A stretch of 64,000 nt of DNA. It comes from an uncultured Rhodospirillales bacterium (GTDB taxonomy: Bacteria > Pseudomonadota > Alphaproteobacteria > Acetobacterales > Acetobacteraceae). The translations under genes and the position numbers were made by a program. Every line of letters starts with the position of its first letter. Positions within the stretch are counted from its first letter, which is position 1. The stretch spans positions 1-64,000 of the forward strand of contig CAILMF010000067.1 of the NCBI GenBank assembly GCA_903835235.1, read 5' to 3'. Under the pieces are notes generated by a model. That model ran no database searches. It saw only the letters and a list, made by a program, of their open reading frames with translations, and had not been told where the DNA came from. Below, one piece after another: positions 1 to 64,000 of this stretch.

Positions 1-2
1 GC

Positions 3-350
3 GGCCTGGGTGGCGCGGCGGCCGGCGCCCTGGCGCCCTCCCCGCTTGGCGGCGGCTCCACGGCTGGTTCGCTTGGCGCGGCTGCCGGGCGCGGCAGCGG
101 CGCGGTCCCTGGCGGCGGCGGCCTAGGGGGCGCAGCGGCCGGCGCGCTGGCGCCCTCTCCGCTTGGCGGCGGCTCCACCGCGGGCGCGCTCGGTGCGGCT
201 GCCGGGCGTGGTGCCGCCCCTGCGCCCGCCCCGGGCGGATCGGTGGGTGCCCTGGGGGCGGCGGCAGTGGGGGGCGGCCATGGTGCGGCGGCTCCCTCGC
301 CCCTGGGCGGTGGCGCCGCCACGCTTGGCACCGGCCTCCTGCCCCGATAG
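3..350 (+). CDS. Gly/Ala-rich low-complexity protein, C-terminal part (5' end off window)
   Basis: Frame open from base 3 to TAG at 348-350: GLGGAAAGALAPSPLGGGSTAGSLGAAAGRG... with a 39-aa (117-bp) repeat kept in frame; no start in window. Confidence 0.5.
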   Translation, partial: GLGGAAAGALAPSPLGGGSTAGSLGAAAGRGSGAVPGGGGLGGAAAGALAPSPLGGGSTAGALGAAAGRGAAPAPAPGGSVGALGAAAVGGGHGAAAPSPLGGGAATLGTGLLPR

Positions 351-434
351 CGCCAGCCCGGTACGGCGCCGGGGCCGGGGCCGGGGCCGCATCAAACCGG
401 GCAGGCGCCCCCCGGCGCAAGCGGTCCGGCCGGT

Positions 435-1694
435 CTATCCGCCCGCGGCCAGCGCCCGCAACCTGCCCAGGCAGGCCGCGTGGTCCGGCGTGCAGCCCTG
501 TTCCAGCCACCAGGCGCGCGTCGCCGCCAGCAGCCGGCCAAGTTCCGGGCCGGGGGCGATGCCCGCGGCCAGCCCATCCCGCCCCAGCAGTGGGAAGACC
601 GGCACCGGCATCTCGGCGACGCGGGCGCGGAAGCGGGCCGGCAGCGCCGGTTGTTCCAGCGGCGGCTGGCCCGGGCCGGGGTGGCTGAAGTAATCGGGGT
701 CGGCGGCGGCCACCAGGCTGGCCGCCTGGTCCAGCCAGGAGAAATCCAGCAGCCGTTGCCGGCCATGCAGCACCAGCGCCCGGCGCAGCTCGTCGTCGGA
801 GGCATCGAAGCCCGGCAGCGGCGCATTGGTCTGCGCCAGGCGCTGCAACTCCTCGCCGGAAGCCTTCAGCCGCCGCGCCGCCCGCACCGAGCCCGACCCC
901 ACCAGCGCGTCGAACCGCAGCAGCGGGTCCACCGGGGCGCCCACCCGCAGCATGGCCAGCAGCACGGTCGGCCGATGGCATTCCGGCAGCACCGCATGCA
1001 GCACCCCGGTCGCCTCCATCAGCGCCACCGCGGCACTGGGGTCGGGCGCCTCCAGCAGGCGCTTCAGCTCCATCCAGATGCGTTCCACCGAAAGCCGCGC
1101 CAGCCCCGGCACCGCGGCCGCAATGGCCGCCACCGCCGCTTCATCCGGCGCGCCCCGGCCATAGCGGGCCTGGAAGCGGAAGAACCGCAGCGCCCGCAGG
1201 TAGTCCTCGGCCAGCCTGGTCCCGGCATCGCCGACAAAGCGCACCAGCCCCGCCGCCAGGTCGGCTTCGCCGCCAAAATAATCCCACAGCCGGCCATCCG
1301 CGGCCATGGACATGGCATTGATGGTGAAGTCCCGCCGGGCCGCGTCTTCCCGCCAATCCGTGGTCCAGGCCACTTCGGCGTGGCGGCCATCGGTCACCAG
1401 GTCGCGGCGCAGGCTGGTCACCTCCACCGGCTGGTGGTCCAGCACCGCGGTCAGGGTGCCGTGCGCCAGGCCGGTTTCGAACACCTTTATTCGTGCAGCC
1501 TTCAGCCGGGCGGCCATTTCCTCCGGCGGAAACGGCGCGGCGATGTCGATGTCGTGCACGTCCCGACCCGCCAACACGTCCCGCACCGCGCCGCCGACCG
1601 CGCGGCTGCCGGGCAGCGCCGCCAGCACGGCGGCGGCGGCGCCACTGGCCAGCATGGCGGGGGGCGCGGCGATGCGGGTGGGCGCGTCGGTCAT
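435..1694 (-). CDS. CCA tRNA nucleotidyltransferase / poly(A) polymerase family
   Basis: MTDAPTRI...GSRAVGGAVRDVLAGRDVHDIDIAAPFPPEE; nucleotidyltransferase motif; start trimmed from the longer ORF. Confidence 0.9.
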   Translation of the reverse strand: MTDAPTRIAAPPAMLASGAAAAVLAALPGSRAVGGAVRDVLAGRDVHDIDIAAPFPPEEMAARLKAARIKVFETGLAHGTLTAVLDHQPVEVTSLRRDLVTDGRHAEVAWTTDWREDAARRDFTINAMSMAADGRLWDYFGGEADLAAGLVRFVGDAGTRLAEDYLRALRFFRFQARYGRGAPDEAAVAAIAAAVPGLARLSVERIWMELKRLLEAPDPSAAVALMEATGVLHAVLPECHRPTVLLAMLRVGAPVDPLLRFDALVGSGSVRAARRLKASGEELQRLAQTNAPLPGFDASDDELRRALVLHGRQRLLDFSWLDQAASLVAAADPDYFSHPGPGQPPLEQPALPARFRARVAEMPVPVFPLLGRDGLAAGIAPGPELGRLLAATRAWWLEQGCTPDHAACLGRLRALAAGG

Positions 1695-1948
1695 GGCCGC
1701 GGGGCTTGCGGCCGTTCGGTATGGCCGGGGATGAGCTGGCCATTTTCCATGTGCGGCGGCACGTAGACGCCGCCCTCCAGGCTGCGGGACAGGCCGAACC
1801 AGAACAGCCCCGCCAGGGCCAGCACCACCCCGGCGGCGGCGGCCAGCACCAGGCGGGCGCCCGGCTCCACGCCGGGGTTCATCCGGCGCCAGGCCAGGTA
1901 GCCAAGCAGCGGCACCAGGAACAGCAGCGCCTCCAGCAGCCAGGCCAT
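1691..1948 (-). CDS. Small membrane protein, DUF6111-like
   Basis: 85 aa, two hydrophobic segments, 4-bp overlap with downstream CCA gene. Confidence 0.7.
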   Translation of the reverse strand: MAWLLEALLFLVPLLGYLAWRRMNPGVEPGARLVLAAAAGVVLALAGLFWFGLSRSLEGGVYVPPHMENGQLIPGHTERPQAPRP

Positions 1949-2562
1949 CAGTCGGCGGCCGTGCTGTGCACCAGGCCGGGGCGCAGCACCCGGGCCAGGT
2001 TGACCAGAATCCCCGCCGTGGCACCCCAGATGTAGTGTTTCTCATGCGGCCAGACCCAGAACTCCCGCATGCGGCCCTTGAACTCGGTGCGGCGGCGCTG
2101 CGGCGCCCTCGGGTCCAGCACCACGTGCAGCGGCAGCTCGAAGCATTCCGCCACCTCGCCGGGGTCGGCCACCAGGGCCAGCGGCGGGTCCACCAGCGCC
2201 ACCACGGGGGTGATGCGGTAGCCGGTGCCGGTCAGGTGGTCCGGCAGCCGGCCGAGCAGGCGCGGCAGGCCGGTGGCCAGCCCCACTTCCTCCTCGGCTT
2301 CGCGCAGCGCGGCCTGTTCGGCGGTCTCGCCATGCTCCATCCGGCCGCCGGGAAAGGCGACCTGGCCAGCATGGGCGTTCAGCCTGGCCGAGCGCAGCGT
2401 CAGCAGCACGCTGGGTTCGGGGTGCAGGATGATCGGCACCAGCACCGCGGCGCCGATGATCCGGGCGGGGTCCAGGCCCTCGGTGAAATTGCCGTGCACC
2501 GGGGCGCCGGGCGCCTGGGCTTGGGCTTCCGCCATGCGGGCGGCGATCTCGGCGGCGGTCAT
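1948..2562 (-). CDS. NUDIX hydrolase (CoA pyrophosphatase-like)
   Basis: Nudix box PGGRMEHGETAEQAALREAEEEVGL. Confidence 0.9.
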   Translation of the reverse strand: MTAAEIAARMAEAQAQAPGAPVHGNFTEGLDPARIIGAAVLVPIILHPEPSVLLTLRSARLNAHAGQVAFPGGRMEHGETAEQAALREAEEEVGLATGLPRLLGRLPDHLTGTGYRITPVVALVDPPLALVADPGEVAECFELPLHVVLDPRAPQRRRTEFKGRMREFWVWPHEKHYIWGATAGILVNLARVLRPGLVHSTAAD

Positions 2563-2590
2563 CCGTGCTTCATAGCACCGGAACGGCGAT

Positions 2591-2682
2591 CTGCGTCACT
2601 CCGCGCCCAGGGCGGGTTGCGTCACGCCGCGCCCAAGGCGCGAGGTTCCAGTCCGCGCCCAAGGCGCGAGGCATCACTCCGC
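2591..2682. repeat. 26-bp tandem array, 3 full copies plus a partial, overlapping the DUF1285 stop codon
   Basis: Units at 2605-2630, 2631-2656, 2657-2682; minus-strand unit gcggagtgatgcctcgcgccttgggc contains hairpin CGCGCC-TTG-GGCGCG. Confidence 0.8.
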
Positions 2683-3318
2683 GGCGGCGTCCATCGCCGC
2701 GACCTCGTCGATCGGGAAGAACACGCCCTCGCTCCAAACGCCCAGCATCTCCCGGCCATCCACCATCTCGGGCTCGGCCAGGGCGCACAGCTCATAGAAC
2801 ACGGCGCGGTTGATCTTGGCCTCCAGGCCTTCCCGCACCAGCACATAGGGGCGCGGCTCCCGCGTCTGCGGGCACAGGTGCACGCGTATGGGATGCTCGG
2901 CGCCGGCGGTGATCATCTGGTCCAGGTTGGTGCGGAAGGTCAGGCATTGCCGCGGCTTGGCCTGGCCGCAATCACAATCCTTCCACCACATCTCCACCGC
3001 CATGAAGGGGGCGTCCTCCACGTCGATCCGGCCGCGCTCCACCGGGGTTTCCAGCCAGTAGCTGCCATCCGCCTCGCGCTTCAGCACGGTGGCGAACAGG
3101 CAGACCAGCTCCTTCCGGCCAATCGGGCTGCCGCGGTAGTACCACTGCCCGTTGCGGTCGATGCGGATGTCGAAATGCCCGCAATCGATCTTCGGCCGCC
3201 CAGAGGCTGGGCCGGGGCCCGCCTTCAACGCCGCCAAAGAAGGCAAATTGGGCGTTTTGCCACCATGGTCGTGGTCGGCATCCGCATTCATCGCTTTCAG
3301 AGCCTCCGGTGCGGTCAT
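2674..3318 (-). CDS. DUF1285 domain-containing protein
   Basis: CGHFDIRIDRNGQWYYRGSPIGRKELVCLFATVLKREADGSYWL typical of DUF1285. Confidence 0.8.
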   Translation of the reverse strand: MTAPEALKAMNADADHDHGGKTPNLPSLAALKAGPGPASGRPKIDCGHFDIRIDRNGQWYYRGSPIGRKELVCLFATVLKREADGSYWLETPVERGRIDVEDAPFMAVEMWWKDCDCGQAKPRQCLTFRTNLDQMITAGAEHPIRVHLCPQTREPRPYVLVREGLEAKINRAVFYELCALAEPEMVDGREMLGVWSEGVFFPIDEVAAMDAAAE

Positions 3319-3398
3319 AGGCTGCTTCCCACACGTCCACTTCGCGCCACATGGAGCGGACACATCGAACACCGCCCTCGGCCCATTATATAGGGAGC

Positions 3399-4412
<1,014 letters not shown>

Positions 4413-5297
4413 GTGCCAGCCCGCGCCGCCCCCGCTCAGCAAGCATTGGGTGCCGAGGCGCTCGGCGCCACCCTGCCGCCCCTGGTGGTGCAGGCGGAGC
4501 GTGTCGCCAGCACGGTGATGCAGGGCGTCCACGGCCGCCGCCGCTCCGGCCAGGGCGACGCCTTCTGGCAGTTCCGCCCCTTCCTGCAAGGGGACGCGGT
4601 CAACCGGGTGGATTGGCGCCAATCCGCCAAGGGCGACCGGCTCTTCGTGCGGGAAACCGAGTGGGAGGCGGCGCAGACCGTGCTGCTGTGGCGGGATGCC
4701 TCCGCCAGCATGCATGAGGGCAAGCGCGAGCGGGCCGAGCTGCTGCTGCTCGCCCTCTCCGGCCTGCTGCTGCGCGGCGGCGAGCGGGTGCGCCTGTTCG
4801 GCGATGCCGCGGCGCCGCGCCGCAGCTTTACCGGTCGCACCGGCTTGCCGGCCTTGGCCCAGGCTTTGTCGGGGGTCACCGGCGGCGCTGGCCTGCCGCT
4901 GCCCGACCCCTCCCTGCCCCGACACGGCCGCTGCGTGCTGTTGAGCGATTTCTACACGCCCGTCGAGGAGGTGCAGCACGCCGTCGCCGCCCTGGCCGGT
5001 CTGCCGCTGCGCGGCGTGCTGGTACAGATCGTCGCCCCCGGCGAGGAGGAACCGGCGCTGCAAGGCCGCGTCCACCTGCATGGGCTGGAAGGCGAGGCGC
5101 CGGTGCTGGTGGCCAATGCCGCCCCGGTGTTCGGCGCCGGCCAGCCCTTCCGCCAATGGTTCGCCGCGCATCGGGCGGCCTGCGCCGATGTCGCCCGCGC
5201 CGCCGGCTGGACCCTGCTGGCGCATCGCACCGACCATCGGCCGGAGACCGCGCTGATGGCCCTGTACCAGGCGCTGACGCAGGCGACGCTGGCATGA
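4413..5297 (+). CDS. DUF58 domain-containing protein
   Basis: GQGDAFWQFRPFLQGDAVNRVDWRQSAKGDRLFVRETE; GTG start abutting moxR stop. Confidence 0.88.
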   Translation: MPARAAPAQQALGAEALGATLPPLVVQAERVASTVMQGVHGRRRSGQGDAFWQFRPFLQGDAVNRVDWRQSAKGDRLFVRETEWEAAQTVLLWRDASASMHEGKRERAELLLLALSGLLLRGGERVRLFGDAAAPRRSFTGRTGLPALAQALSGVTGGAGLPLPDPSLPRHGRCVLLSDFYTPVEEVQHAVAALAGLPLRGVLVQIVAPGEEEPALQGRVHLHGLEGEAPVLVANAAPVFGAGQPFRQWFAAHRAACADVARAAGWTLLAHRTDHRPETALMALYQALTQATLA

Positions 5298-5394
5298 GCT
5301 CGCCCAGCCTGCGCCAGCCCTGGTTTGAGCGAGCAGTTTACCCTGCGCGGGTGATGGCCCCCGCACAGGGTTTGCTCTTGGGCGGAGACTCCTG

Positions 5395-8085
5395 ATGCTC
5401 TCGCTCGGCTCCATCGGCTTCGCCGCCCCCTGGCTGCTGCTGGCCCTGCCGGCGCTGCCGATTCTGTACTGGCTGCTGCGGGTCACACCTCCAGCCCCAC
5501 GGCGAATTACCTTCGCGCCCGTCTTCCTGCTGCGGCTGCTGCCGCGCCTGCCGGAAACCCCGGCCCGCACCCCCTGGTGGCTGCTGGCGCTGCGCCTGCT
5601 GGCCGCCGCGCTGATCATTCTCGGCCTGGCCCGCCCGGTGCTCGGCCCCGGTGCCGCCGGCGGTGGCGAGGGCACCCTGCTGCTGGTGCTGGATGACGGC
5701 TGGGCCAGCGCGCCGGACTGGCCCGCCCGCATGGCCGCGCTGGATGCCGCGCTGCGCCGCGCCGGGCGCGAGGAACGCCCGGCCGCCCTGCTGGCCACCG
5801 CCCCCGGCCTCGGTGCCGAGCCGCCGCGCATCATCGGCCCGATGCCCGCCGCCGACATGGCCGCCCGCCTGGCCGCGCTGCGCCCCAAGCCCTGGGCGCC
5901 CGACCGCGCCGGGGCGCTGGCCGCCTTCACCACCTGGCGCGCCGCCAACCCGGGCGCGCTGGCCACGCTGTTCGTGCACGATGGCGTGGCCCATGCCGGC
6001 GATTCCCTGGCCGAAACCCTGGCCGCCGCCGGCACCCTGACCCTGGCCCGCGACGAGGCCCGCCCCGCCCGCCTGCTGGCGCCCCCCACCGCCGAGGCCG
6101 ACCGCCTGAAGCTGCTGGTGCAGCAGGCCCCGCACCCCGCCGCCACCCAGGCCACCGTGCTGGCCCGCACCGGCGATGGCCGCACCCTGGCCCGCGCGGT
6201 GGTGCCCCTGCCGGCCGGCGCCGCCCAGGGCGAGGCATCGCTGGACCTGCCGCTGGAACTCCGCAACCAGGTGGTGCGGCTGGAGATCGAGGACGAACCC
6301 GGCGCCGCCGCCGTGCAGTTGCTGGACGAACGCTTCCGCCGCCGCCCGCTGGGCCTGCTGCCGGGCAGCGAGGAAGCCGCCGACGCTCCCCTGATCGGCG
6401 ACCTGTTCTACCTCTCCCGCGCCATGCAGCCCTATGCCGAACTCCGCCGCGGCACGGTGGAGGAGCTGCTGAAGCGCCCCATCGCCGTGCTGGCCCTGGC
6501 CGACCGCCCGGTGGCCGAGGGCGCCGAGCGCGACGCCCTGACCCGCTGGGTGGAAGCCGGCGGCACGCTGGTCCGCTTTGCCGGCCCGCGCGTGGCGGAA
6601 AAGCCGGACGGACTGCTGCCGGTGCCACTGCGCGCCGAACGCCAGCTGGGCGGCGCCCTGTCCTGGGAGCAGCCGCAGCGGCTGGCGCCCTTCCTGCCCA
6701 CCTCGCCCTTCGCCGGGCTGGCGGTGCCGGAGGAAGTGACGGTGGAGCGCCAGGTGCTGGCCGAACCCGGCCCGCGCCTGACCGACCGCACCTGGGCGCG
6801 GCTGGCCGATGGCACCCCCTTGGTGACCGCCGAAGCCCGCGGCGCCGGCCGCGTGGTGCTGTTCCATGTGACGGCCACGGCCGACTGGTCCAACCTGCCG
6901 CTCTCCGGCCTGTTCGTGCAGATGCTGCGGCGGATCGTCGCGCTCTCGGCCGGCATCAACGGCGCCGAGGGCGAGCAGCCGCTGGCCCCGCTGGAAAGCC
7001 TGGACGGCTTCGGCCGCCTCGGCGCGCCGCCGCCCGCCGCCGCCGCCCTGGTGCCGGCGGAACTCGCCGCCACCGAACCAGGCCCGCGCCACCCGCCGGG
7101 CTGGTACGGCACCGCGGCCGAGGGCGGCTACCGCCGCGCGCTGAACCTCGGCGGCAACATCGCGCCGCCGGTTGCGGCCGGGCCGGCTCCGGAGGGCGCC
7201 TCGCTGCTCGGCATCGGCGGCGTGCCGGCGGAACAGGACCTCGGCCCCTGGCTGCTGGCCGCGGCGCTGCTGCTGCTGGCGGCGGACATGCTGCTCTCGC
7301 TCCGCCTGCGCGGGCTGCTGCTGGGCCGGGCGGTGGCCGCGGCGCTGCTGCTGGCGTTGGCTTTCCCGGCGCAGGCGCAGGACGGCGCCGCTGCCCTGGC
7401 CACCCGGCTGGCCTATGTCTCCACCGGCGACAGCCAGTTGGACGACATCCAGAAGGCCGGCCTGATCGGCCTGTCGGACTACGTCAACCGCCGCACCAAC
7501 GCCGCCCTGGCGGAGCCTGCGGCAGTACAGCCAGGCCAGAGCGACCTGAGCCTGTTCCCGCTGCTCTACTGGGTCATCACCGCGGAGGCGCCGCAGCCGG
7601 ACGCCACCGCCGTCGCCGCGCTCAACACCTTCATGCGCAATGGCGGGATCATCCTTTTTGACACGCGCGACGAAGGCTCCGGCGAAGGGTTCGCGCCGGG
7701 CGCCCGCGCGGCGCTGCGCCGCGTAACCCGCGACCTGGCCATCCCGCCGCTGGCCGTCATCGGCGACGACCACGTGCTGCGCCGCAGCTTCTACCTGCTG
7801 CCGGAACTGCCGGGCCGCTTCGCCGGCGGGCAGATCTGGGTGGCGCGGGAACAGGACCGCGCCAATGACAGCGTCTCCCCGGTCATCCTCGGCGGCCACG
7901 ACTGGGCCAGCGCCTGGGCGGTGGATGAGGCCGGCAACAACCCCTACGCCACCACCCCCGGCGGCGCCCGGCAGCGCACCCTGGCGTATCGGTTCGGCGT
8001 CAACCTGGTGATGTATGCGCTGACCGGCAACTACAAGGGCGACCAGGTCCACGTGCCGCAGATCCTGGAAAGGCTGGGCAACTGA
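5395..8085 (+). CDS. BatA-like N-terminal / DUF4159 domain membrane protein
   Basis: N-terminal FAAPWLLLALPALPILYWLLR; C-terminal NTFMRNGGIILFDTRDEG (DUF4159). Confidence 0.88.
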   Translation: MLSLGSIGFAAPWLLLALPALPILYWLLRVTPPAPRRITFAPVFLLRLLPRLPETPARTPWWLLALRLLAAALIILGLARPVLGPGAAGGGEGTLLLVLDDGWASAPDWPARMAALDAALRRAGREERPAALLATAPGLGAEPPRIIGPMPAADMAARLAALRPKPWAPDRAGALAAFTTWRAANPGALATLFVHDGVAHAGDSLAETLAAAGTLTLARDEARPARLLAPPTAEADRLKLLVQQAPHPAATQATVLARTGDGRTLARAVVPLPAGAAQGEASLDLPLELRNQVVRLEIEDEPGAAAVQLLDERFRRRPLGLLPGSEEAADAPLIGDLFYLSRAMQPYAELRRGTVEELLKRPIAVLALADRPVAEGAERDALTRWVEAGGTLVRFAGPRVAEKPDGLLPVPLRAERQLGGALSWEQPQRLAPFLPTSPFAGLAVPEEVTVERQVLAEPGPRLTDRTWARLADGTPLVTAEARGAGRVVLFHVTATADWSNLPLSGLFVQMLRRIVALSAGINGAEGEQPLAPLESLDGFGRLGAPPPAAAALVPAELAATEPGPRHPPGWYGTAAEGGYRRALNLGGNIAPPVAAGPAPEGASLLGIGGVPAEQDLGPWLLAAALLLLAADMLLSLRLRGLLLGRAVAAALLLALAFPAQAQDGAAALATRLAYVSTGDSQLDDIQKAGLIGLSDYVNRRTNAALAEPAAVQPGQSDLSLFPLLYWVITAEAPQPDATAVAALNTFMRNGGIILFDTRDEGSGEGFAPGARAALRRVTRDLAIPPLAVIGDDHVLRRSFYLLPELPGRFAGGQIWVAREQDRANDSVSPVILGGHDWASAWAVDEAGNNPYATTPGGARQRTLAYRFGVNLVMYALTGNYKGDQVHVPQILERLGN

Positions 8086-8342
8086 TGACCGACGAGGAAG
8101 CCGAGGCGCTGAAGGCGAAGGTCGAGCGCTTGGAGCGGGAGGCCGATGCGCTGCGTTCGGTGCTTCGCCGCAGTCTCGCATTGATGGTTGTCGCGTCCGG
8201 CGCGCTGCAGGCCACCATGATCGCGGTAGAGTCGGTGCAGACGGAAAAGGTTGCCAAGCAACTTGCGGAGAAGAGCGAGATGATCACGGAGCAGGTCGGC
8301 CTGCTCCTCGCCAGCGTTGAGGAGGCCGCCAATGCCGGCTGA
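8085..8342 (+). CDS. Small coiled-coil protein with one hydrophobic segment
   Basis: 85 aa; ATG overlaps upstream TGA; EAEALKAKVERLEREADALRSVLRR...SLALMVVASGALQATMIAV. Confidence 0.65.
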   Translation: MTDEEAEALKAKVERLEREADALRSVLRRSLALMVVASGALQATMIAVESVQTEKVAKQLAEKSEMITEQVGLLLASVEEAANAG

Positions 8343-8715
8343 AACCTACGCCGAAACCCTCCGCGAACTCCGCGCCCTGACCGCCGCCGGCAACATCCCG
8401 CCGGGCCAGCCACCTGTTGAACCGCCACGCGGTTCCGGCGATGATCCCGGCATGGAAGCCCGCGTCAAACGTCTGGAAGATGATGTTCGCGCCATCCGCG
8501 GCGACCTCACGGGCATCATGGGCAAGCTTGGCGGCATCGAGGGCCGGCTTGGCAGCGTCGAAGGCAAGCTCGACCTGCTGGTCACCCAGGTCGTGGCCAA
8601 GGTGCCGAGCGGCTGGCAGACCTTCCAAATCCTCGCCGCCACCATCGGCACTCTCATCGGCTTCCTGGTCGTGGCAGCCGCCGTGCTGAAGTGGCTGCGG
8701 TTGCTGCCGCAGTAG
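8332..8715 (+). CDS. Small coiled-coil protein with C-terminal TM helix
   Basis: MPAETYAETL...VKRLEDDVRAIRGDLTGIMGKLGGIEGRLGSVEGKLDLL...ATIGTLIGFLVVAAAVLKWLRLL; overlaps preceding gene. Confidence 0.65.
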   Translation: MPAETYAETLRELRALTAAGNIPPGQPPVEPPRGSGDDPGMEARVKRLEDDVRAIRGDLTGIMGKLGGIEGRLGSVEGKLDLLVTQVVAKVPSGWQTFQILAATIGTLIGFLVVAAAVLKWLRLLPQ

Positions 8716-8716
8716 C

Positions 8717-10819
8717 ATGCAGCACTCCCTCGCCGGCATCGACTTCGCCCCCGTCCTGCCCTGGTGGCTGCTGGCGGCGCTGGGCGCCGTGGCGCTGCTG
8801 GCGCTCGCACCCGCCTTCTGGCGCCGGGCCCGCGGCGCGCCCTTGCGCGCCCTGGCTTTCTCCCTGTTGCTGCTGGCCCTGGCCAACCCCCGCCTGGTGG
8901 AGGAAACCCGGGAGACCCGCCCGGACATCGCCATCCTGCTGGTGGACCGCAGCGACAGCGCCAGCCTCGGCCCCCGCGCCGCCCAGGTGGAAGCCGCCCG
9001 CCAGCTGCTGGAACAGCGCCTCGGCCGCCTGCCGGACCTGGAATTCCGCACCGTGGAGGCGCCGGAGGCCGGCAACCAGGGCACGCGGCTGTTCGCCGCC
9101 CTGACGCAGGCTCTCGCAGAAGTGCCGCGCAACCGCCTGGCCGGCGTGCTGGCGCTGACCGATGGCCAGGTCCACGACGTGCCGGTACCGCCGACGCTGG
9201 ACGCGCCGTTCCACGCCCTGCTGCCCGGCCGCGCCGGGGAAGTGGACCGGCGCCTCCGCGTGCTGGAGGCCCCGGGCTTCGGCATTGTCGGCCGCAGCGT
9301 GGAACTGCGCATTGCCGTGGACGACCTGGGCGCCCCCAACGCCGGCCAGGCCCGCCTGACCATCCGCCGCGACGGCGCCGCGCCCCTCACCCAAAGCGTC
9401 CCGGTCGGCCGCGAACAGCGCCTGACCATTCCCATCGAGCGCGGCGGCCCCAGCGTGATCGAGCTGATGGCCGAGCCCCGCCCCGGTGAGGTCTCGGACC
9501 TGAACAACCGCGCCGTGGTCACGGTGATGGGCGTGCGCGACCGCCTCCGCGTCCTCCTCGTCTCGGGCGAGCCGCATGCCGGCGAGCGCACCTGGCGCCG
9601 CCTGCTGAAGGCCGACCCGGGCGTGGACCTGGTCCACTTCACCATTCTCCGCCCGCCCGAGAAGGACGACCTGACGCCGCTGAACGAGCTGGCGCTGATC
9701 GCCTTTCCGGTGCGGGAGCTGTTCCAGCAGAAGCTGCGCGAATTCGACCTCATCGTCTTCGACCGCTTCGCCAATCGCGGCATCCTGCCGCCGGCCTATC
9801 TGCGCAACATCGCCGACTATGTCCGCGGCGGCGGCGCGCTGTTCATGTCGGTCGGGCCCGAATTCGCCGGCGCCGTGTCGCTCGCCAGCACGCCGCTGGG
9901 CCAGGTGCTGCCGGCGCGCCCGGTGGGCGGCCAGCGCAACGGCGTGCAGGAAGGCGCCTTCCGCCCCCAGGTCTCGCCCGAGGGCGCCCGCCACCCGGTG
10001 ACGGAAGGCCTGACCGGCGCCAACCCGGATGCATCGCGCGACGCCACCTGGGGCCGCTGGTACCGCAGCATCCGCGCCGAGCCGCGCGGCGGCGTGACGG
10101 TTATGCAGACGCCGGACGGCGCCCCCCTGCTGCAGCTGGACCGGGTCGGCGATGGCCGCGTGGCGCTGCTGCTCTCCGACCAGATCTGGCTGTGGTCCCG
10201 CGGCCATGACGGCGGCGGCCCGCAAGCAGAAATCCTGCGCCGCGCCGCGCATTGGCTGATGAAGGAGCCGGAGCTGGAGGAGGAGGACCTCTCCGCTCGG
10301 ATCGAGAATGGCCGCCTGCGCGCGGAGCGCCGCAGCGTCGCCCCCGGCACCCCGCCGGATTTCAGCGTGACCGCACCGGATGGCAGCGTGCAGCGCCTGG
10401 CGCCCACGCTGGGCGCCGGTGGCAAGGCAACGCTGGACCTGCCCGCCGCCGCCGCCGGGGTGTGGCAGGTGACCGATGGCCAGCGCACCGCCTTCGCTGC
10501 CGCCGCCGCGGTCAACCCGCTGGAGGTGGCCGACCTGCGCGCCGACCCGGCGCCGCTGGCCCCGGTGCTGGCCGCCACTGGCGGCAGCGCCCACTTCATG
10601 GGCCTGGGCGAGCCGGTGCTGCCGGAGCTGCGCCGCGTCTCCCCAGGGCGGGACATGCAGGGCGGCGGCTGGGTTGGGCTGCGCCGCAATGGCGACCACA
10701 CCGTCACCGGCATCTCGGCCCTGCCGCTGCTGCCGCCCTGGCTGGCGCTGCCGCTGGTGCTGGGGGTGGCGGTGCTGGCCTGGCGGCGTGAAGGAAAGGT
10801 TTCAAACGGCGGCGCTTAA
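8717..10819 (+). CDS. Large membrane protein with VWA/glutamine-amidotransferase-like fold, Bat operon partner
   Basis: N-terminal TM segments, DIAILLVDRSDSASLG, LTDGQVHDVP, YVRGGGALFMSVGPEF; C-terminal TM. Confidence 0.8.
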   Translation: MQHSLAGIDFAPVLPWWLLAALGAVALLALAPAFWRRARGAPLRALAFSLLLLALANPRLVEETRETRPDIAILLVDRSDSASLGPRAAQVEAARQLLEQRLGRLPDLEFRTVEAPEAGNQGTRLFAALTQALAEVPRNRLAGVLALTDGQVHDVPVPPTLDAPFHALLPGRAGEVDRRLRVLEAPGFGIVGRSVELRIAVDDLGAPNAGQARLTIRRDGAAPLTQSVPVGREQRLTIPIERGGPSVIELMAEPRPGEVSDLNNRAVVTVMGVRDRLRVLLVSGEPHAGERTWRRLLKADPGVDLVHFTILRPPEKDDLTPLNELALIAFPVRELFQQKLREFDLIVFDRFANRGILPPAYLRNIADYVRGGGALFMSVGPEFAGAVSLASTPLGQVLPARPVGGQRNGVQEGAFRPQVSPEGARHPVTEGLTGANPDASRDATWGRWYRSIRAEPRGGVTVMQTPDGAPLLQLDRVGDGRVALLLSDQIWLWSRGHDGGGPQAEILRRAAHWLMKEPELEEEDLSARIENGRLRAERRSVAPGTPPDFSVTAPDGSVQRLAPTLGAGGKATLDLPAAAAGVWQVTDGQRTAFAAAAAVNPLEVADLRADPAPLAPVLAATGGSAHFMGLGEPVLPELRRVSPGRDMQGGGWVGLRRNGDHTVTGISALPLLPPWLALPLVLGVAVLAWRREGKVSNGGA

Positions 10820-10860
10820 GGCCGTTGAGGCGAAGCCGGGCAACGTATAGGTTCCCCGCC

Positions 10861-11568
10861 ATGCGCCATTCCCCCGCCCTGCTGCTTCCCTTGGCCGTGC
10901 TGGCCAGCCTCGCCCTGCTGCCGCGGGAAGCCCAGGCGCAGCGCTACACCGGTGGCCGCCCCGGCCAGGCGCTGGGCCCAGCGTCCGGCACGCTGGACTC
11001 GTCGCGCCGGCCGCCGCCGACCGCGCTGCCCGGCATGACCGCCCGCGGCAATATCGAGCCGATTCCCGCCGACCCCAACGCCAACCTGGCGCCGACCCCC
11101 GCCTTGTTCGACGCGATCAACCGCGGCGACCTGTTTGCGGCGCGCGACGCCGTGGCCCGTGGCGCCGACCCCGACGCAACCAACGTGCTGGGGCTGACGC
11201 CGCTGGACACCGCGGTCGACCAGGGCCGCAACGACATCATGTTCTTCCTGCTGAGCGTGCGCGGCGCCCGCCCCACCGGCGGCCCCAACGAAGCGACCGC
11301 GACCGCCTTCCGCAGCCAGCCCGCCGTGCCGCAGGCCCCGGCCCGTCCCGGCCGGCCGCCGCGCACGCCGAGCGACGCTTCCTCCACGGTGGCCGCGGTG
11401 CGCGCCCCGGTGGAAGTGGTGCCCGGCGGCCCGCGGCTCTGGGCCGGGGACGGTGGCGCTGCAAAGCCGGAGATCGGCTTCCTCGGTTTCGATGCCGGGC
11501 GCCCCGCCGGCGTCACCCCGCCACCCACCGCCACCGCCACGCCCACGCCGCGCCGAGCGCGCGGCTGA
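10861..11568 (+). CDS. Secreted ankyrin-repeat protein
   Basis: Signal peptide MRHSPALLLPLAVLASLALLPREAQA; LFDAINRGDLFAARDAVARGADPDATNVLGLTPLDTAVDQGRND. Confidence 0.75.
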   Translation: MRHSPALLLPLAVLASLALLPREAQAQRYTGGRPGQALGPASGTLDSSRRPPPTALPGMTARGNIEPIPADPNANLAPTPALFDAINRGDLFAARDAVARGADPDATNVLGLTPLDTAVDQGRNDIMFFLLSVRGARPTGGPNEATATAFRSQPAVPQAPARPGRPPRTPSDASSTVAAVRAPVEVVPGGPRLWAGDGGAAKPEIGFLGFDAGRPAGVTPPPTATATPTPRRARG

Positions 11569-11578
11569 TACCGCGGTA

Positions 11579-11600
11579 CAGGCGCAGACAGCAGCGCCTG
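11579..11600. terminator. Candidate hairpin after ankyrin gene
   Basis: Perfect 7-bp inverted repeat caggcgc-N8-gcgcctg between convergent genes; no T-run. Confidence 0.4.
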
Positions 11601-11668
11601 ACCGACGCCAGCTTCTGTTGTGTCGTGTGCTTCACGTCTCCGGCGATGCCGCCTGCGACGATCACGCT

Positions 11669-12640
11669 CTACTCCGGCGTGATCCCCTCGGCCCGCACCA
11701 GCTCGGCGATCACCGGACGGCGGGCGGCCAGGTAGGCGCCGAAGCTGGCGGCATCACCGCCCACCAGCACGGCGCCCATCGCGGCGATGCGCTGCCTCAC
11801 CACCTCATCGGCAATGGCATGGCGCACCGCGGCGTACAGCGCCGCCAGCGCCGGCGCGGGCGTGCCGGCGGGCAGGAACAGCCCGTTCCATTCATTCATC
11901 TCGAAGCCCGGAAAACCCTGTTCGGCCACGGTGCCGATCTCCGGCGCGGCGGAAACCCGCTGCAGGGAGGAAACGGCAACACCCCGCGCCGTGCCGGCCC
12001 TGACCAGCGGCATGGCCGAGGCAACGGTGGCGAAGACGAAGCCCAGCCGCCCCGCGATCAGGTCCTGCAAGGCCGGGCCGATGCCGCGATAGGGCGCGTT
12101 CAGCACCTGCAACCCCGCCCGCCGCGCCAGGATGACCGAGGCCAGGTGCCCCGCCGTGCCATTGCCCGACGTGCCGAAGGCGACCTCGCCGGGCTTGCCG
12201 CGCAGATAGGCCAGCAACCCCGCCAGGTCCGTCGCCGGGGAGGTATTGGGCACCAGCAGCACATGCGGCAGCTCCGTCACCAGGGAAAGCGGCGCGAAGG
12301 CAGTGGCGTAGTCCAGCGGCAGCCGCAGCATGGCCGGCGTCACCAGATGGGCCATGGCATCCATCATCAGCGTGTGGCCATCCGGCGCGCTGCGCGCCAC
12401 CTCGGCGGCGCCGATGCTGGCGCCGGCGCCCTGGCGGTTCTCCACCACCACATTCTGGCCCAGCACGGCGCCCATCGGCCCGGCCAGCAGCCGCGCGGTG
12501 GTATCGGCGCCGCCACCGGGGCCATAGGGCACCAGCAGGCGGATGGCATGCATCGGCGCCCAGCCTTGCGTCCCGGGGGCTTGGGCGCGGGCCAGCGCCG
12601 GCACCGCCAGCCCGGCCAGCAGGGTGCGGCGGCCGATCAT
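11669..12640 (-). CDS. Tripartite tricarboxylate transporter substrate-binding protein (Bug family)
   Basis: MIGRRTLLAGLAVPALARAQ...IRLLVPYGPGGGADTTARLL. Confidence 0.9.
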   Translation of the reverse strand: MIGRRTLLAGLAVPALARAQAPGTQGWAPMHAIRLLVPYGPGGGADTTARLLAGPMGAVLGQNVVVENRQGAGASIGAAEVARSAPDGHTLMMDAMAHLVTPAMLRLPLDYATAFAPLSLVTELPHVLLVPNTSPATDLAGLLAYLRGKPGEVAFGTSGNGTAGHLASVILARRAGLQVLNAPYRGIGPALQDLIAGRLGFVFATVASAMPLVRAGTARGVAVSSLQRVSAAPEIGTVAEQGFPGFEMNEWNGLFLPAGTPAPALAALYAAVRHAIADEVVRQRIAAMGAVLVGGDAASFGAYLAARRPVIAELVRAEGITPE

Positions 12641-13596
12641 TCGGGCTTCATCCCCGCGCTGCGAACCACCTGGGCCCATTTGTCGATCTCCTGCGCGATG
12701 AAGGCGGTGGCGGCCTCGGGGTTCAGGTTCAGCACGCGCTGGCCCTGCTCGACATAGCTGCGCATGGTCTCCGGCCGGGCCAGTGCCGTGCTCAACGCGG
12801 CATGGATGCGGGCGACCCGGTCGCGCGGCGTGCCGGCCGGGGCCAGCAGGGCGTACCAGTTCTCCACCTCCACCCCGGGCAGGCCGGACTCCACCAGCGT
12901 GGGGTAGTCCGGCAGCGCGGCCAGGCGCTGCGGGCCGGTGACGGCCAGCGCCTTCATCCGGCCGTCGCGCACATGCGGCATCAGCACCGCGGGGTCCAGG
13001 AAGGTGGTGTCCACCTCCTGCGCGATGATCGCCGTCATCGCCGGCGCCGCGCCGCGATACGCCACCATGGTCAGTTCCACCCCGCCCTTCTGCCGCAACA
13101 ATTCCCCGGCCAGATGCGGCGCGCCGCCGGGGCCGGAGGTAGCGTAGGTGATGCTGTTGGGCGCGCGGCGGGCGCGCTGGATCGCGTCGGCCACGTCGCT
13201 CAGGCCAAGCCCGGTGCGCGCCACCATCAGCATCGGCACCGCCGAGACCACGGAAATGGCGGTGAGGTCCCGCCTGGTATCGTAGCTCAGGTTCGGCACC
13301 AGCGTCTGGTTGACCGCCAGCGAGCCGGTGCTGCCGAAATGCAGCGTATAGCCATCCGGCGCCGCCTTGGCCGCGGCCTCGGTGCCGATCGAGCCGCCAG
13401 CGCCCGAGCGGTTGTCGATGACCACGGGCTGGCCGAGCTGTTCCTGCAACACCTGGGCGACCACCCGCGCGCCGCCATCAACCGGGCCACCCGGCGGGAA
13501 GGGCACGATGATGCGGAGCGACCGCTCCGGCCAGGACTGCGCCAGCGCGGGGGTTGCGAGCAGGGGCGCGGCGAACAGGGCGCGACGGGCGATCAT
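12637..13596 (-). CDS. Tripartite tricarboxylate transporter substrate-binding protein (Bug family)
   Basis: MIARRALFAAPLLATPALAQSWPERSLRIIVPFPPGGPVDGGARV. Confidence 0.9.
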   Translation of the reverse strand: MIARRALFAAPLLATPALAQSWPERSLRIIVPFPPGGPVDGGARVVAQVLQEQLGQPVVIDNRSGAGGSIGTEAAAKAAPDGYTLHFGSTGSLAVNQTLVPNLSYDTRRDLTAISVVSAVPMLMVARTGLGLSDVADAIQRARRAPNSITYATSGPGGAPHLAGELLRQKGGVELTMVAYRGAAPAMTAIIAQEVDTTFLDPAVLMPHVRDGRMKALAVTGPQRLAALPDYPTLVESGLPGVEVENWYALLAPAGTPRDRVARIHAALSTALARPETMRSYVEQGQRVLNLNPEAATAFIAQEIDKWAQVVRSAGMKPE

Positions 13597-14777
13597 ACGG
13601 CTTGCTCCTGGCGCAGGGTGGCGATCTCGTCGGCGGTGAAGCCCAGCACCTCGCGCAGCACCTCGTCGGTATGCTCGCCCAAATCCGGCGGGCGGCCACC
13701 CGGCACCGGCGGCGTGGCGCTCATCTCGATCGGCACGTTGCACAGGCGCAGCGTGCCGCCGCGGCCGTCCGGCACTTCCTGCACCATGCCCAGCGCCTGC
13801 ACCTGCGGGTGGGCCAGCGCCTGCGCCACGTCCTGCACCGGGCTGCACGGCACCTTGGCGGCATCGAAGCCGGCCACCCACTCCTCGGTGCTGCGCCTCA
13901 GGAAATACGGCACCAGCCTGGCCACCAATTCCAGCCTGGCCTGGCTGCGGCCCAGGGTATTGGCATAGGCCGGGTCCTCTGCCAGTTCCACCGCGCCCAG
14001 CACGGTGGCCATGCGCTGCCACACCGCGTCATTGGTGGCGCCGGCCAAGATCCAGCCATCGGCGGTCTGGAAGCACTGGTACGGCACGATGTGCCACACC
14101 GCGGAACCGGTCCGCTGCGGCACCACGCCGGCCATGGTGTAGGCGGTGAAGTGGTAGCCCAGCTGAGACAGCGCGGTTTGCAGCAGCGAGCATTCGACAT
14201 GCTGCCCCTTCGCCCTGCCCTCGTTCCGCGCCAGCAGCGCGGCGCAGGCGGCGGCGAAGGCCAGCGCCCCGGTGCCCAGGTCGATCACGCTCGGGCCGAG
14301 GCGCGCCGGGCCGCGGTCGTGCTCGCCGGTCATCGCCATCATGCCGCTGAACGCCTGCAGCATGTTGTCGTAGCCCGGCCGGTCCTTCAGCGGCCCGCGG
14401 CTGCCATAGCCGGTGATGGAGACGTGGATCAGCCGCTCGTTGATCGCCTGCAGCGTCGGCCAGTCGAGGCCCAGGCGCTTCGCGGTCTCCGGCGGAAAGT
14501 TCTCGATCAGCACGTCGCTGCGGCGGACCAGCGCGGCCAGGATTTCCTGCCCCTTGGGCGACTTCAGGTTCAGCGTCATGCCGCGCTTGCCGCGATTGAC
14601 GCTCATGTAATTCGCGCCGCGCCCATCCACCACCGGCAGCCAGTTGCGGTTCTCGTCGCCGCCGCGATCCTCCACCTTGATGACCTCGGCGCCCATATCC
14701 GCGAACAACTGCCCGCAGGAGGGGCCGGCCAGCACGCGGCTGAGATCGAGCACCTTGATACCGACCAATGCCGACAT
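13593..14777 (-). CDS. CaiB/BaiF family CoA transferase
   Basis: LSRVLAGPSCGQLFADMGAEVIKVEDRGGDENRNWLP; family III CoA-transferase. Confidence 0.92.
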   Translation of the reverse strand: MSALVGIKVLDLSRVLAGPSCGQLFADMGAEVIKVEDRGGDENRNWLPVVDGRGANYMSVNRGKRGMTLNLKSPKGQEILAALVRRSDVLIENFPPETAKRLGLDWPTLQAINERLIHVSITGYGSRGPLKDRPGYDNMLQAFSGMMAMTGEHDRGPARLGPSVIDLGTGALAFAAACAALLARNEGRAKGQHVECSLLQTALSQLGYHFTAYTMAGVVPQRTGSAVWHIVPYQCFQTADGWILAGATNDAVWQRMATVLGAVELAEDPAYANTLGRSQARLELVARLVPYFLRRSTEEWVAGFDAAKVPCSPVQDVAQALAHPQVQALGMVQEVPDGRGGTLRLCNVPIEMSATPPVPGGRPPDLGEHTDEVLREVLGFTADEIATLRQEQAV

Positions 14778-14823
14778 GCCCGCGTTTCCCCCATGGCTGC
14801 GGCAAGGCTAGCATCGCGCCGGC

Positions 14824-16266
14824 ATGACCGAAACCGCACCCGCCTTCACCCGGCAGCAGATCCGCAGCATCATGTTCGGCCTGATGCTGGCGCTTTTCCT
14901 GTCCAGCCTGGACCAGACCATCGTTGCGACAGCGCTCAGCTCCATCGCCAGCGATTTGGGCGGCTGGGAGCGGTTGAGCTGGGTGGTCAGCGCCTACCTG
15001 ATCGCGTCGACCGTGACGACGCCGATCTACGGCCGGCTCAGCGACCTCTATGGCCGGCGGCCGGTACTGCTGGTCTCGGTCGCCGGCTTCGTCTTCGGCG
15101 CGCTGCTCTGCGCGGCGGCGCAGGACATGACGCAGCTGATTTTGGCCCGCGTGGTGCAGGGCCTGGGCGGCGGCGGGCTGCGCAGCGTCTCGCTGGCCGT
15201 GGTCGGCGACATCTTCGCCCCGCGCGAGCGCGCCAAGGTGCAGGGTTACCTCTCCAGCGTCTTCGCCAGCGCCAGCATCGGCGGGCCGATCCTCGGCGGG
15301 TTGTTCTCGGACTACCTCAGCTGGCACTGGATCTTTTTGATCGACGCGCCGCTGGGTGCCGCCGCCTTTGCGCTGACCTACTTCCAGTTGCGGCGCCTGC
15401 CCAAGCCGACACGCCGGCCCGTCATCGACTGGCTGGGCGCGCTGTTCATCCTGCTCTCGGCCACGCCCTTTCTGTTCGGCATTTCCGCGGCGCAGCGGGA
15501 TGGCAGCTTCCTCTCGCCGCTGGCGCTGGGCTGCTTCCTGATGGGCCTGGTCTTCCTGGTGCTGCTGATCAAGACCGAGAAGGTAGCGCCCGAGCCGATG
15601 CTGCCGCCACGGCTGTTCCGCAACCGCGAATTCGTGCTGTCCAACACCATTACCTGCCTGGCCAGCGTGGCCAATATCGGCCTGGTCATCCATATCCCCC
15701 TCGCCTTCCAGCTGATGGCCGGGCTCTCGGCCAAGGATGCCGGCCTCAGGATGATCGCGATCACCATCGGCAGCGTCACCGGCAGCTTCATCGGCGGGCA
15801 GCTGGTCGGGCGGCTCGGCCGCTATCGCTTCGCGCCCATCGTCGGCGCGGCCATCGCCGCCACCATGTGCTTCGTCATCGCCGCCGTCGGCCTCGGCCAC
15901 AACCTGGCCTTCGACATGGGCGCGACGCTGCTGCTGGGCCTGGCCTTCGGCGGCAGCTTCGCGCCGATGACGGTCGCCATCCAGAACGCGGTGGACCCGC
16001 GGGATGGCGGCATCGGCGTGGCCTGCATGATGTTCTTCCGCCTGCTGGGCGGCGCCTTCGGCGTGGCGGCGCTCTCCGCGCTGCTGTTCAACCGGTTGCA
16101 GGCGGCGGTGCCGGGCGGGCTGACCGGCCGCGCGCTGCTGGACGCGGCGGGGCCGCAGGCGCTGGCCGGCGCGTTCCAAGCGGTGTTCATCGCCGCCGGG
16201 CTGGTCATGCTGGTGAACCTGGCCGCCGCGGTTTCGCTGAAGGGGCTACCGCTGCGGACCAGGTAG
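14824..16266 (+). CDS. MFS transporter, EmrB/QacA-type drug exporter
   Basis: 480 aa, many TM helices, SSLDQTIVATALSSIASDLGG, YGRLSDLYGRRPVLL. Confidence 0.9.
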   Translation: MTETAPAFTRQQIRSIMFGLMLALFLSSLDQTIVATALSSIASDLGGWERLSWVVSAYLIASTVTTPIYGRLSDLYGRRPVLLVSVAGFVFGALLCAAAQDMTQLILARVVQGLGGGGLRSVSLAVVGDIFAPRERAKVQGYLSSVFASASIGGPILGGLFSDYLSWHWIFLIDAPLGAAAFALTYFQLRRLPKPTRRPVIDWLGALFILLSATPFLFGISAAQRDGSFLSPLALGCFLMGLVFLVLLIKTEKVAPEPMLPPRLFRNREFVLSNTITCLASVANIGLVIHIPLAFQLMAGLSAKDAGLRMIAITIGSVTGSFIGGQLVGRLGRYRFAPIVGAAIAATMCFVIAAVGLGHNLAFDMGATLLLGLAFGGSFAPMTVAIQNAVDPRDGGIGVACMMFFRLLGGAFGVAALSALLFNRLQAAVPGGLTGRALLDAAGPQALAGAFQAVFIAAGLVMLVNLAAAVSLKGLPLRTR

Positions 16267-16273
16267 CTTGTCT

Positions 16274-16490
16274 GAGCGACTGATTCACCGCTCCGGCCGC
16301 TGCGCGCCTCCGCGGATCAGGCAATTTCCGAGCGACCGATTCACCGCTCCGGCCGCTGCGCGCCTCCGCGGATCAGGCAATTTCCGAGCGACTGATTCAC
16401 CGCTCCGGCCGCTGCGCGCCTTCGCGGATCAGGCAATTTCCGAGCGACTGATTCACCGCTCCGGCCGCTGCGCGCCTTCGCGGATCAGGC
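16274..16490. repeat. 56-bp tandem array, about 3.9 copies
   Basis: Units gagcgactgattcaccgctccggccgctgcgcgcctccgcggatcaggcaatttcc starting at 16274, 16330, 16386, 16442; near-identical. Confidence 0.9.
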
Positions 16491-16491
16491 G

Positions 16492-16983
16492 CTAAAGGCT
16501 GTACACATCCAGCATGGTCGGCAGCCGGTCGTTCAGCAGCAGCGCGTGCCGCCGTGCGATCCGCCAGGCGCCGTCCTGGCGCACCAGCAGGTGTTCCACC
16601 CGGCTGAAGAACACATGCTGGTCCTGCCGCTTCACGTTGAACACATGGCTGGCCCAGACGCTCTTCACCCGCAGCGCCGCGTCGCTTTCCTCGGCCAGCA
16701 TGACGTTGCTGACCACATGCGCGGTGCGCGGCGGCGGCATGCTGGCCACGCTGCGCCCGCCGGTGATGCGCTGCACCCGCTCCGCCAGCTGCGCCCGGCC
16801 GCTGCAATGGATGATCGAGACCTCGCGCGTGGGGTCCTCGGTCGGCGTCACTTCGTCCCGCCAGGCCGGCACGTGGTACAGGCAGTCCGCCGTGAACAGC
16901 GCCAGCCAGTCGTCCCAGCGCCGCTCATCCAGCGCCGCGGCCTCGGCGTACAGCAGCGCGCTCGCCTCCAGCAGCGCGCTCAT
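16492..16983 (-). CDS. Aromatic-ring-hydroxylating dioxygenase beta subunit
   Basis: SNTF2-like; LLYAEAAALDERRWDDWLALFTADCLYHVPA. Confidence 0.85.
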   Translation of the reverse strand: MSALLEASALLYAEAAALDERRWDDWLALFTADCLYHVPAWRDEVTPTEDPTREVSIIHCSGRAQLAERVQRITGGRSVASMPPPRTAHVVSNVMLAEESDAALRVKSVWASHVFNVKRQDQHVFFSRVEHLLVRQDGAWRIARRHALLLNDRLPTMLDVYSL

Positions 16984-18302
16984 GCGCCGGCCACCAGGCG
17001 GTCCCGCCAGTAGCGGTACGGCCCGTGGAAGATGGTTTCGTCCCCCATCTCGAAGCCGCCATGCGCCGATGTCTGCGGCACCACGCCCAGTTCCTCCGCG
17101 TAGCGGTCGCCACCGCCCTGCACCACGGCCATGCCGCGCATGTAGCCCTGGTGCCAATCCACGCGCCCGGCCTGCATGCCGGCCTGGCAATCCTCATACG
17201 CCGTGGTGTCGTCCGGCGTGGCCAGGCCGGAGGGGTTGAAGAACTCCTCATACTGCCGAATGCGCCGCTCCCGCGCCGCCGGGCTCTCGCCCTTCGCTGC
17301 CAGGCAATAGCCGGTCATCTCCGTCAGGTCGGGCGCCAGCGGGCGGATGACGCGCATCTGCAAACTCGCATTCTCGGCGAACTGCACATTCGGGAAGACG
17401 GTGATGTTGCGCACGTACAGCATCCACCGCGCCCTTGCCTCACCGACGCGCGCCGCCACCTCGTCCAGGCTCTCATACAGCGGCCGCGCCTCGGGCGTCG
17501 GGTTGCTGCCCCACATGGCGCTGTGGCCACCGGCGAAGCACATACTGCCGCGCACCAGCTCCTTCTCGCGGAAGCGCGCATAGGTGGTGGTATCGGCCGC
17601 AGCGCCCTGCTGCGCCTTACGCCCGCTCAGCACGTCGATGTAGGACGGATGCGTCGAGGTGAAGTGGTAGACATCCCCGGTATTCTCCACCTGGAACTTC
17701 CAGTTGGCGCGGTAGGTGTAGGTCACCGTCCCCGGCAGCACCTCCATGCCCTGCGGTGACTGCTCGGCGATCAGGTCCAGGAAGGTCGCCATGCCGCCCA
17801 GGTGTTCGCGCAGCGGCGGCACGTCGCGGTTCAGGCTGACGAAGATTAAGCCCTGGTACACCTCGCACCGCGCCGCATGCAGGTCGTGGCTCTCGGCGTG
17901 GAAGGCCGGGGTGTATTCGCCTTGGCGCAGCAGCTTGATGCCGACATTGGCGCCGCTGCTGTCGTACGCCCAGCCATGATACTGGCAGCTATGCGTCTTC
18001 GCGTTGCCGCGTTGCAGGTGGCACACCAGCGCGCCCTTGTGCCGGCAGGCGTTGAGGAAGGCGCGCACCACACCATCCCCGCCGCGCTGCACCACCACCG
18101 GCTGGCGGCCGATCCGCGTGGTGAAGAAGTCGTGCGCATGCGGCACCTGGCAGTCCAGGCCCGCGAAGCACCAACCACCCTCAAAAATCGTCGCCATCTC
18201 CAGGTCGAAGACCTGGTGCGAGCGGAAGGCGTCCGCATGCACGCGGAACACGCCATCCGCCGGCCGGTCATCCACCAGGCCGGCGATATCCGCCCGACGC
18301 AT
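16980..18302 (-). CDS. Rieske [2Fe-2S] aromatic ring-hydroxylating dioxygenase alpha subunit
   Basis: CRHKGALVCHLQRGNAKTHSCQYHGW Rieske motif. Confidence 0.92.
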   Translation of the reverse strand: MRRADIAGLVDDRPADGVFRVHADAFRSHQVFDLEMATIFEGGWCFAGLDCQVPHAHDFFTTRIGRQPVVVQRGGDGVVRAFLNACRHKGALVCHLQRGNAKTHSCQYHGWAYDSSGANVGIKLLRQGEYTPAFHAESHDLHAARCEVYQGLIFVSLNRDVPPLREHLGGMATFLDLIAEQSPQGMEVLPGTVTYTYRANWKFQVENTGDVYHFTSTHPSYIDVLSGRKAQQGAAADTTTYARFREKELVRGSMCFAGGHSAMWGSNPTPEARPLYESLDEVAARVGEARARWMLYVRNITVFPNVQFAENASLQMRVIRPLAPDLTEMTGYCLAAKGESPAARERRIRQYEEFFNPSGLATPDDTTAYEDCQAGMQAGRVDWHQGYMRGMAVVQGGGDRYAEELGVVPQTSAHGGFEMGDETIFHGPYRYWRDRLVAGA

Positions 18303-18739
18303 CAGGCCGCCTTGATGATCGGCTTGCCTTCCCAGCCCGCCGGCGGGGCTTCCTCGGGGGCGAAGTCCAGTTCCACCTCCTCGCCATTCGGGCCGGGGAA
18401 GAACATCTGCCAGATGTTGAACGGCTCCGGCGCGCGTTGCAGGCGGAAGGGAATGCCCTTGGCGCGGATCCAGTCCAGCGCGCGCTGCACATCCGTGCTG
18501 AAAAAGGCCATGTGGTCCAGCACGCCGCGGCGTGGCTCGGGCATGGTGGCGGTGTCGGTCTCGATCACGTGCAGGATCGGCCGGCCGGCGGCGGCGTAGA
18601 GCCAGAGGCCGTCGCGCGCGAAGGCCGGGCGCGGCCCGGGGTTCAGGCCAAGCTCGGCATAGAAGCTGCGGGTCTTGGCGATGTCGTCGGAGACGATGGT
18701 GAAGTGGTCCATCATCTGGACCTGCGGCGGGTTGGACAT
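18302..18739 (-). CDS. VOC family (glyoxalase/dioxygenase) protein
   Basis: MMDHFTIVSDDIAKTRSFYAELGLNPGPRP; ATG overlaps neighbour stop region. Confidence 0.85.
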   Translation of the reverse strand: MSNPPQVQMMDHFTIVSDDIAKTRSFYAELGLNPGPRPAFARDGLWLYAAAGRPILHVIETDTATMPEPRRGVLDHMAFFSTDVQRALDWIRAKGIPFRLQRAPEPFNIWQMFFPGPNGEEVELDFAPEEAPPAGWEGKPIIKAA

Positions 18740-18803
18740 GGGGCTGCTCCCTTGGACGTTGCCCGAAGGGTGGCGCGGATCGGCGCCCAACGGAAGGGGG
18801 CGT

Positions 18804-20024
18804 TCAGTCCGCCGCCGGCTGCGGCATCGCCTCGGCCGCGGCCATGTAGTCCCGCGTCAGCGGCAGCGCATCCGGCTGCCGCGCCAGCTGCATCTGCCAG
18901 TTCATGTGACCCATGCGGCGGAAGGCCAGCTCGCAGCCCGAGAGGTAGAATTCGAACATCCGGCAGAAGCGTTCGTCGTACAGGCTGGCAATGGCGTCCC
19001 GGTTGCCGGCGAAGCGGCGGCGCCAATGCGCGATGGTCTGGGCGTAGTGCAGCCGCAGCACCTCGATATCGGTCACCCAAAGCCCGGATTTCTCCGCCGC
19101 CGGCAATACCTCAGACAGCGCCGGGGCATAGCCACCGGGAAAGATGTACTTGGCCAGCCAGGCATTGGTGGCCCCCGGCCCATGCGCGCGGCCGATGCTG
19201 TGCACCAGCGCCACGCCATCCGGCTTCAGCGCGCCGGCGATGGCCTGGAAATAGCCGCGGAACTGCGCCAGCCCCACCGCCTCGAACATCGCCACCGAAA
19301 CCACGCGGTCCACCGGGCGGCGCCAGTCGCGGTAGTCCATCAGCTCGAAGCGCACCTGCCCGGCCAGCCCCGCGGCCTCGGCCCGGGCGCGGGCCACGCC
19401 CAGCTGTTCGGCGGAAAGCGTCAGCCCGGTGACGCGCGCGCCCCATTCGCGCGCCAGGTGCAGCGCCATGCCGCCCCAGCCGCAGCCGATCTCCAGAACC
19501 TCCAGGCCCGGGCGGTCCAACCGCAGCTTGGCGGCGATGTGCCGCAGCTTCAGCTGCTGCGCCTGCTCCAGCGTCTCCTGCCCGGTCGGGAACCAGGCGC
19601 AGGAGTATTGCATGTCGCGGTCGAGGAAGAGCCGGAACAGCCGCGAGTCCAGGTCGTAGTGGTGCGCCGCGTTGCGCCGGGCGCGGCCGGTGGGGTTGAA
19701 CTGGTCGAAGCGCCGCCTGGCGATGCGCCACAGTTCCACCGCCCGCTCGACGGGGTGGCTGCCGCCGGCCTCGCAAAGGTTCAGTAGCAGCAGGTCCAGC
19801 ACCTCATGGATGCCGCAGTCGATCGGCTCGATCTCGCCATCCATGTAGCTCTCCCCCAGGCTCAGCCCGGGATCCAGCACGAAGCGACGCTCGGCGCGCC
19901 GGGTCAGGAAGGCCAGGCCGGCGCTGGGGCCGGGGCCACCCTGGAAGCGGTGCAGGCTGCCATCCGGATACCGGACGGTCAGCGAGCCCTGGCGGATCAG
20001 CCGCGAGAGGATGGCATGCAGCAT
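18804..20024 (-). CDS. Cyclopropane-fatty-acyl-phospholipid synthase family methyltransferase
   Basis: YSCAWFPTGQETLEQAQQLKLRHIAAKLRLDRPGLEVLEIGCGWGGMALHLA. Confidence 0.9.
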   Translation of the reverse strand: MLHAILSRLIRQGSLTVRYPDGSLHRFQGGPGPSAGLAFLTRRAERRFVLDPGLSLGESYMDGEIEPIDCGIHEVLDLLLLNLCEAGGSHPVERAVELWRIARRRFDQFNPTGRARRNAAHHYDLDSRLFRLFLDRDMQYSCAWFPTGQETLEQAQQLKLRHIAAKLRLDRPGLEVLEIGCGWGGMALHLAREWGARVTGLTLSAEQLGVARARAEAAGLAGQVRFELMDYRDWRRPVDRVVSVAMFEAVGLAQFRGYFQAIAGALKPDGVALVHSIGRAHGPGATNAWLAKYIFPGGYAPALSEVLPAAEKSGLWVTDIEVLRLHYAQTIAHWRRRFAGNRDAIASLYDERFCRMFEFYLSGCELAFRRMGHMNWQMQLARQPDALPLTRDYMAAAEAMPQPAAD

Positions 20025-20413
20025 GTGGGACCCTCCGTTGCCCGCCAGGCCCGCGCCGGCGTCATTGCCGAACGCGCGGCACCGCGCCGGGATGCCCGGG
20101 CGTTGCCGCCGGCCGGCATCCGCGCCCTTAGCCGCCACGCGGCGCCGGGCAGCACGGCGCCGATCCTGCGTCGGGGTACGCGGCTGCCGGGGTGCTGGTC
20201 ATGCGCATCCGCCCCGTCGTGGCGCGCATCATGGCCGCGCCGGCACCCGCGCCCTGGTTGCGTGCGCGTGAACTCAACCGCTCGTGATCCGCCGCGCCGC
20301 ACGCCCTCAGGCGGTTGTCCTCGCTGGACTGCGATGCAACGCCAGCGTTCGTGCGTTCAGCGCCAAGGCTGCGCCGCATAGTCTGGCGATCTTCCAGCAT
20401 GCATGGGCGACCA

Positions 20414-21424
20414 ATGCCGTCACCTGAGCTTTCCGTCGTCATCCCGGTGTTCAACGAAGTCGCCAATATCGGCCCGCTGCTCGCCCGGCTCACGCCCGTG
20501 CTGCACCGATTGACGCCGGATTGGGAGGTGGTCTTCGTCGACGATGGCAGCGCCGACGACACCCTCCTCCGGCTCCGCGCCGCCCGCGCCGCGGATGACC
20601 GCATCGGCGTCGTCACCTTCAGCCGCAACTTCGGCAAGGAGATCGCCATCGCCGCCGGGCTGGACCACGCCCGCGGCGACGCCGTGGTCATCATGGACGC
20701 CGACCTGCAGCACCCGCCCGAGGTCATCGCCGACTTCGTCGCCCGCTGGCGCGAGGGCTTCGTCATGGTCTACGGCCAGCGCACCGACCGGATCGGCGAA
20801 ACCCCGCTGAAGCGCACCGCGGCGCGCGCCTTCTACCGCCTGTTCGAACGCTTCGGCGAAACCGGCCTGCCGCGCGGCGCCGGCGACTTCCGGCTGATCG
20901 ACCGGCGCGGCGTCGAAGCGCTCCGCGCGCTCGGCGAGCGTGCCCGCTTCTCCAAGGGGCTCTACGCCTGGATCGGCTTCCGCTCCATCGGCGTGCCCTT
21001 CACCGTGGAGCAGCGCCTGCACGGCAACACCAAGTTCAGCTACCGCAAGCTGTTCAGCTTCGCCTTCGACGGCATCACCTCCTTCACCACGGTGCCGCTG
21101 CGCGTCTGGACCTATATCGGCACGGTGATCTCGGTCTTCTCCATCCTCGCCGCCGCCTACTACCTGTTCCGCACGCTGCTGTTCGGCACCGACCTGCCGG
21201 GCTTCCCCAGCCAGATCGTCTCGGTGATGTTCTTCTCCGGTGTGCAGCTGATGTCGCTCGGCGTCATCGGCGAATATGTCGGCCGCATCTTCGCGGAGGT
21301 GAAGAGCCGCCCGCTCTACGTCGTCGCCGAGCGCCTGGGCGGCCCCGCCGCGGTGCCGCTGCCACCCGGCCCGCGCCGCGCGCCGGCGCCGCTGGCCAAT
21401 GCGCTGGTGCCCGCGGATGGTTGA
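20414..21424 (+). CDS. Glycosyltransferase family 2 (polyprenyl-phosphate glycosyltransferase type, two C-terminal TM)
   Basis: ELSVVIPVFNEVANIGPLLARL; VVIMDADLQHPPEV; C-terminal TM pair. Confidence 0.9.
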   Translation: MPSPELSVVIPVFNEVANIGPLLARLTPVLHRLTPDWEVVFVDDGSADDTLLRLRAARAADDRIGVVTFSRNFGKEIAIAAGLDHARGDAVVIMDADLQHPPEVIADFVARWREGFVMVYGQRTDRIGETPLKRTAARAFYRLFERFGETGLPRGAGDFRLIDRRGVEALRALGERARFSKGLYAWIGFRSIGVPFTVEQRLHGNTKFSYRKLFSFAFDGITSFTTVPLRVWTYIGTVISVFSILAAAYYLFRTLLFGTDLPGFPSQIVSVMFFSGVQLMSLGVIGEYVGRIFAEVKSRPLYVVAERLGGPAAVPLPPGPRRAPAPLANALVPADG

Positions 21425-22331
21425 GGCCGCGATCCTGGCGCCGCCACCGGCGCTGGCCCCACCCGTCTCCGCGCCCCCGCTGCCCGTGCGCCACCGCCTG
21501 GTGCTCTGCGCCGATGATTTCGGCCTGACCGAGGGTGTCAGCCGCGGCATCCTGGAACTTCTCGCGCAGGGCCGGCTCTCCGCGGTCGGCGCCATGGTCA
21601 ACATGCCGGCCTGGCCGCACCTGGCCGCCGCGCTGCGGGCCGCGCGCGGCCCGGCGGCCATCGGCCTGCACCTGAACCTGACCACCGGCCGGCCGCTCGG
21701 CGCCATGCCGCACCTGGCCCCCGGCGGCACCCTGCCGGCGCTCGGCCCCCTGCTGGCGCGGCTGCTGGCCGGCGGCGCGCCGGTGCAGGCCGACATCGCC
21801 GCCGAGATCGACCGCCAGCTGGACGCCTTCCAGGCTGCCTTCGGTGCCCCGCCGGAGTTCGTGGACGGCCACCAGCACGTGCATGTGCTGCCGGGCGTGC
21901 GGGGTGCGCTGCTGCGGTGCCTGCTGGCACGCCGGGCGCCAGGCGCCGCGCTGCCCTGGCTGCGCGACCCCGCGGATGCCCTGGGCGCCATCCTCCGCCG
22001 CCGGTTCTGCACCGACAAGGCGCTGGTCGTCGTCACCCTGGCGCGCGGCTTCCGCCAGGCGGCCAGCGCCGCGGGCTTCCACACCAACCAGGGCTTCTCC
22101 GGCTTCAGCCCGCTGCTGCCCGACACCTCGGCCCCGCTGGTGATGCAGCGGGCGTTGCTGCGCCCGGGCCCGCGGCCGCTGGTGATGTGCCATCCCGGCC
22201 ATGCCGATGCCGCGCTGCGCGCAATCGACCCCGCGGTGGAAAGCCGCCCGGCGGAACTCGCTTATCTCGCCTCCGCCGCCTTCGGCCACCTGCTGGAGCG
22301 GGAACGGATCGCACTTGTCCCGCGCCCCTGA
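21417..22331 (+). CDS. ChbG/HpnK family (YdjC-like) deacetylase
   Basis: LVLCADDFGLTEGVSRGILELL; IGLHLNLTTGRPLG; VDGHQHVHVLPGV; ATG overlaps upstream stop. Confidence 0.88.
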   Translation: MVEAAILAPPPALAPPVSAPPLPVRHRLVLCADDFGLTEGVSRGILELLAQGRLSAVGAMVNMPAWPHLAAALRAARGPAAIGLHLNLTTGRPLGAMPHLAPGGTLPALGPLLARLLAGGAPVQADIAAEIDRQLDAFQAAFGAPPEFVDGHQHVHVLPGVRGALLRCLLARRAPGAALPWLRDPADALGAILRRRFCTDKALVVVTLARGFRQAASAAGFHTNQGFSGFSPLLPDTSAPLVMQRALLRPGPRPLVMCHPGHADAALRAIDPAVESRPAELAYLASAAFGHLLERERIALVPRP

Positions 22332-22460
22332 CCCACGGCGCCAGGCGGGCCGCCGCGGCCTGGCCCCGCGCGCGGCAAAGGTTGGCGCGCAAGCCGGGCT
22401 GCATGGCCCACCACCGCCCGCCACCGGCGCCGGATCGCCCCCAGCCCTGAGCACGAACCC

Positions 22461-23948
22461 ATGAGCCTGACCGCCGAACCGACCGCCCCGCCGGGCCGCA
22501 GGCTGCGTGCCCGCGCCCTGGGCGCCCGTGTCCTGCGCACCATGGCCGCGCTGCGGCCGGGGCCGGTCTGGCCCAGCCTGCTGCTCGCCGGCCTGCTGGT
22601 GCTGCGCATGGCCCGCAAGATACCGCTGCTGCCGGAACCCACCGCCGACAGCGCCGCCTACCTGGCCCAGGCCGCCTATCGGCCACCGCTCTACGGCGCC
22701 CTGCTGCAGGCCTGGCAGGCCCTGTTCGGCGGGCTGGAACACCTGCCGATGGCGCAGCTGCTGCTGCTCGGCGCCGCGCTGGGCTGGTTCGGGGTGGAGC
22801 TGGCCCGCCTGCTGCGGCGCTGGTGGGCCGGCCCCGCCGCCATCCTGGTGACGCTGCTGCACACGGCGGTGCATGATTCCCCCACCTGGCTGCTGACCGA
22901 GGCGGTCTACCTCGCCATCATCCTGGCCGGGCTGGCGCTGCTGTGCCGCCATGCCCATCGGCCGCGACCGGGCGCGCTGCTCGGCGCCGCCGCCTGCTTC
23001 GGCCTGGCCACGCTGGCGCGCAGCACCGGCCTGGTCTTCGTGGTGCTGCCGCTGCTGCTGGCGCTGTTCGACCGCCGGCTGCCGCTATGGCCGGCGCTGA
23101 AGACGGCCCTGGCCGCCGCGCTGGTGGTGGCCGGCGTGCTGGCCGGCGGCATGGCCGCCACCTGGCAGCGCCATGGCCATTTCGAACTCGGCAGCTGGAG
23201 CGGCATTTCCCTGCTGGGCAAGGCGCTGCTGCTGGCCCAGCCGGAGGACGCCGCGCGGCTGCCGCCCCCGGTTGCCGCCACCCTGCCGATGGTGCTGCGC
23301 AACCGCGCCCTGCTGGCGGCGCAGCCGGACCTGGCGGCGCGGCTGCGGGCGCAGGTGCAATCCTCCGGCGATCTCCGCTTCGGCGCCTTCTGGCCCGCGG
23401 CCGAGGCGAGCTGGCCGGCCTGGCAGGCCGCCGACGACCGCGGCAAGGGCCAGCTGGCCCTGGCGCTGGACCGCGCGCTTATTGCGGCCCACCCCTGGGA
23501 ATACCTCACCCTCTGGGCGCATGACTGGCTCGCGCTGGTCATCCACCCCGGCTATTGGCCGGCCTGGGCCACCACGGAAGCCGCCGACCCCAGCGCCTTC
23601 GCGCTCTGCGGCACCGCCGGGAATTGCTGGGCGTTGCAGCGCTACGACCAACCGCTCGCCGGCTTCGTCGCGCTGTTCGGGGTCTCCATCCTCGGCACCG
23701 CGCTGGCCCTGGGGCTGGCGGTTGGGCTGGCGCGCCGCGTGCTGCGCCGCCGCGCCGCGCCGGATGTGGTGCTGGCCTGGGGCCTGGCGCTGGCGGTGCA
23801 CGCCTCGCTGCTCGGCAGTTCCGCCTTCGAATACGGCATGGTGCGCTACACCATCGCGCTGCACGTGCTGGACCTGGCGCTGCTGCTGTGGCTGGCGGCG
23901 CGGCTGCTGCCCCGGCCCGGCGGCGCAGCGGCGGCGCGCCCGGGCTGA
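22461..23948 (+). CDS. Polytopic membrane protein, GT39/GT-C-like
   Basis: 495 aa, about 10 hydrophobic segments, PTADSAAYLAQAAYRPPLYGALLQAW. Confidence 0.65.
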   Translation: MSLTAEPTAPPGRRLRARALGARVLRTMAALRPGPVWPSLLLAGLLVLRMARKIPLLPEPTADSAAYLAQAAYRPPLYGALLQAWQALFGGLEHLPMAQLLLLGAALGWFGVELARLLRRWWAGPAAILVTLLHTAVHDSPTWLLTEAVYLAIILAGLALLCRHAHRPRPGALLGAAACFGLATLARSTGLVFVVLPLLLALFDRRLPLWPALKTALAAALVVAGVLAGGMAATWQRHGHFELGSWSGISLLGKALLLAQPEDAARLPPPVAATLPMVLRNRALLAAQPDLAARLRAQVQSSGDLRFGAFWPAAEASWPAWQAADDRGKGQLALALDRALIAAHPWEYLTLWAHDWLALVIHPGYWPAWATTEAADPSAFALCGTAGNCWALQRYDQPLAGFVALFGVSILGTALALGLAVGLARRVLRRRAAPDVVLAWGLALAVHASLLGSSAFEYGMVRYTIALHVLDLALLLWLAARLLPRPGGAAAARPG

Positions 23949-23968
23949 AGCCTGCCGACCGTCTCATA

Positions 23969-24000
23969 CGGGCCATCAAACATGATGACCCGTATGCGTG
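23969..24000. terminator. Imperfect hairpin between convergent genes
   Basis: catacgggccatca-aaca-tgatgacccgtatg, 13/14 paired. Confidence 0.45.
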
Positions 24001-24037
24001 TTCTTAGGCGCGCAGCCGCCGCACCAACCCTGCGCGG

Positions 24038-24083
24038 CTGATACCGGTCGACAGAAGTCAGGACTTCCGGCGCCCGGTATCAG
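24038..24083. repeat. Nested inverted repeat overlapping bamB-like stop
   Basis: ctgataccgg ... ccggtatcag perfect 10-bp arms enclosing gaagtc-ag-gacttc. Confidence 0.6.
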
Positions 24084-25423
24084 GCGCCGCGGATCGCCAC
24101 CAACTGGCCTTCCTCGGTCACCAGGTACATCGTGCCGCCGAACATGATCGGCGGCAGCAGTGTCGGCGCCGGCAGCTTGAGGCGGCTCAGCGGCTCGCCA
24201 TCGGCCGCCGCCAATTCCAGCATCTCGCCATTGTTGCCGGTGATCAGCACGCGGCCACCGGCCACCACCGGCCCACCCCACACGATGGCGTCGCGGCGCC
24301 GGGCCTCGTCCTTCCAGCGCGGCAGGGCGCGCAGCCAGCGCACCCGGCCATCGTTGCGGCCAATGCAGACCAGTTCCATGCTGGCGGTCAGCAGGAAGAT
24401 CCAGTCGCCCACGATCCAGGGGGTCTCGGCGCTGGCCACGTCGCGTTCCCACAGCCGGCGGCCGGAGCGCAGGTCGATCGCGACCGTGCTGCCGCCCTGG
24501 GCGGTGACATAGACCCGGCCATTGCTGATGACCGGCAGGCCGGAGATGCCGGCGATATCCGCCAGGCTGTTGCCACGCGAACCGCTGGCCAGCGATTCGG
24601 TCCATACCGGCCGGCCATCGGTGGCGCGCAGCGCGGCGATCTCGCCCGAGGCCATGCCGCAGACCACGATGTCGCCTTCCACCGCCGGGGCGGGCAGGCC
24701 CAGCGCCATCGCCACCACGGTGGCGCCGGCATAGGTCCACAGCTTCTCGCCATCCGCGGTCTTCAGCGCCACCACCTGGTTCTGGATGGTCGGCACGAAG
24801 ACCCGCCCGCCGGCGACGCTGGGCGCGCCGCGGGCCGGGGCCGGCAGCCGCACCCGCCAGGTCACGCTGCCATCGGCGGGGTTCAGCGCCATCGCCTCGG
24901 CCAGGCCATTGACCACGTACAGCACGCCATCGGCCAGGGCGCAGCCACCGCCCATCTGGCCGTCGCGGTCTTCCTTCGGCGTGGTGTCGAAGCGCCAGGC
25001 GCGGCGGCCGCTCGCGGCCTCGGTCGCCACCACCATGCCTTCGGCATCCACGCTGAAGATGGTGGTGCCATCCGACACCGGCTGGGCCACCATGCGGCGG
25101 CGATAGTTGGAGCTGGCGCCGATGGAGGTGCGCCAGGCTTCGGCCAGCGGGCTGCCCAGCGCGGGGTTGCCGGGCGCATGGCCCAGCCCGCCGCCAACCT
25201 GCTGCCAGTCGGCGCGGGCCACCGGCGGCGGCAGGGTCACCGCCACCAGCGGGCCCGAATCCACTTCAAGCGGGCGGTCGCTGGACAGCACCCGGCGGCG
25301 TTCCCCCGGCAGCGGCGGCTTGCTGTCGCCGAAGATGGAATTCGCCAGGTCGTCCGTGGCCTGACAGGCGGAGAGCAGGCCGGCGGCGCCCAGCAGGGCG
25401 GCGCGGCGGGTCAGGTTGTGCAT
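24080..25423 (-). CDS. PQQ-like beta-propeller lipoprotein, BamB-like
   Basis: MHNLTRRAALLGAAGLLSACQ lipobox; repeated GxxxW/ALxxxDG-xxxW blades. Confidence 0.85.
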   Translation of the reverse strand: MHNLTRRAALLGAAGLLSACQATDDLANSIFGDSKPPLPGERRRVLSSDRPLEVDSGPLVAVTLPPPVARADWQQVGGGLGHAPGNPALGSPLAEAWRTSIGASSNYRRRMVAQPVSDGTTIFSVDAEGMVVATEAASGRRAWRFDTTPKEDRDGQMGGGCALADGVLYVVNGLAEAMALNPADGSVTWRVRLPAPARGAPSVAGGRVFVPTIQNQVVALKTADGEKLWTYAGATVVAMALGLPAPAVEGDIVVCGMASGEIAALRATDGRPVWTESLASGSRGNSLADIAGISGLPVISNGRVYVTAQGGSTVAIDLRSGRRLWERDVASAETPWIVGDWIFLLTASMELVCIGRNDGRVRWLRALPRWKDEARRRDAIVWGGPVVAGGRVLITGNNGEMLELAAADGEPLSRLKLPAPTLLPPIMFGGTMYLVTEEGQLVAIRGA

Positions 25424-25448
25424 GCCGATATCCGTCCTTGTCCGATCG

Positions 25449-26096
25449 TCAACCACCGAGGCCGGCGAGCAGCCGGCCGGCGCGCTCGCGCACGCCCTGG
25501 GGGGCGGTGACGTCGTTGGCCAGGGTCTCCAGACCCCGGCGCGCCGCCGCCGCGTCGCCCCGTTGCAGCGCGGCCAGCGCCCGCACTTCCTGGGCCGAGG
25601 CATGCCAGGGGTTGGTGGCCACCGCAAGCGGCGCCAGGCGGGATTCGATCTGCGCCGGCTCCGTCACCCCAAGCCCGTGCAGCCCCCACAGCAGGGTGGC
25701 CAGGTCGCGGTACAGGGCGGGCACGGCACTGTCCTTGCTCAGCTGGTCGTACTGCGCCAGGGCGGCCGGGGTGTCCTTGCCCACCAGCAGCGCGGCGGCG
25801 CGCAGCCGGGCGAGGGTGCGGTAGCCGGTCGGGGCATCGGCCGCCGTGCTGGTGAAGCGGCTGGCGATGGCGGCGGCATCGGCATTGGGCACCGCCGCGG
25901 CGGCGCTGGCGGCCAGGAAGCCCTCGGCCGCCTTGACCGCCTGGCGGTCCTGGTACCAGCGCCAGCCTTGCAAGGCCCCCACGCCGGCCACCACCAGCAG
26001 CATCGCCGCCGCAATCCAGGTGCCATAGCGCTTGAGGAAGCGCTGGGCCCGGTCGGCGCGAAGGTCCTCGTCGACCTCATCGAAAATATCGGACAC
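25449..26096 (-). CDS. TPR-like membrane-anchored protein (YfgM/DUF2133 type)
   Basis: MSDIFDEVDEDLRADRAQRFLKRYGTWIAAAMLLVVAGVGALQGWRWYQDRQ. Confidence 0.85.
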   Translation of the reverse strand: MSDIFDEVDEDLRADRAQRFLKRYGTWIAAAMLLVVAGVGALQGWRWYQDRQAVKAAEGFLAASAAAAVPNADAAAIASRFTSTAADAPTGYRTLARLRAAALLVGKDTPAALAQYDQLSKDSAVPALYRDLATLLWGLHGLGVTEPAQIESRLAPLAVATNPWHASAQEVRALAALQRGDAAAARRGLETLANDVTAPQGVRERAGRLLAGLGG

Positions 26097-26223
26097 GGCA
26101 TTCCCCAGCAGGAGCCCCCGCCCGGTGGGGCGGCGGCGTCGGTCGCGGGCGACCTATAGCGTTCGGCGATGGCGGACCTATAGCCCCGTGTTGGGGGGGC
26201 GTTAAGCCCGAAGGGCAATTGAT

Positions 26224-27024
26224 ATGCCCATGCGCCCACCTTGCCCCGCTTTCGCCCTGGTTCTGCTGCCGCTGGCGCTGCTGGGCTGCGCCGCCGCCAA
26301 GCCCGACAACCTGCTCTCGGCCGTGATGCAGCAGGAGTGTTCGATGCTGAACCTGGACCGCGGCCTGCCCTATTGCCGCCTGGTGCCGGCCGCGCCGGAG
26401 CCGCCGCCCTTCTGCACCCGCAGCCGGGGCGCGGTGGATTGCTGGCGCCAGCCGCCGGTGGCCAGCCCGCCCTATCGCGGCCTGGCGGATACCCCGGCCG
26501 GGCCGCCGGCGGAGCGCCAGACCAGGCCCTGGCCCCGACTGACCGAGGAGACCGCGCCCGGGGCGACCGGGGCGACTGTCGGTTCGACGTTGCCGGCCAC
26601 CATGACCGCCGTTCCGGTGGAGATCGGGCAGCCCGTGGTGCAGGGGATGGCTCAGCCGGTGCCGCCGGTGGCCCAGGCCGCGACCCAGGCGGTGGCGCAA
26701 CCCGGGCCGCCGGTGGTTCAGGCCGTGCCGCGGGCGGTCGCGCAACCAATGCCGCCGGTGGCCCAGGCCGCACCGCAGGCGGTGGCTCAGCCCATGCCGC
26801 CGGTGGTCCAGGCCGCACCACAGGCGGTGGCTCAGTCCCGCGCGCCGGTGGTCCAGCCCGCACCGCAGGCGGTGGCTCAGCCCGCGCCACCCGTGGCCCA
26901 GGCCGTGCCGCAGGCGGTGGCTCAACCCGTGCCGCCTTTGGTCCAGGCCGCTCCACAGGCGGTCGCCCAGCCCGCGGGGTCCACGCCCGCCCGCGTGGTG
27001 CCGGCCAGCCAGTCGGTGCCGTAG
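26224..27024 (+). CDS. Lipoprotein with Pro/Gln/Val/Ala-rich 15-aa repeats
   Basis: Lipobox LLPLALLGC; 7 in-frame repeats of AQPxPPVxQAxPQAV. Confidence 0.75.
   Translation: MPMRPPCPAFALVLLPLALLGCAAAKPDNLLSAVMQQECSMLNLDRGLPYCRLVPAAPEPPPFCTRSRGAVDCWRQPPVASPPYRGLADTPAGPPAERQTRPWPRLTEETAPGATGATVGSTLPATMTAVPVEIGQPVVQGMAQPVPPVAQAATQAVAQPGPPVVQAVPRAVAQPMPPVAQAAPQAVAQPMPPVVQAAPQAVAQSRAPVVQPAPQAVAQPAPPVAQAVPQAVAQPVPPLVQAAPQAVAQPAGSTPARVVPASQSVP
26650..26964 (+). repeat. 45-bp coding tandem repeat x7
   Basis: Exactly 7 x 45 bp, encodes AQP(V/G/M/A)PPVxQAxPQAV. Confidence 0.9.
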
Positions 27025-27059
27025 CGGCCCCTGCTGCGGCACCATCGGGCGGCCCGGCC

Positions 27060-28379
27060 TCAGCCGCGGAAGCTGACCGCGGCGCCGACCGGGGCGCCGA
27101 GGACCTCGTCCTCGCGCATCACCAGCTTGCCGCGCACCACGGTCATCTTCGGCCAGCCGGTGCAGTGGTAGCCGTCGAACGGGGTCCAGCCGCAGGGCGA
27201 GACGATCCACTTCTCCTCGATGGTGCGGCTCTGCTTCATGTCCACCAGGGTGAAGTCGGCGTCGTAGCCCATGGCCAGGCGGCCCTTGTTCAGCGCGCCA
27301 TAAACCCGGGCCGGGCCGGCGCACATCAGGTCCACCAGGCGGGTCAGCGGCAGGCGGCCGGCGTTCACGTGGTCCAGCATGATCGGCACGATGGTCTGGA
27401 TGCCGGTCAGGCCCGCCGCGCCATCCGGCCAGGGGCGTTCCTTGGCGGCGCGGCTGTGCGGGGCGTGGTCGCTGCCGATGACGTCCACCGTGCCGTTCAG
27501 CACCGCGGCCCAGGCGGCGTCCTTGTGGCGCTGGTCGCGGATCGGCGGGTTCATCACCGCATAGCCGCCCAGGCGGTCATAGGCCTCGTCGGTTTGCGTG
27601 AGGTGGTTCAGCAGCACTTCCACCGTGCAGATGTCGCGGTAATCCGCCAGGAACGCCAGTTCCTCGGCGGTGGAGACGTGCAGGATATGGGCGGGGCGGC
27701 CGGTCTTGCGCGCTATCGCCATCAGCCGCCGGGTGCCGAGCAGGGCGCATTCGACATCGCGCCAGACCATGTGGTTCCGGTGCGGCATGCCGCTGGTGTA
27801 GTCGGGCTTGCGGGCCTGCAGGCGGTACTCGTCTTCCGAGTGGTAGCAGATGCGGCGGCGGCCGGAGCGCATGACCGCTTCCAGGCTTTCGTCATCCGCC
27901 ACCAGAAGGTCCCCGGTGGAGGAGCCGGCGAAGACCTTCACGGCGCAGACGTTGGCTTCCAGTTCCAGCGCGGCCAGCTCCGGGATGTTCTTCATGCTGG
28001 CGCCGACATACATGCCGACATCGCAGAAAGCGGTGCCGGTGATGTAGTCGCGCTTCCAGTCCAGCCGCGGCTTGTCGGTGATGGCGGGCGCGGTGTTCGG
28101 CATGTCGAACACGGTGGTCAGGCCGCCCAGGATGGCGCCGCGGGTGCCGTCCGAGAGGTTCTCCACCGCGGGGTCGCCGGGGTCGCGCAGGTGGACATGC
28201 GCGTCGATCAGGCCGGGCAGCACGTGCAGGCCGGCGGCGTCGATCACCTGCGGCGCGGTGGCCAGGCGCAGGTCGCCGATGGCGGCGATGCGGCCGGCGC
28301 GGACGCCGACATCGGTGGTCTCGATGCCCCAGGGCAGCACGCAGGCGCCGCCGCGCAGGATCAGGTCATATGCCGCCAT
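27060..28379 (-). CDS. Dihydroorotase family amidohydrolase
   Basis: LPGLIDAHVHLRDPGDPAVENLSDGTRGAILGGLTTVFDMPNT. Confidence 0.9.
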   Translation of the reverse strand: MAAYDLILRGGACVLPWGIETTDVGVRAGRIAAIGDLRLATAPQVIDAAGLHVLPGLIDAHVHLRDPGDPAVENLSDGTRGAILGGLTTVFDMPNTAPAITDKPRLDWKRDYITGTAFCDVGMYVGASMKNIPELAALELEANVCAVKVFAGSSTGDLLVADDESLEAVMRSGRRRICYHSEDEYRLQARKPDYTSGMPHRNHMVWRDVECALLGTRRLMAIARKTGRPAHILHVSTAEELAFLADYRDICTVEVLLNHLTQTDEAYDRLGGYAVMNPPIRDQRHKDAAWAAVLNGTVDVIGSDHAPHSRAAKERPWPDGAAGLTGIQTIVPIMLDHVNAGRLPLTRLVDLMCAGPARVYGALNKGRLAMGYDADFTLVDMKQSRTIEEKWIVSPCGWTPFDGYHCTGWPKMTVVRGKLVMREDEVLGAPVGAAVSFRG

Positions 28380-28476
28380 CTTGGGCCTCCTTCGCCGGAA
28401 GCGGCCATGCTTGCCACTGGCGGGGCCGCGCGTGAAGGGCCGGCGCGGCGTGGGAAGGTTTGGGGGGAATGGGCGG

Positions 28477-28729
28477 GGCGGAGGGCGCCGGTTTCGGACA
28501 AATGCCGCGCCCGCGGCGAAGGGCGCCGGTTTCGGACAAATGCCGCGCCCGGGGCGAAGGCGTCGGTTTCGGACGAATGCCGCGCCCGGGGCGAAGGCGT
28601 CGGTTTCGGACGAATGCCACGCCCGGGGTGAAAGGCGCCGGTTCCGGACGAATGCCGCGCCCGGGGCGAAGGCGTCGGTTTCGGACGAATGCCACGCCCG
28701 GGGCGGAGGGCGCCGGTTTCGGACAAACC
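28477..28729. repeat. 37/38-bp tandem array, about 6.7 copies
   Basis: ggcgaaggcgtcggtttcggacgaatgccgcgcccgg and variants, head-to-tail. Confidence 0.9.
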
Positions 28730-28933
28730 CGGCCTTCCCTCGTCCGGCCGGCCGCCAGCACCTGCCGGGCGGGTGCCCGGCGCAGGGTGCCAGGTGGGGG
28801 CGGCGGGGTGGAGGATGGCAGGGGCTCCGGCGCAAGGGGGTTTTGTGAACATATCACGAACACGCCTATAAGGCCAGCATCACGTGGGGGCGCCCCCTTC
28901 TCCCCCCGGCCCCTTTCCGCCATATGCGCCCGC

Positions 28934-29596
28934 ATGTCCGCTGCCCTGACGCCCCCTTCCGGTCGCACCGCCTGGCTGAACAGCCTGCTGGTGGACCACG
29001 CCATGCTGCGGGTTGGCTGGCGCAACTGGGGGGTGGTGGCGCCGGGGCGGCTGTATCGCAGCAACCACCCGCTGCCCTGGCAACTGCGGGAAGCGGCGCA
29101 GCGCCATGGGCTGCGCACCGTCATCAACCTGCGCGGCCACCGCGTGGCCTGCGGCAGCGACGCGCTGGGCCGGCGCGAGGCGCAGCGGCTGGGGCTGGCC
29201 TATATCGACGCCCCGCTGGAAAGCCGTGGCGCGCCGCACAAGGACCGGATCCTGCGCCTGGCCGGGATCTTCGCCGACGCGCCGGAGCCGGTGCTGCTGC
29301 ACTGCAAGTCCGGCGCCGACCGGGCCGGGCTGGCGGCGGGGCTGTGGCTGCTGCTGCAGGGCCGCCCGGCGGAGGAGGCGATGGCGCAGCTCTCCCTGCG
29401 GTTCGGCCATGTGAAGCAGGGCCGCACCGGCATCCTGGATGCCTTCTTTGCGCTGTATGCCAAGGCGGCGCCAAAGCCGTTTTTGGACTGGCTGCGCGAG
29501 GATTATGACGAGGCGAAGCTGCGGGCGGACTTCAACGCAATGAAGCGCACGCCCTGGGCCGATGTGCTGGTGGACAAGGTGCTGCGGCGGGAGTGA
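28934..29596 (+). CDS. Tyrosine/dual-specificity phosphatase-like protein
   Basis: HCKSGADRAGLAAGLW (HCX5R) and upstream LYRSNHP, VINLRG motifs. Confidence 0.85.
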   Translation: MSAALTPPSGRTAWLNSLLVDHAMLRVGWRNWGVVAPGRLYRSNHPLPWQLREAAQRHGLRTVINLRGHRVACGSDALGRREAQRLGLAYIDAPLESRGAPHKDRILRLAGIFADAPEPVLLHCKSGADRAGLAAGLWLLLQGRPAEEAMAQLSLRFGHVKQGRTGILDAFFALYAKAAPKPFLDWLREDYDEAKLRADFNAMKRTPWADVLVDKVLRRE

Positions 29597-29613
29597 GGCG
29601 GGGCTGGCCGGGC

Positions 29614-30663
29614 CTACAGCAGCTTCCAGCGCACCCCCAGGTTGAACAGTGGCTTCACCACCACGTTGCTCAGCAGGCTGCGCACCAGGTGGAAGCCCAG
29701 CACCAGCGGCACCGCCAGGTCCAGCGCCTTGGCGGTCAGGCTCATCTCCGGCATGCCGCCGGGCGCCATGCCCAGCACCACCGCCGGCCAGGGCAGCCCG
29801 GCCGCCCAGGCCAGCAGCAGCGCCATGGCCGAAAGCACCACCACCAGCACCACTGAGGACAAGAGCGAGGCCGCCAGCAGCCCGCGGGACGACATCAGGA
29901 AGCCCTTGGTCAGTCGCGCGCCCAGGGTCGCGCCCATGACGATCTGCGCCAGGCTGACCAGCCAGGACGGCATGCCCGTGAACCCGTAGCCGGAAGCGGC
30001 GATGGCGATGTTCAGCAGGCAGGGGCCGAACATCCAGGGATTGCCGAAGCCCAGGCGCATCAGCGGGTAGGCCGCCAGCGGGGCCACCGCCAGCAGGGCC
30101 AGCAGCCCCGGCCAGTCCACCGCGGTGGCGAAGGCGCTGTAGGCGCCGTATTCGCCATGCGGGGCGATCAGACCCAGGATCGGCGGGATGGTCAGCACCA
30201 CCGTCACCACCCGCATGGTCTGGCTGAGGGTGACCGGGGCGACCTGGGCCCCGGCCTCCTGCGCCAGCACCACCATGACGATGACGCCGCCGGGCACGCC
30301 GCAGAAGAAACCGGTGCGGGCATCCACCTTGGCCATGCGGGTGAACATGCGGGCCACCAGCAGGCCGGTCGCCAGGGTCAGCAACCCCGCCAAGGCCAGC
30401 CAGGGCGCGGCCGCGGTGACGGCGCCCAGCACCGGCCCGGTAAAACTCATGCCGAAGGCGGTGCCCAGCACCATCATGGCCATCGGCCGGCCGCGGTTGT
30501 GCACCGTGGTCGGGCGGAACCAGCCCAGCGCGGTGGTGCCGACCATGGCGCCGATCATCCAGGCCAGCGGAATGTGCAGCAGCGCGAAGATGGCGCCGCC
30601 GATGACCGCGACCACGGCGGTTTCGAGATGGGTGCGAAGCGGGACGGGGGGACGGGGCGCCAA
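29614..30663 (-). CDS. AbrB family membrane protein
   Basis: 349 aa, ~10 TM, duplicated GxxxG-rich halves; LAWMIGAMVGTTALGWF. Confidence 0.8.
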   Translation of the reverse strand: MAPRPPVPLRTHLETAVVAVIGGAIFALLHIPLAWMIGAMVGTTALGWFRPTTVHNRGRPMAMMVLGTAFGMSFTGPVLGAVTAAAPWLALAGLLTLATGLLVARMFTRMAKVDARTGFFCGVPGGVIVMVVLAQEAGAQVAPVTLSQTMRVVTVVLTIPPILGLIAPHGEYGAYSAFATAVDWPGLLALLAVAPLAAYPLMRLGFGNPWMFGPCLLNIAIAASGYGFTGMPSWLVSLAQIVMGATLGARLTKGFLMSSRGLLAASLLSSVVLVVVLSAMALLLAWAAGLPWPAVVLGMAPGGMPEMSLTAKALDLAVPLVLGFHLVRSLLSNVVVKPLFNLGVRWKLL

Positions 30664-30820
30664 GCCGGGGACTCACTGGAACAAGGGCCGACCATCGCCC
30701 TCATGGTGCGGCGCGTCAAACCGGCGGCGGATTGGGGTCGCGGCCAAAGGCGCCGCTGGTGCAGTCCGCCGTTGGCGCTTTCTTCATGGTTGGGGCGCAT
30801 TCTGGGACGCAGGAGCCATC

Positions 30821-31069
30821 ATGCACCCGATCCCCTCGCTCGGCGCCCCGCCGCCCCTGGCTACCGGCCCCGCCCCCGCGGGCGCAGCCCCGGCCACGCC
30901 GACCCTGACGCCGCCGGCCGCGGTGCCGGAGCCGTCGCCGCGCATGCGGCTGGACCCGGCCCTGGGGCTGGTGGTGCTGGAGTTCCGCGACCACCAGGGC
31001 CAGGTGGTGCAGACCCTGCCGAGCGAGCGCCAACTGGCGGCCTATCGCAGCCACCCGCCGCATCGCTGA
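30821..31069 (+). CDS. FlaG-like small flagellar protein
   Basis: 82 aa; C-terminal LDPALGLVVLEFRDHQGQVVQTLPSERQLAAYR resembles FlaG; next to flagellar genes. Confidence 0.55.
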   Translation: MHPIPSLGAPPPLATGPAPAGAAPATPTLTPPAAVPEPSPRMRLDPALGLVVLEFRDHQGQVVQTLPSERQLAAYRSHPPHR

Positions 31070-31167
31070 GGCCGGCCGCGGAGGGTGGGCCGGGGTCTCA
31101 CCGGCCAGAGCATTCTCAAGGCCAGCGGATACGCTCGCCGACTCGGAACATGCGACCCTGCCAAAAG

Positions 31168-31211
31168 CTGGAGCCGTTTCATCGCGTAGGGTCGCGGTGA
31201 AACGGCTCCAG
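31168..31211. repeat. Long hairpin/palindromic element
   Basis: ctggagccgtttca ... tgaaacggctccag perfect 14-bp arms plus wobble and inner cgcg pair. Confidence 0.8.
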
Positions 31212-31378
31212 GCCACCCGAGGTGCAAGCAACCGCGCGACATGACCCGACCCGTCCGCATCGCTTCCGCCGGCGGCGCACGCGGTCCGCGGGCCGCGTTG
31301 GCGTTGGTGGCCAGCGCAGGCTGCGGCGGCCTCTACTCAGGCCGTGCCCCGAACTTCGCTGCGTGTAGGGCAAGACGT

Positions 31379-31404
31379 GCGTTCAGCCGATGCCATCTGA
31401 ACGC
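31379..31404 (-). terminator. Candidate flbT terminator hairpin
   Basis: gcgttcag-N10-ctgaacgc 8-bp perfect stem just after flbT stop. Confidence 0.45.
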
Positions 31405-31412
31405 CTATCGCT

Positions 31413-31865
31413 CTATTCGCCGGCCAATGCCGGCTCCGCGCGCAGCGGCTCCAGCCGGGCGCCGACCGCGGGGGCAATGCCCAGCACCTCGTCCTCATGC
31501 CGCATGACGCGGCGGGCGATCTTCAGCGCCTGGTAGCAGTCATCGCCCTCCGCCAGGTCCAGCGCCTGGCGCAGCATCTCCCGCGCCTGGCCGGAAGTGG
31601 TGGCCTGCTGGAATTCGCCGATCAGGTGGCGGGCGGCGGTCAGGCCGTCGCCACGCTCTTCCTCGGTGCCGATATAGGCGGTTTGCAGCGCGAAGTAGAT
31701 GCGCCGCGCCGGGGTGGTGGCGGCTTCCGGCGGCATGATCTGCTTGCCGAACAGGAAGCGGGCCTTGGCCGCGAGTTCGATCCGCGTGCGGTTGCGGAAG
31801 CGGATGGGGGCGCCATTGACGACCATCATGTCGCCTTGGCGAAGCTCCAGCACGAGCGTCGACAT
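31413..31865 (-). CDS. flbT: Flagellar biosynthesis repressor FlbT
   Basis: MSTLVLELRQGDMMVVNGAPIRFRNRTRIELAAKARFLFGKQIM. Confidence 0.9.
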   Translation of the reverse strand: MSTLVLELRQGDMMVVNGAPIRFRNRTRIELAAKARFLFGKQIMPPEAATTPARRIYFALQTAYIGTEEERGDGLTAARHLIGEFQQATTSGQAREMLRQALDLAEGDDCYQALKIARRVMRHEDEVLGIAPAVGARLEPLRAEPALAGE

Positions 31866-31960
31866 TTTTGTTCCTTTCGCAGCCTTTTTAGGCGTGCCCG
31901 CGAAGTCTGCGCCGGCGCCATTAACCGATGATGAATCCGCGCCCAAATCCGCGGGGCGGT

Positions 31961-33028
31961 TCACAGGAATTGCACCAGGCTCAGCGAACCGAGCTGGCTG
32001 ATGGCGCTGTAGCTGGCCTGCAATACGGTCTGCGCGCCTTGCAGCCGGGTGATCGTCTCGGCCATGTCGACCTCCTGCACGCCGGAGAGCTGCACCGTCA
32101 GCGCGGTGACGGTCTCCGCCTGGATGGTCTGCAGCTTGTCCAGCTGGGCCTGGGTCTGGCCCAGGGCGCCTGCTTCCTCACCAATGGTGGTGGAGGCGCC
32201 CTTCAGCCAGCCGGTCACGCCCTGCACCAGCTGGGTGAAGTCGGGCTGGGAGGCGGCATTGGCGGGGGTCATGTTGGCCAGCATGGCCAGCCCGCCCAGC
32301 AGGTCCCGCGCCCAGCTGCCGGTGGTGTTGGCGCCGGTGGAGGTGGCGGCGGCGTTGCGATTCGCCGAGACGCCATAGGGCAGCGTCAGGCCATCCGCGG
32401 TCGGCACCGCGCGGCGGGCCTCGTTCAGGCCGCTGGCGGGGTTGGACAGGAAGGCCGAGAACGGCGTGACCCCCGCGGCATTGGAACCGGCGGCGGTGAC
32501 CGCGCTGGTCATCACCGCCGCCGCATTGCCGCCGCCCAGCGTGCCCAATGCGGCGCCGATCTGGGTGGCGAAGCCGGCGGTGCCGATATTGGCGGCGTCC
32601 GGCACCGGCGGGTTGGCCAGGTCGGTGCCGCCGAACAGGTATTGCCCGCCCTGCTGGCTGTTCAGCAGGTTGGCCACCTGCACCAGCGCATCCCGGGCCG
32701 AGGTGGCGGCACGGACGATGCCCTGCGGGTCGTTCGGGTCCAGCTTGATCGCGACGCTGTCGGCGAAGTGGCTGGCGATGTCGTGCAGCTGGCTGAGCGC
32801 CGCCTGGGTGCCGGTGGCGCGGCCGCCGGCGGCGGAGATGGCGGCGGTATAGGTCTGCTGGCGGTGGATCGCCGCCTTCAGGTCCAGCGCCTGCGGCAGG
32901 TCCTGGCCCAGCCCGCCCAGCTGCTGGGACTTCAGCCCGGTGGTGGTCTGCTGCGTCAGCGTGGCCATGCGGGCACGCAGCACCGTCGTGTCCATGTTGA
33001 GGCGCGACAGCATGTCGATCACGGCCAT
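31961..33028 (-). CDS. flgL: Flagellar hook-associated protein FlgL / flagellin-like
   Basis: 355 aa; Q..T.TGLKSQQLGGLGQDLPQALDLKAAIHR; ANLLNSQQGGQYLFGGTD; downstream of flgK. Confidence 0.82.
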   Translation of the reverse strand: MAVIDMLSRLNMDTTVLRARMATLTQQTTTGLKSQQLGGLGQDLPQALDLKAAIHRQQTYTAAISAAGGRATGTQAALSQLHDIASHFADSVAIKLDPNDPQGIVRAATSARDALVQVANLLNSQQGGQYLFGGTDLANPPVPDAANIGTAGFATQIGAALGTLGGGNAAAVMTSAVTAAGSNAAGVTPFSAFLSNPASGLNEARRAVPTADGLTLPYGVSANRNAAATSTGANTTGSWARDLLGGLAMLANMTPANAASQPDFTQLVQGVTGWLKGASTTIGEEAGALGQTQAQLDKLQTIQAETVTALTVQLSGVQEVDMAETITRLQGAQTVLQASYSAISQLGSLSLVQFL

Positions 33029-33042
33029 GGCTCATTCGTCCC

Positions 33043-34581
33043 CTATTGTACCGTGCCCAGCAGGGCGTCCCACATGGACTGCACCGCGCCCACCACCTTG
33101 GCGTTGGCGGCATAGGCCTGCTGCAGCTGGATCATCACGGTCATCTCGTTGTCGACGCTGACGCCGCTTTGGGTGTTGAAGCGCTGCTGCAGCGTGGCCA
33201 GCAGGCCGGCGGCCAGGTCCTTGGCAGTGCCGGCGGCGGCGGCATCGGCGCTGTGCACCGATTCCACCGTGGCGGCGTAGTCCTGCACCGAGACGGCGGG
33301 GTTGATGGTGGAGCTGAGCGTGCCATCCGGCCCCAGCCCCGTGGTGGCGATGCTGGCCCAGCCGGTGCCGGTGGCGGCCTGGGTGCCGAAGGTGAAGTTC
33401 ACCACGTTGTCGATCAGCCCGGCGAAGGCGGCCGGGCCGCCCGGCGGGTTGGGGGTGAAGTTGGTGACGCCGCCGCCGGCGATGCTGACGCTGCGCGTGC
33501 CGTCCCGCACCAGGGTGGGGTTGCCGACCACCGCGGCATTGACCTGGATGGCGCTGGCGAAGCCGAGCTGCCCACCGATGGTATAGGGCTGCGCCATGTC
33601 CGGCACGGTGCCGGCGGGCGCGGTGAACAGCGTCAGGCCTTCCTGGTCGAAGCGGTAGGCCAGCTGGCCCGCGGCGCTGTCGGCCTCGGCCTGGGTGCGC
33701 GGCAGGGTGGTGTCGCGCAGCTCGATCGCGCTGCCCAGCGCGCCGCCGGTCATCTGCCGGGTCACGTCGACGCCGCCCATCATCACGCCGGGCAGGCTGC
33801 CGGCGGGGCCGTAATAGGCGTTGGGGCCGACGGTGGCAGGCGTGATCGCCAGCGTGTCCCTGTTCGGGTCGGTCGGCAGCATGGCGCCGCCCTGGCTCAG
33901 CACCAGCATGTTGCCGTCCGACTGGCGGATGACCTTGACCGCGATGCTGGCGGCCAGGGTCTGCACCGCCTGGTCGCGCTGGTCTTCCAGGTTGGCGGTG
34001 GACTGGCCCTGGATCTGCGCGTGCTGGATCTGCCGGTTCAGCCCACCGATGCTGCGCAGCGCCGCATTCGCCGCCGCGACCTGCTGCACCATGCCGTCCT
34101 GCGCCTGCTGGCGCGCCTTGGTGACGGCCTGGCCGACCTGGTTGAAATCCGTGGCGACGGCGCGGGCGGCGGTGATGGCGTTGCGCTGCGCGCCGGTATC
34201 CTGCGGGCTGCCCTGCAAGGTGATGAAGGCGCTGCGCAGCGTGTTGATGTCATCGGCCAGGGAGGAGTTGCTGTCGGCGCCGGAGACGGTGCCATAGGCG
34301 TCCTGCACGCCCTGCAACAGGCGTTCGCGCAGCGTGGCGGCGGCCTGGTCGGACGTGCTGGCGCCGATCTGCGCCACCACGGCCAGGTCCACCGCGCGCT
34401 GCGCCACGCCGGTGAGGACGCCGGCGGGCTGGCCGTCCAGCGAGCGCGCCTGCTGCTGCACCGTCTTGGCGGTATAGCCGGGGGTCTGCGCATTGCCGAC
34501 ATTGGCGGAGGCCTGCGCCAGCGCACGTTGGACGGCCATAAGACCGCTGCTGGCAATGCCGAGGGCTGCATCGAGGCTCAT
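33043..34581 (-). CDS. flgK: Flagellar hook-associated protein FlgK
   Basis: MSLDAALGIASSGLMAVQRALAQASANVGNAQTPGYTAKTV... Confidence 0.92.
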   Translation of the reverse strand: MSLDAALGIASSGLMAVQRALAQASANVGNAQTPGYTAKTVQQQARSLDGQPAGVLTGVAQRAVDLAVVAQIGASTSDQAAATLRERLLQGVQDAYGTVSGADSNSSLADDINTLRSAFITLQGSPQDTGAQRNAITAARAVATDFNQVGQAVTKARQQAQDGMVQQVAAANAALRSIGGLNRQIQHAQIQGQSTANLEDQRDQAVQTLAASIAVKVIRQSDGNMLVLSQGGAMLPTDPNRDTLAITPATVGPNAYYGPAGSLPGVMMGGVDVTRQMTGGALGSAIELRDTTLPRTQAEADSAAGQLAYRFDQEGLTLFTAPAGTVPDMAQPYTIGGQLGFASAIQVNAAVVGNPTLVRDGTRSVSIAGGGVTNFTPNPPGGPAAFAGLIDNVVNFTFGTQAATGTGWASIATTGLGPDGTLSSTINPAVSVQDYAATVESVHSADAAAAGTAKDLAAGLLATLQQRFNTQSGVSVDNEMTVMIQLQQAYAANAKVVGAVQSMWDALLGTVQ

Positions 34582-34620
34582 GACGTGTCCAGTTTATGGA
34601 AACGGCGGTTAAGGAAGCCT

Positions 34621-34639
34621 GAACCGCGTTTTGCGGTTC
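34621..34639. promoter_or_regulatory. Palindrome upstream of flgK, candidate FlbD-type site
   Basis: gaaccgc-gtttt-gcggttc perfect 7-bp arms 40 bp upstream of flgK ATG. Confidence 0.35.
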
Positions 34640-34776
34640 GTGCCGCTGGCCGCGGGCATCCTGCCCCGCCATCGGCCCGGTGGGCGTCGCTTCCTCGGCG
34701 GCGCCCATCGGCTTGTCTGTGCACCGCGGCGCGGCGGCCCGTGCTGCCCCCTTGGGCGCGGCACGCGTCGCGTCAG

Positions 34777-34902
34777 CGGCTCATGTTGCCCGCCGCGGAG
34801 CGGCACGAGGCGCGCCAGCGGCTCATGTTGCCCGCCGCGGAGCGGCACGAGGCGCGCCAGCGGCTCATGTTGCCCGCCGCGGAGCGGCACGAGGCGCGCT
34901 AG
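34777..34902. repeat. 42-bp tandem array x3 continuing into flgE 3' end
   Basis: cggctcatgttgcccgccgcggagcggcacgaggcgcgccag at 34777, 34819, 34861; then cggctcat(a)tt of flgE. Confidence 0.95.
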
Positions 34903-36203
34903 CGGCTCATATTTATCGTGTCCTGCAGCATCTGGTCGGTGGTGGTGACGATCTTGGTGTTGGCGCTGTAGGCGCGCTGGGCCACGATCAGCTTGCTGAA
35001 CTCGGTGGCGATGTCGACATTCGACGCCTCCGTGCTGCCGACCACCAGCTTGCCGGCACCGTTTGAGGAGGCATCGTAGGTCCGCGCGCTGCCGCTCAGG
35101 CTGGTGGCCATGAAGGCCTGGCCGTCCAGCCGTTGCAGCTGGTCGGGCTCGTTGAAGGTCACCAGCGGCACGCGGGCGATCAGCCGGCTCTGGCCGTTGT
35201 CGTAGTTGACCATCACGTTGCCATTGTCCTGGATGGCGATGCCGGCATAGGCGCCCTGCGGCACGCCGTTCTGCACCAGGTTGGTGACGTTCAGCGTGGT
35301 GCCGGCGAACTGGGTCAGCCCGTTGGACTGGCCGAAGGTGCCCAGGTTCATCGTCACGGTCTGCGCGCCCTGGCCGAAATCCGCGGTGAAGGTGAAGTTG
35401 GCGGGATTGCCCGCGCCCGGCGTGGCGGTGGGGGTGATGCTGCCGGTGGCGGCGGCCAGGTCGCCGACCGTGCCATCCGTGACCGCCGGCGTGGCGCCGA
35501 TGCCGAAATCCACCTTCACCGTGCCGCGGCCGGCGGCGGCCACGTCGTCCGGCACGTTCACCGCCAGGGTCCAGCTGTTGGCGGCGCCGGGGGTGAAGTT
35601 GAGGGTGACCGTGTGCTGCCGGCCCAGCGTGTCGTAGACCTGGACCTGGGTGGTGACCGGGTTGGTGGTGGCATCCGCCGGCAGGTTGGCCTGCAGGTCC
35701 ATGGTGCTGGTGGCGATGGGGTTGAAGGTTTGCTGCGAAACCTGGATCGGCGCGATGCCGGTGCGGTTCAGCACGCCGGCGCTGTCGGCGGTCCAGCCTT
35801 GCAGGTAGTAGCCGCTGCCATTGACCAGGTAGCCGTCCTTGTCCTGCGAGAAGTTGCCGGACCGGGTGTAGAATTGGCGCTGGTCGAAGGTGGGCTGGCC
35901 GTTGGCGGTGCCGTTGCTGGCCGCCACCGCGAAGAAGCCCTGGCCGCCAATGGCCAGCGCCAGCGGGTTCTGGCTTTGCTGCAAGGTGCCTTGCAGACTG
36001 TTCTGGTAGTCTGGCCGGGCCAGCACCGCGCCGCTTTCGCTGGTGGTCCGGGTGGACTGGGTGATGTAGTCGATGAAGTTGGCGTCCACGCGCTTGAAGC
36101 CGGTGGTCTGGCTGTTGGCGACGTTGTCCGAGATGTAGCCCAAGGCCGCGCTTTGGGCGTTGAGGCCGCTGATGGCGGTGGTGAGCGCGCCGAACAAGGA
36201 CAT
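34899..36203 (-). CDS. flgE: Flagellar hook protein FlgE
   Basis: MSLFGALTTAISGLNAQSAALGYISDNVANSQTTGFKRVDANF; start trimmed from a 1714-aa ORF. Confidence 0.92.
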   Translation of the reverse strand: MSLFGALTTAISGLNAQSAALGYISDNVANSQTTGFKRVDANFIDYITQSTRTTSESGAVLARPDYQNSLQGTLQQSQNPLALAIGGQGFFAVAASNGTANGQPTFDQRQFYTRSGNFSQDKDGYLVNGSGYYLQGWTADSAGVLNRTGIAPIQVSQQTFNPIATSTMDLQANLPADATTNPVTTQVQVYDTLGRQHTVTLNFTPGAANSWTLAVNVPDDVAAAGRGTVKVDFGIGATPAVTDGTVGDLAAATGSITPTATPGAGNPANFTFTADFGQGAQTVTMNLGTFGQSNGLTQFAGTTLNVTNLVQNGVPQGAYAGIAIQDNGNVMVNYDNGQSRLIARVPLVTFNEPDQLQRLDGQAFMATSLSGSARTYDASSNGAGKLVVGSTEASNVDIATEFSKLIVAQRAYSANTKIVTTTDQMLQDTINMSR

Positions 36204-36239
36204 GTCGAAGGCTCCGCAGGAGTTGGTTCGCCGGGGATG

Positions 36240-36255
36240 TGCAGGCGGCGTGCCA
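36240..36255 (-). promoter_or_regulatory. Sigma54-type promoter for flgE
   Basis: Minus strand TGGCACGCCGCCTGCA, GG-N10-GC, 36 bp from flgE ATG. Confidence 0.7.
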
Positions 36256-36351
36256 GCGGAATCGCGGGGTTTGGCGGTGCTTCCGTGCCGGGTGGCGGCA
36301 GTTGTTGCCGGGCGGGCGGCAAGCCTGGCCGACCTGGGGCGGCAAAACCGC

Positions 36352-36367
36352 TGGCACGGGGCGTGCA
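36352..36367 (+). promoter_or_regulatory. Sigma54-type promoter for fliK-flgD
   Basis: TGGCACGGGGCGTGCA, GG-N10-GC, 28 bp from fliK ATG. Confidence 0.7.
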
Positions 36368-36395
36368 GTGCCCTGGCTGACCGGATGGAATCGCC

Positions 36396-37652
36396 ATGGC
36401 AGCCGCCGCAACACCGCCCACCCCCGCCCAGAATGGGCCCTCGCCGGGAAATGCCCGGGCCGCCGCAGCAACGCGGCCGGCGGGTGAACATCGGTTCGCG
36501 GCGCTGCTGACCAAAGGCGACGCCCCTGCCCCGCCCGCCAATATGGCGGCGGGCCAGGTGCCGCCGGTTGCCGAAGCCACGCCCGGCACCGGGCCGGCCC
36601 CGCAGGACGCGGCGCCGGCGGTGCTGGCGGCACGGCTGGACGCGGGCAAGGTGGCGGCACCCTCGGGCGCCACGGCCGCAACGGCCGCAGCGGCTGCCAC
36701 GGCCGCAGCGGCCGAGGCCGCGACCACCGAGGGCGCGCCGGCAGCGGCCGAGCCCGGCGCCCTGGCTGCCGCGCTGGCGGCAGGGCCGCTGGGGGCCAAG
36801 CTGGCCAAGGCAGCGCCACGCAACGGCAAAGCCGAGGCCGATGCCACCGACGGTGCCGAGACCACGCTGGCCACCGTCAGCCCCGATGCGGCCATGCCAA
36901 CCCCGTTGCCGGCCACCGCGCCGCCACCACCCCCGCCTCCTCAGACGACCCACCCGGCACAGGCTGCGGGCGAGGCCGCCGCGCCCGCCAGGTCCGGTGG
37001 CCTGGAGCGGCCCGAGCCTCGGCCGGCCGTGACCATGGCGGAAAAGCCCGCCGCCCGCGCGCCGCGTGCCGTCGAGGCCGCCCCGCCAATCGAAGCCCCG
37101 GCCGCCCCGGCCGCGGCATCCGCGCGGGAGGCAGCGCCGCCGCCGCCTGCCCCGGCCCCGCCGGCCCCGCCCGAGGCGACCCAGGCCGCCGCCCCGGCCC
37201 GGCATGCGCCCATGGCCTCGCCGGCGCACCAGGTGGCGCCGGTGGTGGTGGCCGTGGCGCTGGGCCAGGGCAGCGGCTCCACCCTGACGGTGCGGCTGAC
37301 GCCCGGCGAATTGGGCCAGGTGGAGGTGCGGATCGAGCGCCCGGCCGATGGCAGCGCGGCGCAGGTGAAGGTGGTGGCGGAACGGCCGGAGACGCTGGCG
37401 CTGCTGCAACGGGACGCGCCGGAGCTGGGCCGCGCGCTGCAACAGGCCGGCATCGCGCAGGATAATTGCCGGCTCAGCTTCAGCCTGGGCGGCGACCAGG
37501 GTAGCGGCGCCGGCGACGGCAGCGCCCGCAACCAGGGCGCGCCGCAGCAACAGGGTGGCGGCCAGGGCTGGGGCGGCCGTCAGGGCCGCCTTGCCAGCGC
37601 CGAACTGCCACCACCGCGCCAGGCGCTGAGCCTGCTCGACATGTCCATCTGA
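36396..37652 (+). CDS. fliK: Flagellar hook-length control protein FliK
   Basis: Ala/Pro-rich N-terminus; C-terminal LTVRLTPGELGQVEVRIERPADGSAAQVKVVAERPETLALLQRDAPELGRALQQAG. Confidence 0.88.
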   Translation: MAAAATPPTPAQNGPSPGNARAAAATRPAGEHRFAALLTKGDAPAPPANMAAGQVPPVAEATPGTGPAPQDAAPAVLAARLDAGKVAAPSGATAATAAAAATAAAAEAATTEGAPAAAEPGALAAALAAGPLGAKLAKAAPRNGKAEADATDGAETTLATVSPDAAMPTPLPATAPPPPPPPQTTHPAQAAGEAAAPARSGGLERPEPRPAVTMAEKPAARAPRAVEAAPPIEAPAAPAAASAREAAPPPPAPAPPAPPEATQAAAPARHAPMASPAHQVAPVVVAVALGQGSGSTLTVRLTPGELGQVEVRIERPADGSAAQVKVVAERPETLALLQRDAPELGRALQQAGIAQDNCRLSFSLGGDQGSGAGDGSARNQGAPQQQGGGQGWGGRQGRLASAELPPPRQALSLLDMSI

Positions 37653-37670
37653 CGCCGAAGGGATCGACCG

Positions 37671-38333
37671 ATGACCAGCATCGCCACTGCCGCCAGCACG
37701 GCCGCCACCACGGGCACCAGCGCCACCGCAACGGCGTCCACCAAGATCGCCGGGGACTTCAACACCTTCCTGAAGATGCTGACGACGCAGTTGCAGAACC
37801 AGGACCCGACCAACGCCATGGACCCGACCGAGATGACCAACCAGCTGGTCGCCTTCTCCCAGGTCGAGCAGCAGATCGCGATGAACACCAACCTGAACTC
37901 GCTGATCAGCCTGCAACAGGCGCAGTCGCTGACCACCTCGGCCGACCTGGTGGGGCGCACGGTGGAGCTTTCCGGCAGCACGCTGCCGCTGCAATCGGGG
38001 CAAGCGCAGGTGAAGCTGCCGGTGGCCGGCACCGCCAGGGCGGCGCAGGTGCAGGTGCTGGACAACAACGGCACGGTGCTGCGGAGCCAGGTGGCGCCGT
38101 TGGGCAGGTCCACGACGACCTGGAGCTGGGACGGCCGCACCGATGCCGGGGCGAAGCTGCCGGACGGCGCCTATACCTACAGCGTCAGCGGCATGGGCCC
38201 GGGCGGCTCGGCGCTGCCGCTGGCCACCACGGTGGTGGCCACCGCCACCGGCGTGCAGCGGCAGAACAACGCGCTGAAGCTGATGTTCGGGCCGACCGGG
38301 CTGGGCATGGACCAGGTGGTCAGCGTCGATTGA
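37671..38333 (+). CDS. flgD: Flagellar hook capping protein FlgD
   Basis: DFNTFLKMLTTQLQNQDPTNAMDPTEMTNQLVAFSQVEQQ. Confidence 0.93.
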   Translation: MTSIATAASTAATTGTSATATASTKIAGDFNTFLKMLTTQLQNQDPTNAMDPTEMTNQLVAFSQVEQQIAMNTNLNSLISLQQAQSLTTSADLVGRTVELSGSTLPLQSGQAQVKLPVAGTARAAQVQVLDNNGTVLRSQVAPLGRSTTTWSWDGRTDAGAKLPDGAYTYSVSGMGPGGSALPLATTVVATATGVQRQNNALKLMFGPTGLGMDQVVSVD

Positions 38334-38350
38334 TCCGCCTGCGTCCGCCC

Positions 38351-38375
38351 CGGGCTTAACGCCGCTTAAAGCCCG
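38351..38375 (+). terminator. Candidate hairpin between flgD and fliF
   Basis: cgggctt-N11-aagcccg perfect 7-bp arms. Confidence 0.4.
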
Positions 38376-38435
38376 CGCCCGGCAGTATTTGCCCATGGCT
38401 GGCAGGGCAGGACGCATGCGGGCGCGGGGCAACAC

Positions 38436-40100
38436 ATGGGCGGGCTGATCGCGGGGCTGAAGGCCCTGGGCGTGGTGCGGCTGGCGGCCATGGGTGGCGT
38501 GGCCGTGGCCGTGCTGGGCCTGCTGGCGGCGCTGGGCATGCGCGCCAATGAACCGCAGATGGCGCCGCTGTTCGGCGAGTTGGAAAGCCGCGACGCCGGC
38601 GCCGTCGTCGCCGCGCTGGACCGCGCCCGGGTGCCCTACAAACTGAGCGGCGGCGGCAGCACCATCCTGGCGCCGGTGGACCAGATTCCGCGGCTGCGGC
38701 TGATGCTGGCGCGGGAAGGCCTGCCGGCCGGTGGCGCGGTTGGCTGGGAAATCTTCGACCGCGGCGACAGCCTGACCACCACGCCGTTCCAGCAGGACCT
38801 GAACCGGCTGCGGGCGATGGAAGGCGAGTTGGCGCGCAGCATCCGCACCATCCAGGGCGTGCGCGGCGCGCGCGTTCACCTGGTGCTGCCGCGGCGGGAA
38901 CCGTTCAGCCGCTCCCAGGGCGAGGCACAGGCCAGCGTGGTGCTGACCATGGCCGGCGCGCAGCGGTTGGACCGCGAGGGCGTGCAGGCGGTGCTGCACC
39001 TGGTGGCCACCGGCGTGCCCGGGCTGCGGCCGGCCAGTATCAGCATCGTGGACAGCCGGGGCGAGTTGCTGGCGCGCGGCGGCCAGGCGCTGAGCGGGCC
39101 GGCCGGCGCGGCGACGCAGGACGAGCTGCGGCGGGTGCAGGAAGTCAGGCTTTCCCGCGCGGTGGAGGAGATGCTGGAGCGCAGCCTGGGCCTGGGGCGC
39201 GTCCGGGTCGAGACCACGGTGGAGATGGATTTCGACCGGGTGGAGACGCGCGAGGAGCGCTTCGACCCCGAGAACCAGGTGGCGCGCAGCACGCAGAGCA
39301 CGCAGGAACAGAGCCGTGGCGCCGAGCCGGCCCCGACCACCGTGGCCGGCAACCTGCCGGGCACCGAGCCGGCGACGCCGGGCGGCGCCAGCACCGAGAG
39401 CAAGACCGAGGAAACCACCAACTACGAGATCGGCCGCACCACCCGCAACGTGGTGCGCGACCAGCCGGTGCTGAAGCGCGTCTCGGTGGCGGTGCTGGTG
39501 GATGGCGTCAGCGAGCCGGGCGAAGGCGGTGCCCTGCGCTGGCGCGACCGCACGCCGGAGGAATTGGCGCGGCTGACCTCTCTGGTGAAGAGCGCGGTCG
39601 GCTTCAATGAACAGCGCGGCGACCGGGTGGAGGTGGTTTCCATGCGCTTCGCCGCGCCGCCGGAAGGCGGCAGCGACGCGCCGGCCAGCTTCATGGGGCT
39701 GGATTTCTCGGCGCCGATGATCACCCGCCTGGCCGAGAGCGCGCTGCTGGCACTGGTGGCGCTGGCCGCCATTCTGCTGCTGGGCAAGCCGATGGTCGGG
39801 CGGCTGACCGCGACACTGGTGCCGGCCCCGGCCGGGGCGCTGGCGGAGGGCGGTGGCACGGCCGGCGTGGCCGGCGCCCTGCCCGGCAGCACCGCGCGCG
39901 CCGAGGGCCAGGCCGCGCTGCCCGGGCAGGGCGGGGGCGCCGCGGCGCTGGCGGGGGCCGAGGAGATGATCTCGCTGTCGCATGTCGAGGGCCAGCTGAA
40001 GGCGTCCTCGATTGCGGCGCTGGCGGAAATGGTCAGCAAGCACCCTGAGGAATCCGTCGGCGTGATGCGGCGCTGGCTGACCCCGGCGGAGGCGTCGTGA
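38436..40100 (+). CDS. fliF: Flagellar M-ring protein FliF
   Basis: [53 protein letters not shown]. Confidence 0.95.
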
Positions 40101-41110
40101 GCGGCTCCTCCGCCTTCCGCAAGCTGACGGGACCGCAGAAGGCGGCGACGCTGCTGCTGGCGCTGGGCGAGGACCACGCCTCGGCGCTGTTCTCCCGCAT
40201 GCATGAGGACGAGATCCGCGACATCTCCGCCGCCATGGCGCAGCTGGGTTCGGTACCCGCGCCGATGGTGGAGGAGCTGTGCCGCGAATTCGCCGAGCAG
40301 ATGGGCCAGGCCGGCACGCTGATCGGCAGCTTCGAGAGCACCGAGCGGCTGCTGCTGAAGACCCTGCCGCCCGACCGCGTGGCGCAGATCATGGAGGAAA
40401 TCCGCGGCCCCGCCGGGCGTACCATGTGGGACAAGCTGGGCAACGTGAACGAGGCGGTGCTGGCGAACTACCTGAAGAACGAATACCCGCAGACCGTCGC
40501 GGTGGTGCTGACCAAGGTGCGGCCGGAACATGCGGCGCGCGTGCTGACCCTGCTGCCCGAGGGCTTCAGCATGGAGGTGGTGATGCGCATGCTGCGGATG
40601 GAGACGGTGCAGAAGGAAGCGCTGGACGGCGTGGAGCGCACGCTGAAGGCGGAGTTCATGTCCAACCTGGCGCGCGCCCAGCGCCGCGACGCGCACGAGA
40701 TGATGGCGGAGATCTTCAACAACCTGGACCGCCAGGCGGAAGGCCGCATCCTGGGCGCGCTGGAGGAACGCAACCGCGACAGCGCCGAGAAGATCCGCAG
40801 CCTGATGTTCACCTTCGAGGATCTGCAACGGCTCGACGCGGCGGGGCTGCAGGTGCTGCTGCGCGCGGTGGAGAAGGACAAGCTGGCGCTGGCGCTGAAG
40901 GGCGCGTCCGACGCGCTGCGCGACCTGTTCATGAAGAACCTGACGGAGCGCGCGGCCAAGCTGCTGAAGGACGACATCGCCGGCATCGGCCCGGTGCGGC
41001 TGAAGGACGTGGACGAGGCGCAGGCCGCGATCGTCATCATGGCCAAGGACATGGCGGCGCAGGGCCAGATCGTCATGCAGGACGGCCGCGAGGAAGAGAT
41101 GGTGTACTGA
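40097..41110 (+). CDS. fliG: Flagellar motor switch protein FliG
   Basis: [38 protein letters not shown] start. Confidence 0.95.
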
Positions 41111-41111
41111 G

Positions 41112-41759
41112 ATGGACGCATTCCTGCCCTACCAGCCCGGCCGCGCCGCCGCCTCGGCGCCGATGCGCGTGCTGCGCGGCCTGAAGGTGCGCGACTTCGA
41201 CGCGCCGCCGGCGGCAGCCGATGCCGGCCTGGCGGAGATGGAAGCGGCCGAGCACGCCGCCATGCTGAACGCGGCGCGGGCCGAGGGCCAGGCCGCCGGG
41301 GTGGCGGAAGGCCAGCGGCAGGCAGCGGAAACCCAGGCGGCGCAGCAGGCCGCCGCGTTGCAGGCGGTGGCGGTGGCGATGCAGCAGGCGACGACCGCGG
41401 CGGCGACGGCGGTGGAGCATGCCAGCGACGCGCTGGCGCGGCTGGTGCTGGCGGCGCTGGATACCGCCCTGCCCGCGGCCAGCGCCCGGCTGGCGGCGGA
41501 TACCGCCGCGCTGCTGGCGCGCACGCTGCGCCCGGTGCTGGAGGAGTGCGGCGGGCTGCACCTCAGCGTGGCCGCGGGGCTGGGCGAGGCCTGCGTGGCG
41601 GCGCTGGACGATGCGCGGATTGTGGTGACCGAGGATGCGTCGCTGGCGCCGGGCGATGCGCGCGCGGAATGGCGCGGCGGCGAAGCGGCGATGGAACTGG
41701 CGCGGCAGCGTGGAATGGTCGCCGAGGTGCTGCACGCCCTCGGCCTGCAAGGACAGTAG
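41112..41759 (+). CDS. fliH: FliH-like flagellar assembly protein
   Basis: Ala/Gln-rich coiled-coil N-half, FliH/VATPase-E-like C-half, between fliG and fliN. Confidence 0.75.
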   Translation: MDAFLPYQPGRAAASAPMRVLRGLKVRDFDAPPAAADAGLAEMEAAEHAAMLNAARAEGQAAGVAEGQRQAAETQAAQQAAALQAVAVAMQQATTAAATAVEHASDALARLVLAALDTALPAASARLAADTAALLARTLRPVLEECGGLHLSVAAGLGEACVAALDDARIVVTEDASLAPGDARAEWRGGEAAMELARQRGMVAEVLHALGLQGQ

Positions 41760-41762
41760 TAC

Positions 41763-42083
41763 ATGGCAGACGAATTCGAAGCGCTGGGCGCCGCCGAAGC
41801 CGCGGGGATGCGGCCGCAGATGGGCGCGGCGGCGCGCGACCTGGAGGCGGTCTACGACATTCCCGTGCAGGTCAGCGCGGTGCTGGGGCGGGCGACGATG
41901 CAGGTTTCGCAACTGCTGAAACTGGGCCGCGGCGCGGTGGTGGAACTGGACCGCAAGTTGGGCGAGGCGGTGGACATCTACGTCAACAATCGCCTGGTGG
42001 CGCGCGGCGAGGTGGTGATGGTGGACGACAACCGGCTGGGGGTGACCATGACCGAGATTGTCAAAGCGGACCGCATGGGATGA
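41763..42083 (+). CDS. fliN: Flagellar motor switch protein FliN
   Basis: VYDIPVQVSAVLGRATMQVSQLLKLGRGAVVELDRKLGEAVDIYVNNRLVARGEVVMVDDNRLGVTMTEIV. Confidence 0.95.
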   Translation: MADEFEALGAAEAAGMRPQMGAAARDLEAVYDIPVQVSAVLGRATMQVSQLLKLGRGAVVELDRKLGEAVDIYVNNRLVARGEVVMVDDNRLGVTMTEIVKADRMG

Positions 42084-43468
42084 CCCGGGTTCTCGTCATC
42101 GGCTCCTTGGGCGGGGAGCTGGGCCAGGCGGCGCGCATGGCGCAGGTGCGCGGCGCGCACCTGATGCACGCGGAAGGCGTGGCCGCGGCCATGGTGCGGC
42201 TGCGCGTGGATGGCGCCGACCTGGCGCTGTGCGAGCTGGCGCATGATGTCGGCTGGCTGGTCTCCCAGTTGGCGGAGGAGCGCATCCACTGCCCCGTCAT
42301 CGCCTGCGGCCGCAACGCGGATGCGGCGGCGGCGGTGCGGGCGATAAGGGCGGGGGCGCGGGAGTTCCTGCCGCTGCCGCCGGATGCGGATTTGATCGTG
42401 GCGCTGTTGCAGGCGGTGGCCGGGGAGCCGGAAGGCCCGGTGCATGCCGACCCCGCCATGGCCGCGGTACTGGAGCGCGCGGCGCAGATTGCCCGCGCGG
42501 AGGCGAGCGTGCTGATCACCGGCGAGAGCGGCACCGGCAAGGAGGTGCTGGCGCGGCACATCCACAAGCTGAGCAAGCGCGGCGCCGGCCCCTTCGTGGC
42601 GCTGAACTGCGCGGCGCTGCCGGAGACGCTGATGGAGAGCGAGTTGTTCGGCCATGAGAAGGGCGCCTTCTCCGGCGCCGTGGCCGCGCGCAAGGGCAAG
42701 TTCGAACAGGCCGAGGGCGGTACGCTGCTGCTGGATGAGATCGGCGAGATGGACCCGCGGCTGCAAGCGAAACTGCTGCGCGCGTTGCAGGAAAAGGAAG
42801 TGGACAAGCTGGGCGGCAATGCGCCGGTGAAGGTGAACTGCCGTATCCTGGCCGCGACCAACCGCGACCTGGCGGGCGAGGTGCGCGCCGGCCGCTTCCG
42901 TGAAGATTTGTACTTCCGGCTCAACGTCATCACGCTGAGGATTCCGCCGCTGCGGGAAAGGCCGGGCGATATCCAGCTGCTGGCGGAGCATTTTGCGGTG
43001 CGCTTCGCCAAGGCGAATGGGCTGCCGAAGCGGGCGCTGAACGGCGAGGCGCGGCTGAAGCTGGCGCAGCATGCCTGGCCCGGCAATGTCCGGGAAATGG
43101 AGAACACCATGCATCGCGCCGTGCTGCTGGCGCAGGGCGAGATGATCGGCGCCGAGGCGATTGAGTTGCCGGTGGTGCCAAGTGCCGCCGCTCCGCTGGA
43201 AGCAGCGCCCGCCACGGCCACCGCCGCGCCGGCCAGCACCGCCAAGCCGGTGACGCAGCTGGTGGGGCAGAAGATGGAGGTGGTGGAGCGCGACCTGATC
43301 CTGGAGACGCTGACGCATTGCCTGGGCAATCGCACGCGGGCGGCGGAGATTCTCGGCATTTCCATCCGCACGCTGCGCAACAAGCTGCATGACTATCGCG
43401 CCCAGGGCGTGGCCGTGCCGGGCGTGCCCGGCATGCTGCCGCCGGGGTTCTACGCGCAGGGGTTCTAG
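42080..43468 (+). CDS. flbD: Sigma54-dependent flagellar transcriptional regulator FlbD
   Basis: GESGTGKEVLARHIHKLSKR, ESELFGHEKGAFSGA (GAFTGA variant), Fis-type HTH at C-terminus; degenerate receiver. Confidence 0.88.
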   Translation: MTRVLVIGSLGGELGQAARMAQVRGAHLMHAEGVAAAMVRLRVDGADLALCELAHDVGWLVSQLAEERIHCPVIACGRNADAAAAVRAIRAGAREFLPLPPDADLIVALLQAVAGEPEGPVHADPAMAAVLERAAQIARAEASVLITGESGTGKEVLARHIHKLSKRGAGPFVALNCAALPETLMESELFGHEKGAFSGAVAARKGKFEQAEGGTLLLDEIGEMDPRLQAKLLRALQEKEVDKLGGNAPVKVNCRILAATNRDLAGEVRAGRFREDLYFRLNVITLRIPPLRERPGDIQLLAEHFAVRFAKANGLPKRALNGEARLKLAQHAWPGNVREMENTMHRAVLLAQGEMIGAEAIELPVVPSAAAPLEAAPATATAAPASTAKPVTQLVGQKMEVVERDLILETLTHCLGNRTRAAEILGISIRTLRNKLHDYRAQGVAVPGVPGMLPPGFYAQGF

Positions 43469-43471
43469 CCC

Positions 43472-45535
43472 ATGCAGGGTCTGGTGCTGCCCACCTGGCT
43501 GACCCGCGCCAAGCCCGGCAGCGACGTGGCGCTGGCGCTGGGCGTGACTATGCTGCTGGCGGTGCTGGTGGTGCCGCTGCCGGCGGTGCTGCTGGACATC
43601 GGCCTGGCGCTGTCCATCACCATGGCAGTGCTGATCCTGATGGTGTCGCTGTTCCTGGAACGGCCGCTGGACTTCACCAGCTTTCCGCAGGTGCTGCTGC
43701 TGACCACGCTGCTGCGGCTTTCGTTGAACGTCGCGACCACGCGCATCATCCTGACCCATGGGCATGAGGGGCAGCAGGCCGCCGGGCATGTGGTGCAGGC
43801 CTTCGGCGGCTTCCTGATGGGCGGCGACGTCGTCGTCGGCCTCATCGTCTTCGCCATCCTGCTCGTCATCAACTTCATGGTCATCACCAAGGGTAGCGGG
43901 CGCATCGCGGAAGTGGCGGCGCGCTTCAGCCTGGATGCGATGCCCGGCAAGCAGATGGCGATCGATGCCGACCTCTCCGCCGGGTTGATCGACGAGAATG
44001 CCGCGCGCAAGCGGCGCAGCGAATTGGAGCAGGAAAGCGCCTTTCATGGCGCCATGGATGGTGCCGCGAAGTTCGTGCGCGGCGACGCCATTGCCGGGTT
44101 GATCATCACCTTCATCAACCTGATCGGCGGGCTGGCCATCGGCGTGGCCCGCAACGGGCTGAGCTTCTCGGAAGCCGCGACGACCTTCACCGCGCTGACG
44201 GTGGGCGACGGCCTGGTCAGCCAGATACCCGCGCTGGTGATCTCGGTGGCGGCGGGCATCGTCGTCACCAAGGGCAATGGCGAGGGCACCGTCGACAAGG
44301 CCATGCTGCGGCAGCTGGGCGGTGGCTGGAAGCCGTTGGCGCTGGCGGCGGGCATGGCCGTGGTGCTGGCGTTGCTGCCGGGCATGCCGCTGCTGCCCTT
44401 CCTGGCGCTGGCGGGCATTGCCGGCGGCGCCGCCTGGTACAAGCGCAAGGCGGAGCGGCTGGTGACGCATGCGCCGCCGCCGCCGATTCCGGAGCCGGGA
44501 GAGCCGCCGATCTCGGATACGCTGCGGATGGATTTGCTGCGGCTGGAGCTGGGCTACGGCCTGCTCTCGCTGGCCGCCGGCGATGCGCCGAAGCTGACCG
44601 AACAGATAAAAGCGCTGCGGCGGAGCATGGCGCAGGAGATGGGCTTCGTGCTGCCCAGCGTGCGCATTCAGGACAACATGGAGTTGCCGCCGGATACCTA
44701 TGTACTTCGCGTGAAGGAGATCGAGGCCGGGCGCGGCACGCTGCGGCCGCCGAAGCTGCTGGCGATCGACCCCAGCGGCAATGCGCCGACCATGGCCGGC
44801 GAGCGCACGACGGAGCCGACCTTCGGCCTGCCGGCGCTGTGGGTGGAGGAAGCGCTGCGCGACGAGGCCTTGGCCCGCGGCTGCACCGTGGTGGACTGCC
44901 CCGGCGTGGTGGCAACCCACCTGACCGAGCTGGTGCGCGAGAACATGGCGGAACTGCTCAGCTTCGCCGAAACACAGAAGCTGCTGGATGAGTTGGGCGC
45001 CGAGCAGCAGAAGCTGGTGGCCGACCTGGTGCCGCAGCAGGTGACCATGGGCGGGCTGCAACGGCTGCTGCAATCCCTGCTGGCGGAACGCGTTTCCATC
45101 CGCGACCTGCCGACGATTCTGGAAGGCGTGCAGGAGGCGGTGGCAGGTGGCCAGCGCAGCCTGCCTTCCATGTTGGGCGTAGTGCGGGCGCGGCTGGCGC
45201 GGCAGCTTTCGGAAGCCGCCAAAAGCCCGGCCGGCTATGTGCCGATCATCGCGCTGTCCAGCGATTGGGAGCTGGCCTTCGCCGAGAGCCTGGCCGGCCC
45301 GCCGGAGGATCGGCAGCTGGCGATGGCGCCCTCGCGCCTGCAGGAGTTCATGCATCGGCTGCGCGATGCGCTGGACGCCGCGGCCAATGCCGGCGAGGCG
45401 CCGGTGCTGGTCTGCTCCGGCGGTATCCGCAACCATGTGCGCGCCATTGTCGAGCGGTTCCGCCCGAGCACGGTGGTATTGGCGCAACAGGAAATACATC
45501 CGCGCGCACGCATCCGTTCAGTCGGCTCTCTTTAA
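43472..45535 (+). CDS. flhA: Flagellar biosynthesis protein FlhA
   Basis: 687 aa FHIPEP family; LRLSLNVATTRIILTHGHEG. Confidence 0.95.
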   Translation: MQGLVLPTWLTRAKPGSDVALALGVTMLLAVLVVPLPAVLLDIGLALSITMAVLILMVSLFLERPLDFTSFPQVLLLTTLLRLSLNVATTRIILTHGHEGQQAAGHVVQAFGGFLMGGDVVVGLIVFAILLVINFMVITKGSGRIAEVAARFSLDAMPGKQMAIDADLSAGLIDENAARKRRSELEQESAFHGAMDGAAKFVRGDAIAGLIITFINLIGGLAIGVARNGLSFSEAATTFTALTVGDGLVSQIPALVISVAAGIVVTKGNGEGTVDKAMLRQLGGGWKPLALAAGMAVVLALLPGMPLLPFLALAGIAGGAAWYKRKAERLVTHAPPPPIPEPGEPPISDTLRMDLLRLELGYGLLSLAAGDAPKLTEQIKALRRSMAQEMGFVLPSVRIQDNMELPPDTYVLRVKEIEAGRGTLRPPKLLAIDPSGNAPTMAGERTTEPTFGLPALWVEEALRDEALARGCTVVDCPGVVATHLTELVRENMAELLSFAETQKLLDELGAEQQKLVADLVPQQVTMGGLQRLLQSLLAERVSIRDLPTILEGVQEAVAGGQRSLPSMLGVVRARLARQLSEAAKSPAGYVPIIALSSDWELAFAESLAGPPEDRQLAMAPSRLQEFMHRLRDALDAAANAGEAPVLVCSGGIRNHVRAIVERFRPSTVVLAQQEIHPRARIRSVGSL

Positions 45536-45559
45536 GTATTCAACCCGTAGTTTCGCGCC

Positions 45560-46483
45560 ATGAGGCTCAGGCTCTTCCGCGCATCCAGCATGGCCGAGGC
45601 AATGGCGATGGTCCGCGCCGAACTCGGCGAGGACGCGGTCATCCTCGGCAGCCGTCGCGTGGCCGGCGGCATGGAAGTGACCGCGGCGCTGGAGCCGGCC
45701 GACCCCATCCTGATCCCGCCGGTGCCCTCGGCCGCCATTCGCCCGGCGGCGGCGGTGGCGGCGGAGCGCGCCGGGCGGTTGGCGCTGCTGACCCGGCACA
45801 ACATGCCGCCGGCCATGGCGGAGGAGCTGGCCGATGGCGTGCTGGCGGAGCGGCTGGGGGCGATGCTGAACTTCGCGGAGATGCCGCTGGGGCCGCGCAA
45901 GCCGCTGCTGCTGGCGGGACCACCGGGCGCCGGCAAGACCGTGAGTTGCGCCAAGCTGGCGACGCGGGCTGTGATGGCCGGGTTTGCGCCGCTGGTCATC
46001 ACCACCGATGGCGCCCGCGCCGGCGCGGTGGAGCAATTGGCGGCCTATACCCGCCTGCTGGGGCTGACCCTGGCGGTGGCGCCGGGGCCGGGGACGCTGG
46101 GCAAGGCCATGGCGCATCGGCAGCCGGGCCAGCCCGTGCTGATCGACACCGCGGGCTGCGACCCTTTCGATAGCGCCCAGGCCACCGAGGTGCATGCGCT
46201 GGCGCGTGCGGTGGAAGCCGAGATGGTGCTGGTGCTGCCGGCGGGCCTCGACGTGTGCGAGAGCGCCGAGCTGGCCCAGGCCTTCACCGCGCTGGGCGCG
46301 CGGCATCTGCTGCCGACCAGGCTTGATTTGGCACGGCGGCTGGGCGGCGTGCTGGCGGCGGCGGCGGGTGGGCTGGCCTTCACCTCGGCCGGCATTGGGC
46401 CAGGCGCGGCGGATGGACTCGCAGAGATGTCGCCGGAATGGCTGGCGGCCTGCCTTGAAGGCCGCAGGGAGGGCGCGCAATGA
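45560..46483 (+). CDS. flhF: FlhF-like SRP GTPase, short form
   Basis: MRLRLFRASSMAEAMAMVRAELGEDAVILGSRR; GPPGAGKTVSCAKLATRAV. Confidence 0.82.
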   Translation: MRLRLFRASSMAEAMAMVRAELGEDAVILGSRRVAGGMEVTAALEPADPILIPPVPSAAIRPAAAVAAERAGRLALLTRHNMPPAMAEELADGVLAERLGAMLNFAEMPLGPRKPLLLAGPPGAGKTVSCAKLATRAVMAGFAPLVITTDGARAGAVEQLAAYTRLLGLTLAVAPGPGTLGKAMAHRQPGQPVLIDTAGCDPFDSAQATEVHALARAVEAEMVLVLPAGLDVCESAELAQAFTALGARHLLPTRLDLARRLGGVLAAAAGGLAFTSAGIGPGAADGLAEMSPEWLAACLEGRREGAQ

Positions 46484-47223
46484 GCGGACGCATCATCGCC
46501 ATCGCCTCCGGCAAGGGGGGCGTGGGCAAGACCTGGCTGGCGATCTCGCTGAGCCAGGCGCTGGCGCGCGAGGGCGAGCGCGTGCTGCTGGTGGATGGCG
46601 ATTTCGGCCTGGCCAATGCCGATGTGCAGCTGGGGCTGGACCCCAGGCGCGACCTGGCGGACGTGCTGACCGGCCGGGCGACGGTGGCCGAGGCGGCGGT
46701 GGCGCATGCGGCGGGGTTCGATGTGCTGCCCGGCCGCAGCGGCAGTGGCGCGCTGGCGGCGCTGGACGGCGCCGGGCTGAACCGGCTGCTGGTGGCGCTG
46801 GCGGAAGCGCGGCTGGGCTGGCCGCTGGTGGTGCTGGACCTGGGCGCGGGGCTGGACCCCAGCGTGCGGCGGCTGGCGGCGGCGGCCGAGACCCTGCTGG
46901 TGGTGGCCACCGACGAACCGACCAGCCTGACCGACGCCTATGCGGTGCTGAAGCTGCATCGGCGGGACGCGCCGGGCGCCGATGCGCGACTGGTGGTGAA
47001 CCAGGCGCAGGACCGCGCCAGCGGGGAGCGCACCTGGGCCACGCTGAACCGGGCCTGCGAGGGGTTTCTGGGCGCGGGCGTGGCGCTGGCGGGCGTGATC
47101 CGGCGGGATGCGAAGGTGCCGGAAAGCATCCGCCGGCAGACGCCGCTGCTGACGCGCCACCCCGGCTGCACCGCGGCGCAGGATGTGGAGGCACTGGCGC
47201 GGGGGTTGCTGGTGGCGGCCTAA
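46480..47223 (+). CDS. flhG: MinD/ParA-family ATPase FlhG (FleN)
   Basis: IAIASGKGGVGKTWLAISLSQALAREGERVLLVDGDFGLANADVQLGL. Confidence 0.9.
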   Translation: MSGRIIAIASGKGGVGKTWLAISLSQALAREGERVLLVDGDFGLANADVQLGLDPRRDLADVLTGRATVAEAAVAHAAGFDVLPGRSGSGALAALDGAGLNRLLVALAEARLGWPLVVLDLGAGLDPSVRRLAAAAETLLVVATDEPTSLTDAYAVLKLHRRDAPGADARLVVNQAQDRASGERTWATLNRACEGFLGAGVALAGVIRRDAKVPESIRRQTPLLTRHPGCTAAQDVEALARGLLVAA

Positions 47224-48053
47224 GCCGGCGTATCGCCCGCCAGGGTTACCCGGTGCAGCAGCCGCTTGTACCCGTGGTAGTCGTTGACCGGGTTGTGCAG
47301 CGCGCAGCGATTGTCCCAGAACGCCATGCTGCCGGGCTCCCACTGGAAGCGGCAGGTATATTCCGGCTTCACCTGGTGGGCGAAGAGCCAGTCCAGCAGA
47401 CCCGCGCTCTCCGCCACGCTCATGTCCTTGAAGCGGAGCGTGTGGCCGAAGTTCACGTACAGCGACTTGCGGCCGGTTTCCGGATGGGTGCGGATGACCG
47501 GGTGCTCGGCCTCGCTCTTGCCGCGGCCGCTGCCGGGGGCCTGGTCTTCCCGGGTGCGGGAGAACTCGGCCTTCACGCTGCTGAACACCGCGCGCAGCGG
47601 CGCCAGCAGGCGCTGCATGCCCTCGGACAGGCCCTCATACGCCGCGTAGCCGCTGGCGAAGAGCGTGTCGCCGCCCTGCGGCGGCAGCTCGCGGGCAATC
47701 AGCATGGTCGCCATGGGCGGTTGCGGCAGATAGGTGGTGTCGGCGTGCCAGAGACCGCCGAAATTCTGCGTCTCGTTCTCCAGCTTCACCACCGGGATCA
47801 CTTCCGGCGCTTCCTCCAGCCCCTTCAGGAAGGGGTAGTGGATCACCTCGCCGAAGCGGTGGGCGAAGGCAGCCAGTTCCGGCGCCGTCAGCTCCTGGTC
47901 GCGGAAGAACACCACGGAATGCGCCAGCCAGATGCGGCGCAGCGCGGCGATGGTCTCGGCGGGCATGTCTGGCCGCAGGCGGATGCCGCGGATTTCGGCG
48001 CCGATGCTGCCGGACAGGCGCTTGACCTGCAGGCCGGGGATGCTGCCATCCAT
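47220..48053 (-). CDS. TauD/TfdA family dioxygenase
   Basis: LWHADTTYLPQPPMATMLIARELPPQGGDTLFASGYAAYEGLS; HxD motif. Confidence 0.92.
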   Translation of the reverse strand: MDGSIPGLQVKRLSGSIGAEIRGIRLRPDMPAETIAALRRIWLAHSVVFFRDQELTAPELAAFAHRFGEVIHYPFLKGLEEAPEVIPVVKLENETQNFGGLWHADTTYLPQPPMATMLIARELPPQGGDTLFASGYAAYEGLSEGMQRLLAPLRAVFSSVKAEFSRTREDQAPGSGRGKSEAEHPVIRTHPETGRKSLYVNFGHTLRFKDMSVAESAGLLDWLFAHQVKPEYTCRFQWEPGSMAFWDNRCALHNPVNDYHGYKRLLHRVTLAGDTPA

Positions 48054-48139
48054 TGTTCAGTGCTCCTGGAACGTCCCGTTGGGGCGAAGGGTACAGCCGC
48101 GCGGCATTCCCGGCTAGAAGCGGCGCAGAGGAACCCGCC

Positions 48140-49096
48140 ATGCACCTGACCCGTCGCGCCCTGCTGGGCACCGCCATCGCCACACCCGCGCTTGCCCAGG
48201 CCTGGCCGACACATTCCATCCGTCTGATCGTGCCCTTCGCCGCCGGCGGCGCGGCCGACAGCGCGGCGCGCGCGATCACGCCGAAAATGGCGGAGCGGCT
48301 GGGCCAGGGCTTCGTGGTGGAAAACCGCACCGGCGCCGGCGGCAGCCTGGGCGGTGCCGCGGTGGCGGCCAGCGCGGCGGATGGCTACACGCTGCTGTGG
48401 GACGCTTCCTCCCATTTGGTGAACCCGGCGGTGATGAAGGGTCTGGCCTTCGACTACGCCACGGCCTTCACGCCAATTTCCCAGGTGGTGACCTTCCCGG
48501 GTGTGCTGGCGGTGAAGAGCGACTTCCCGGCGCGGTCGGTGGCCGAGTTCATCGCGCTGGCAAAGGCACGGCCAGGGGCGATCAGCGTGGGCACCCAGGG
48601 CAATGCCACGGCCGGGCATCTGGGCCTGCTGCAATTCAGCCGCCTGGCGGGGATCGAGGTGATCCACGTGCCGTATCGGGGCGGCGCCGATGCGGCGCGC
48701 GACCTGGCGGCGGGCAGCGTGGATGGCGTCTTCATCACCACCGTCAGCTCCGGCCCGGTGGTGGATGCCGGGCGCGGGCGCTTCCTGGCGGTGACCACGC
48801 TTGCCCGGGTGCCGAGCCGGCCCACCGTGCCGACCCTGGCCGAAAGCGGTTTTCCCGGTTTCGATTCCAATGAATGGGCGGCGCTGTTCGCCCCCGCCGG
48901 GCTGGACCCGGCCATCCGCGCCCGGCTGTTCGAGGCGCTGAGCTTCGCCCTGGCCGATGCAGGGGTGCAGCAGCGCCTGGCGCAGATCGGCGCCGTGCCG
49001 GTGGGCAGCGACCCCGAGCGCTTCGCCCGCTTCTGCGCCGAGGGCCGGGTGGCCATGGCCCAGCTGGTGCGCGAAGCCAACATCCGCCTGGAATAG
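48140..49096 (+). CDS. Tripartite tricarboxylate transporter substrate-binding protein (Bug family)
   Basis: MHLTRRALLGTAIATPALAQAWPTHSIRLIVPFAAGGAADSAARAI. Confidence 0.9.
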   Translation: MHLTRRALLGTAIATPALAQAWPTHSIRLIVPFAAGGAADSAARAITPKMAERLGQGFVVENRTGAGGSLGGAAVAASAADGYTLLWDASSHLVNPAVMKGLAFDYATAFTPISQVVTFPGVLAVKSDFPARSVAEFIALAKARPGAISVGTQGNATAGHLGLLQFSRLAGIEVIHVPYRGGADAARDLAAGSVDGVFITTVSSGPVVDAGRGRFLAVTTLARVPSRPTVPTLAESGFPGFDSNEWAALFAPAGLDPAIRARLFEALSFALADAGVQQRLAQIGAVPVGSDPERFARFCAEGRVAMAQLVREANIRLE

Positions 49097-49180
49097 TCGC
49101 CGCTGCCGGCCTTGCCGCTGGTGGCGCTGCGGAGTTTCGGCAACACTGTGGCCCGGGAATAACGGATACCGGGGGGCGCC

Positions 49181-49816
49181 ATGAGCTTCGCACAGTTCCT
49201 GACGCTGCTGGTCTGCGCCTGCCTGGTGCTGCTCTCGCCCGTGCCCAGCCTGATCGGCCTGGCCTTCGCGGTGGAGGAGCTGGGCCAGCTCTCCGCCACG
49301 CTGTTCGCCATTGCCGTGGTGGTGCGCCGGCGCGGGGTGGCGCCATGGCTGCCGCTGGTCGGCTGGCTGGCGCTCGGCGCGCTGATGGCCAACCTGGTGT
49401 TGCCGACGCTGGGCGTGCACCCGGCCTTCCAGGCGGAAACCCCGGGGCTGGGTTGGGCGGAGATCGGCTGGCGGCTGGTCTTCCTGGCGCTGCTGCTGCG
49501 CGGCCAGGGCGGCTGGGGCGATGGCGCGCTGCTGGCGCTGTGCGTTGCCACCAGCCATGCCGGCAGCCTGGCGCTGGTGCTGGGCATGCCGTTCGAGGCC
49601 GCTGGCCCCGGCGCAAGCTGGCAATTCGACTGGGCCGATACCCTGGCGGCACTGGCCGCGGTGCTGGCGGGGCTGCTGGCCTTGCTGGCCAGCGGCCTGG
49701 CCCTGGGATACGCGGCGCGCTGGCCCTGGCCACGCCGGCGTAACCTGCTGGCCTGGCTCGGCGCCATCGCCTGCCTGGTGCAGGCCGCCGCGCTGGTTCA
49801 GCCATGGTTAGGATGA
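49181..49816 (+). CDS. Integral membrane protein of unknown function
   Basis: 211 aa, about 6 hydrophobic segments. Confidence 0.7.
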   Translation: MSFAQFLTLLVCACLVLLSPVPSLIGLAFAVEELGQLSATLFAIAVVVRRRGVAPWLPLVGWLALGALMANLVLPTLGVHPAFQAETPGLGWAEIGWRLVFLALLLRGQGGWGDGALLALCVATSHAGSLALVLGMPFEAAGPGASWQFDWADTLAALAAVLAGLLALLASGLALGYAARWPWPRRRNLLAWLGAIACLVQAAALVQPWLG

Positions 49817-49915
49817 ACCTGACAGGTTGAGACAGCAGCACGCTTGTCCCGTGGTGGCTGGTAGTGGCAAATGCCGCGGGGGGCCCTTGCTGCGGCCCAA
49901 CTTGGCAGGATCGCA

Positions 49916-50866
49916 ATGGCGACGACGGTGAAGCGTATCGGACCGATGGCTGTCGGCAGCGTGCAGCGCCAGGGGAATGCCCCCATGGTGGCCACGCCGG
50001 GGCCGCTGCGGCTGGCTGGCCTGGCGGTGCGGCGGCTGTTCGGGGGGCTGGGACGGCCCCGCACCCCACCGGCTCCGCCGCGCAGCACCTTCTGCTACCT
50101 GGGCGATGACCGCGCCCTGACGCTGACCCATCGCGGGCACAAGATCTACCTGGACACCCGCGACCTCGGCATGACCCCGCACATCGCGCTGAACGGCACC
50201 TGGGAGACCGAGGTCGAGGCCGCCCTGGTCCGCCTGGTGAAGCCACGGCAGCGGATCATCGAGGTGGGCGCCAACATGGGCTACCACACGGTCGCCATGG
50301 CGCAGATCATCAGCCCGGGCGGCGAGCTGCACGCCATAGAGGCCAATCCGCGCGCGCTGGCGCTGCTGCGCGCGACCCTGACGGTGAACGGCCTGGACAA
50401 GGTCACCACCGTGCATGGCGTGGCGGCGCTGGACCAGCCGGGCGAGGTGGAGTTCGACGCCGACCCCAACCATATCGGCAGCGGGCATTGGGCGCTGCCG
50501 GCTGGCGAGGCCCGCGGCTACACCACCCGCTTCACCGTACCGGCGGTGACGCTGGACGCGCTGCTGCTGGAGCGGCTGGGCCGGGTGGACCTGCTGCGCA
50601 TGGACGCCGAGGGCAGCGAGCCGCAGGTGCTGCGCGGTGCCGAACAGCTGATTGCCAATTCGCCCAACCTGCGCATCGTGACCGAATGGTCGCCGGGCAT
50701 GATGGTGGTGCGCACCGACATCGCCGGCCTGGTCGCCTGGCTGGAGAGCATGGACTTCCGCTTCTGGCGGATCGGCCCGCTCGGCCGGCTGGACCCGGTG
50801 CCGGGGCGGCACCTGGTGGCGCTTTCCCATTGCGACCTGGTGATGAGCCGGCAGGATCCGGGCTGA
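49916..50866 (+). CDS. FkbM family methyltransferase
   Basis: RIIEVGANMGYHTVAMAQIISPGGELHAIEANPRALALLRATL; LLRMDAEGSEPQVLRG. Confidence 0.88.
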   Translation: MATTVKRIGPMAVGSVQRQGNAPMVATPGPLRLAGLAVRRLFGGLGRPRTPPAPPRSTFCYLGDDRALTLTHRGHKIYLDTRDLGMTPHIALNGTWETEVEAALVRLVKPRQRIIEVGANMGYHTVAMAQIISPGGELHAIEANPRALALLRATLTVNGLDKVTTVHGVAALDQPGEVEFDADPNHIGSGHWALPAGEARGYTTRFTVPAVTLDALLLERLGRVDLLRMDAEGSEPQVLRGAEQLIANSPNLRIVTEWSPGMMVVRTDIAGLVAWLESMDFRFWRIGPLGRLDPVPGRHLVALSHCDLVMSRQDPG

Positions 50867-50956
50867 AACAAGGGGGCTGGCTTCAAGCGCCCAGGATCGG
50901 CCGCGCCGGCCCGGCCTGGCCGGTCACGCCGGCGCACCCGGCCAGCGCAAACGCGA

Positions 50957-50986
50957 AAGGGCGGAGAGGTTGCCCCCTCCGCCCTT
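50957..50986 (-). terminator. Terminator hairpin downstream of rplQ
   Basis: aagggcggag-N10-ctccgccctt 10-bp perfect stem. Confidence 0.7.
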
Positions 50987-50990
50987 GCCT

Positions 50991-51010
50991 GCTGCGCCTG
51001 AGGGCGCAGC
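50991..51010 (-). terminator. Second hairpin abutting rplQ stop
   Basis: gctgcgcc-tgag-ggcgcagc 8-bp perfect stem. Confidence 0.6.
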
Positions 51011-51439
51011 TTATTCCTGGCCGGCTTCGGCGTCCTCGGCCGCTTCCGGCTTCGGGCCGCTGTCCAGGCCCTTGGCCGCGGGATCGCGGTCGACCAGCTC
51101 GATCACGGCCATGTCGGCGGCGTCGCCATAGCGCACGCCAGCCTTCAGCACGCGGGTGTAGCCGCCGCTGCGGGTCTTGTAGCGGTCCGCGATGGTGGTG
51201 AAGAGCTTGTCCACCACCTTCTGGTCCATGATCTGCGCATAGGCCTGGCGCCGCGCATGCAGGCCGCCACGCTTGCCCAGCGAGATGATGCGCTCCACGT
51301 AGGGGCGCAGCTCCTTCGCCTTGGGCAGGGTGGTGGTGATCTGCTCGTGCTTCAGCAGGCTGGTCGCCATGTTGCGGAACATGGCGAGGCGATGGGTGGA
51401 GGTGACGTTGAGCTTCCGCCCGGCCATTCCGTGACGCAT
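51011..51439 (-). CDS. rplQ: 50S ribosomal protein L17
   Basis: [46 protein letters not shown]. Confidence 0.97.
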
Positions 51440-51467
51440 GGTAAGTGATCCCTAGATTAGCGGAGCG

Positions 51468-52484
51468 TTAGAACGGCTCTTCCAGCTTCTTCGCGAGGTC
51501 CTCGATGTTCTCCGGGGGCCAGCCCGACACGGTCATGCCGAGGGCCAGGCCCATGGAGGTGAGGACTTCCTTGATCTCGTTCAGCGACTTGCGGCCGAAG
51601 TTCGGCGTGCGCAGCATTTCCTGTTCGGTCTTCTGCACCAGGTCGCCGATATAGACGATGTTGTCGTTCTTCAGGCAATTCGCCGAGCGGACGCTGAGCT
51701 CAAGCTCATCGACCTTGCGCAGCAGGTTGCGGTTGAACGGCAGGTCGTCGCGCTCTTCCTCGATCTTGCGCTCGCGCGGCTCGTCGAAGTTGATGAACAG
51801 TTGCAGCTGGTCCTGCAGGATGCGGGCGGCGAGCGCCAGCGCGTCCTCGGGCTGCACGGTGCCGTCCGTCTCCAGGTCCAGCACCAGCTTGTCGTAGTCG
51901 GTGCGCTGGCCGACGCGGGTCGGCTCCACGCGGTAGGCCACGCGGCGCACCGGGCTGTAGATGCTGTCGATCGGGATCAGGCCGATCGGCGCGTCTTCCG
52001 GGCGGTTTTCGCTGGCGGGGACATAGCCCTTGCCGGTCGCAACCGTCAGCTCCATCGACAGCTTGGCGCCGTCGTCGAGCGTGCAGATCACCAGGTCCGG
52101 ATTGGCGATCTCGATGTCGCCGGTGGTCTGGATCTGGCCGGCGGTAACCTCGCCGGGGCCGGTCGCGGTCAGCTGAAGGCGCTTCACGCCCTCACCCTGC
52201 ATGCGAATGGCCATCTGCTTCACGTTGAGGACGATGTCGGTGACGTCCTCACGCACGCCCTGGATGCTGCTGAACTCATGCAGCACGCCGTCGATCCGCA
52301 GCGCGGTCACGGCCGCCCCCTGCAGGGAGGACAGCAGCACGCGGCGCAGCGCATTGCCCAGCGTCATGCCGAAGCCGCGCTCCAGCGGCTCGGCCACGAT
52401 GGTCGCCTTGCGATGCGGGTCCGACCCCAGCTCGACCTCGAGCTTTTCGGGACGGATCAGCGAACGCCAGTTACGTTCAATCAC
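51468..52484 (-). CDS. rpoA: DNA-directed RNA polymerase subunit alpha
   Basis: Full-length Rpo[45 protein letters not shown]. Confidence 0.98.
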
Positions 52485-52527
52485 CAGCAGTCTCCTTCGT
52501 CGTTACGGCCAAGAACCAGGTAGGTTC

Positions 52528-52932
52528 TCAGACGCGACGACGCTTGCGCGGACGGCAGCCATTGTGCGGGATCGGCGTCACGTCCCGGATGGCGGTGACA
52601 TAGAAGCCAACCGCCTGCAGGGCGCGCAGCGCGCTCTCGCGGCCCGAACCAGGCCCGCTCACCATGATTTCCAACGTCTCCATGCCGTGTTCGCGGGCCT
52701 TGCGGCCGGCGTCCTCGGCCGCGACCTGCGCGGCATACGGCGTGGACTTGCGGCTGCCCTTGAAGCCCTGGCTGCCGGAGGACGACCAGGCAATGGCATT
52801 GCCCTGGGCGTCCGTGATCGTCACGATGGTGTTGTTGAAGCTGGCCAGCACGTGGGCCACACCGGAAGAGATGTTCTTCCGTTCCTTCTTGCGCGGGCTG
52901 CGGCCGGCGCCGGCGCGGGGTTCGCGTGCCAT
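52528..52932 (-). CDS. rpsK: 30S ribosomal protein S11
   Basis: [46 protein letters not shown]. Confidence 0.98.
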
Positions 52933-53310
52933 TTACTTCGTCACCTTCTTCTTGCCGGCAATCGCCACCGCCTTGCCCTTGCGGGTACGGGCGTTGGTGT
53001 GCGTGCGCTGACCGCGGACCGGCAGGCCACGGCGATGACGGAGGCCGCGATAGCAGGCCATGTCCATCAGACGCTTGATGTTCATCGCGACTTCACGACG
53101 GAGGTCGCCTTCGACGCGGTATTCCCGGTCGATCAGCTCACGGATGCGGAGGACTTCCTCATCCGTCAGCTGGTTGACGCGGCGCTCCAGCGGGATCGAA
53201 AGCTTCTCGCAGATCTCGACCGCGTTCTGCGGCCCGATCCCGTAGATGTAGCGGAGCGAAATCGCCACCCGCTTGTTGGTCGGAATGTTCACACCGGCGA
53301 TGCGCGCCAC
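52933..53310 (-). CDS. rpsM: 30S ribosomal protein S13
   Basis: [26 protein letters not shown]. Confidence 0.98.
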
Positions 53311-53420
53311 GTCTCAGCTCCTGGAGCCTAGAGCTCCTGCTCGCGCCAGCGCGGCCACGGGGGTGACCAGCCAGCAAAATGTTCAAAACACCTACTTAGT
53401 GCAACGGCTGAACGCGACCA

Positions 53421-53448
53421 CAGGGGAACCCTTGAGGGTAAACCCCTG
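53421..53448 (-). promoter_or_regulatory. Hairpin in rpsM leader / adk 3' region
   Basis: cagggg(t)..accc-tcaa-gggt..cccctg two-tier stem. Confidence 0.5.
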
Positions 53449-53464
53449 GCCGCGAGAGGCGCGG

Positions 53465-53492
53465 ACTATACTGGCAAGCCCCCCGCCGTCAA
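53465..53492 (-). promoter_or_regulatory. Sigma70-like promoter for rpsM-rpsK-rpoA-rplQ
   Basis: Minus strand TTGACG-N16-TATAGT between adk and rpsM. Confidence 0.65.
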
Positions 53493-53500
53493 TAGTCGAA

Positions 53501-54169
53501 TCATGAGTTCGACGCGCCAGGGGGCGCACCGAGAATGGCCTCGATCTGCCGGGCCACCTCGGCCATCTCTGCCATGCCATCCACCACCCGGAGCGTGCCC
53601 TGGGCGGCGTAGTATGGCAGCAACGGCGCGGTTTGGCGGTGATAGGCCTCCAGCCGCGCACCCACCGTGGTGGCGTTGTCGTCGGCGCGGCGGATGAACT
53701 CGGTTCCGCCGCATTTGTCGCAGATTCCCGCGGTGGCCGGCTGCTTGAAACTGTCGTGATAACCCTCGCCGCACTCGGCGCAGGTGAAGCGGCCGGCGAT
53801 GCGGTCGACCAGCGCGGCGTCGTTGACCTGCAGCTCGATCACATGGCTGAGCGGCATGGCCTTCTGCGCCAGCAGCACGTCCAACGCCTCGGCCTGCGGC
53901 ACGGTACGCGGGAAGCCGTCCAGGATGAAGCCGCTGACGGCATCAGGCTGGGAGACGCGGGCGCCAAGCATGGCGATGACCAGCGCATCCGGCACCAGCT
54001 CGCCGCGCTCCATGATGCCCTTGGCCTTCTGGCCAAGGTCGCTGCCGCTCTTCACCTCGGCGCGCAGCATGTCGCCGGTGGAGATCTGCACCAGGCCGTA
54101 GCGCTCCTCAAGCCGCTTGGCCTGGGTACCTTTGCCGGCCCCGGGCGGGCCGAGCAGGATCAGGTTCAT
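53501..54169 (-). CDS. adk: Adenylate kinase (Cys4 zinc lid type)
   Basis: MNLILLGPPGAGKGTQAKRLEERYGL; CAECGEGYHDSF...CDKCGG. Confidence 0.97.
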   Translation of the reverse strand: MNLILLGPPGAGKGTQAKRLEERYGLVQISTGDMLRAEVKSGSDLGQKAKGIMERGELVPDALVIAMLGARVSQPDAVSGFILDGFPRTVPQAEALDVLLAQKAMPLSHVIELQVNDAALVDRIAGRFTCAECGEGYHDSFKQPATAGICDKCGGTEFIRRADDNATTVGARLEAYHRQTAPLLPYYAAQGTLRVVDGMAEMAEVARQIEAILGAPPGASNS

Positions 54170-54194
54170 GGTCTTGATGCCCCTCTTTCCCCGT

Positions 54195-55553
54195 TCAGCG
54201 CGGCCGTGGCGACCCGCGGCCGCCCAGGCGTGCCTTCTTGATCAGCCCCTCATACTGATGGGCGAACAAGTGTGACTGCACCTGGGCCACCGTGTCCATG
54301 GTGACGGAGACGATGATCAGCAGGCTGGTGCCGCCGAAGTAGAAGGGCACGCCGTAGTTCGAGATCAGGATCTCCGGCAGCATGCAGACCACGCAGAGGT
54401 AGATCGCCCCCACCGCGGTCAGCCTGGTCAACACCCGGTCGAAATAGTCCGACGTGCTCTGGCCAGGCCGGATGCCCGGGATGAAGCCGCCATACTTCTT
54501 CAGGTTGTCGGCCGTCTCGGTCGGGTTGAACACCACGGCCGTGTAGAAGAAGGCGAAGAAGATGATCAGCGCCATGTACAGCGCCATGTACAGCGGCTGG
54601 CCATGCGCCAGGGCATTGGTGATGTGCGTGAGCCAGCTGTCGTCGGCGGCATCGGCCGAGAAGCCCGCGATGGTCGCCGGCAGCAGCAGCAGCGAGGAGG
54701 CGAAGATCGGCGGGATTACGCCGGCGGTGTTCAGCTTCAGCGGCAGGTGGGTGGCTTCGCCGCCGAACATGCGGTTGCCGACCTGGCGCTTGGGGTACTG
54801 CACGGGGATGCGGCGCTGGGCACGCTCGATGAAGACCACCAGCGCGATCACCGCCAGGGCGATGAAGATGAAGGCGATGATGAAGAAGGTCGACAGCGCG
54901 CCGGTGCGGCCGAGTTCCAGCAGGGTGGCCAGCGCCGAGGGCAGGTTGGCGACGATGCCGGTGAAGATGATCAGCGAGGTGCCGTTGCCGATGCCCCGCG
55001 CGGTGACCTGCTCGCCCAGCCACATCAGGAACAGGGTGCCGCCGGTCAGGGTGATGACGCAGGAGACGCGGAAGAACAGGCCGGGGTCGGAGACCGCCGG
55101 GCCGAAGCTGCCGCGCATGCTCTCCAGCCCCACCGAAATGCCCCAGGCCTGGAACAGCGCGATCACCACCGTGAGGTAGCGGGTGTACTGATTGAGCTTC
55201 TTGCGGCCCGACTCGCCTTCCTTCTTCAGCGCCTCCAGCTGCGGCACCGCGGCCGTCATCAGCTGGATGATGATGCTGGCGCTGATGTAGGGCATGATGT
55301 TGAGCGCGAACACGGTCATGCGCCCGAGCGCACCGCCGGTGAACATGTCGAACATGCCGAGGATCCCGCCGCCATGCTGGCGCAGGATCTCACCCATCAC
55401 GGAGGCGTCGACCCCGGGGACCGGGATATAGGTGCCCAGCCGGAACACGATCAACGCGCCCAGGGTGAACCAGAGCCGCTTCTTCAGCTCGGTGGCCTTG
55501 GAAAGCACGCCAAGGTTCATGTTGGACGCCAGCTGCTCGGCGGCGGAAGCCAT
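54195..55553 (-). CDS. secY: Preprotein translocase subunit SecY
   Basis: 452 aa; YIPVPGVDASVMGEIL; PYISASIIIQLMTA. Confidence 0.98.
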   Translation of the reverse strand: MASAAEQLASNMNLGVLSKATELKKRLWFTLGALIVFRLGTYIPVPGVDASVMGEILRQHGGGILGMFDMFTGGALGRMTVFALNIMPYISASIIIQLMTAAVPQLEALKKEGESGRKKLNQYTRYLTVVIALFQAWGISVGLESMRGSFGPAVSDPGLFFRVSCVITLTGGTLFLMWLGEQVTARGIGNGTSLIIFTGIVANLPSALATLLELGRTGALSTFFIIAFIFIALAVIALVVFIERAQRRIPVQYPKRQVGNRMFGGEATHLPLKLNTAGVIPPIFASSLLLLPATIAGFSADAADDSWLTHITNALAHGQPLYMALYMALIIFFAFFYTAVVFNPTETADNLKKYGGFIPGIRPGQSTSDYFDRVLTRLTAVGAIYLCVVCMLPEILISNYGVPFYFGGTSLLIIVSVTMDTVAQVQSHLFAHQYEGLIKKARLGGRGSPRPR

Positions 55554-55573
55554 ATGTTCGGGCCCTTTTCACG

Positions 55574-55621
55574 ACTATGGCGCCCGCAACCGGGAACCAG
55601 GTTCCCGGCGGTGGCGCCATA
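55574..55621 (-). promoter_or_regulatory. Two-tier perfect palindrome in secY leader
   Basis: ctatggcgcc ... ccgggaac-cag-gttcccgg ... ggcgccatag. Confidence 0.75.
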
Positions 55622-55686
55622 GCCACGCGATCCAGACTAGGTAGCGGCCCGACCCCCGACTAGCAAGCCGGGGTGGGCAGCAAGCG

Positions 55687-56178
55687 TCAGGCCGAAGCTT
55701 CCGCCTCGACCTTGGCGACCAGCACCGTGACGGTGCCGCCCGCCGCTTCCACCGCCGCGACCGCCGCGGCCGAGGCGCGCGAGACCGTGATGGTGATGGG
55801 ACGGGTGATCTCGCCCCGCGCCAGCAGGCTGATGCCGGCCAGCTTGGCGCCGGTGCGGACGATGCCCGAGGCCAGCAGCGCCGCTTCATCCAGCGGACCG
55901 GCCGGCACGGTGCCGGCTTCGATCGCCGCATTCAGCGTGCCAATGTTGAGGGGCGCATATTCCTTGCGGAAGATGTTGACGAAGCCCCGCTTCGGGAAGC
56001 GCCGATAGATCGGCAGCTGGCCGCCTTCGAAGCCGTTGATGGCAACGCCTTCGCGCGCCTTCTGGCCCTTGACGCCCTTGCCCGAGGTCTTGCCCTTGCC
56101 CGAGCCGATGCCGCGCCCAAGCCGCTTGGACTTGTAGCGGGCGCCGTCGTTGTCGCGCAGTTCGTTCAGCTTGACCAT
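55687..56178 (-). CDS. rplO: 50S ribosomal protein L15
   Basis: [54 protein letters not shown]. Confidence 0.97.
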
Positions 56179-56359
56179 TTAGCCCTCCACCTTCACCAGG
56201 TGAGCGACCTTGGCGATCATGCCGCGCACGGAGGGGGTATCCTCCAGCGTGCGGGTGCGACGGATCTTGTTCAGACCCAGGCCGATCAGCGTTTCCTTCT
56301 GGCCCGGCTTGCGGCCCAGAACGGATTTCAGCTGGGTGACCGTGACGGTCTTCTTCTCG

Positions 56360-56367
<8 letters not shown>
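56179..56367 (-). CDS. rpmD: 50S ribosomal protein L30
   Basis: [42 protein letters not shown]. Confidence 0.95.
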
Positions 56368-57001
<634 letters not shown>

Positions 57002-57015
57002 GATGCCCTATCCCC

Positions 57016-57381
57016 TCAGAACGACAGCCCGCCCTCGCGGGCGGCTTCGGCCAGCGCCTTGACGCGGCCGTGGTAAATGTAGGGCCCGCGGTCGAAGACC
57101 ACCGCGGTGACGCCGGCGGCCAGGGCGCGTTCCGCCACCAGCTTGCCAATCGCCGTCGCGGCGTCCTTGTCGGCGCCGGTCTTCAGGCTCTCGCGCAGGT
57201 CCTTCTCGATCGAGGAGGCAGCGGCCAGCGTGCGGCCCTGCTTGTCGTCGATGACCTGGGCGTAGATGTGCTTGCCGGAGCGGAACACCGAGAGCCGCGG
57301 ACGGCCACCGGACTTCTGCTTCAGCTGGTAGCGCAGGCGCGCACGCCGGCGCACCTGGAGGTCGAGCTTGTTGGCAGCCAT
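57016..57381 (-). CDS. rplR: 50S ribosomal protein L18
   Basis: [33 protein letters not shown]. Confidence 0.97.
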
Positions 57382-57914
57382 TACTTCTTCTTACCCTCCT
57401 TCCGGAGGATCTGCTCGTTGTCGTACTTCACGCCCTTGCCCTTGTAGGGCTCGGGGCCGCGATAGCCACGGATCTCGGCGGCAACCTGGCCAACCTGGCG
57501 CTTGTCGGCGCCGCTGACCTTGATCGCCGTCGGCTTCTCGCAGACGATGGTGATGCCGGCCGGGATCGTGTAGCGGATCTCGTGGCTGTAGCCGAGGTTC
57601 AGGACCAGGTCCTTGCCCGCGACCGCCGCCTTGTAGCCGGTGCCGTTGATTTCCATCGACTTGGTGAAGCCGCTGGAAACCCCGATGCACATGCCGTTGA
57701 TCAGGCTGCGGGTGGTGCCCCACATGGTGCGGGCGCGCCGGTCATCCCCGCGCGGCTTCACCGCCACGAGGTTGCCGTCGATCTCCACATCGACCTGGTC
57801 GGTGAGGTCGAGCTTCAGCTCTCCGAGCTTGCCCTTCGCCACCACGGTGCGACCCTGGAGCGCCACCTGGACGCCCGCCGGGACAGGGACCGGATATTTG
57901 CCAACGCGTGACAT
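57381..57914 (-). CDS. rplF: 50S ribosomal protein L6
   Basis: [49 protein letters not shown]. Confidence 0.97.
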
Positions 57915-57926
57915 GTCATCCTCCCC

Positions 57927-58325
57927 TTAGAACACGCGGCAGAGGACTTCGCCGCCAACATTGGCAGCGCGGGCCTCATTGTCGCTCATGACGCCACGCG
58001 GCGTCGACAGGATCTGGATGCCAAGTCCGTTGTAGAACTTCGGCAGTTCCTTGATCTTCGAATAGACGCGCCGGCCCGGCTTGGAGATACGGGCGATCTC
58101 CTTGATGGCGGGCTCGCCTTCCGAATACTTCAGCTCGATCTCGATCTGGCTGATGCCAGGGCGGAGTTCAGCCACCTTCCAGGCGCGGATGAAGCCTTCA
58201 CGCTTCAGCACCTCGAGTACATCCGTACGCAGCCGGCTGGCCGGCGCGACGCAGCGCGACTGGCGCGACTTCTGCGCGTTGCGGATGCGGGTGAGCATGT
58301 CCCCGAGCGGGTCGGACAACGACAT
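57927..58325 (-). CDS. rpsH: 30S ribosomal protein S8
   Basis: MSLSDPLGDMLTRIRNAQ; LSTPRGVMSDNEARAANVGGEVLCRVF. Confidence 0.97.
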   Translation of the reverse strand: MSLSDPLGDMLTRIRNAQKSRQSRCVAPASRLRTDVLEVLKREGFIRAWKVAELRPGISQIEIELKYSEGEPAIKEIARISKPGRRVYSKIKELPKFYNGLGIQILSTPRGVMSDNEARAANVGGEVLCRVF

Positions 58326-58334
58326 GCGGCCCTC

Positions 58335-58640
58335 CTACCAGCTCGCCTTGACCACACCGGGGATCTGGCCAGAATTGGCCAGCTCCCGCAGCTGGTTACG
58401 GCAGAGCTTGAACTTCTGATAATTGCCACGCGGACGACCCGTGACTTCGCAACGCAGCCGGACGCGGTTGACCGCCCCGTTGCGCGGAAGCTGCGCCAGC
58501 TTGAGGCTCGCTTCGAAGCGCTCCTCAACGGGCAGTTCACGGTCCATCACCACTGCCTTCAGCGCCGCGCGCTTGGGCGCATGGAGCTTGGACAGCTTCT
58601 CACGGCGCTTGTTCTTCATGATGGAAGAAGTCTTGGCCAT
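58335..58640 (-). CDS. rpsN: 30S ribosomal protein S14
   Basis: [55 protein letters not shown]. Confidence 0.97.
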
Positions 58641-58658
58641 ACGGTCTATATCCTCCGG

Positions 58659-58683
58659 AACCTGCCGGGATCACCCGGCGGTT
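58659..58683 (-). promoter_or_regulatory. Hairpin in rplE-rpsN spacer
   Basis: aacc(t)gccggg-atca-cccggcggtt; sits immediately upstream of rpsN SD ggagg. Confidence 0.5.
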
Positions 58684-58691
58684 TTCCAAGA

Positions 58692-59354
58692 TCAGTTGGT
58701 GAACGGAAGGTCGAACGCCTTGAGCAGCGCCTTCGCTTCCTTGTCGGTCTTCGCCGTGGTCACGAACTGGATGTCCATGCCGCGCACCGCGTCCACCTTG
58801 TCGTAGTTGATTTCCGGGAACACGATCTGCTCCTTCATGCCCATGGCATAGTTGCCACGGCCGTCGAAGCCCTTCGTCCCCGGCAAACCGCGGAAGTCAC
58901 GGACCCGGGGCATGGCGATGGTCACCAGGCGGTCCAGGAACTCGTACATCCGCGCCTTGCGCAGCGTCACCTTGCAGCCGATCAGCTGACCCTTGCGGAT
59001 CTTGAAGCCGGCGATCGCCTTCTTGGCCACGGTCTTGACCGGCTTCTGGCCGGAGATCGCGGTCAGGTCGGCCACCGCGGCGTCCAGCTTCTTGCCATCA
59101 GCCGCCGCTTCACCAACGCCCATGTTGATGACGATCTTGGTGAGCTTGGGAACCTGCATCGGGTTCTCGTAGCCCAGCTCGGCGGTCAGCGCCTTGCGGA
59201 TCTCATCCTGGTACCGCCGCTGCATGCGCGGCAGTTCCTTCGGCGACGCGACGGCAGCGCCGGCGGCGGCGGAGATCGCCGTGCCCTTGCCCTGCTCCTC
59301 GCCGGCCTTTTTCTTCGGTGCGGCCTTGGCCCCACCCTTCTTGCTGTCGCTCAT
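58692..59354 (-). CDS. rplE: 50S ribosomal protein L5 with ~45-aa Lys/Ala-rich N-terminal extension
   Basis: [42 protein letters not shown] overlap with rplX supports the long start. Confidence 0.95.
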
Positions 59355-59671
59355 GCGTCAAGCACCTCGCCAGACGGACGGGCCACGCGCACCTTCTTGC
59401 CGTCCGCGAGGACGGAGAAGCCGACGCGCGTCGGCTTGCCGGACTTGGGGTCGATCAGCGCCAGGTTGGACAGCTGGATCGGAGCCTCTTTCTCGATGAT
59501 GCCGCCCGGCTGGTTCATGCCGGTCGGCTTCTGGTGGCGCTTCACCATCTGGACGCCGCGCACCAGGGCGCGGCCTTCCTCGGGGTTCACGGACAGCACT
59601 TCGCCGCGCTTGCCCTTGTCGCGCCCGGTCAACACGGCAACCGTGTCGCCCTTACGGATCTTGGCGGCCAT
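59351..59671 (-). CDS. rplX: 50S ribosomal protein L24
   Basis: [49 protein letters not shown]. Confidence 0.97.
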
Positions 59672-59673
59672 GG

Positions 59674-60042
59674 TTACAGGACCTCCGGCGCCAGGCTGAT
59701 GATCTTCATGAACTTGCGCGCACGCAGCTCACGCACCACCGGCCCAAAGATACGCGTGCCGATCGGCTCCATCTGCTTGTTGATGAGAACCGCGGCGTTG
59801 CTGTCGAAGCGGATCGCCGTGCCGTCGTTGCGGCGCACCGGGTAGCTGGTGCGGACGATGACGGCGCGATGCACCTCGCCCTTCTTCACCTTCGCCCGGG
59901 GAATCGCTTCCTGGATGGCGACCACGATGACGTCGCCGACCGAAGCGGTCTTCCGCTTCGAGCCACCGAGCACCTTGATGCACTGGACCCGGCGGGCGCC
60001 GCTGTTGTCGGCGACCTCCAGGTTGGATTCGGGATGAATCAT
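59674..60042 (-). CDS. rplN: 50S ribosomal protein L14
   Basis: [37 protein letters not shown]. Confidence 0.98.
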
Positions 60043-60054
60043 CTCGCCTGCCCC

Positions 60055-60330
60055 TTACGCGGCAGCGGACGCGACGGGCATTTCTGCCAGGGGCGTGCCG
60101 TTGCGATTGATGACCTGCCAGGTCTTGCGCTTGGAGATCGGCGGGCATTCCTCGATCTGAACGAGGTCGCCTTCCTTGCACATGTTGGCTTCGTCATGCG
60201 CGGCGTACTTCTTCGAACGCCGGATGAACTTCTTGTAGAGCGGATGCATGACGCGACGTTCGACAAGGACGGTAACCGTCTTGTCCATCTTGTCGCTGGT
60301 CACCCGGCCCGTGAGGACGCGCTTCGGCAT
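60055..60330 (-). CDS. rpsQ: 30S ribosomal protein S17
   Basis: [42 protein letters not shown]. Confidence 0.97.
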
Positions 60331-60346
60331 TGCCGCTGGTCTCCTC

Positions 60347-60556
60347 TCAGTTGGAGGTGGGGGCGGTGCGCTTGCGCTCCGCCTGGATGGTCTTGATCTT
60401 GGCGATGTCACGGCGAACCACACGAATGCGGCCCGTCGCCTCCAGCTGGCCAGTGGCCCGCTGGAAGCGCAGGTTGAACTGCTCCTTCCGGAGGTCCAGC
60501 AGCTGAGCCTGCAGTTCGTCCGCGGTCTTCGCGCGGATATCAACGATCTTGGTCAT
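60347..60556 (-). CDS. rpmC: 50S ribosomal protein L29
   Basis: [56 protein letters not shown]. Confidence 0.97.
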
Positions 60557-60560
60557 GGCC

Positions 60561-60980
60561 TCAGGCCTCCGCGCCCAGGCGCTGCACGATCTTGGTCTTG
60601 ATCGGCAGCTTGGCGGCACCCAGGGACAGCGCTTCCTTTGCGACGTCCAGGGCGACACCGTCCAGCTCAAACATGATGCGGCCCGGCTTCACGCGCGCCA
60701 CCCAATATTCGGGGGCGCCCTTGCCGGAACCCATGCGGACTTCGGCCGGCTTGGTCGAAACCGGCACGTCCGGGAAGATACGGATCCAGACGCGGCCCTG
60801 ACGCTTCATCGCACGGGTGATCGCGCGGCGAGCCGCTTCGATCTGCCGCGCGGTGACCCGCTCGGGTTCCAACGCCTTCAGGCCAAAGCCGCCGAACGCC
60901 AGGGTGAAGCCACCCTTGGCCACGCCCTTGATGCGGCCCTTGTGGGCCTTGCGGAACTTGGTGCGCTTAGGTTGCAGCAT
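60561..60980 (-). CDS. rplP: 50S ribosomal protein L16
   Basis: [54 protein letters not shown]. Confidence 0.98.
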
Positions 60981-60992
60981 GTCTCGTCACCT

Positions 60993-61670
60993 TCAGCGCT
61001 GCGGCGCCTGGTCGGCGGCGCGCTTGTCCTGCGCAAGCGGATCATGAGCCATGATCTCGCCCTTGAAGACCCACACCTTGACACCGCAGGTGCCGTAGGT
61101 GGTCTTCGCCGTCGCCACGCCATAATCAATGTCGGCACGCAGGGTGTGCAGCGGCACGCGACCTTCGCGGTACCACTCCATGCGCGCAATCTCCGCCCCG
61201 CCCAAACGGCCGGAGCAGTTGATGCGGATGCCGCCGGCGCCGAGGCGCATGGCGGACTGCACCGCACGCTTCATCGCCCGACGGAAGGCCACGCGGCGTT
61301 CCAGCTGTTGCGCGATGTTCTCGGCCACCAGGGTCGCGTCGATTTCCGGCTTGCGGATTTCGACGATGTTCAGCGTCACTTCGGCGCCGGCCATCCGCAT
61401 CATGTCCTTGCGCAGGACCTCGATGTCCGCACCCTTCTTGCCGATGACGACACCGGGGCGCGCGGCATGGATGGTGATGCGCGGCTTCTTCGCCGGGCGC
61501 TCGATCACCACGCGGGACACGCCCGCGCCCTTCAGGCGGTCGCGCAGCTTCTCGCGCAGCGCCAGGTCTTCATGCAGCAGCTTGGCGTAGTCGCGGCCGG
61601 CGAACCAGCGGCTGTCCCAGGTACGGTTGATACCCAGGCGCAGGCCAATCGGATTGACTTTGTGACCCAT
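60993..61670 (-). CDS. rpsC: 30S ribosomal protein S3
   Basis: [35 protein letters not shown]. Confidence 0.98.
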
Positions 61671-61671
61671 G

Positions 61672-62061
61672 TTACGCCGCGTCCTGCTGCTGTGCCTGTT
61701 CGGCGACGACAATCTTCAGGTTGCTGAACCACTTCTCCACGCGCGCCGCACGGCCGCGGCCACGGGCGGAGAAACGCTTCATCACCATCGCGCGGCCAAC
61801 TTCGGCCTTGGAGACGACCAGGCGGTCGACGTCCAGCTGGTGGTTGTTCTCGGCGTTGGCGATGGCGCTTTCCAGCGTCTTCTTCACGGTCACCGCGATG
61901 CGGCGCTTGGAGAAGGTCAGGGTCGCAACCGCTTCGGCAGCGCGACGGCCACGGATCAGGCCAGCCACCAGGTTCAGCTTGCGCGGGCTGACGCGGATAT
62001 TCCACGTCACCGCCTGCGCTTCGGTCTCCGCGAGGGAGCGGGGGTGCTTCGGCTTGCTCAT
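61672..62061 (-). CDS. rplV: 50S ribosomal protein L22
   Basis: [51 protein letters not shown]. Confidence 0.97.
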
Positions 62062-62066
62062 CTACA

Positions 62067-62345
62067 TCAGCCCCGCTTCGCCTTCTTGTCGGACGAATGT
62101 CCGCCGAAGGTGCGCGTCGGCGAGAATTCGCCGAACTTGTGGCCGACCATGTTCTCGGAGACCTGCACCGGGATGAACTTCTTCCCGTTGTAGACCCCGA
62201 AGACCAGGCCGACGAACTGCGGCAGGATCGTGCTGCGGCGCGACCAGATCTTGATGATCTCGTTGCGGCCCGAAGCCCGGCTGACTTCCGCCTTGTTGAG
62301 CAGGTAGCCGTCGACGAACGGCCCCTTCCATACGCTGCGCGGCAT
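62067..62345 (-). CDS. rpsS: 30S ribosomal protein S19
   Basis: [47 protein letters not shown]. Confidence 0.98.
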
Positions 62346-62350
62346 CGCGA

Positions 62351-63187
62351 TCAGCCCTTCTTCGCGGTGCGGCGACGAACGATAAGCCGGTCCGTCCGCT
62401 TGTTGTTACGCGTCTTGGCGCCCTTGGTCGGCTTGCCCCAGGGAGTCACGGGATGACGGCCGCCCGAGGTACGGCCTTCGCCGCCGCCGTGCGGGTGATC
62501 GACCGGGTTCATGACGACACCGCGGACATGCGGGCGACGACCCATCCAGCGAGAGCGGCCAGCCTTGCCCATCTCCTGGTTGCTGTTGTCCGGGTTGGAC
62601 ACGGCACCGATGGTGGCCATGCACTCGGCGCGCACGGTGCGCACTTCGCCAGAGGCCAGCTTGACCTGGGCGTAGCCGCTATCCTTGCCGACCAGCTGCA
62701 CATAGGTGCCGGCCGAACGCGCAACCTTCGCACCGGCGCCGGGCTTCAGCTCGACGTTGTGCACGATGGTGCCGACCGGAATCGCCGCCAGCGGCATGCA
62801 GTTGCCGGGCTTGATGTCGGCCTTCTCGGCCGAGATCACCTGGTCGCCCGCCTTCAGGCGCTGCGGCGCGATGATGTAGCTCAGCTCGCCGTCCGCGTAC
62901 TTGATAAGCGCGATCCAGGCGGTGCGGTTGGGGTCGTACTCCAGCCGCTCGACGGTCGCGGCCACACCCAGCTTGGTGTTCCGCTTGAAGTCGACGTAAC
63001 GGTAGGACTGCTTGTGTCCACCGCCGCGGAACCGGACCGTGGTGCGCCCGTGGTTGTTGCGGCCGCCCGAGTGGCTCTTGCCCTCGGTCAGCGCCTTGAG
63101 GGGCTTGCCCTTCCACAGGTCGTCACGCTTCACCAGGATGGTGTTGCGCAGGCTCGGAGAAACCGGATTGAAACTCTTGAGTGCCAT
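62351..63187 (-). CDS. rplB: 50S ribosomal protein L2
   Basis: [60 protein letters not shown]. Confidence 0.98.
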
Positions 63188-63190
63188 GGC

Positions 63191-63514
63191 TCAGGCAAGC
63201 CCCGTCGTCAGGTCGATGCTCTGGCCTTCGGCCAGGCGCACCATCGCCTTCTTCCAATCAGACCGCTGACCAGGCCGGTTCTTGAAGCGCTTCGTCTTGC
63301 CCTTCACCACCAGCGTGTTCACGGCTTCCACCTTCACGTTGAACAGGGCTTCGATCGAAGCCTTGATCTCCGGCTTGGTGGCCGTCATTGCGACCTTGAA
63401 GACCACTTGCCCGCTTTCGTTCAGCAGGGTGGCTTTTTCCGTCACCAGCGGCGACAGAATGGTCAGGTACATCCGCTCCTTGCTGAGGAGCGGCTTGGCG
63501 GCCGTCGCGCTCAC
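63191..63514 (-). CDS. rplW: 50S ribosomal protein L23
   Basis: [66 protein letters not shown]. Confidence 0.97.
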
Positions 63515-64000
63515 TGCAGGCGCTCCTTCAGGGCTTCGACGCCGGCGCGGGTCAGCACCAGCATGTCGTGGTTCAGGATGTCGTAGACGTTGGCGCCGAT
63601 GGTCGGCAGCGCCTGCACGTGCGGCAGGTTGGAGATCGAGCGGCCGAAGCCCTCGTCGACCACCGCATCCACCACCAGCGCCGACTTCCAGCCGAGCTGC
63701 TTGAGCTGGCGGGCCATCGCGGAGGTCTTGGTCTCCGCACCAGGCACCGCGGCTTCAAGCACCACCAGCTTGCCGTCGCGCACCTTCTGGCTCAGCGCGC
63801 TGATCAGGCCCAGGCGACGGACCTTCTTGTTCAGGCTGTAGCCGTGGTCGCGCACGACCGGGCCGTGCACCACGCCACCCTTGCGGTACTGCGGCGCGCG
63901 CAGCGAGCCCTGACGGGCGTTACCCGTGCCCTTCTGGCGATAGGGCTTCTTGGTCGTGCCGCTGACCTCGCCCATGCCCTTGGCCTTGTGCGTGCCAGCG
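63511..64000 (-). CDS. rplD: 50S ribosomal protein L4, 5' part beyond window
   Basis: [47 protein letters not shown]; frame open to window edge. Confidence 0.95.

Follow-up and report, generated by a model that had tools for sequence, protein, structure and literature searches.

The described systems closest to the repeat array reported here, which lies behind the flagellar hook gene flgE of an uncultured Rhodospirillales bacterium of the Acetobacteraceae, are bacterial minisatellites (VNTR), MIRUs, REP/BIME sequences and template-switch mutations. Minisatellites are head-to-tail direct repeats of about 10–100 bp, and the flgE array, with three near-identical units and one decayed unit of 42 bp, corresponds to this description. 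The likeness extends to unit sizes of 20–60 bp, to near-identical proximal and decayed distal copies, to variation between species and to the high density of arrays in this genome. The flgE array differs from minisatellites in that its unit appears to derive from the 3' end of the gene itself and contains the stop codon, and the arrays of this group differ in that the same gene ends are struck repeatedly in different species, with species-specific copies.

The MIRUs of mycobacteria (senX3-regX3 intergenic repeats; Supply 1997, via PMC12548453) resemble the flgE array in being tandem repeats in an operon junction that touch the stop or start codon of a neighbouring gene, but they are dispersed and apparently mobile, insert at start codons and have a coupled short ORF, whereas the flgE unit is confined to this site and stems from the local gene. 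REP/BIME sequences share with the flgE unit the alternating inverted arms (GCCGC/GCGGC) after a gene end and a possible effect on the mRNA 3' end, and differ from it in being dispersed. The filler between copies, which in several cases holds an inverted copy of the gene tail, recalls template-switch (quasipalindrome) mutations (PMC8794818, PMC7202029); the likeness is limited in that the inverted copy in the flgE spacer studied here is not significant (p 0.35) and other arrays are plain tandem repeats without filler.

The analysed stretch of DNA (the window, 64,000 nucleotides) carries the flgE-flgK junction on the minus strand, with the following features:

34899–36203, minus strand: flgE, flagellar hook protein, ending ...QDTINMSR-TAG (Pfam FlgE_D2, LlgE_F_G_D1 and Flg_bbr_C)
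34899–34901, minus strand: flgE stop codon TAG, at the ancestral stop position
34888–34911, minus strand: quasi-palindrome TATGAG.CGC-TAGC-GCG.CTCGTG, the loop of which holds the flgE stop codon
34857–34898, minus strand: 42-bp unit 1, ending NMSR-TGG
34876–34888, minus strand: second hairpin of each unit, GCCGC-TCC-GCGGC (unit 1 copy; it recurs every 42 bp)
34815–34856, minus strand: 42-bp unit 2, identical to unit 1, ending TGG
34773–34814, minus strand: 42-bp unit 3, 41/42 identical with a difference at the last base, ending TGA
34731–34772, minus strand: decayed unit 4, 30/42, in register with units 1–3, ending CGC
33043–34581, minus strand: flgK, the next gene downstream on the same strand (Pfam FlgK_D1)

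The flgE product is 77–94% identical to its same-genus orthologues; its start is inferred, from MSLFGALTTAIS upstream of the aligned part. Read on the minus strand, its last codons are aat-atg-agc-cgc-TAG. A first-pass annotation had described a TAG/TGG/TGG/TGA series after flgE, and re-reading of the three 42-bp units at 34773–34898 confirmed it; the decayed fourth unit had been overlooked, and its 30 of 42 matches compare with a mean of 14.8 and a maximum of 23 in 2000 shuffles. Tandem Repeats Finder reported a period of 42, 3.6 copies, 96% matches and a score of 278. The further claim that the units copy the flgE 3' end holds for the last 15 bp of each, AAYATGAGCCGCTRG, and fails for the other 27 bp, a spacer which contains its own hairpin and is not flgE sequence. 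An assembly artefact, which the same annotation had named as a possible refutation, is unlikely, because the sister species (G005) carries a diverged array at the same place. Downstream, the flgK leader (34582–34643, minus strand) is conserved in the genus, with the hairpin AACCGCAAAACGCGGTT followed by TTAACCGCC...CTGGA; its TTAACC resembles a CtrA half-site.

All three units continue the reading frame of flgE, and beyond TAG this frame has no further stop for 41 codons, until the distal TGA is reached; two readings of this frame had been put forward. One holds that FlgE was formerly longer, ended at the distal TGA and was shortened by a TGG-to-TAG mutation. The position of the FlgE end, however, was constant within one or two codons across the approximately 80 relatives fetched, the match to the Pfam domain Flg_bbr_C stops at residue 420 of a query of 422 residues, two residues before the stop, and G005, whose FlgE is 94% identical, also ends in NMSR-TAG, with CAG at the internal stop equivalents. 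Because relatives end there, G005 shares the TAG and the domain ends at that position, these comparisons indicate that TAG is the true flgE stop and not a recent truncation; flgE arrays that are out of frame in relatives also argue against a longer ancestral protein, which is highly improbable. The other reading, that stop-codon read-through adds RASCRSAAGNMSRW repeats to some hook subunits, has next to no probability: the frame is conserved neither at 3'-end arrays in general, the periods of which are spread evenly over 0, 1 and 2 modulo 3 in this genome, nor at the flgE arrays of relatives, several of which are out of frame, and the array of another species of the genus (G003) has a TGA in every copy. 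Moreover, the FlgE C-terminus packs in the D0 core of the hook, where a long extension would probably interfere. For annotation, the lesson is that a repeat array behind a stop codon is not in itself a sign of truncation or read-through.

The age of the array was examined in targeted same-genus orthologues, with one genome per species and the window's genome designated G000. In G005, the closest species with a flgE match, TAG precedes two diverged 42-bp copies, both of which end in CAG, and the stop-codon quasi-palindrome has a perfect 10-bp stem. The flgE end of G003 has an array of its own, with 33/30-bp units, that of G004 has one decayed copy at most, and no tail copy was found at that of G001. 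Both unit number and unit sequence thus differ between species, as judged from one genome each. On the evidence of the TAG and the 42-bp copies of G005, with their CAG internal stop equivalents, the flgE array predates the split of the window species from G005. The window copies read AACATGAGCCGC, as do the gene tails of G005 and G004, and the window flgE itself now reads AATATG (AAT); since the copies keep AACATGAGCCGC while the gene changed, the array is older than the AAT change. The near-identity of units 1–3 points to later expansion or homogenisation.

Copies of gene tails were also searched for in 1.18 Mb of the 5.97-Mb genome (20%, in 20-kb stretches), with genes called by a simple GC-based or codon-based script. 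At a threshold of at least 15/18 within 200 bp, the tail with its stop codon was copied at 6 of 883 gene ends against 0.35 expected from permuted pairs; a stricter gene call gave 5 copied ends against 0.42 expected within 150 bp. Besides flgE, about nine unrelated genes in this sample have their last 15–40 bp and the stop codon copied downstream, and the families assigned by Pfam are functionally unrelated. They include:

aminotransferase (DegT) end: exact copies of GCGCGTCATCGCGCACGGGTAG
OmpA-family lipoprotein end: tail copied downstream
SDR enzyme end: tail copies separated by filler
aldehyde dehydrogenase end: tail copies separated by filler
AAA ATPase end: exact 29-bp units reaching beyond the end of the contig; this case came from the tandem-repeat scan
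phage capsid gene end: 24-bp units with TAG/TGG/TGA, the same series as at flgE

The earlier proposal of a slippage expansion seeded at the flgE terminus is therefore broadly borne out, as one case of a genome-wide pattern. In comparison samples, copied ends numbered 0 in Roseococcus, 0 in another member of the family, 1 in another member of the class and 0 in E. coli K-12 (approximately 1,140 ends). Tandem arrays of any kind numbered 89 in the 1.18 Mb, or 75 per Mb, and 23 in 0.4 Mb, or 57 per Mb, in Roseococcus; they were rare in the other samples, with 5 per Mb in two other alphaproteobacterial samples (2 arrays each) and 10 per Mb (3 arrays) in E. coli. No description of gene-tail arrays was found in the open-licence literature, and it is this class of arrays, not the hook protein, that is the interesting part of the finding.

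Other repeats were recorded along with these arrays. The end of contig C19 (locus L133) lies inside an exact 29-bp gene-tail array; because contig C52 opens with the same repeat (C52:1-87), the assembly is broken at this array, which is probably longer than assembled. Within the window, a 56-bp unit is repeated 3.9 times with 98% matches at 16274–16490, beginning 8 bp beyond the stop codon of a gene that resembles MFS-type transporter genes (14824–16266, plus strand); this unit is no copy of the gene tail and contains CTGATTCACCGC, which has 7 occurrences outside genes in the 1.18 Mb. A 37-bp unit is repeated 6.7 times at 28474–28727, and its core, TTTCGGACRAATG, recurs in further arrays of this genome (L156, L162) but is absent from the four other genomes sampled. 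A dispersed REP-like motif, GGCGTGAATCGG, has 21 copies genome-wide (for example at C1:288273, C10:10871 and C54:108114) against 1 for a reversed control; it is also present in Roseococcus and often lies inside palindromic tandem units.

The arrays avoided gene 5' ends. Sixteen non-coding arrays touch gene 3' ends and none touches a 5' end, against 12.3 and 7.3 contacts expected from random non-coding placement, or 4.2 and 3.6 if intrusion is limited to 45 bp; the 5' figure is the softer one, gene starts being less certain than stops in these calls. About nine of the sixteen copy the gene tail, and flgE comes in addition, its array having been counted as intergenic in this test, in which the script missed flgE. 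The period was divisible by three in 39 of 46 arrays inside genes versus 5 of the 16 at gene 3' ends. This asymmetry and loss of frame are as predicted by tolerance after stop codons together with purifying selection at starts and at frame-shifting positions.

Orthologous gene ends within the genus displayed gain, loss and re-copying. At the AAA ATPase end, copies are present in four of five species, and the first copy matches the species' own tail at 21/21 positions in G000, G005 and G002 and at 17/21 in G003. At the DegT end, arrays are confined to G000 and G003 among the species compared, and in each of the two the first copy matches its own tail at 18/18 positions. Wherever an array is present at these two ends, the first copy fits the tail of its own species best, exactly so in five of six species-gene cases. 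Two 46-bp units follow the SDR gene in G000 and are absent in G005, and both copies equal the G005 gene tail at 15/15 positions. From these own-species copies, gains and losses it follows that some gene ends are struck repeatedly, or that tail and copies exchange sequence; the own-species matches would imply repeated re-copying.

The flgE end itself is a recurrent target. Copies of the flgE tail follow the gene in about 14 of the 80 relatives, in roughly six Acetobacteraceae lineages, and the FlgE tree requires at least eight changes of state. Often a hairpin surrounds the stop codon: several lineages have a quasi-palindrome with the stop in its loop, and a second hairpin behind it. Copies of at least 15/18 were found at 5 of 78 flgE ends versus 0 of 238 other ends in the same loci, a difference with a chance of about 1 in 1,000 by our own arithmetic; other gene ends form the comparison set here, and a permuted control among relatives is contaminated by homology. 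The hairpin TGCCGCTCCGCGGC is present at the flgE junction of the window, of R. rosulenta and of Roseococcus suduntuyensis, and almost nowhere else in those genomes. The Roseococcus suduntuyensis junction (L079 4249-4431) has four such hairpins, 24 bp apart, between the flgE stop and the tail copy. The over-representation of flgE and the shared hairpin hint at a hotspot or at selection.

A rival reading is that the junction carries a functional RNA element, made of the stop-loop hairpin and the second hairpin and multiplied by the array, that stabilises the flgE mRNA 3' end or dampens read-through into flgK. This is unlikely, though it has several observations in its favour in addition to the occurrence of the same hairpin in three separated clades: in a set of 14 units taken from several lineages, 90% of cells are paired in the two helices, against 20–62% for slid versions of the helices, and double changes are seen at 5 of the 12 pairs; junctions with arrays also fold somewhat better than shuffles and other junctions (mean z -1.35 vs -0.45, p 0.03). 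However, the window junction folds no better than its shuffles (z -0.65), its stop hairpin has a C-C mismatch, and most relatives have junctions of 15–60 bp without such an element. The pairing was not taken as proof of function, because the choice of units and alignment was made by eye, copies that share ancestry are not independent, and a single template-switching event can produce both stems and compensatory changes (PMC8794818); lineage-specific inverted copies likewise give paired arms without selection. Rfam returned no match up to E 1 over 34000–36500, and no intrinsic terminator was found on the minus strand, the sole match being on the plus strand (34677–34711). Genome-wide, stop-codon hairpins were not in excess (26 vs 31 expected at 6/8 pairs), perfect ones numbered 3 against 0.3 expected, and CCGC-NNN-GCGG hairpins outside genes showed no marked preference for TCC in the loop.

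It is very unlikely that the array goes back to the insertion of a mobile palindromic element (REP, MIRU or MITE type) behind flgE, with duplication of the target site. Units of the spacer type do look like tail, filler and tail, as after a target duplication, and the genome does carry dispersed palindromic repeats. Against this, no copy of the 28-bp unit core was found outside the flgE array in the 5.97-Mb genome with up to 3 mismatches, the 14-bp hairpin, with 3 copies in the array, is present at only 2 other places, and the fillers differ from gene to gene. A MIRU-like element was rejected on the confinement of the core to a single junction, REP/BIME on the near-absence of the hairpin elsewhere, and any dispersed-element origin on the lack of other copies of the unit.

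Set beside the observed anatomy and age of the array, the genome-wide pattern, the loss of frame, the 5'/3' asymmetry and the own-species copying, the reading that we consider likely is that the flgE array is a gene-tail minisatellite, which arose by local duplication of the flgE 3' end and is tolerated after stop codons. A short segment, from the last codons across the stop, would have been copied downstream of flgE, and the spacer would have been filled by hairpin sequence, in G005 recognisably by an inverted tail copy. Slippage or unequal exchange would then have added further copies and kept them alike, with decay of the older ones at the distal end. The gene would remain unharmed: duplications just after a stop would be tolerated because the first copy still supplies the true C-terminus and stop codon, whereas duplications across a start would be removed and duplications within genes would have to preserve the frame. 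Such copying occurs at many unrelated genes in this genome and recurrently at the same gene ends in relatives.

We infer slippage and template switching as the molecular steps, and likewise neutrality. The plain tandem copies without filler at the capsid, AAA ATPase and aminotransferase ends point to slippage or unequal exchange. Copies are parted by filler at the flgE, aldehyde dehydrogenase and SDR ends, and an inverted tail copy in the filler was significant in 3 of 10 cases tested, namely flgE of G005 (10/12, p 0.002), aldehyde dehydrogenase (10/12, p 0.006) and SDR (9/12, p 0.03), a result suggestive of template switching; no significant copy was present in the window spacer or in the six further flgE junctions of this test. 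In the genome sample, inverted tail copies within 150 bp downstream were not significantly enriched (5 vs 2.5 expected).

In conclusion, neutrality is most likely for the array, and there is a modest chance of an RNA-level role for the flgE hairpins. It is possible, though doubtful, that in this Acetobacteraceae branch 3' ends are a preferred substrate of local copying, which time and again duplicates the coding tail with its stop and in which tail and copies evolve in concert and supply C-terminal extensions, and that the flgE stop hairpin is retained for an effect on hook-gene mRNA. Gene-end arrays provide a natural assay of short tandem duplication in bacteria, in which the sequence itself shows where an array lies with respect to start and stop, whether frame is lost and whether copies come from their own species; should the process act back on the coding tail, C-termini would change by this route.
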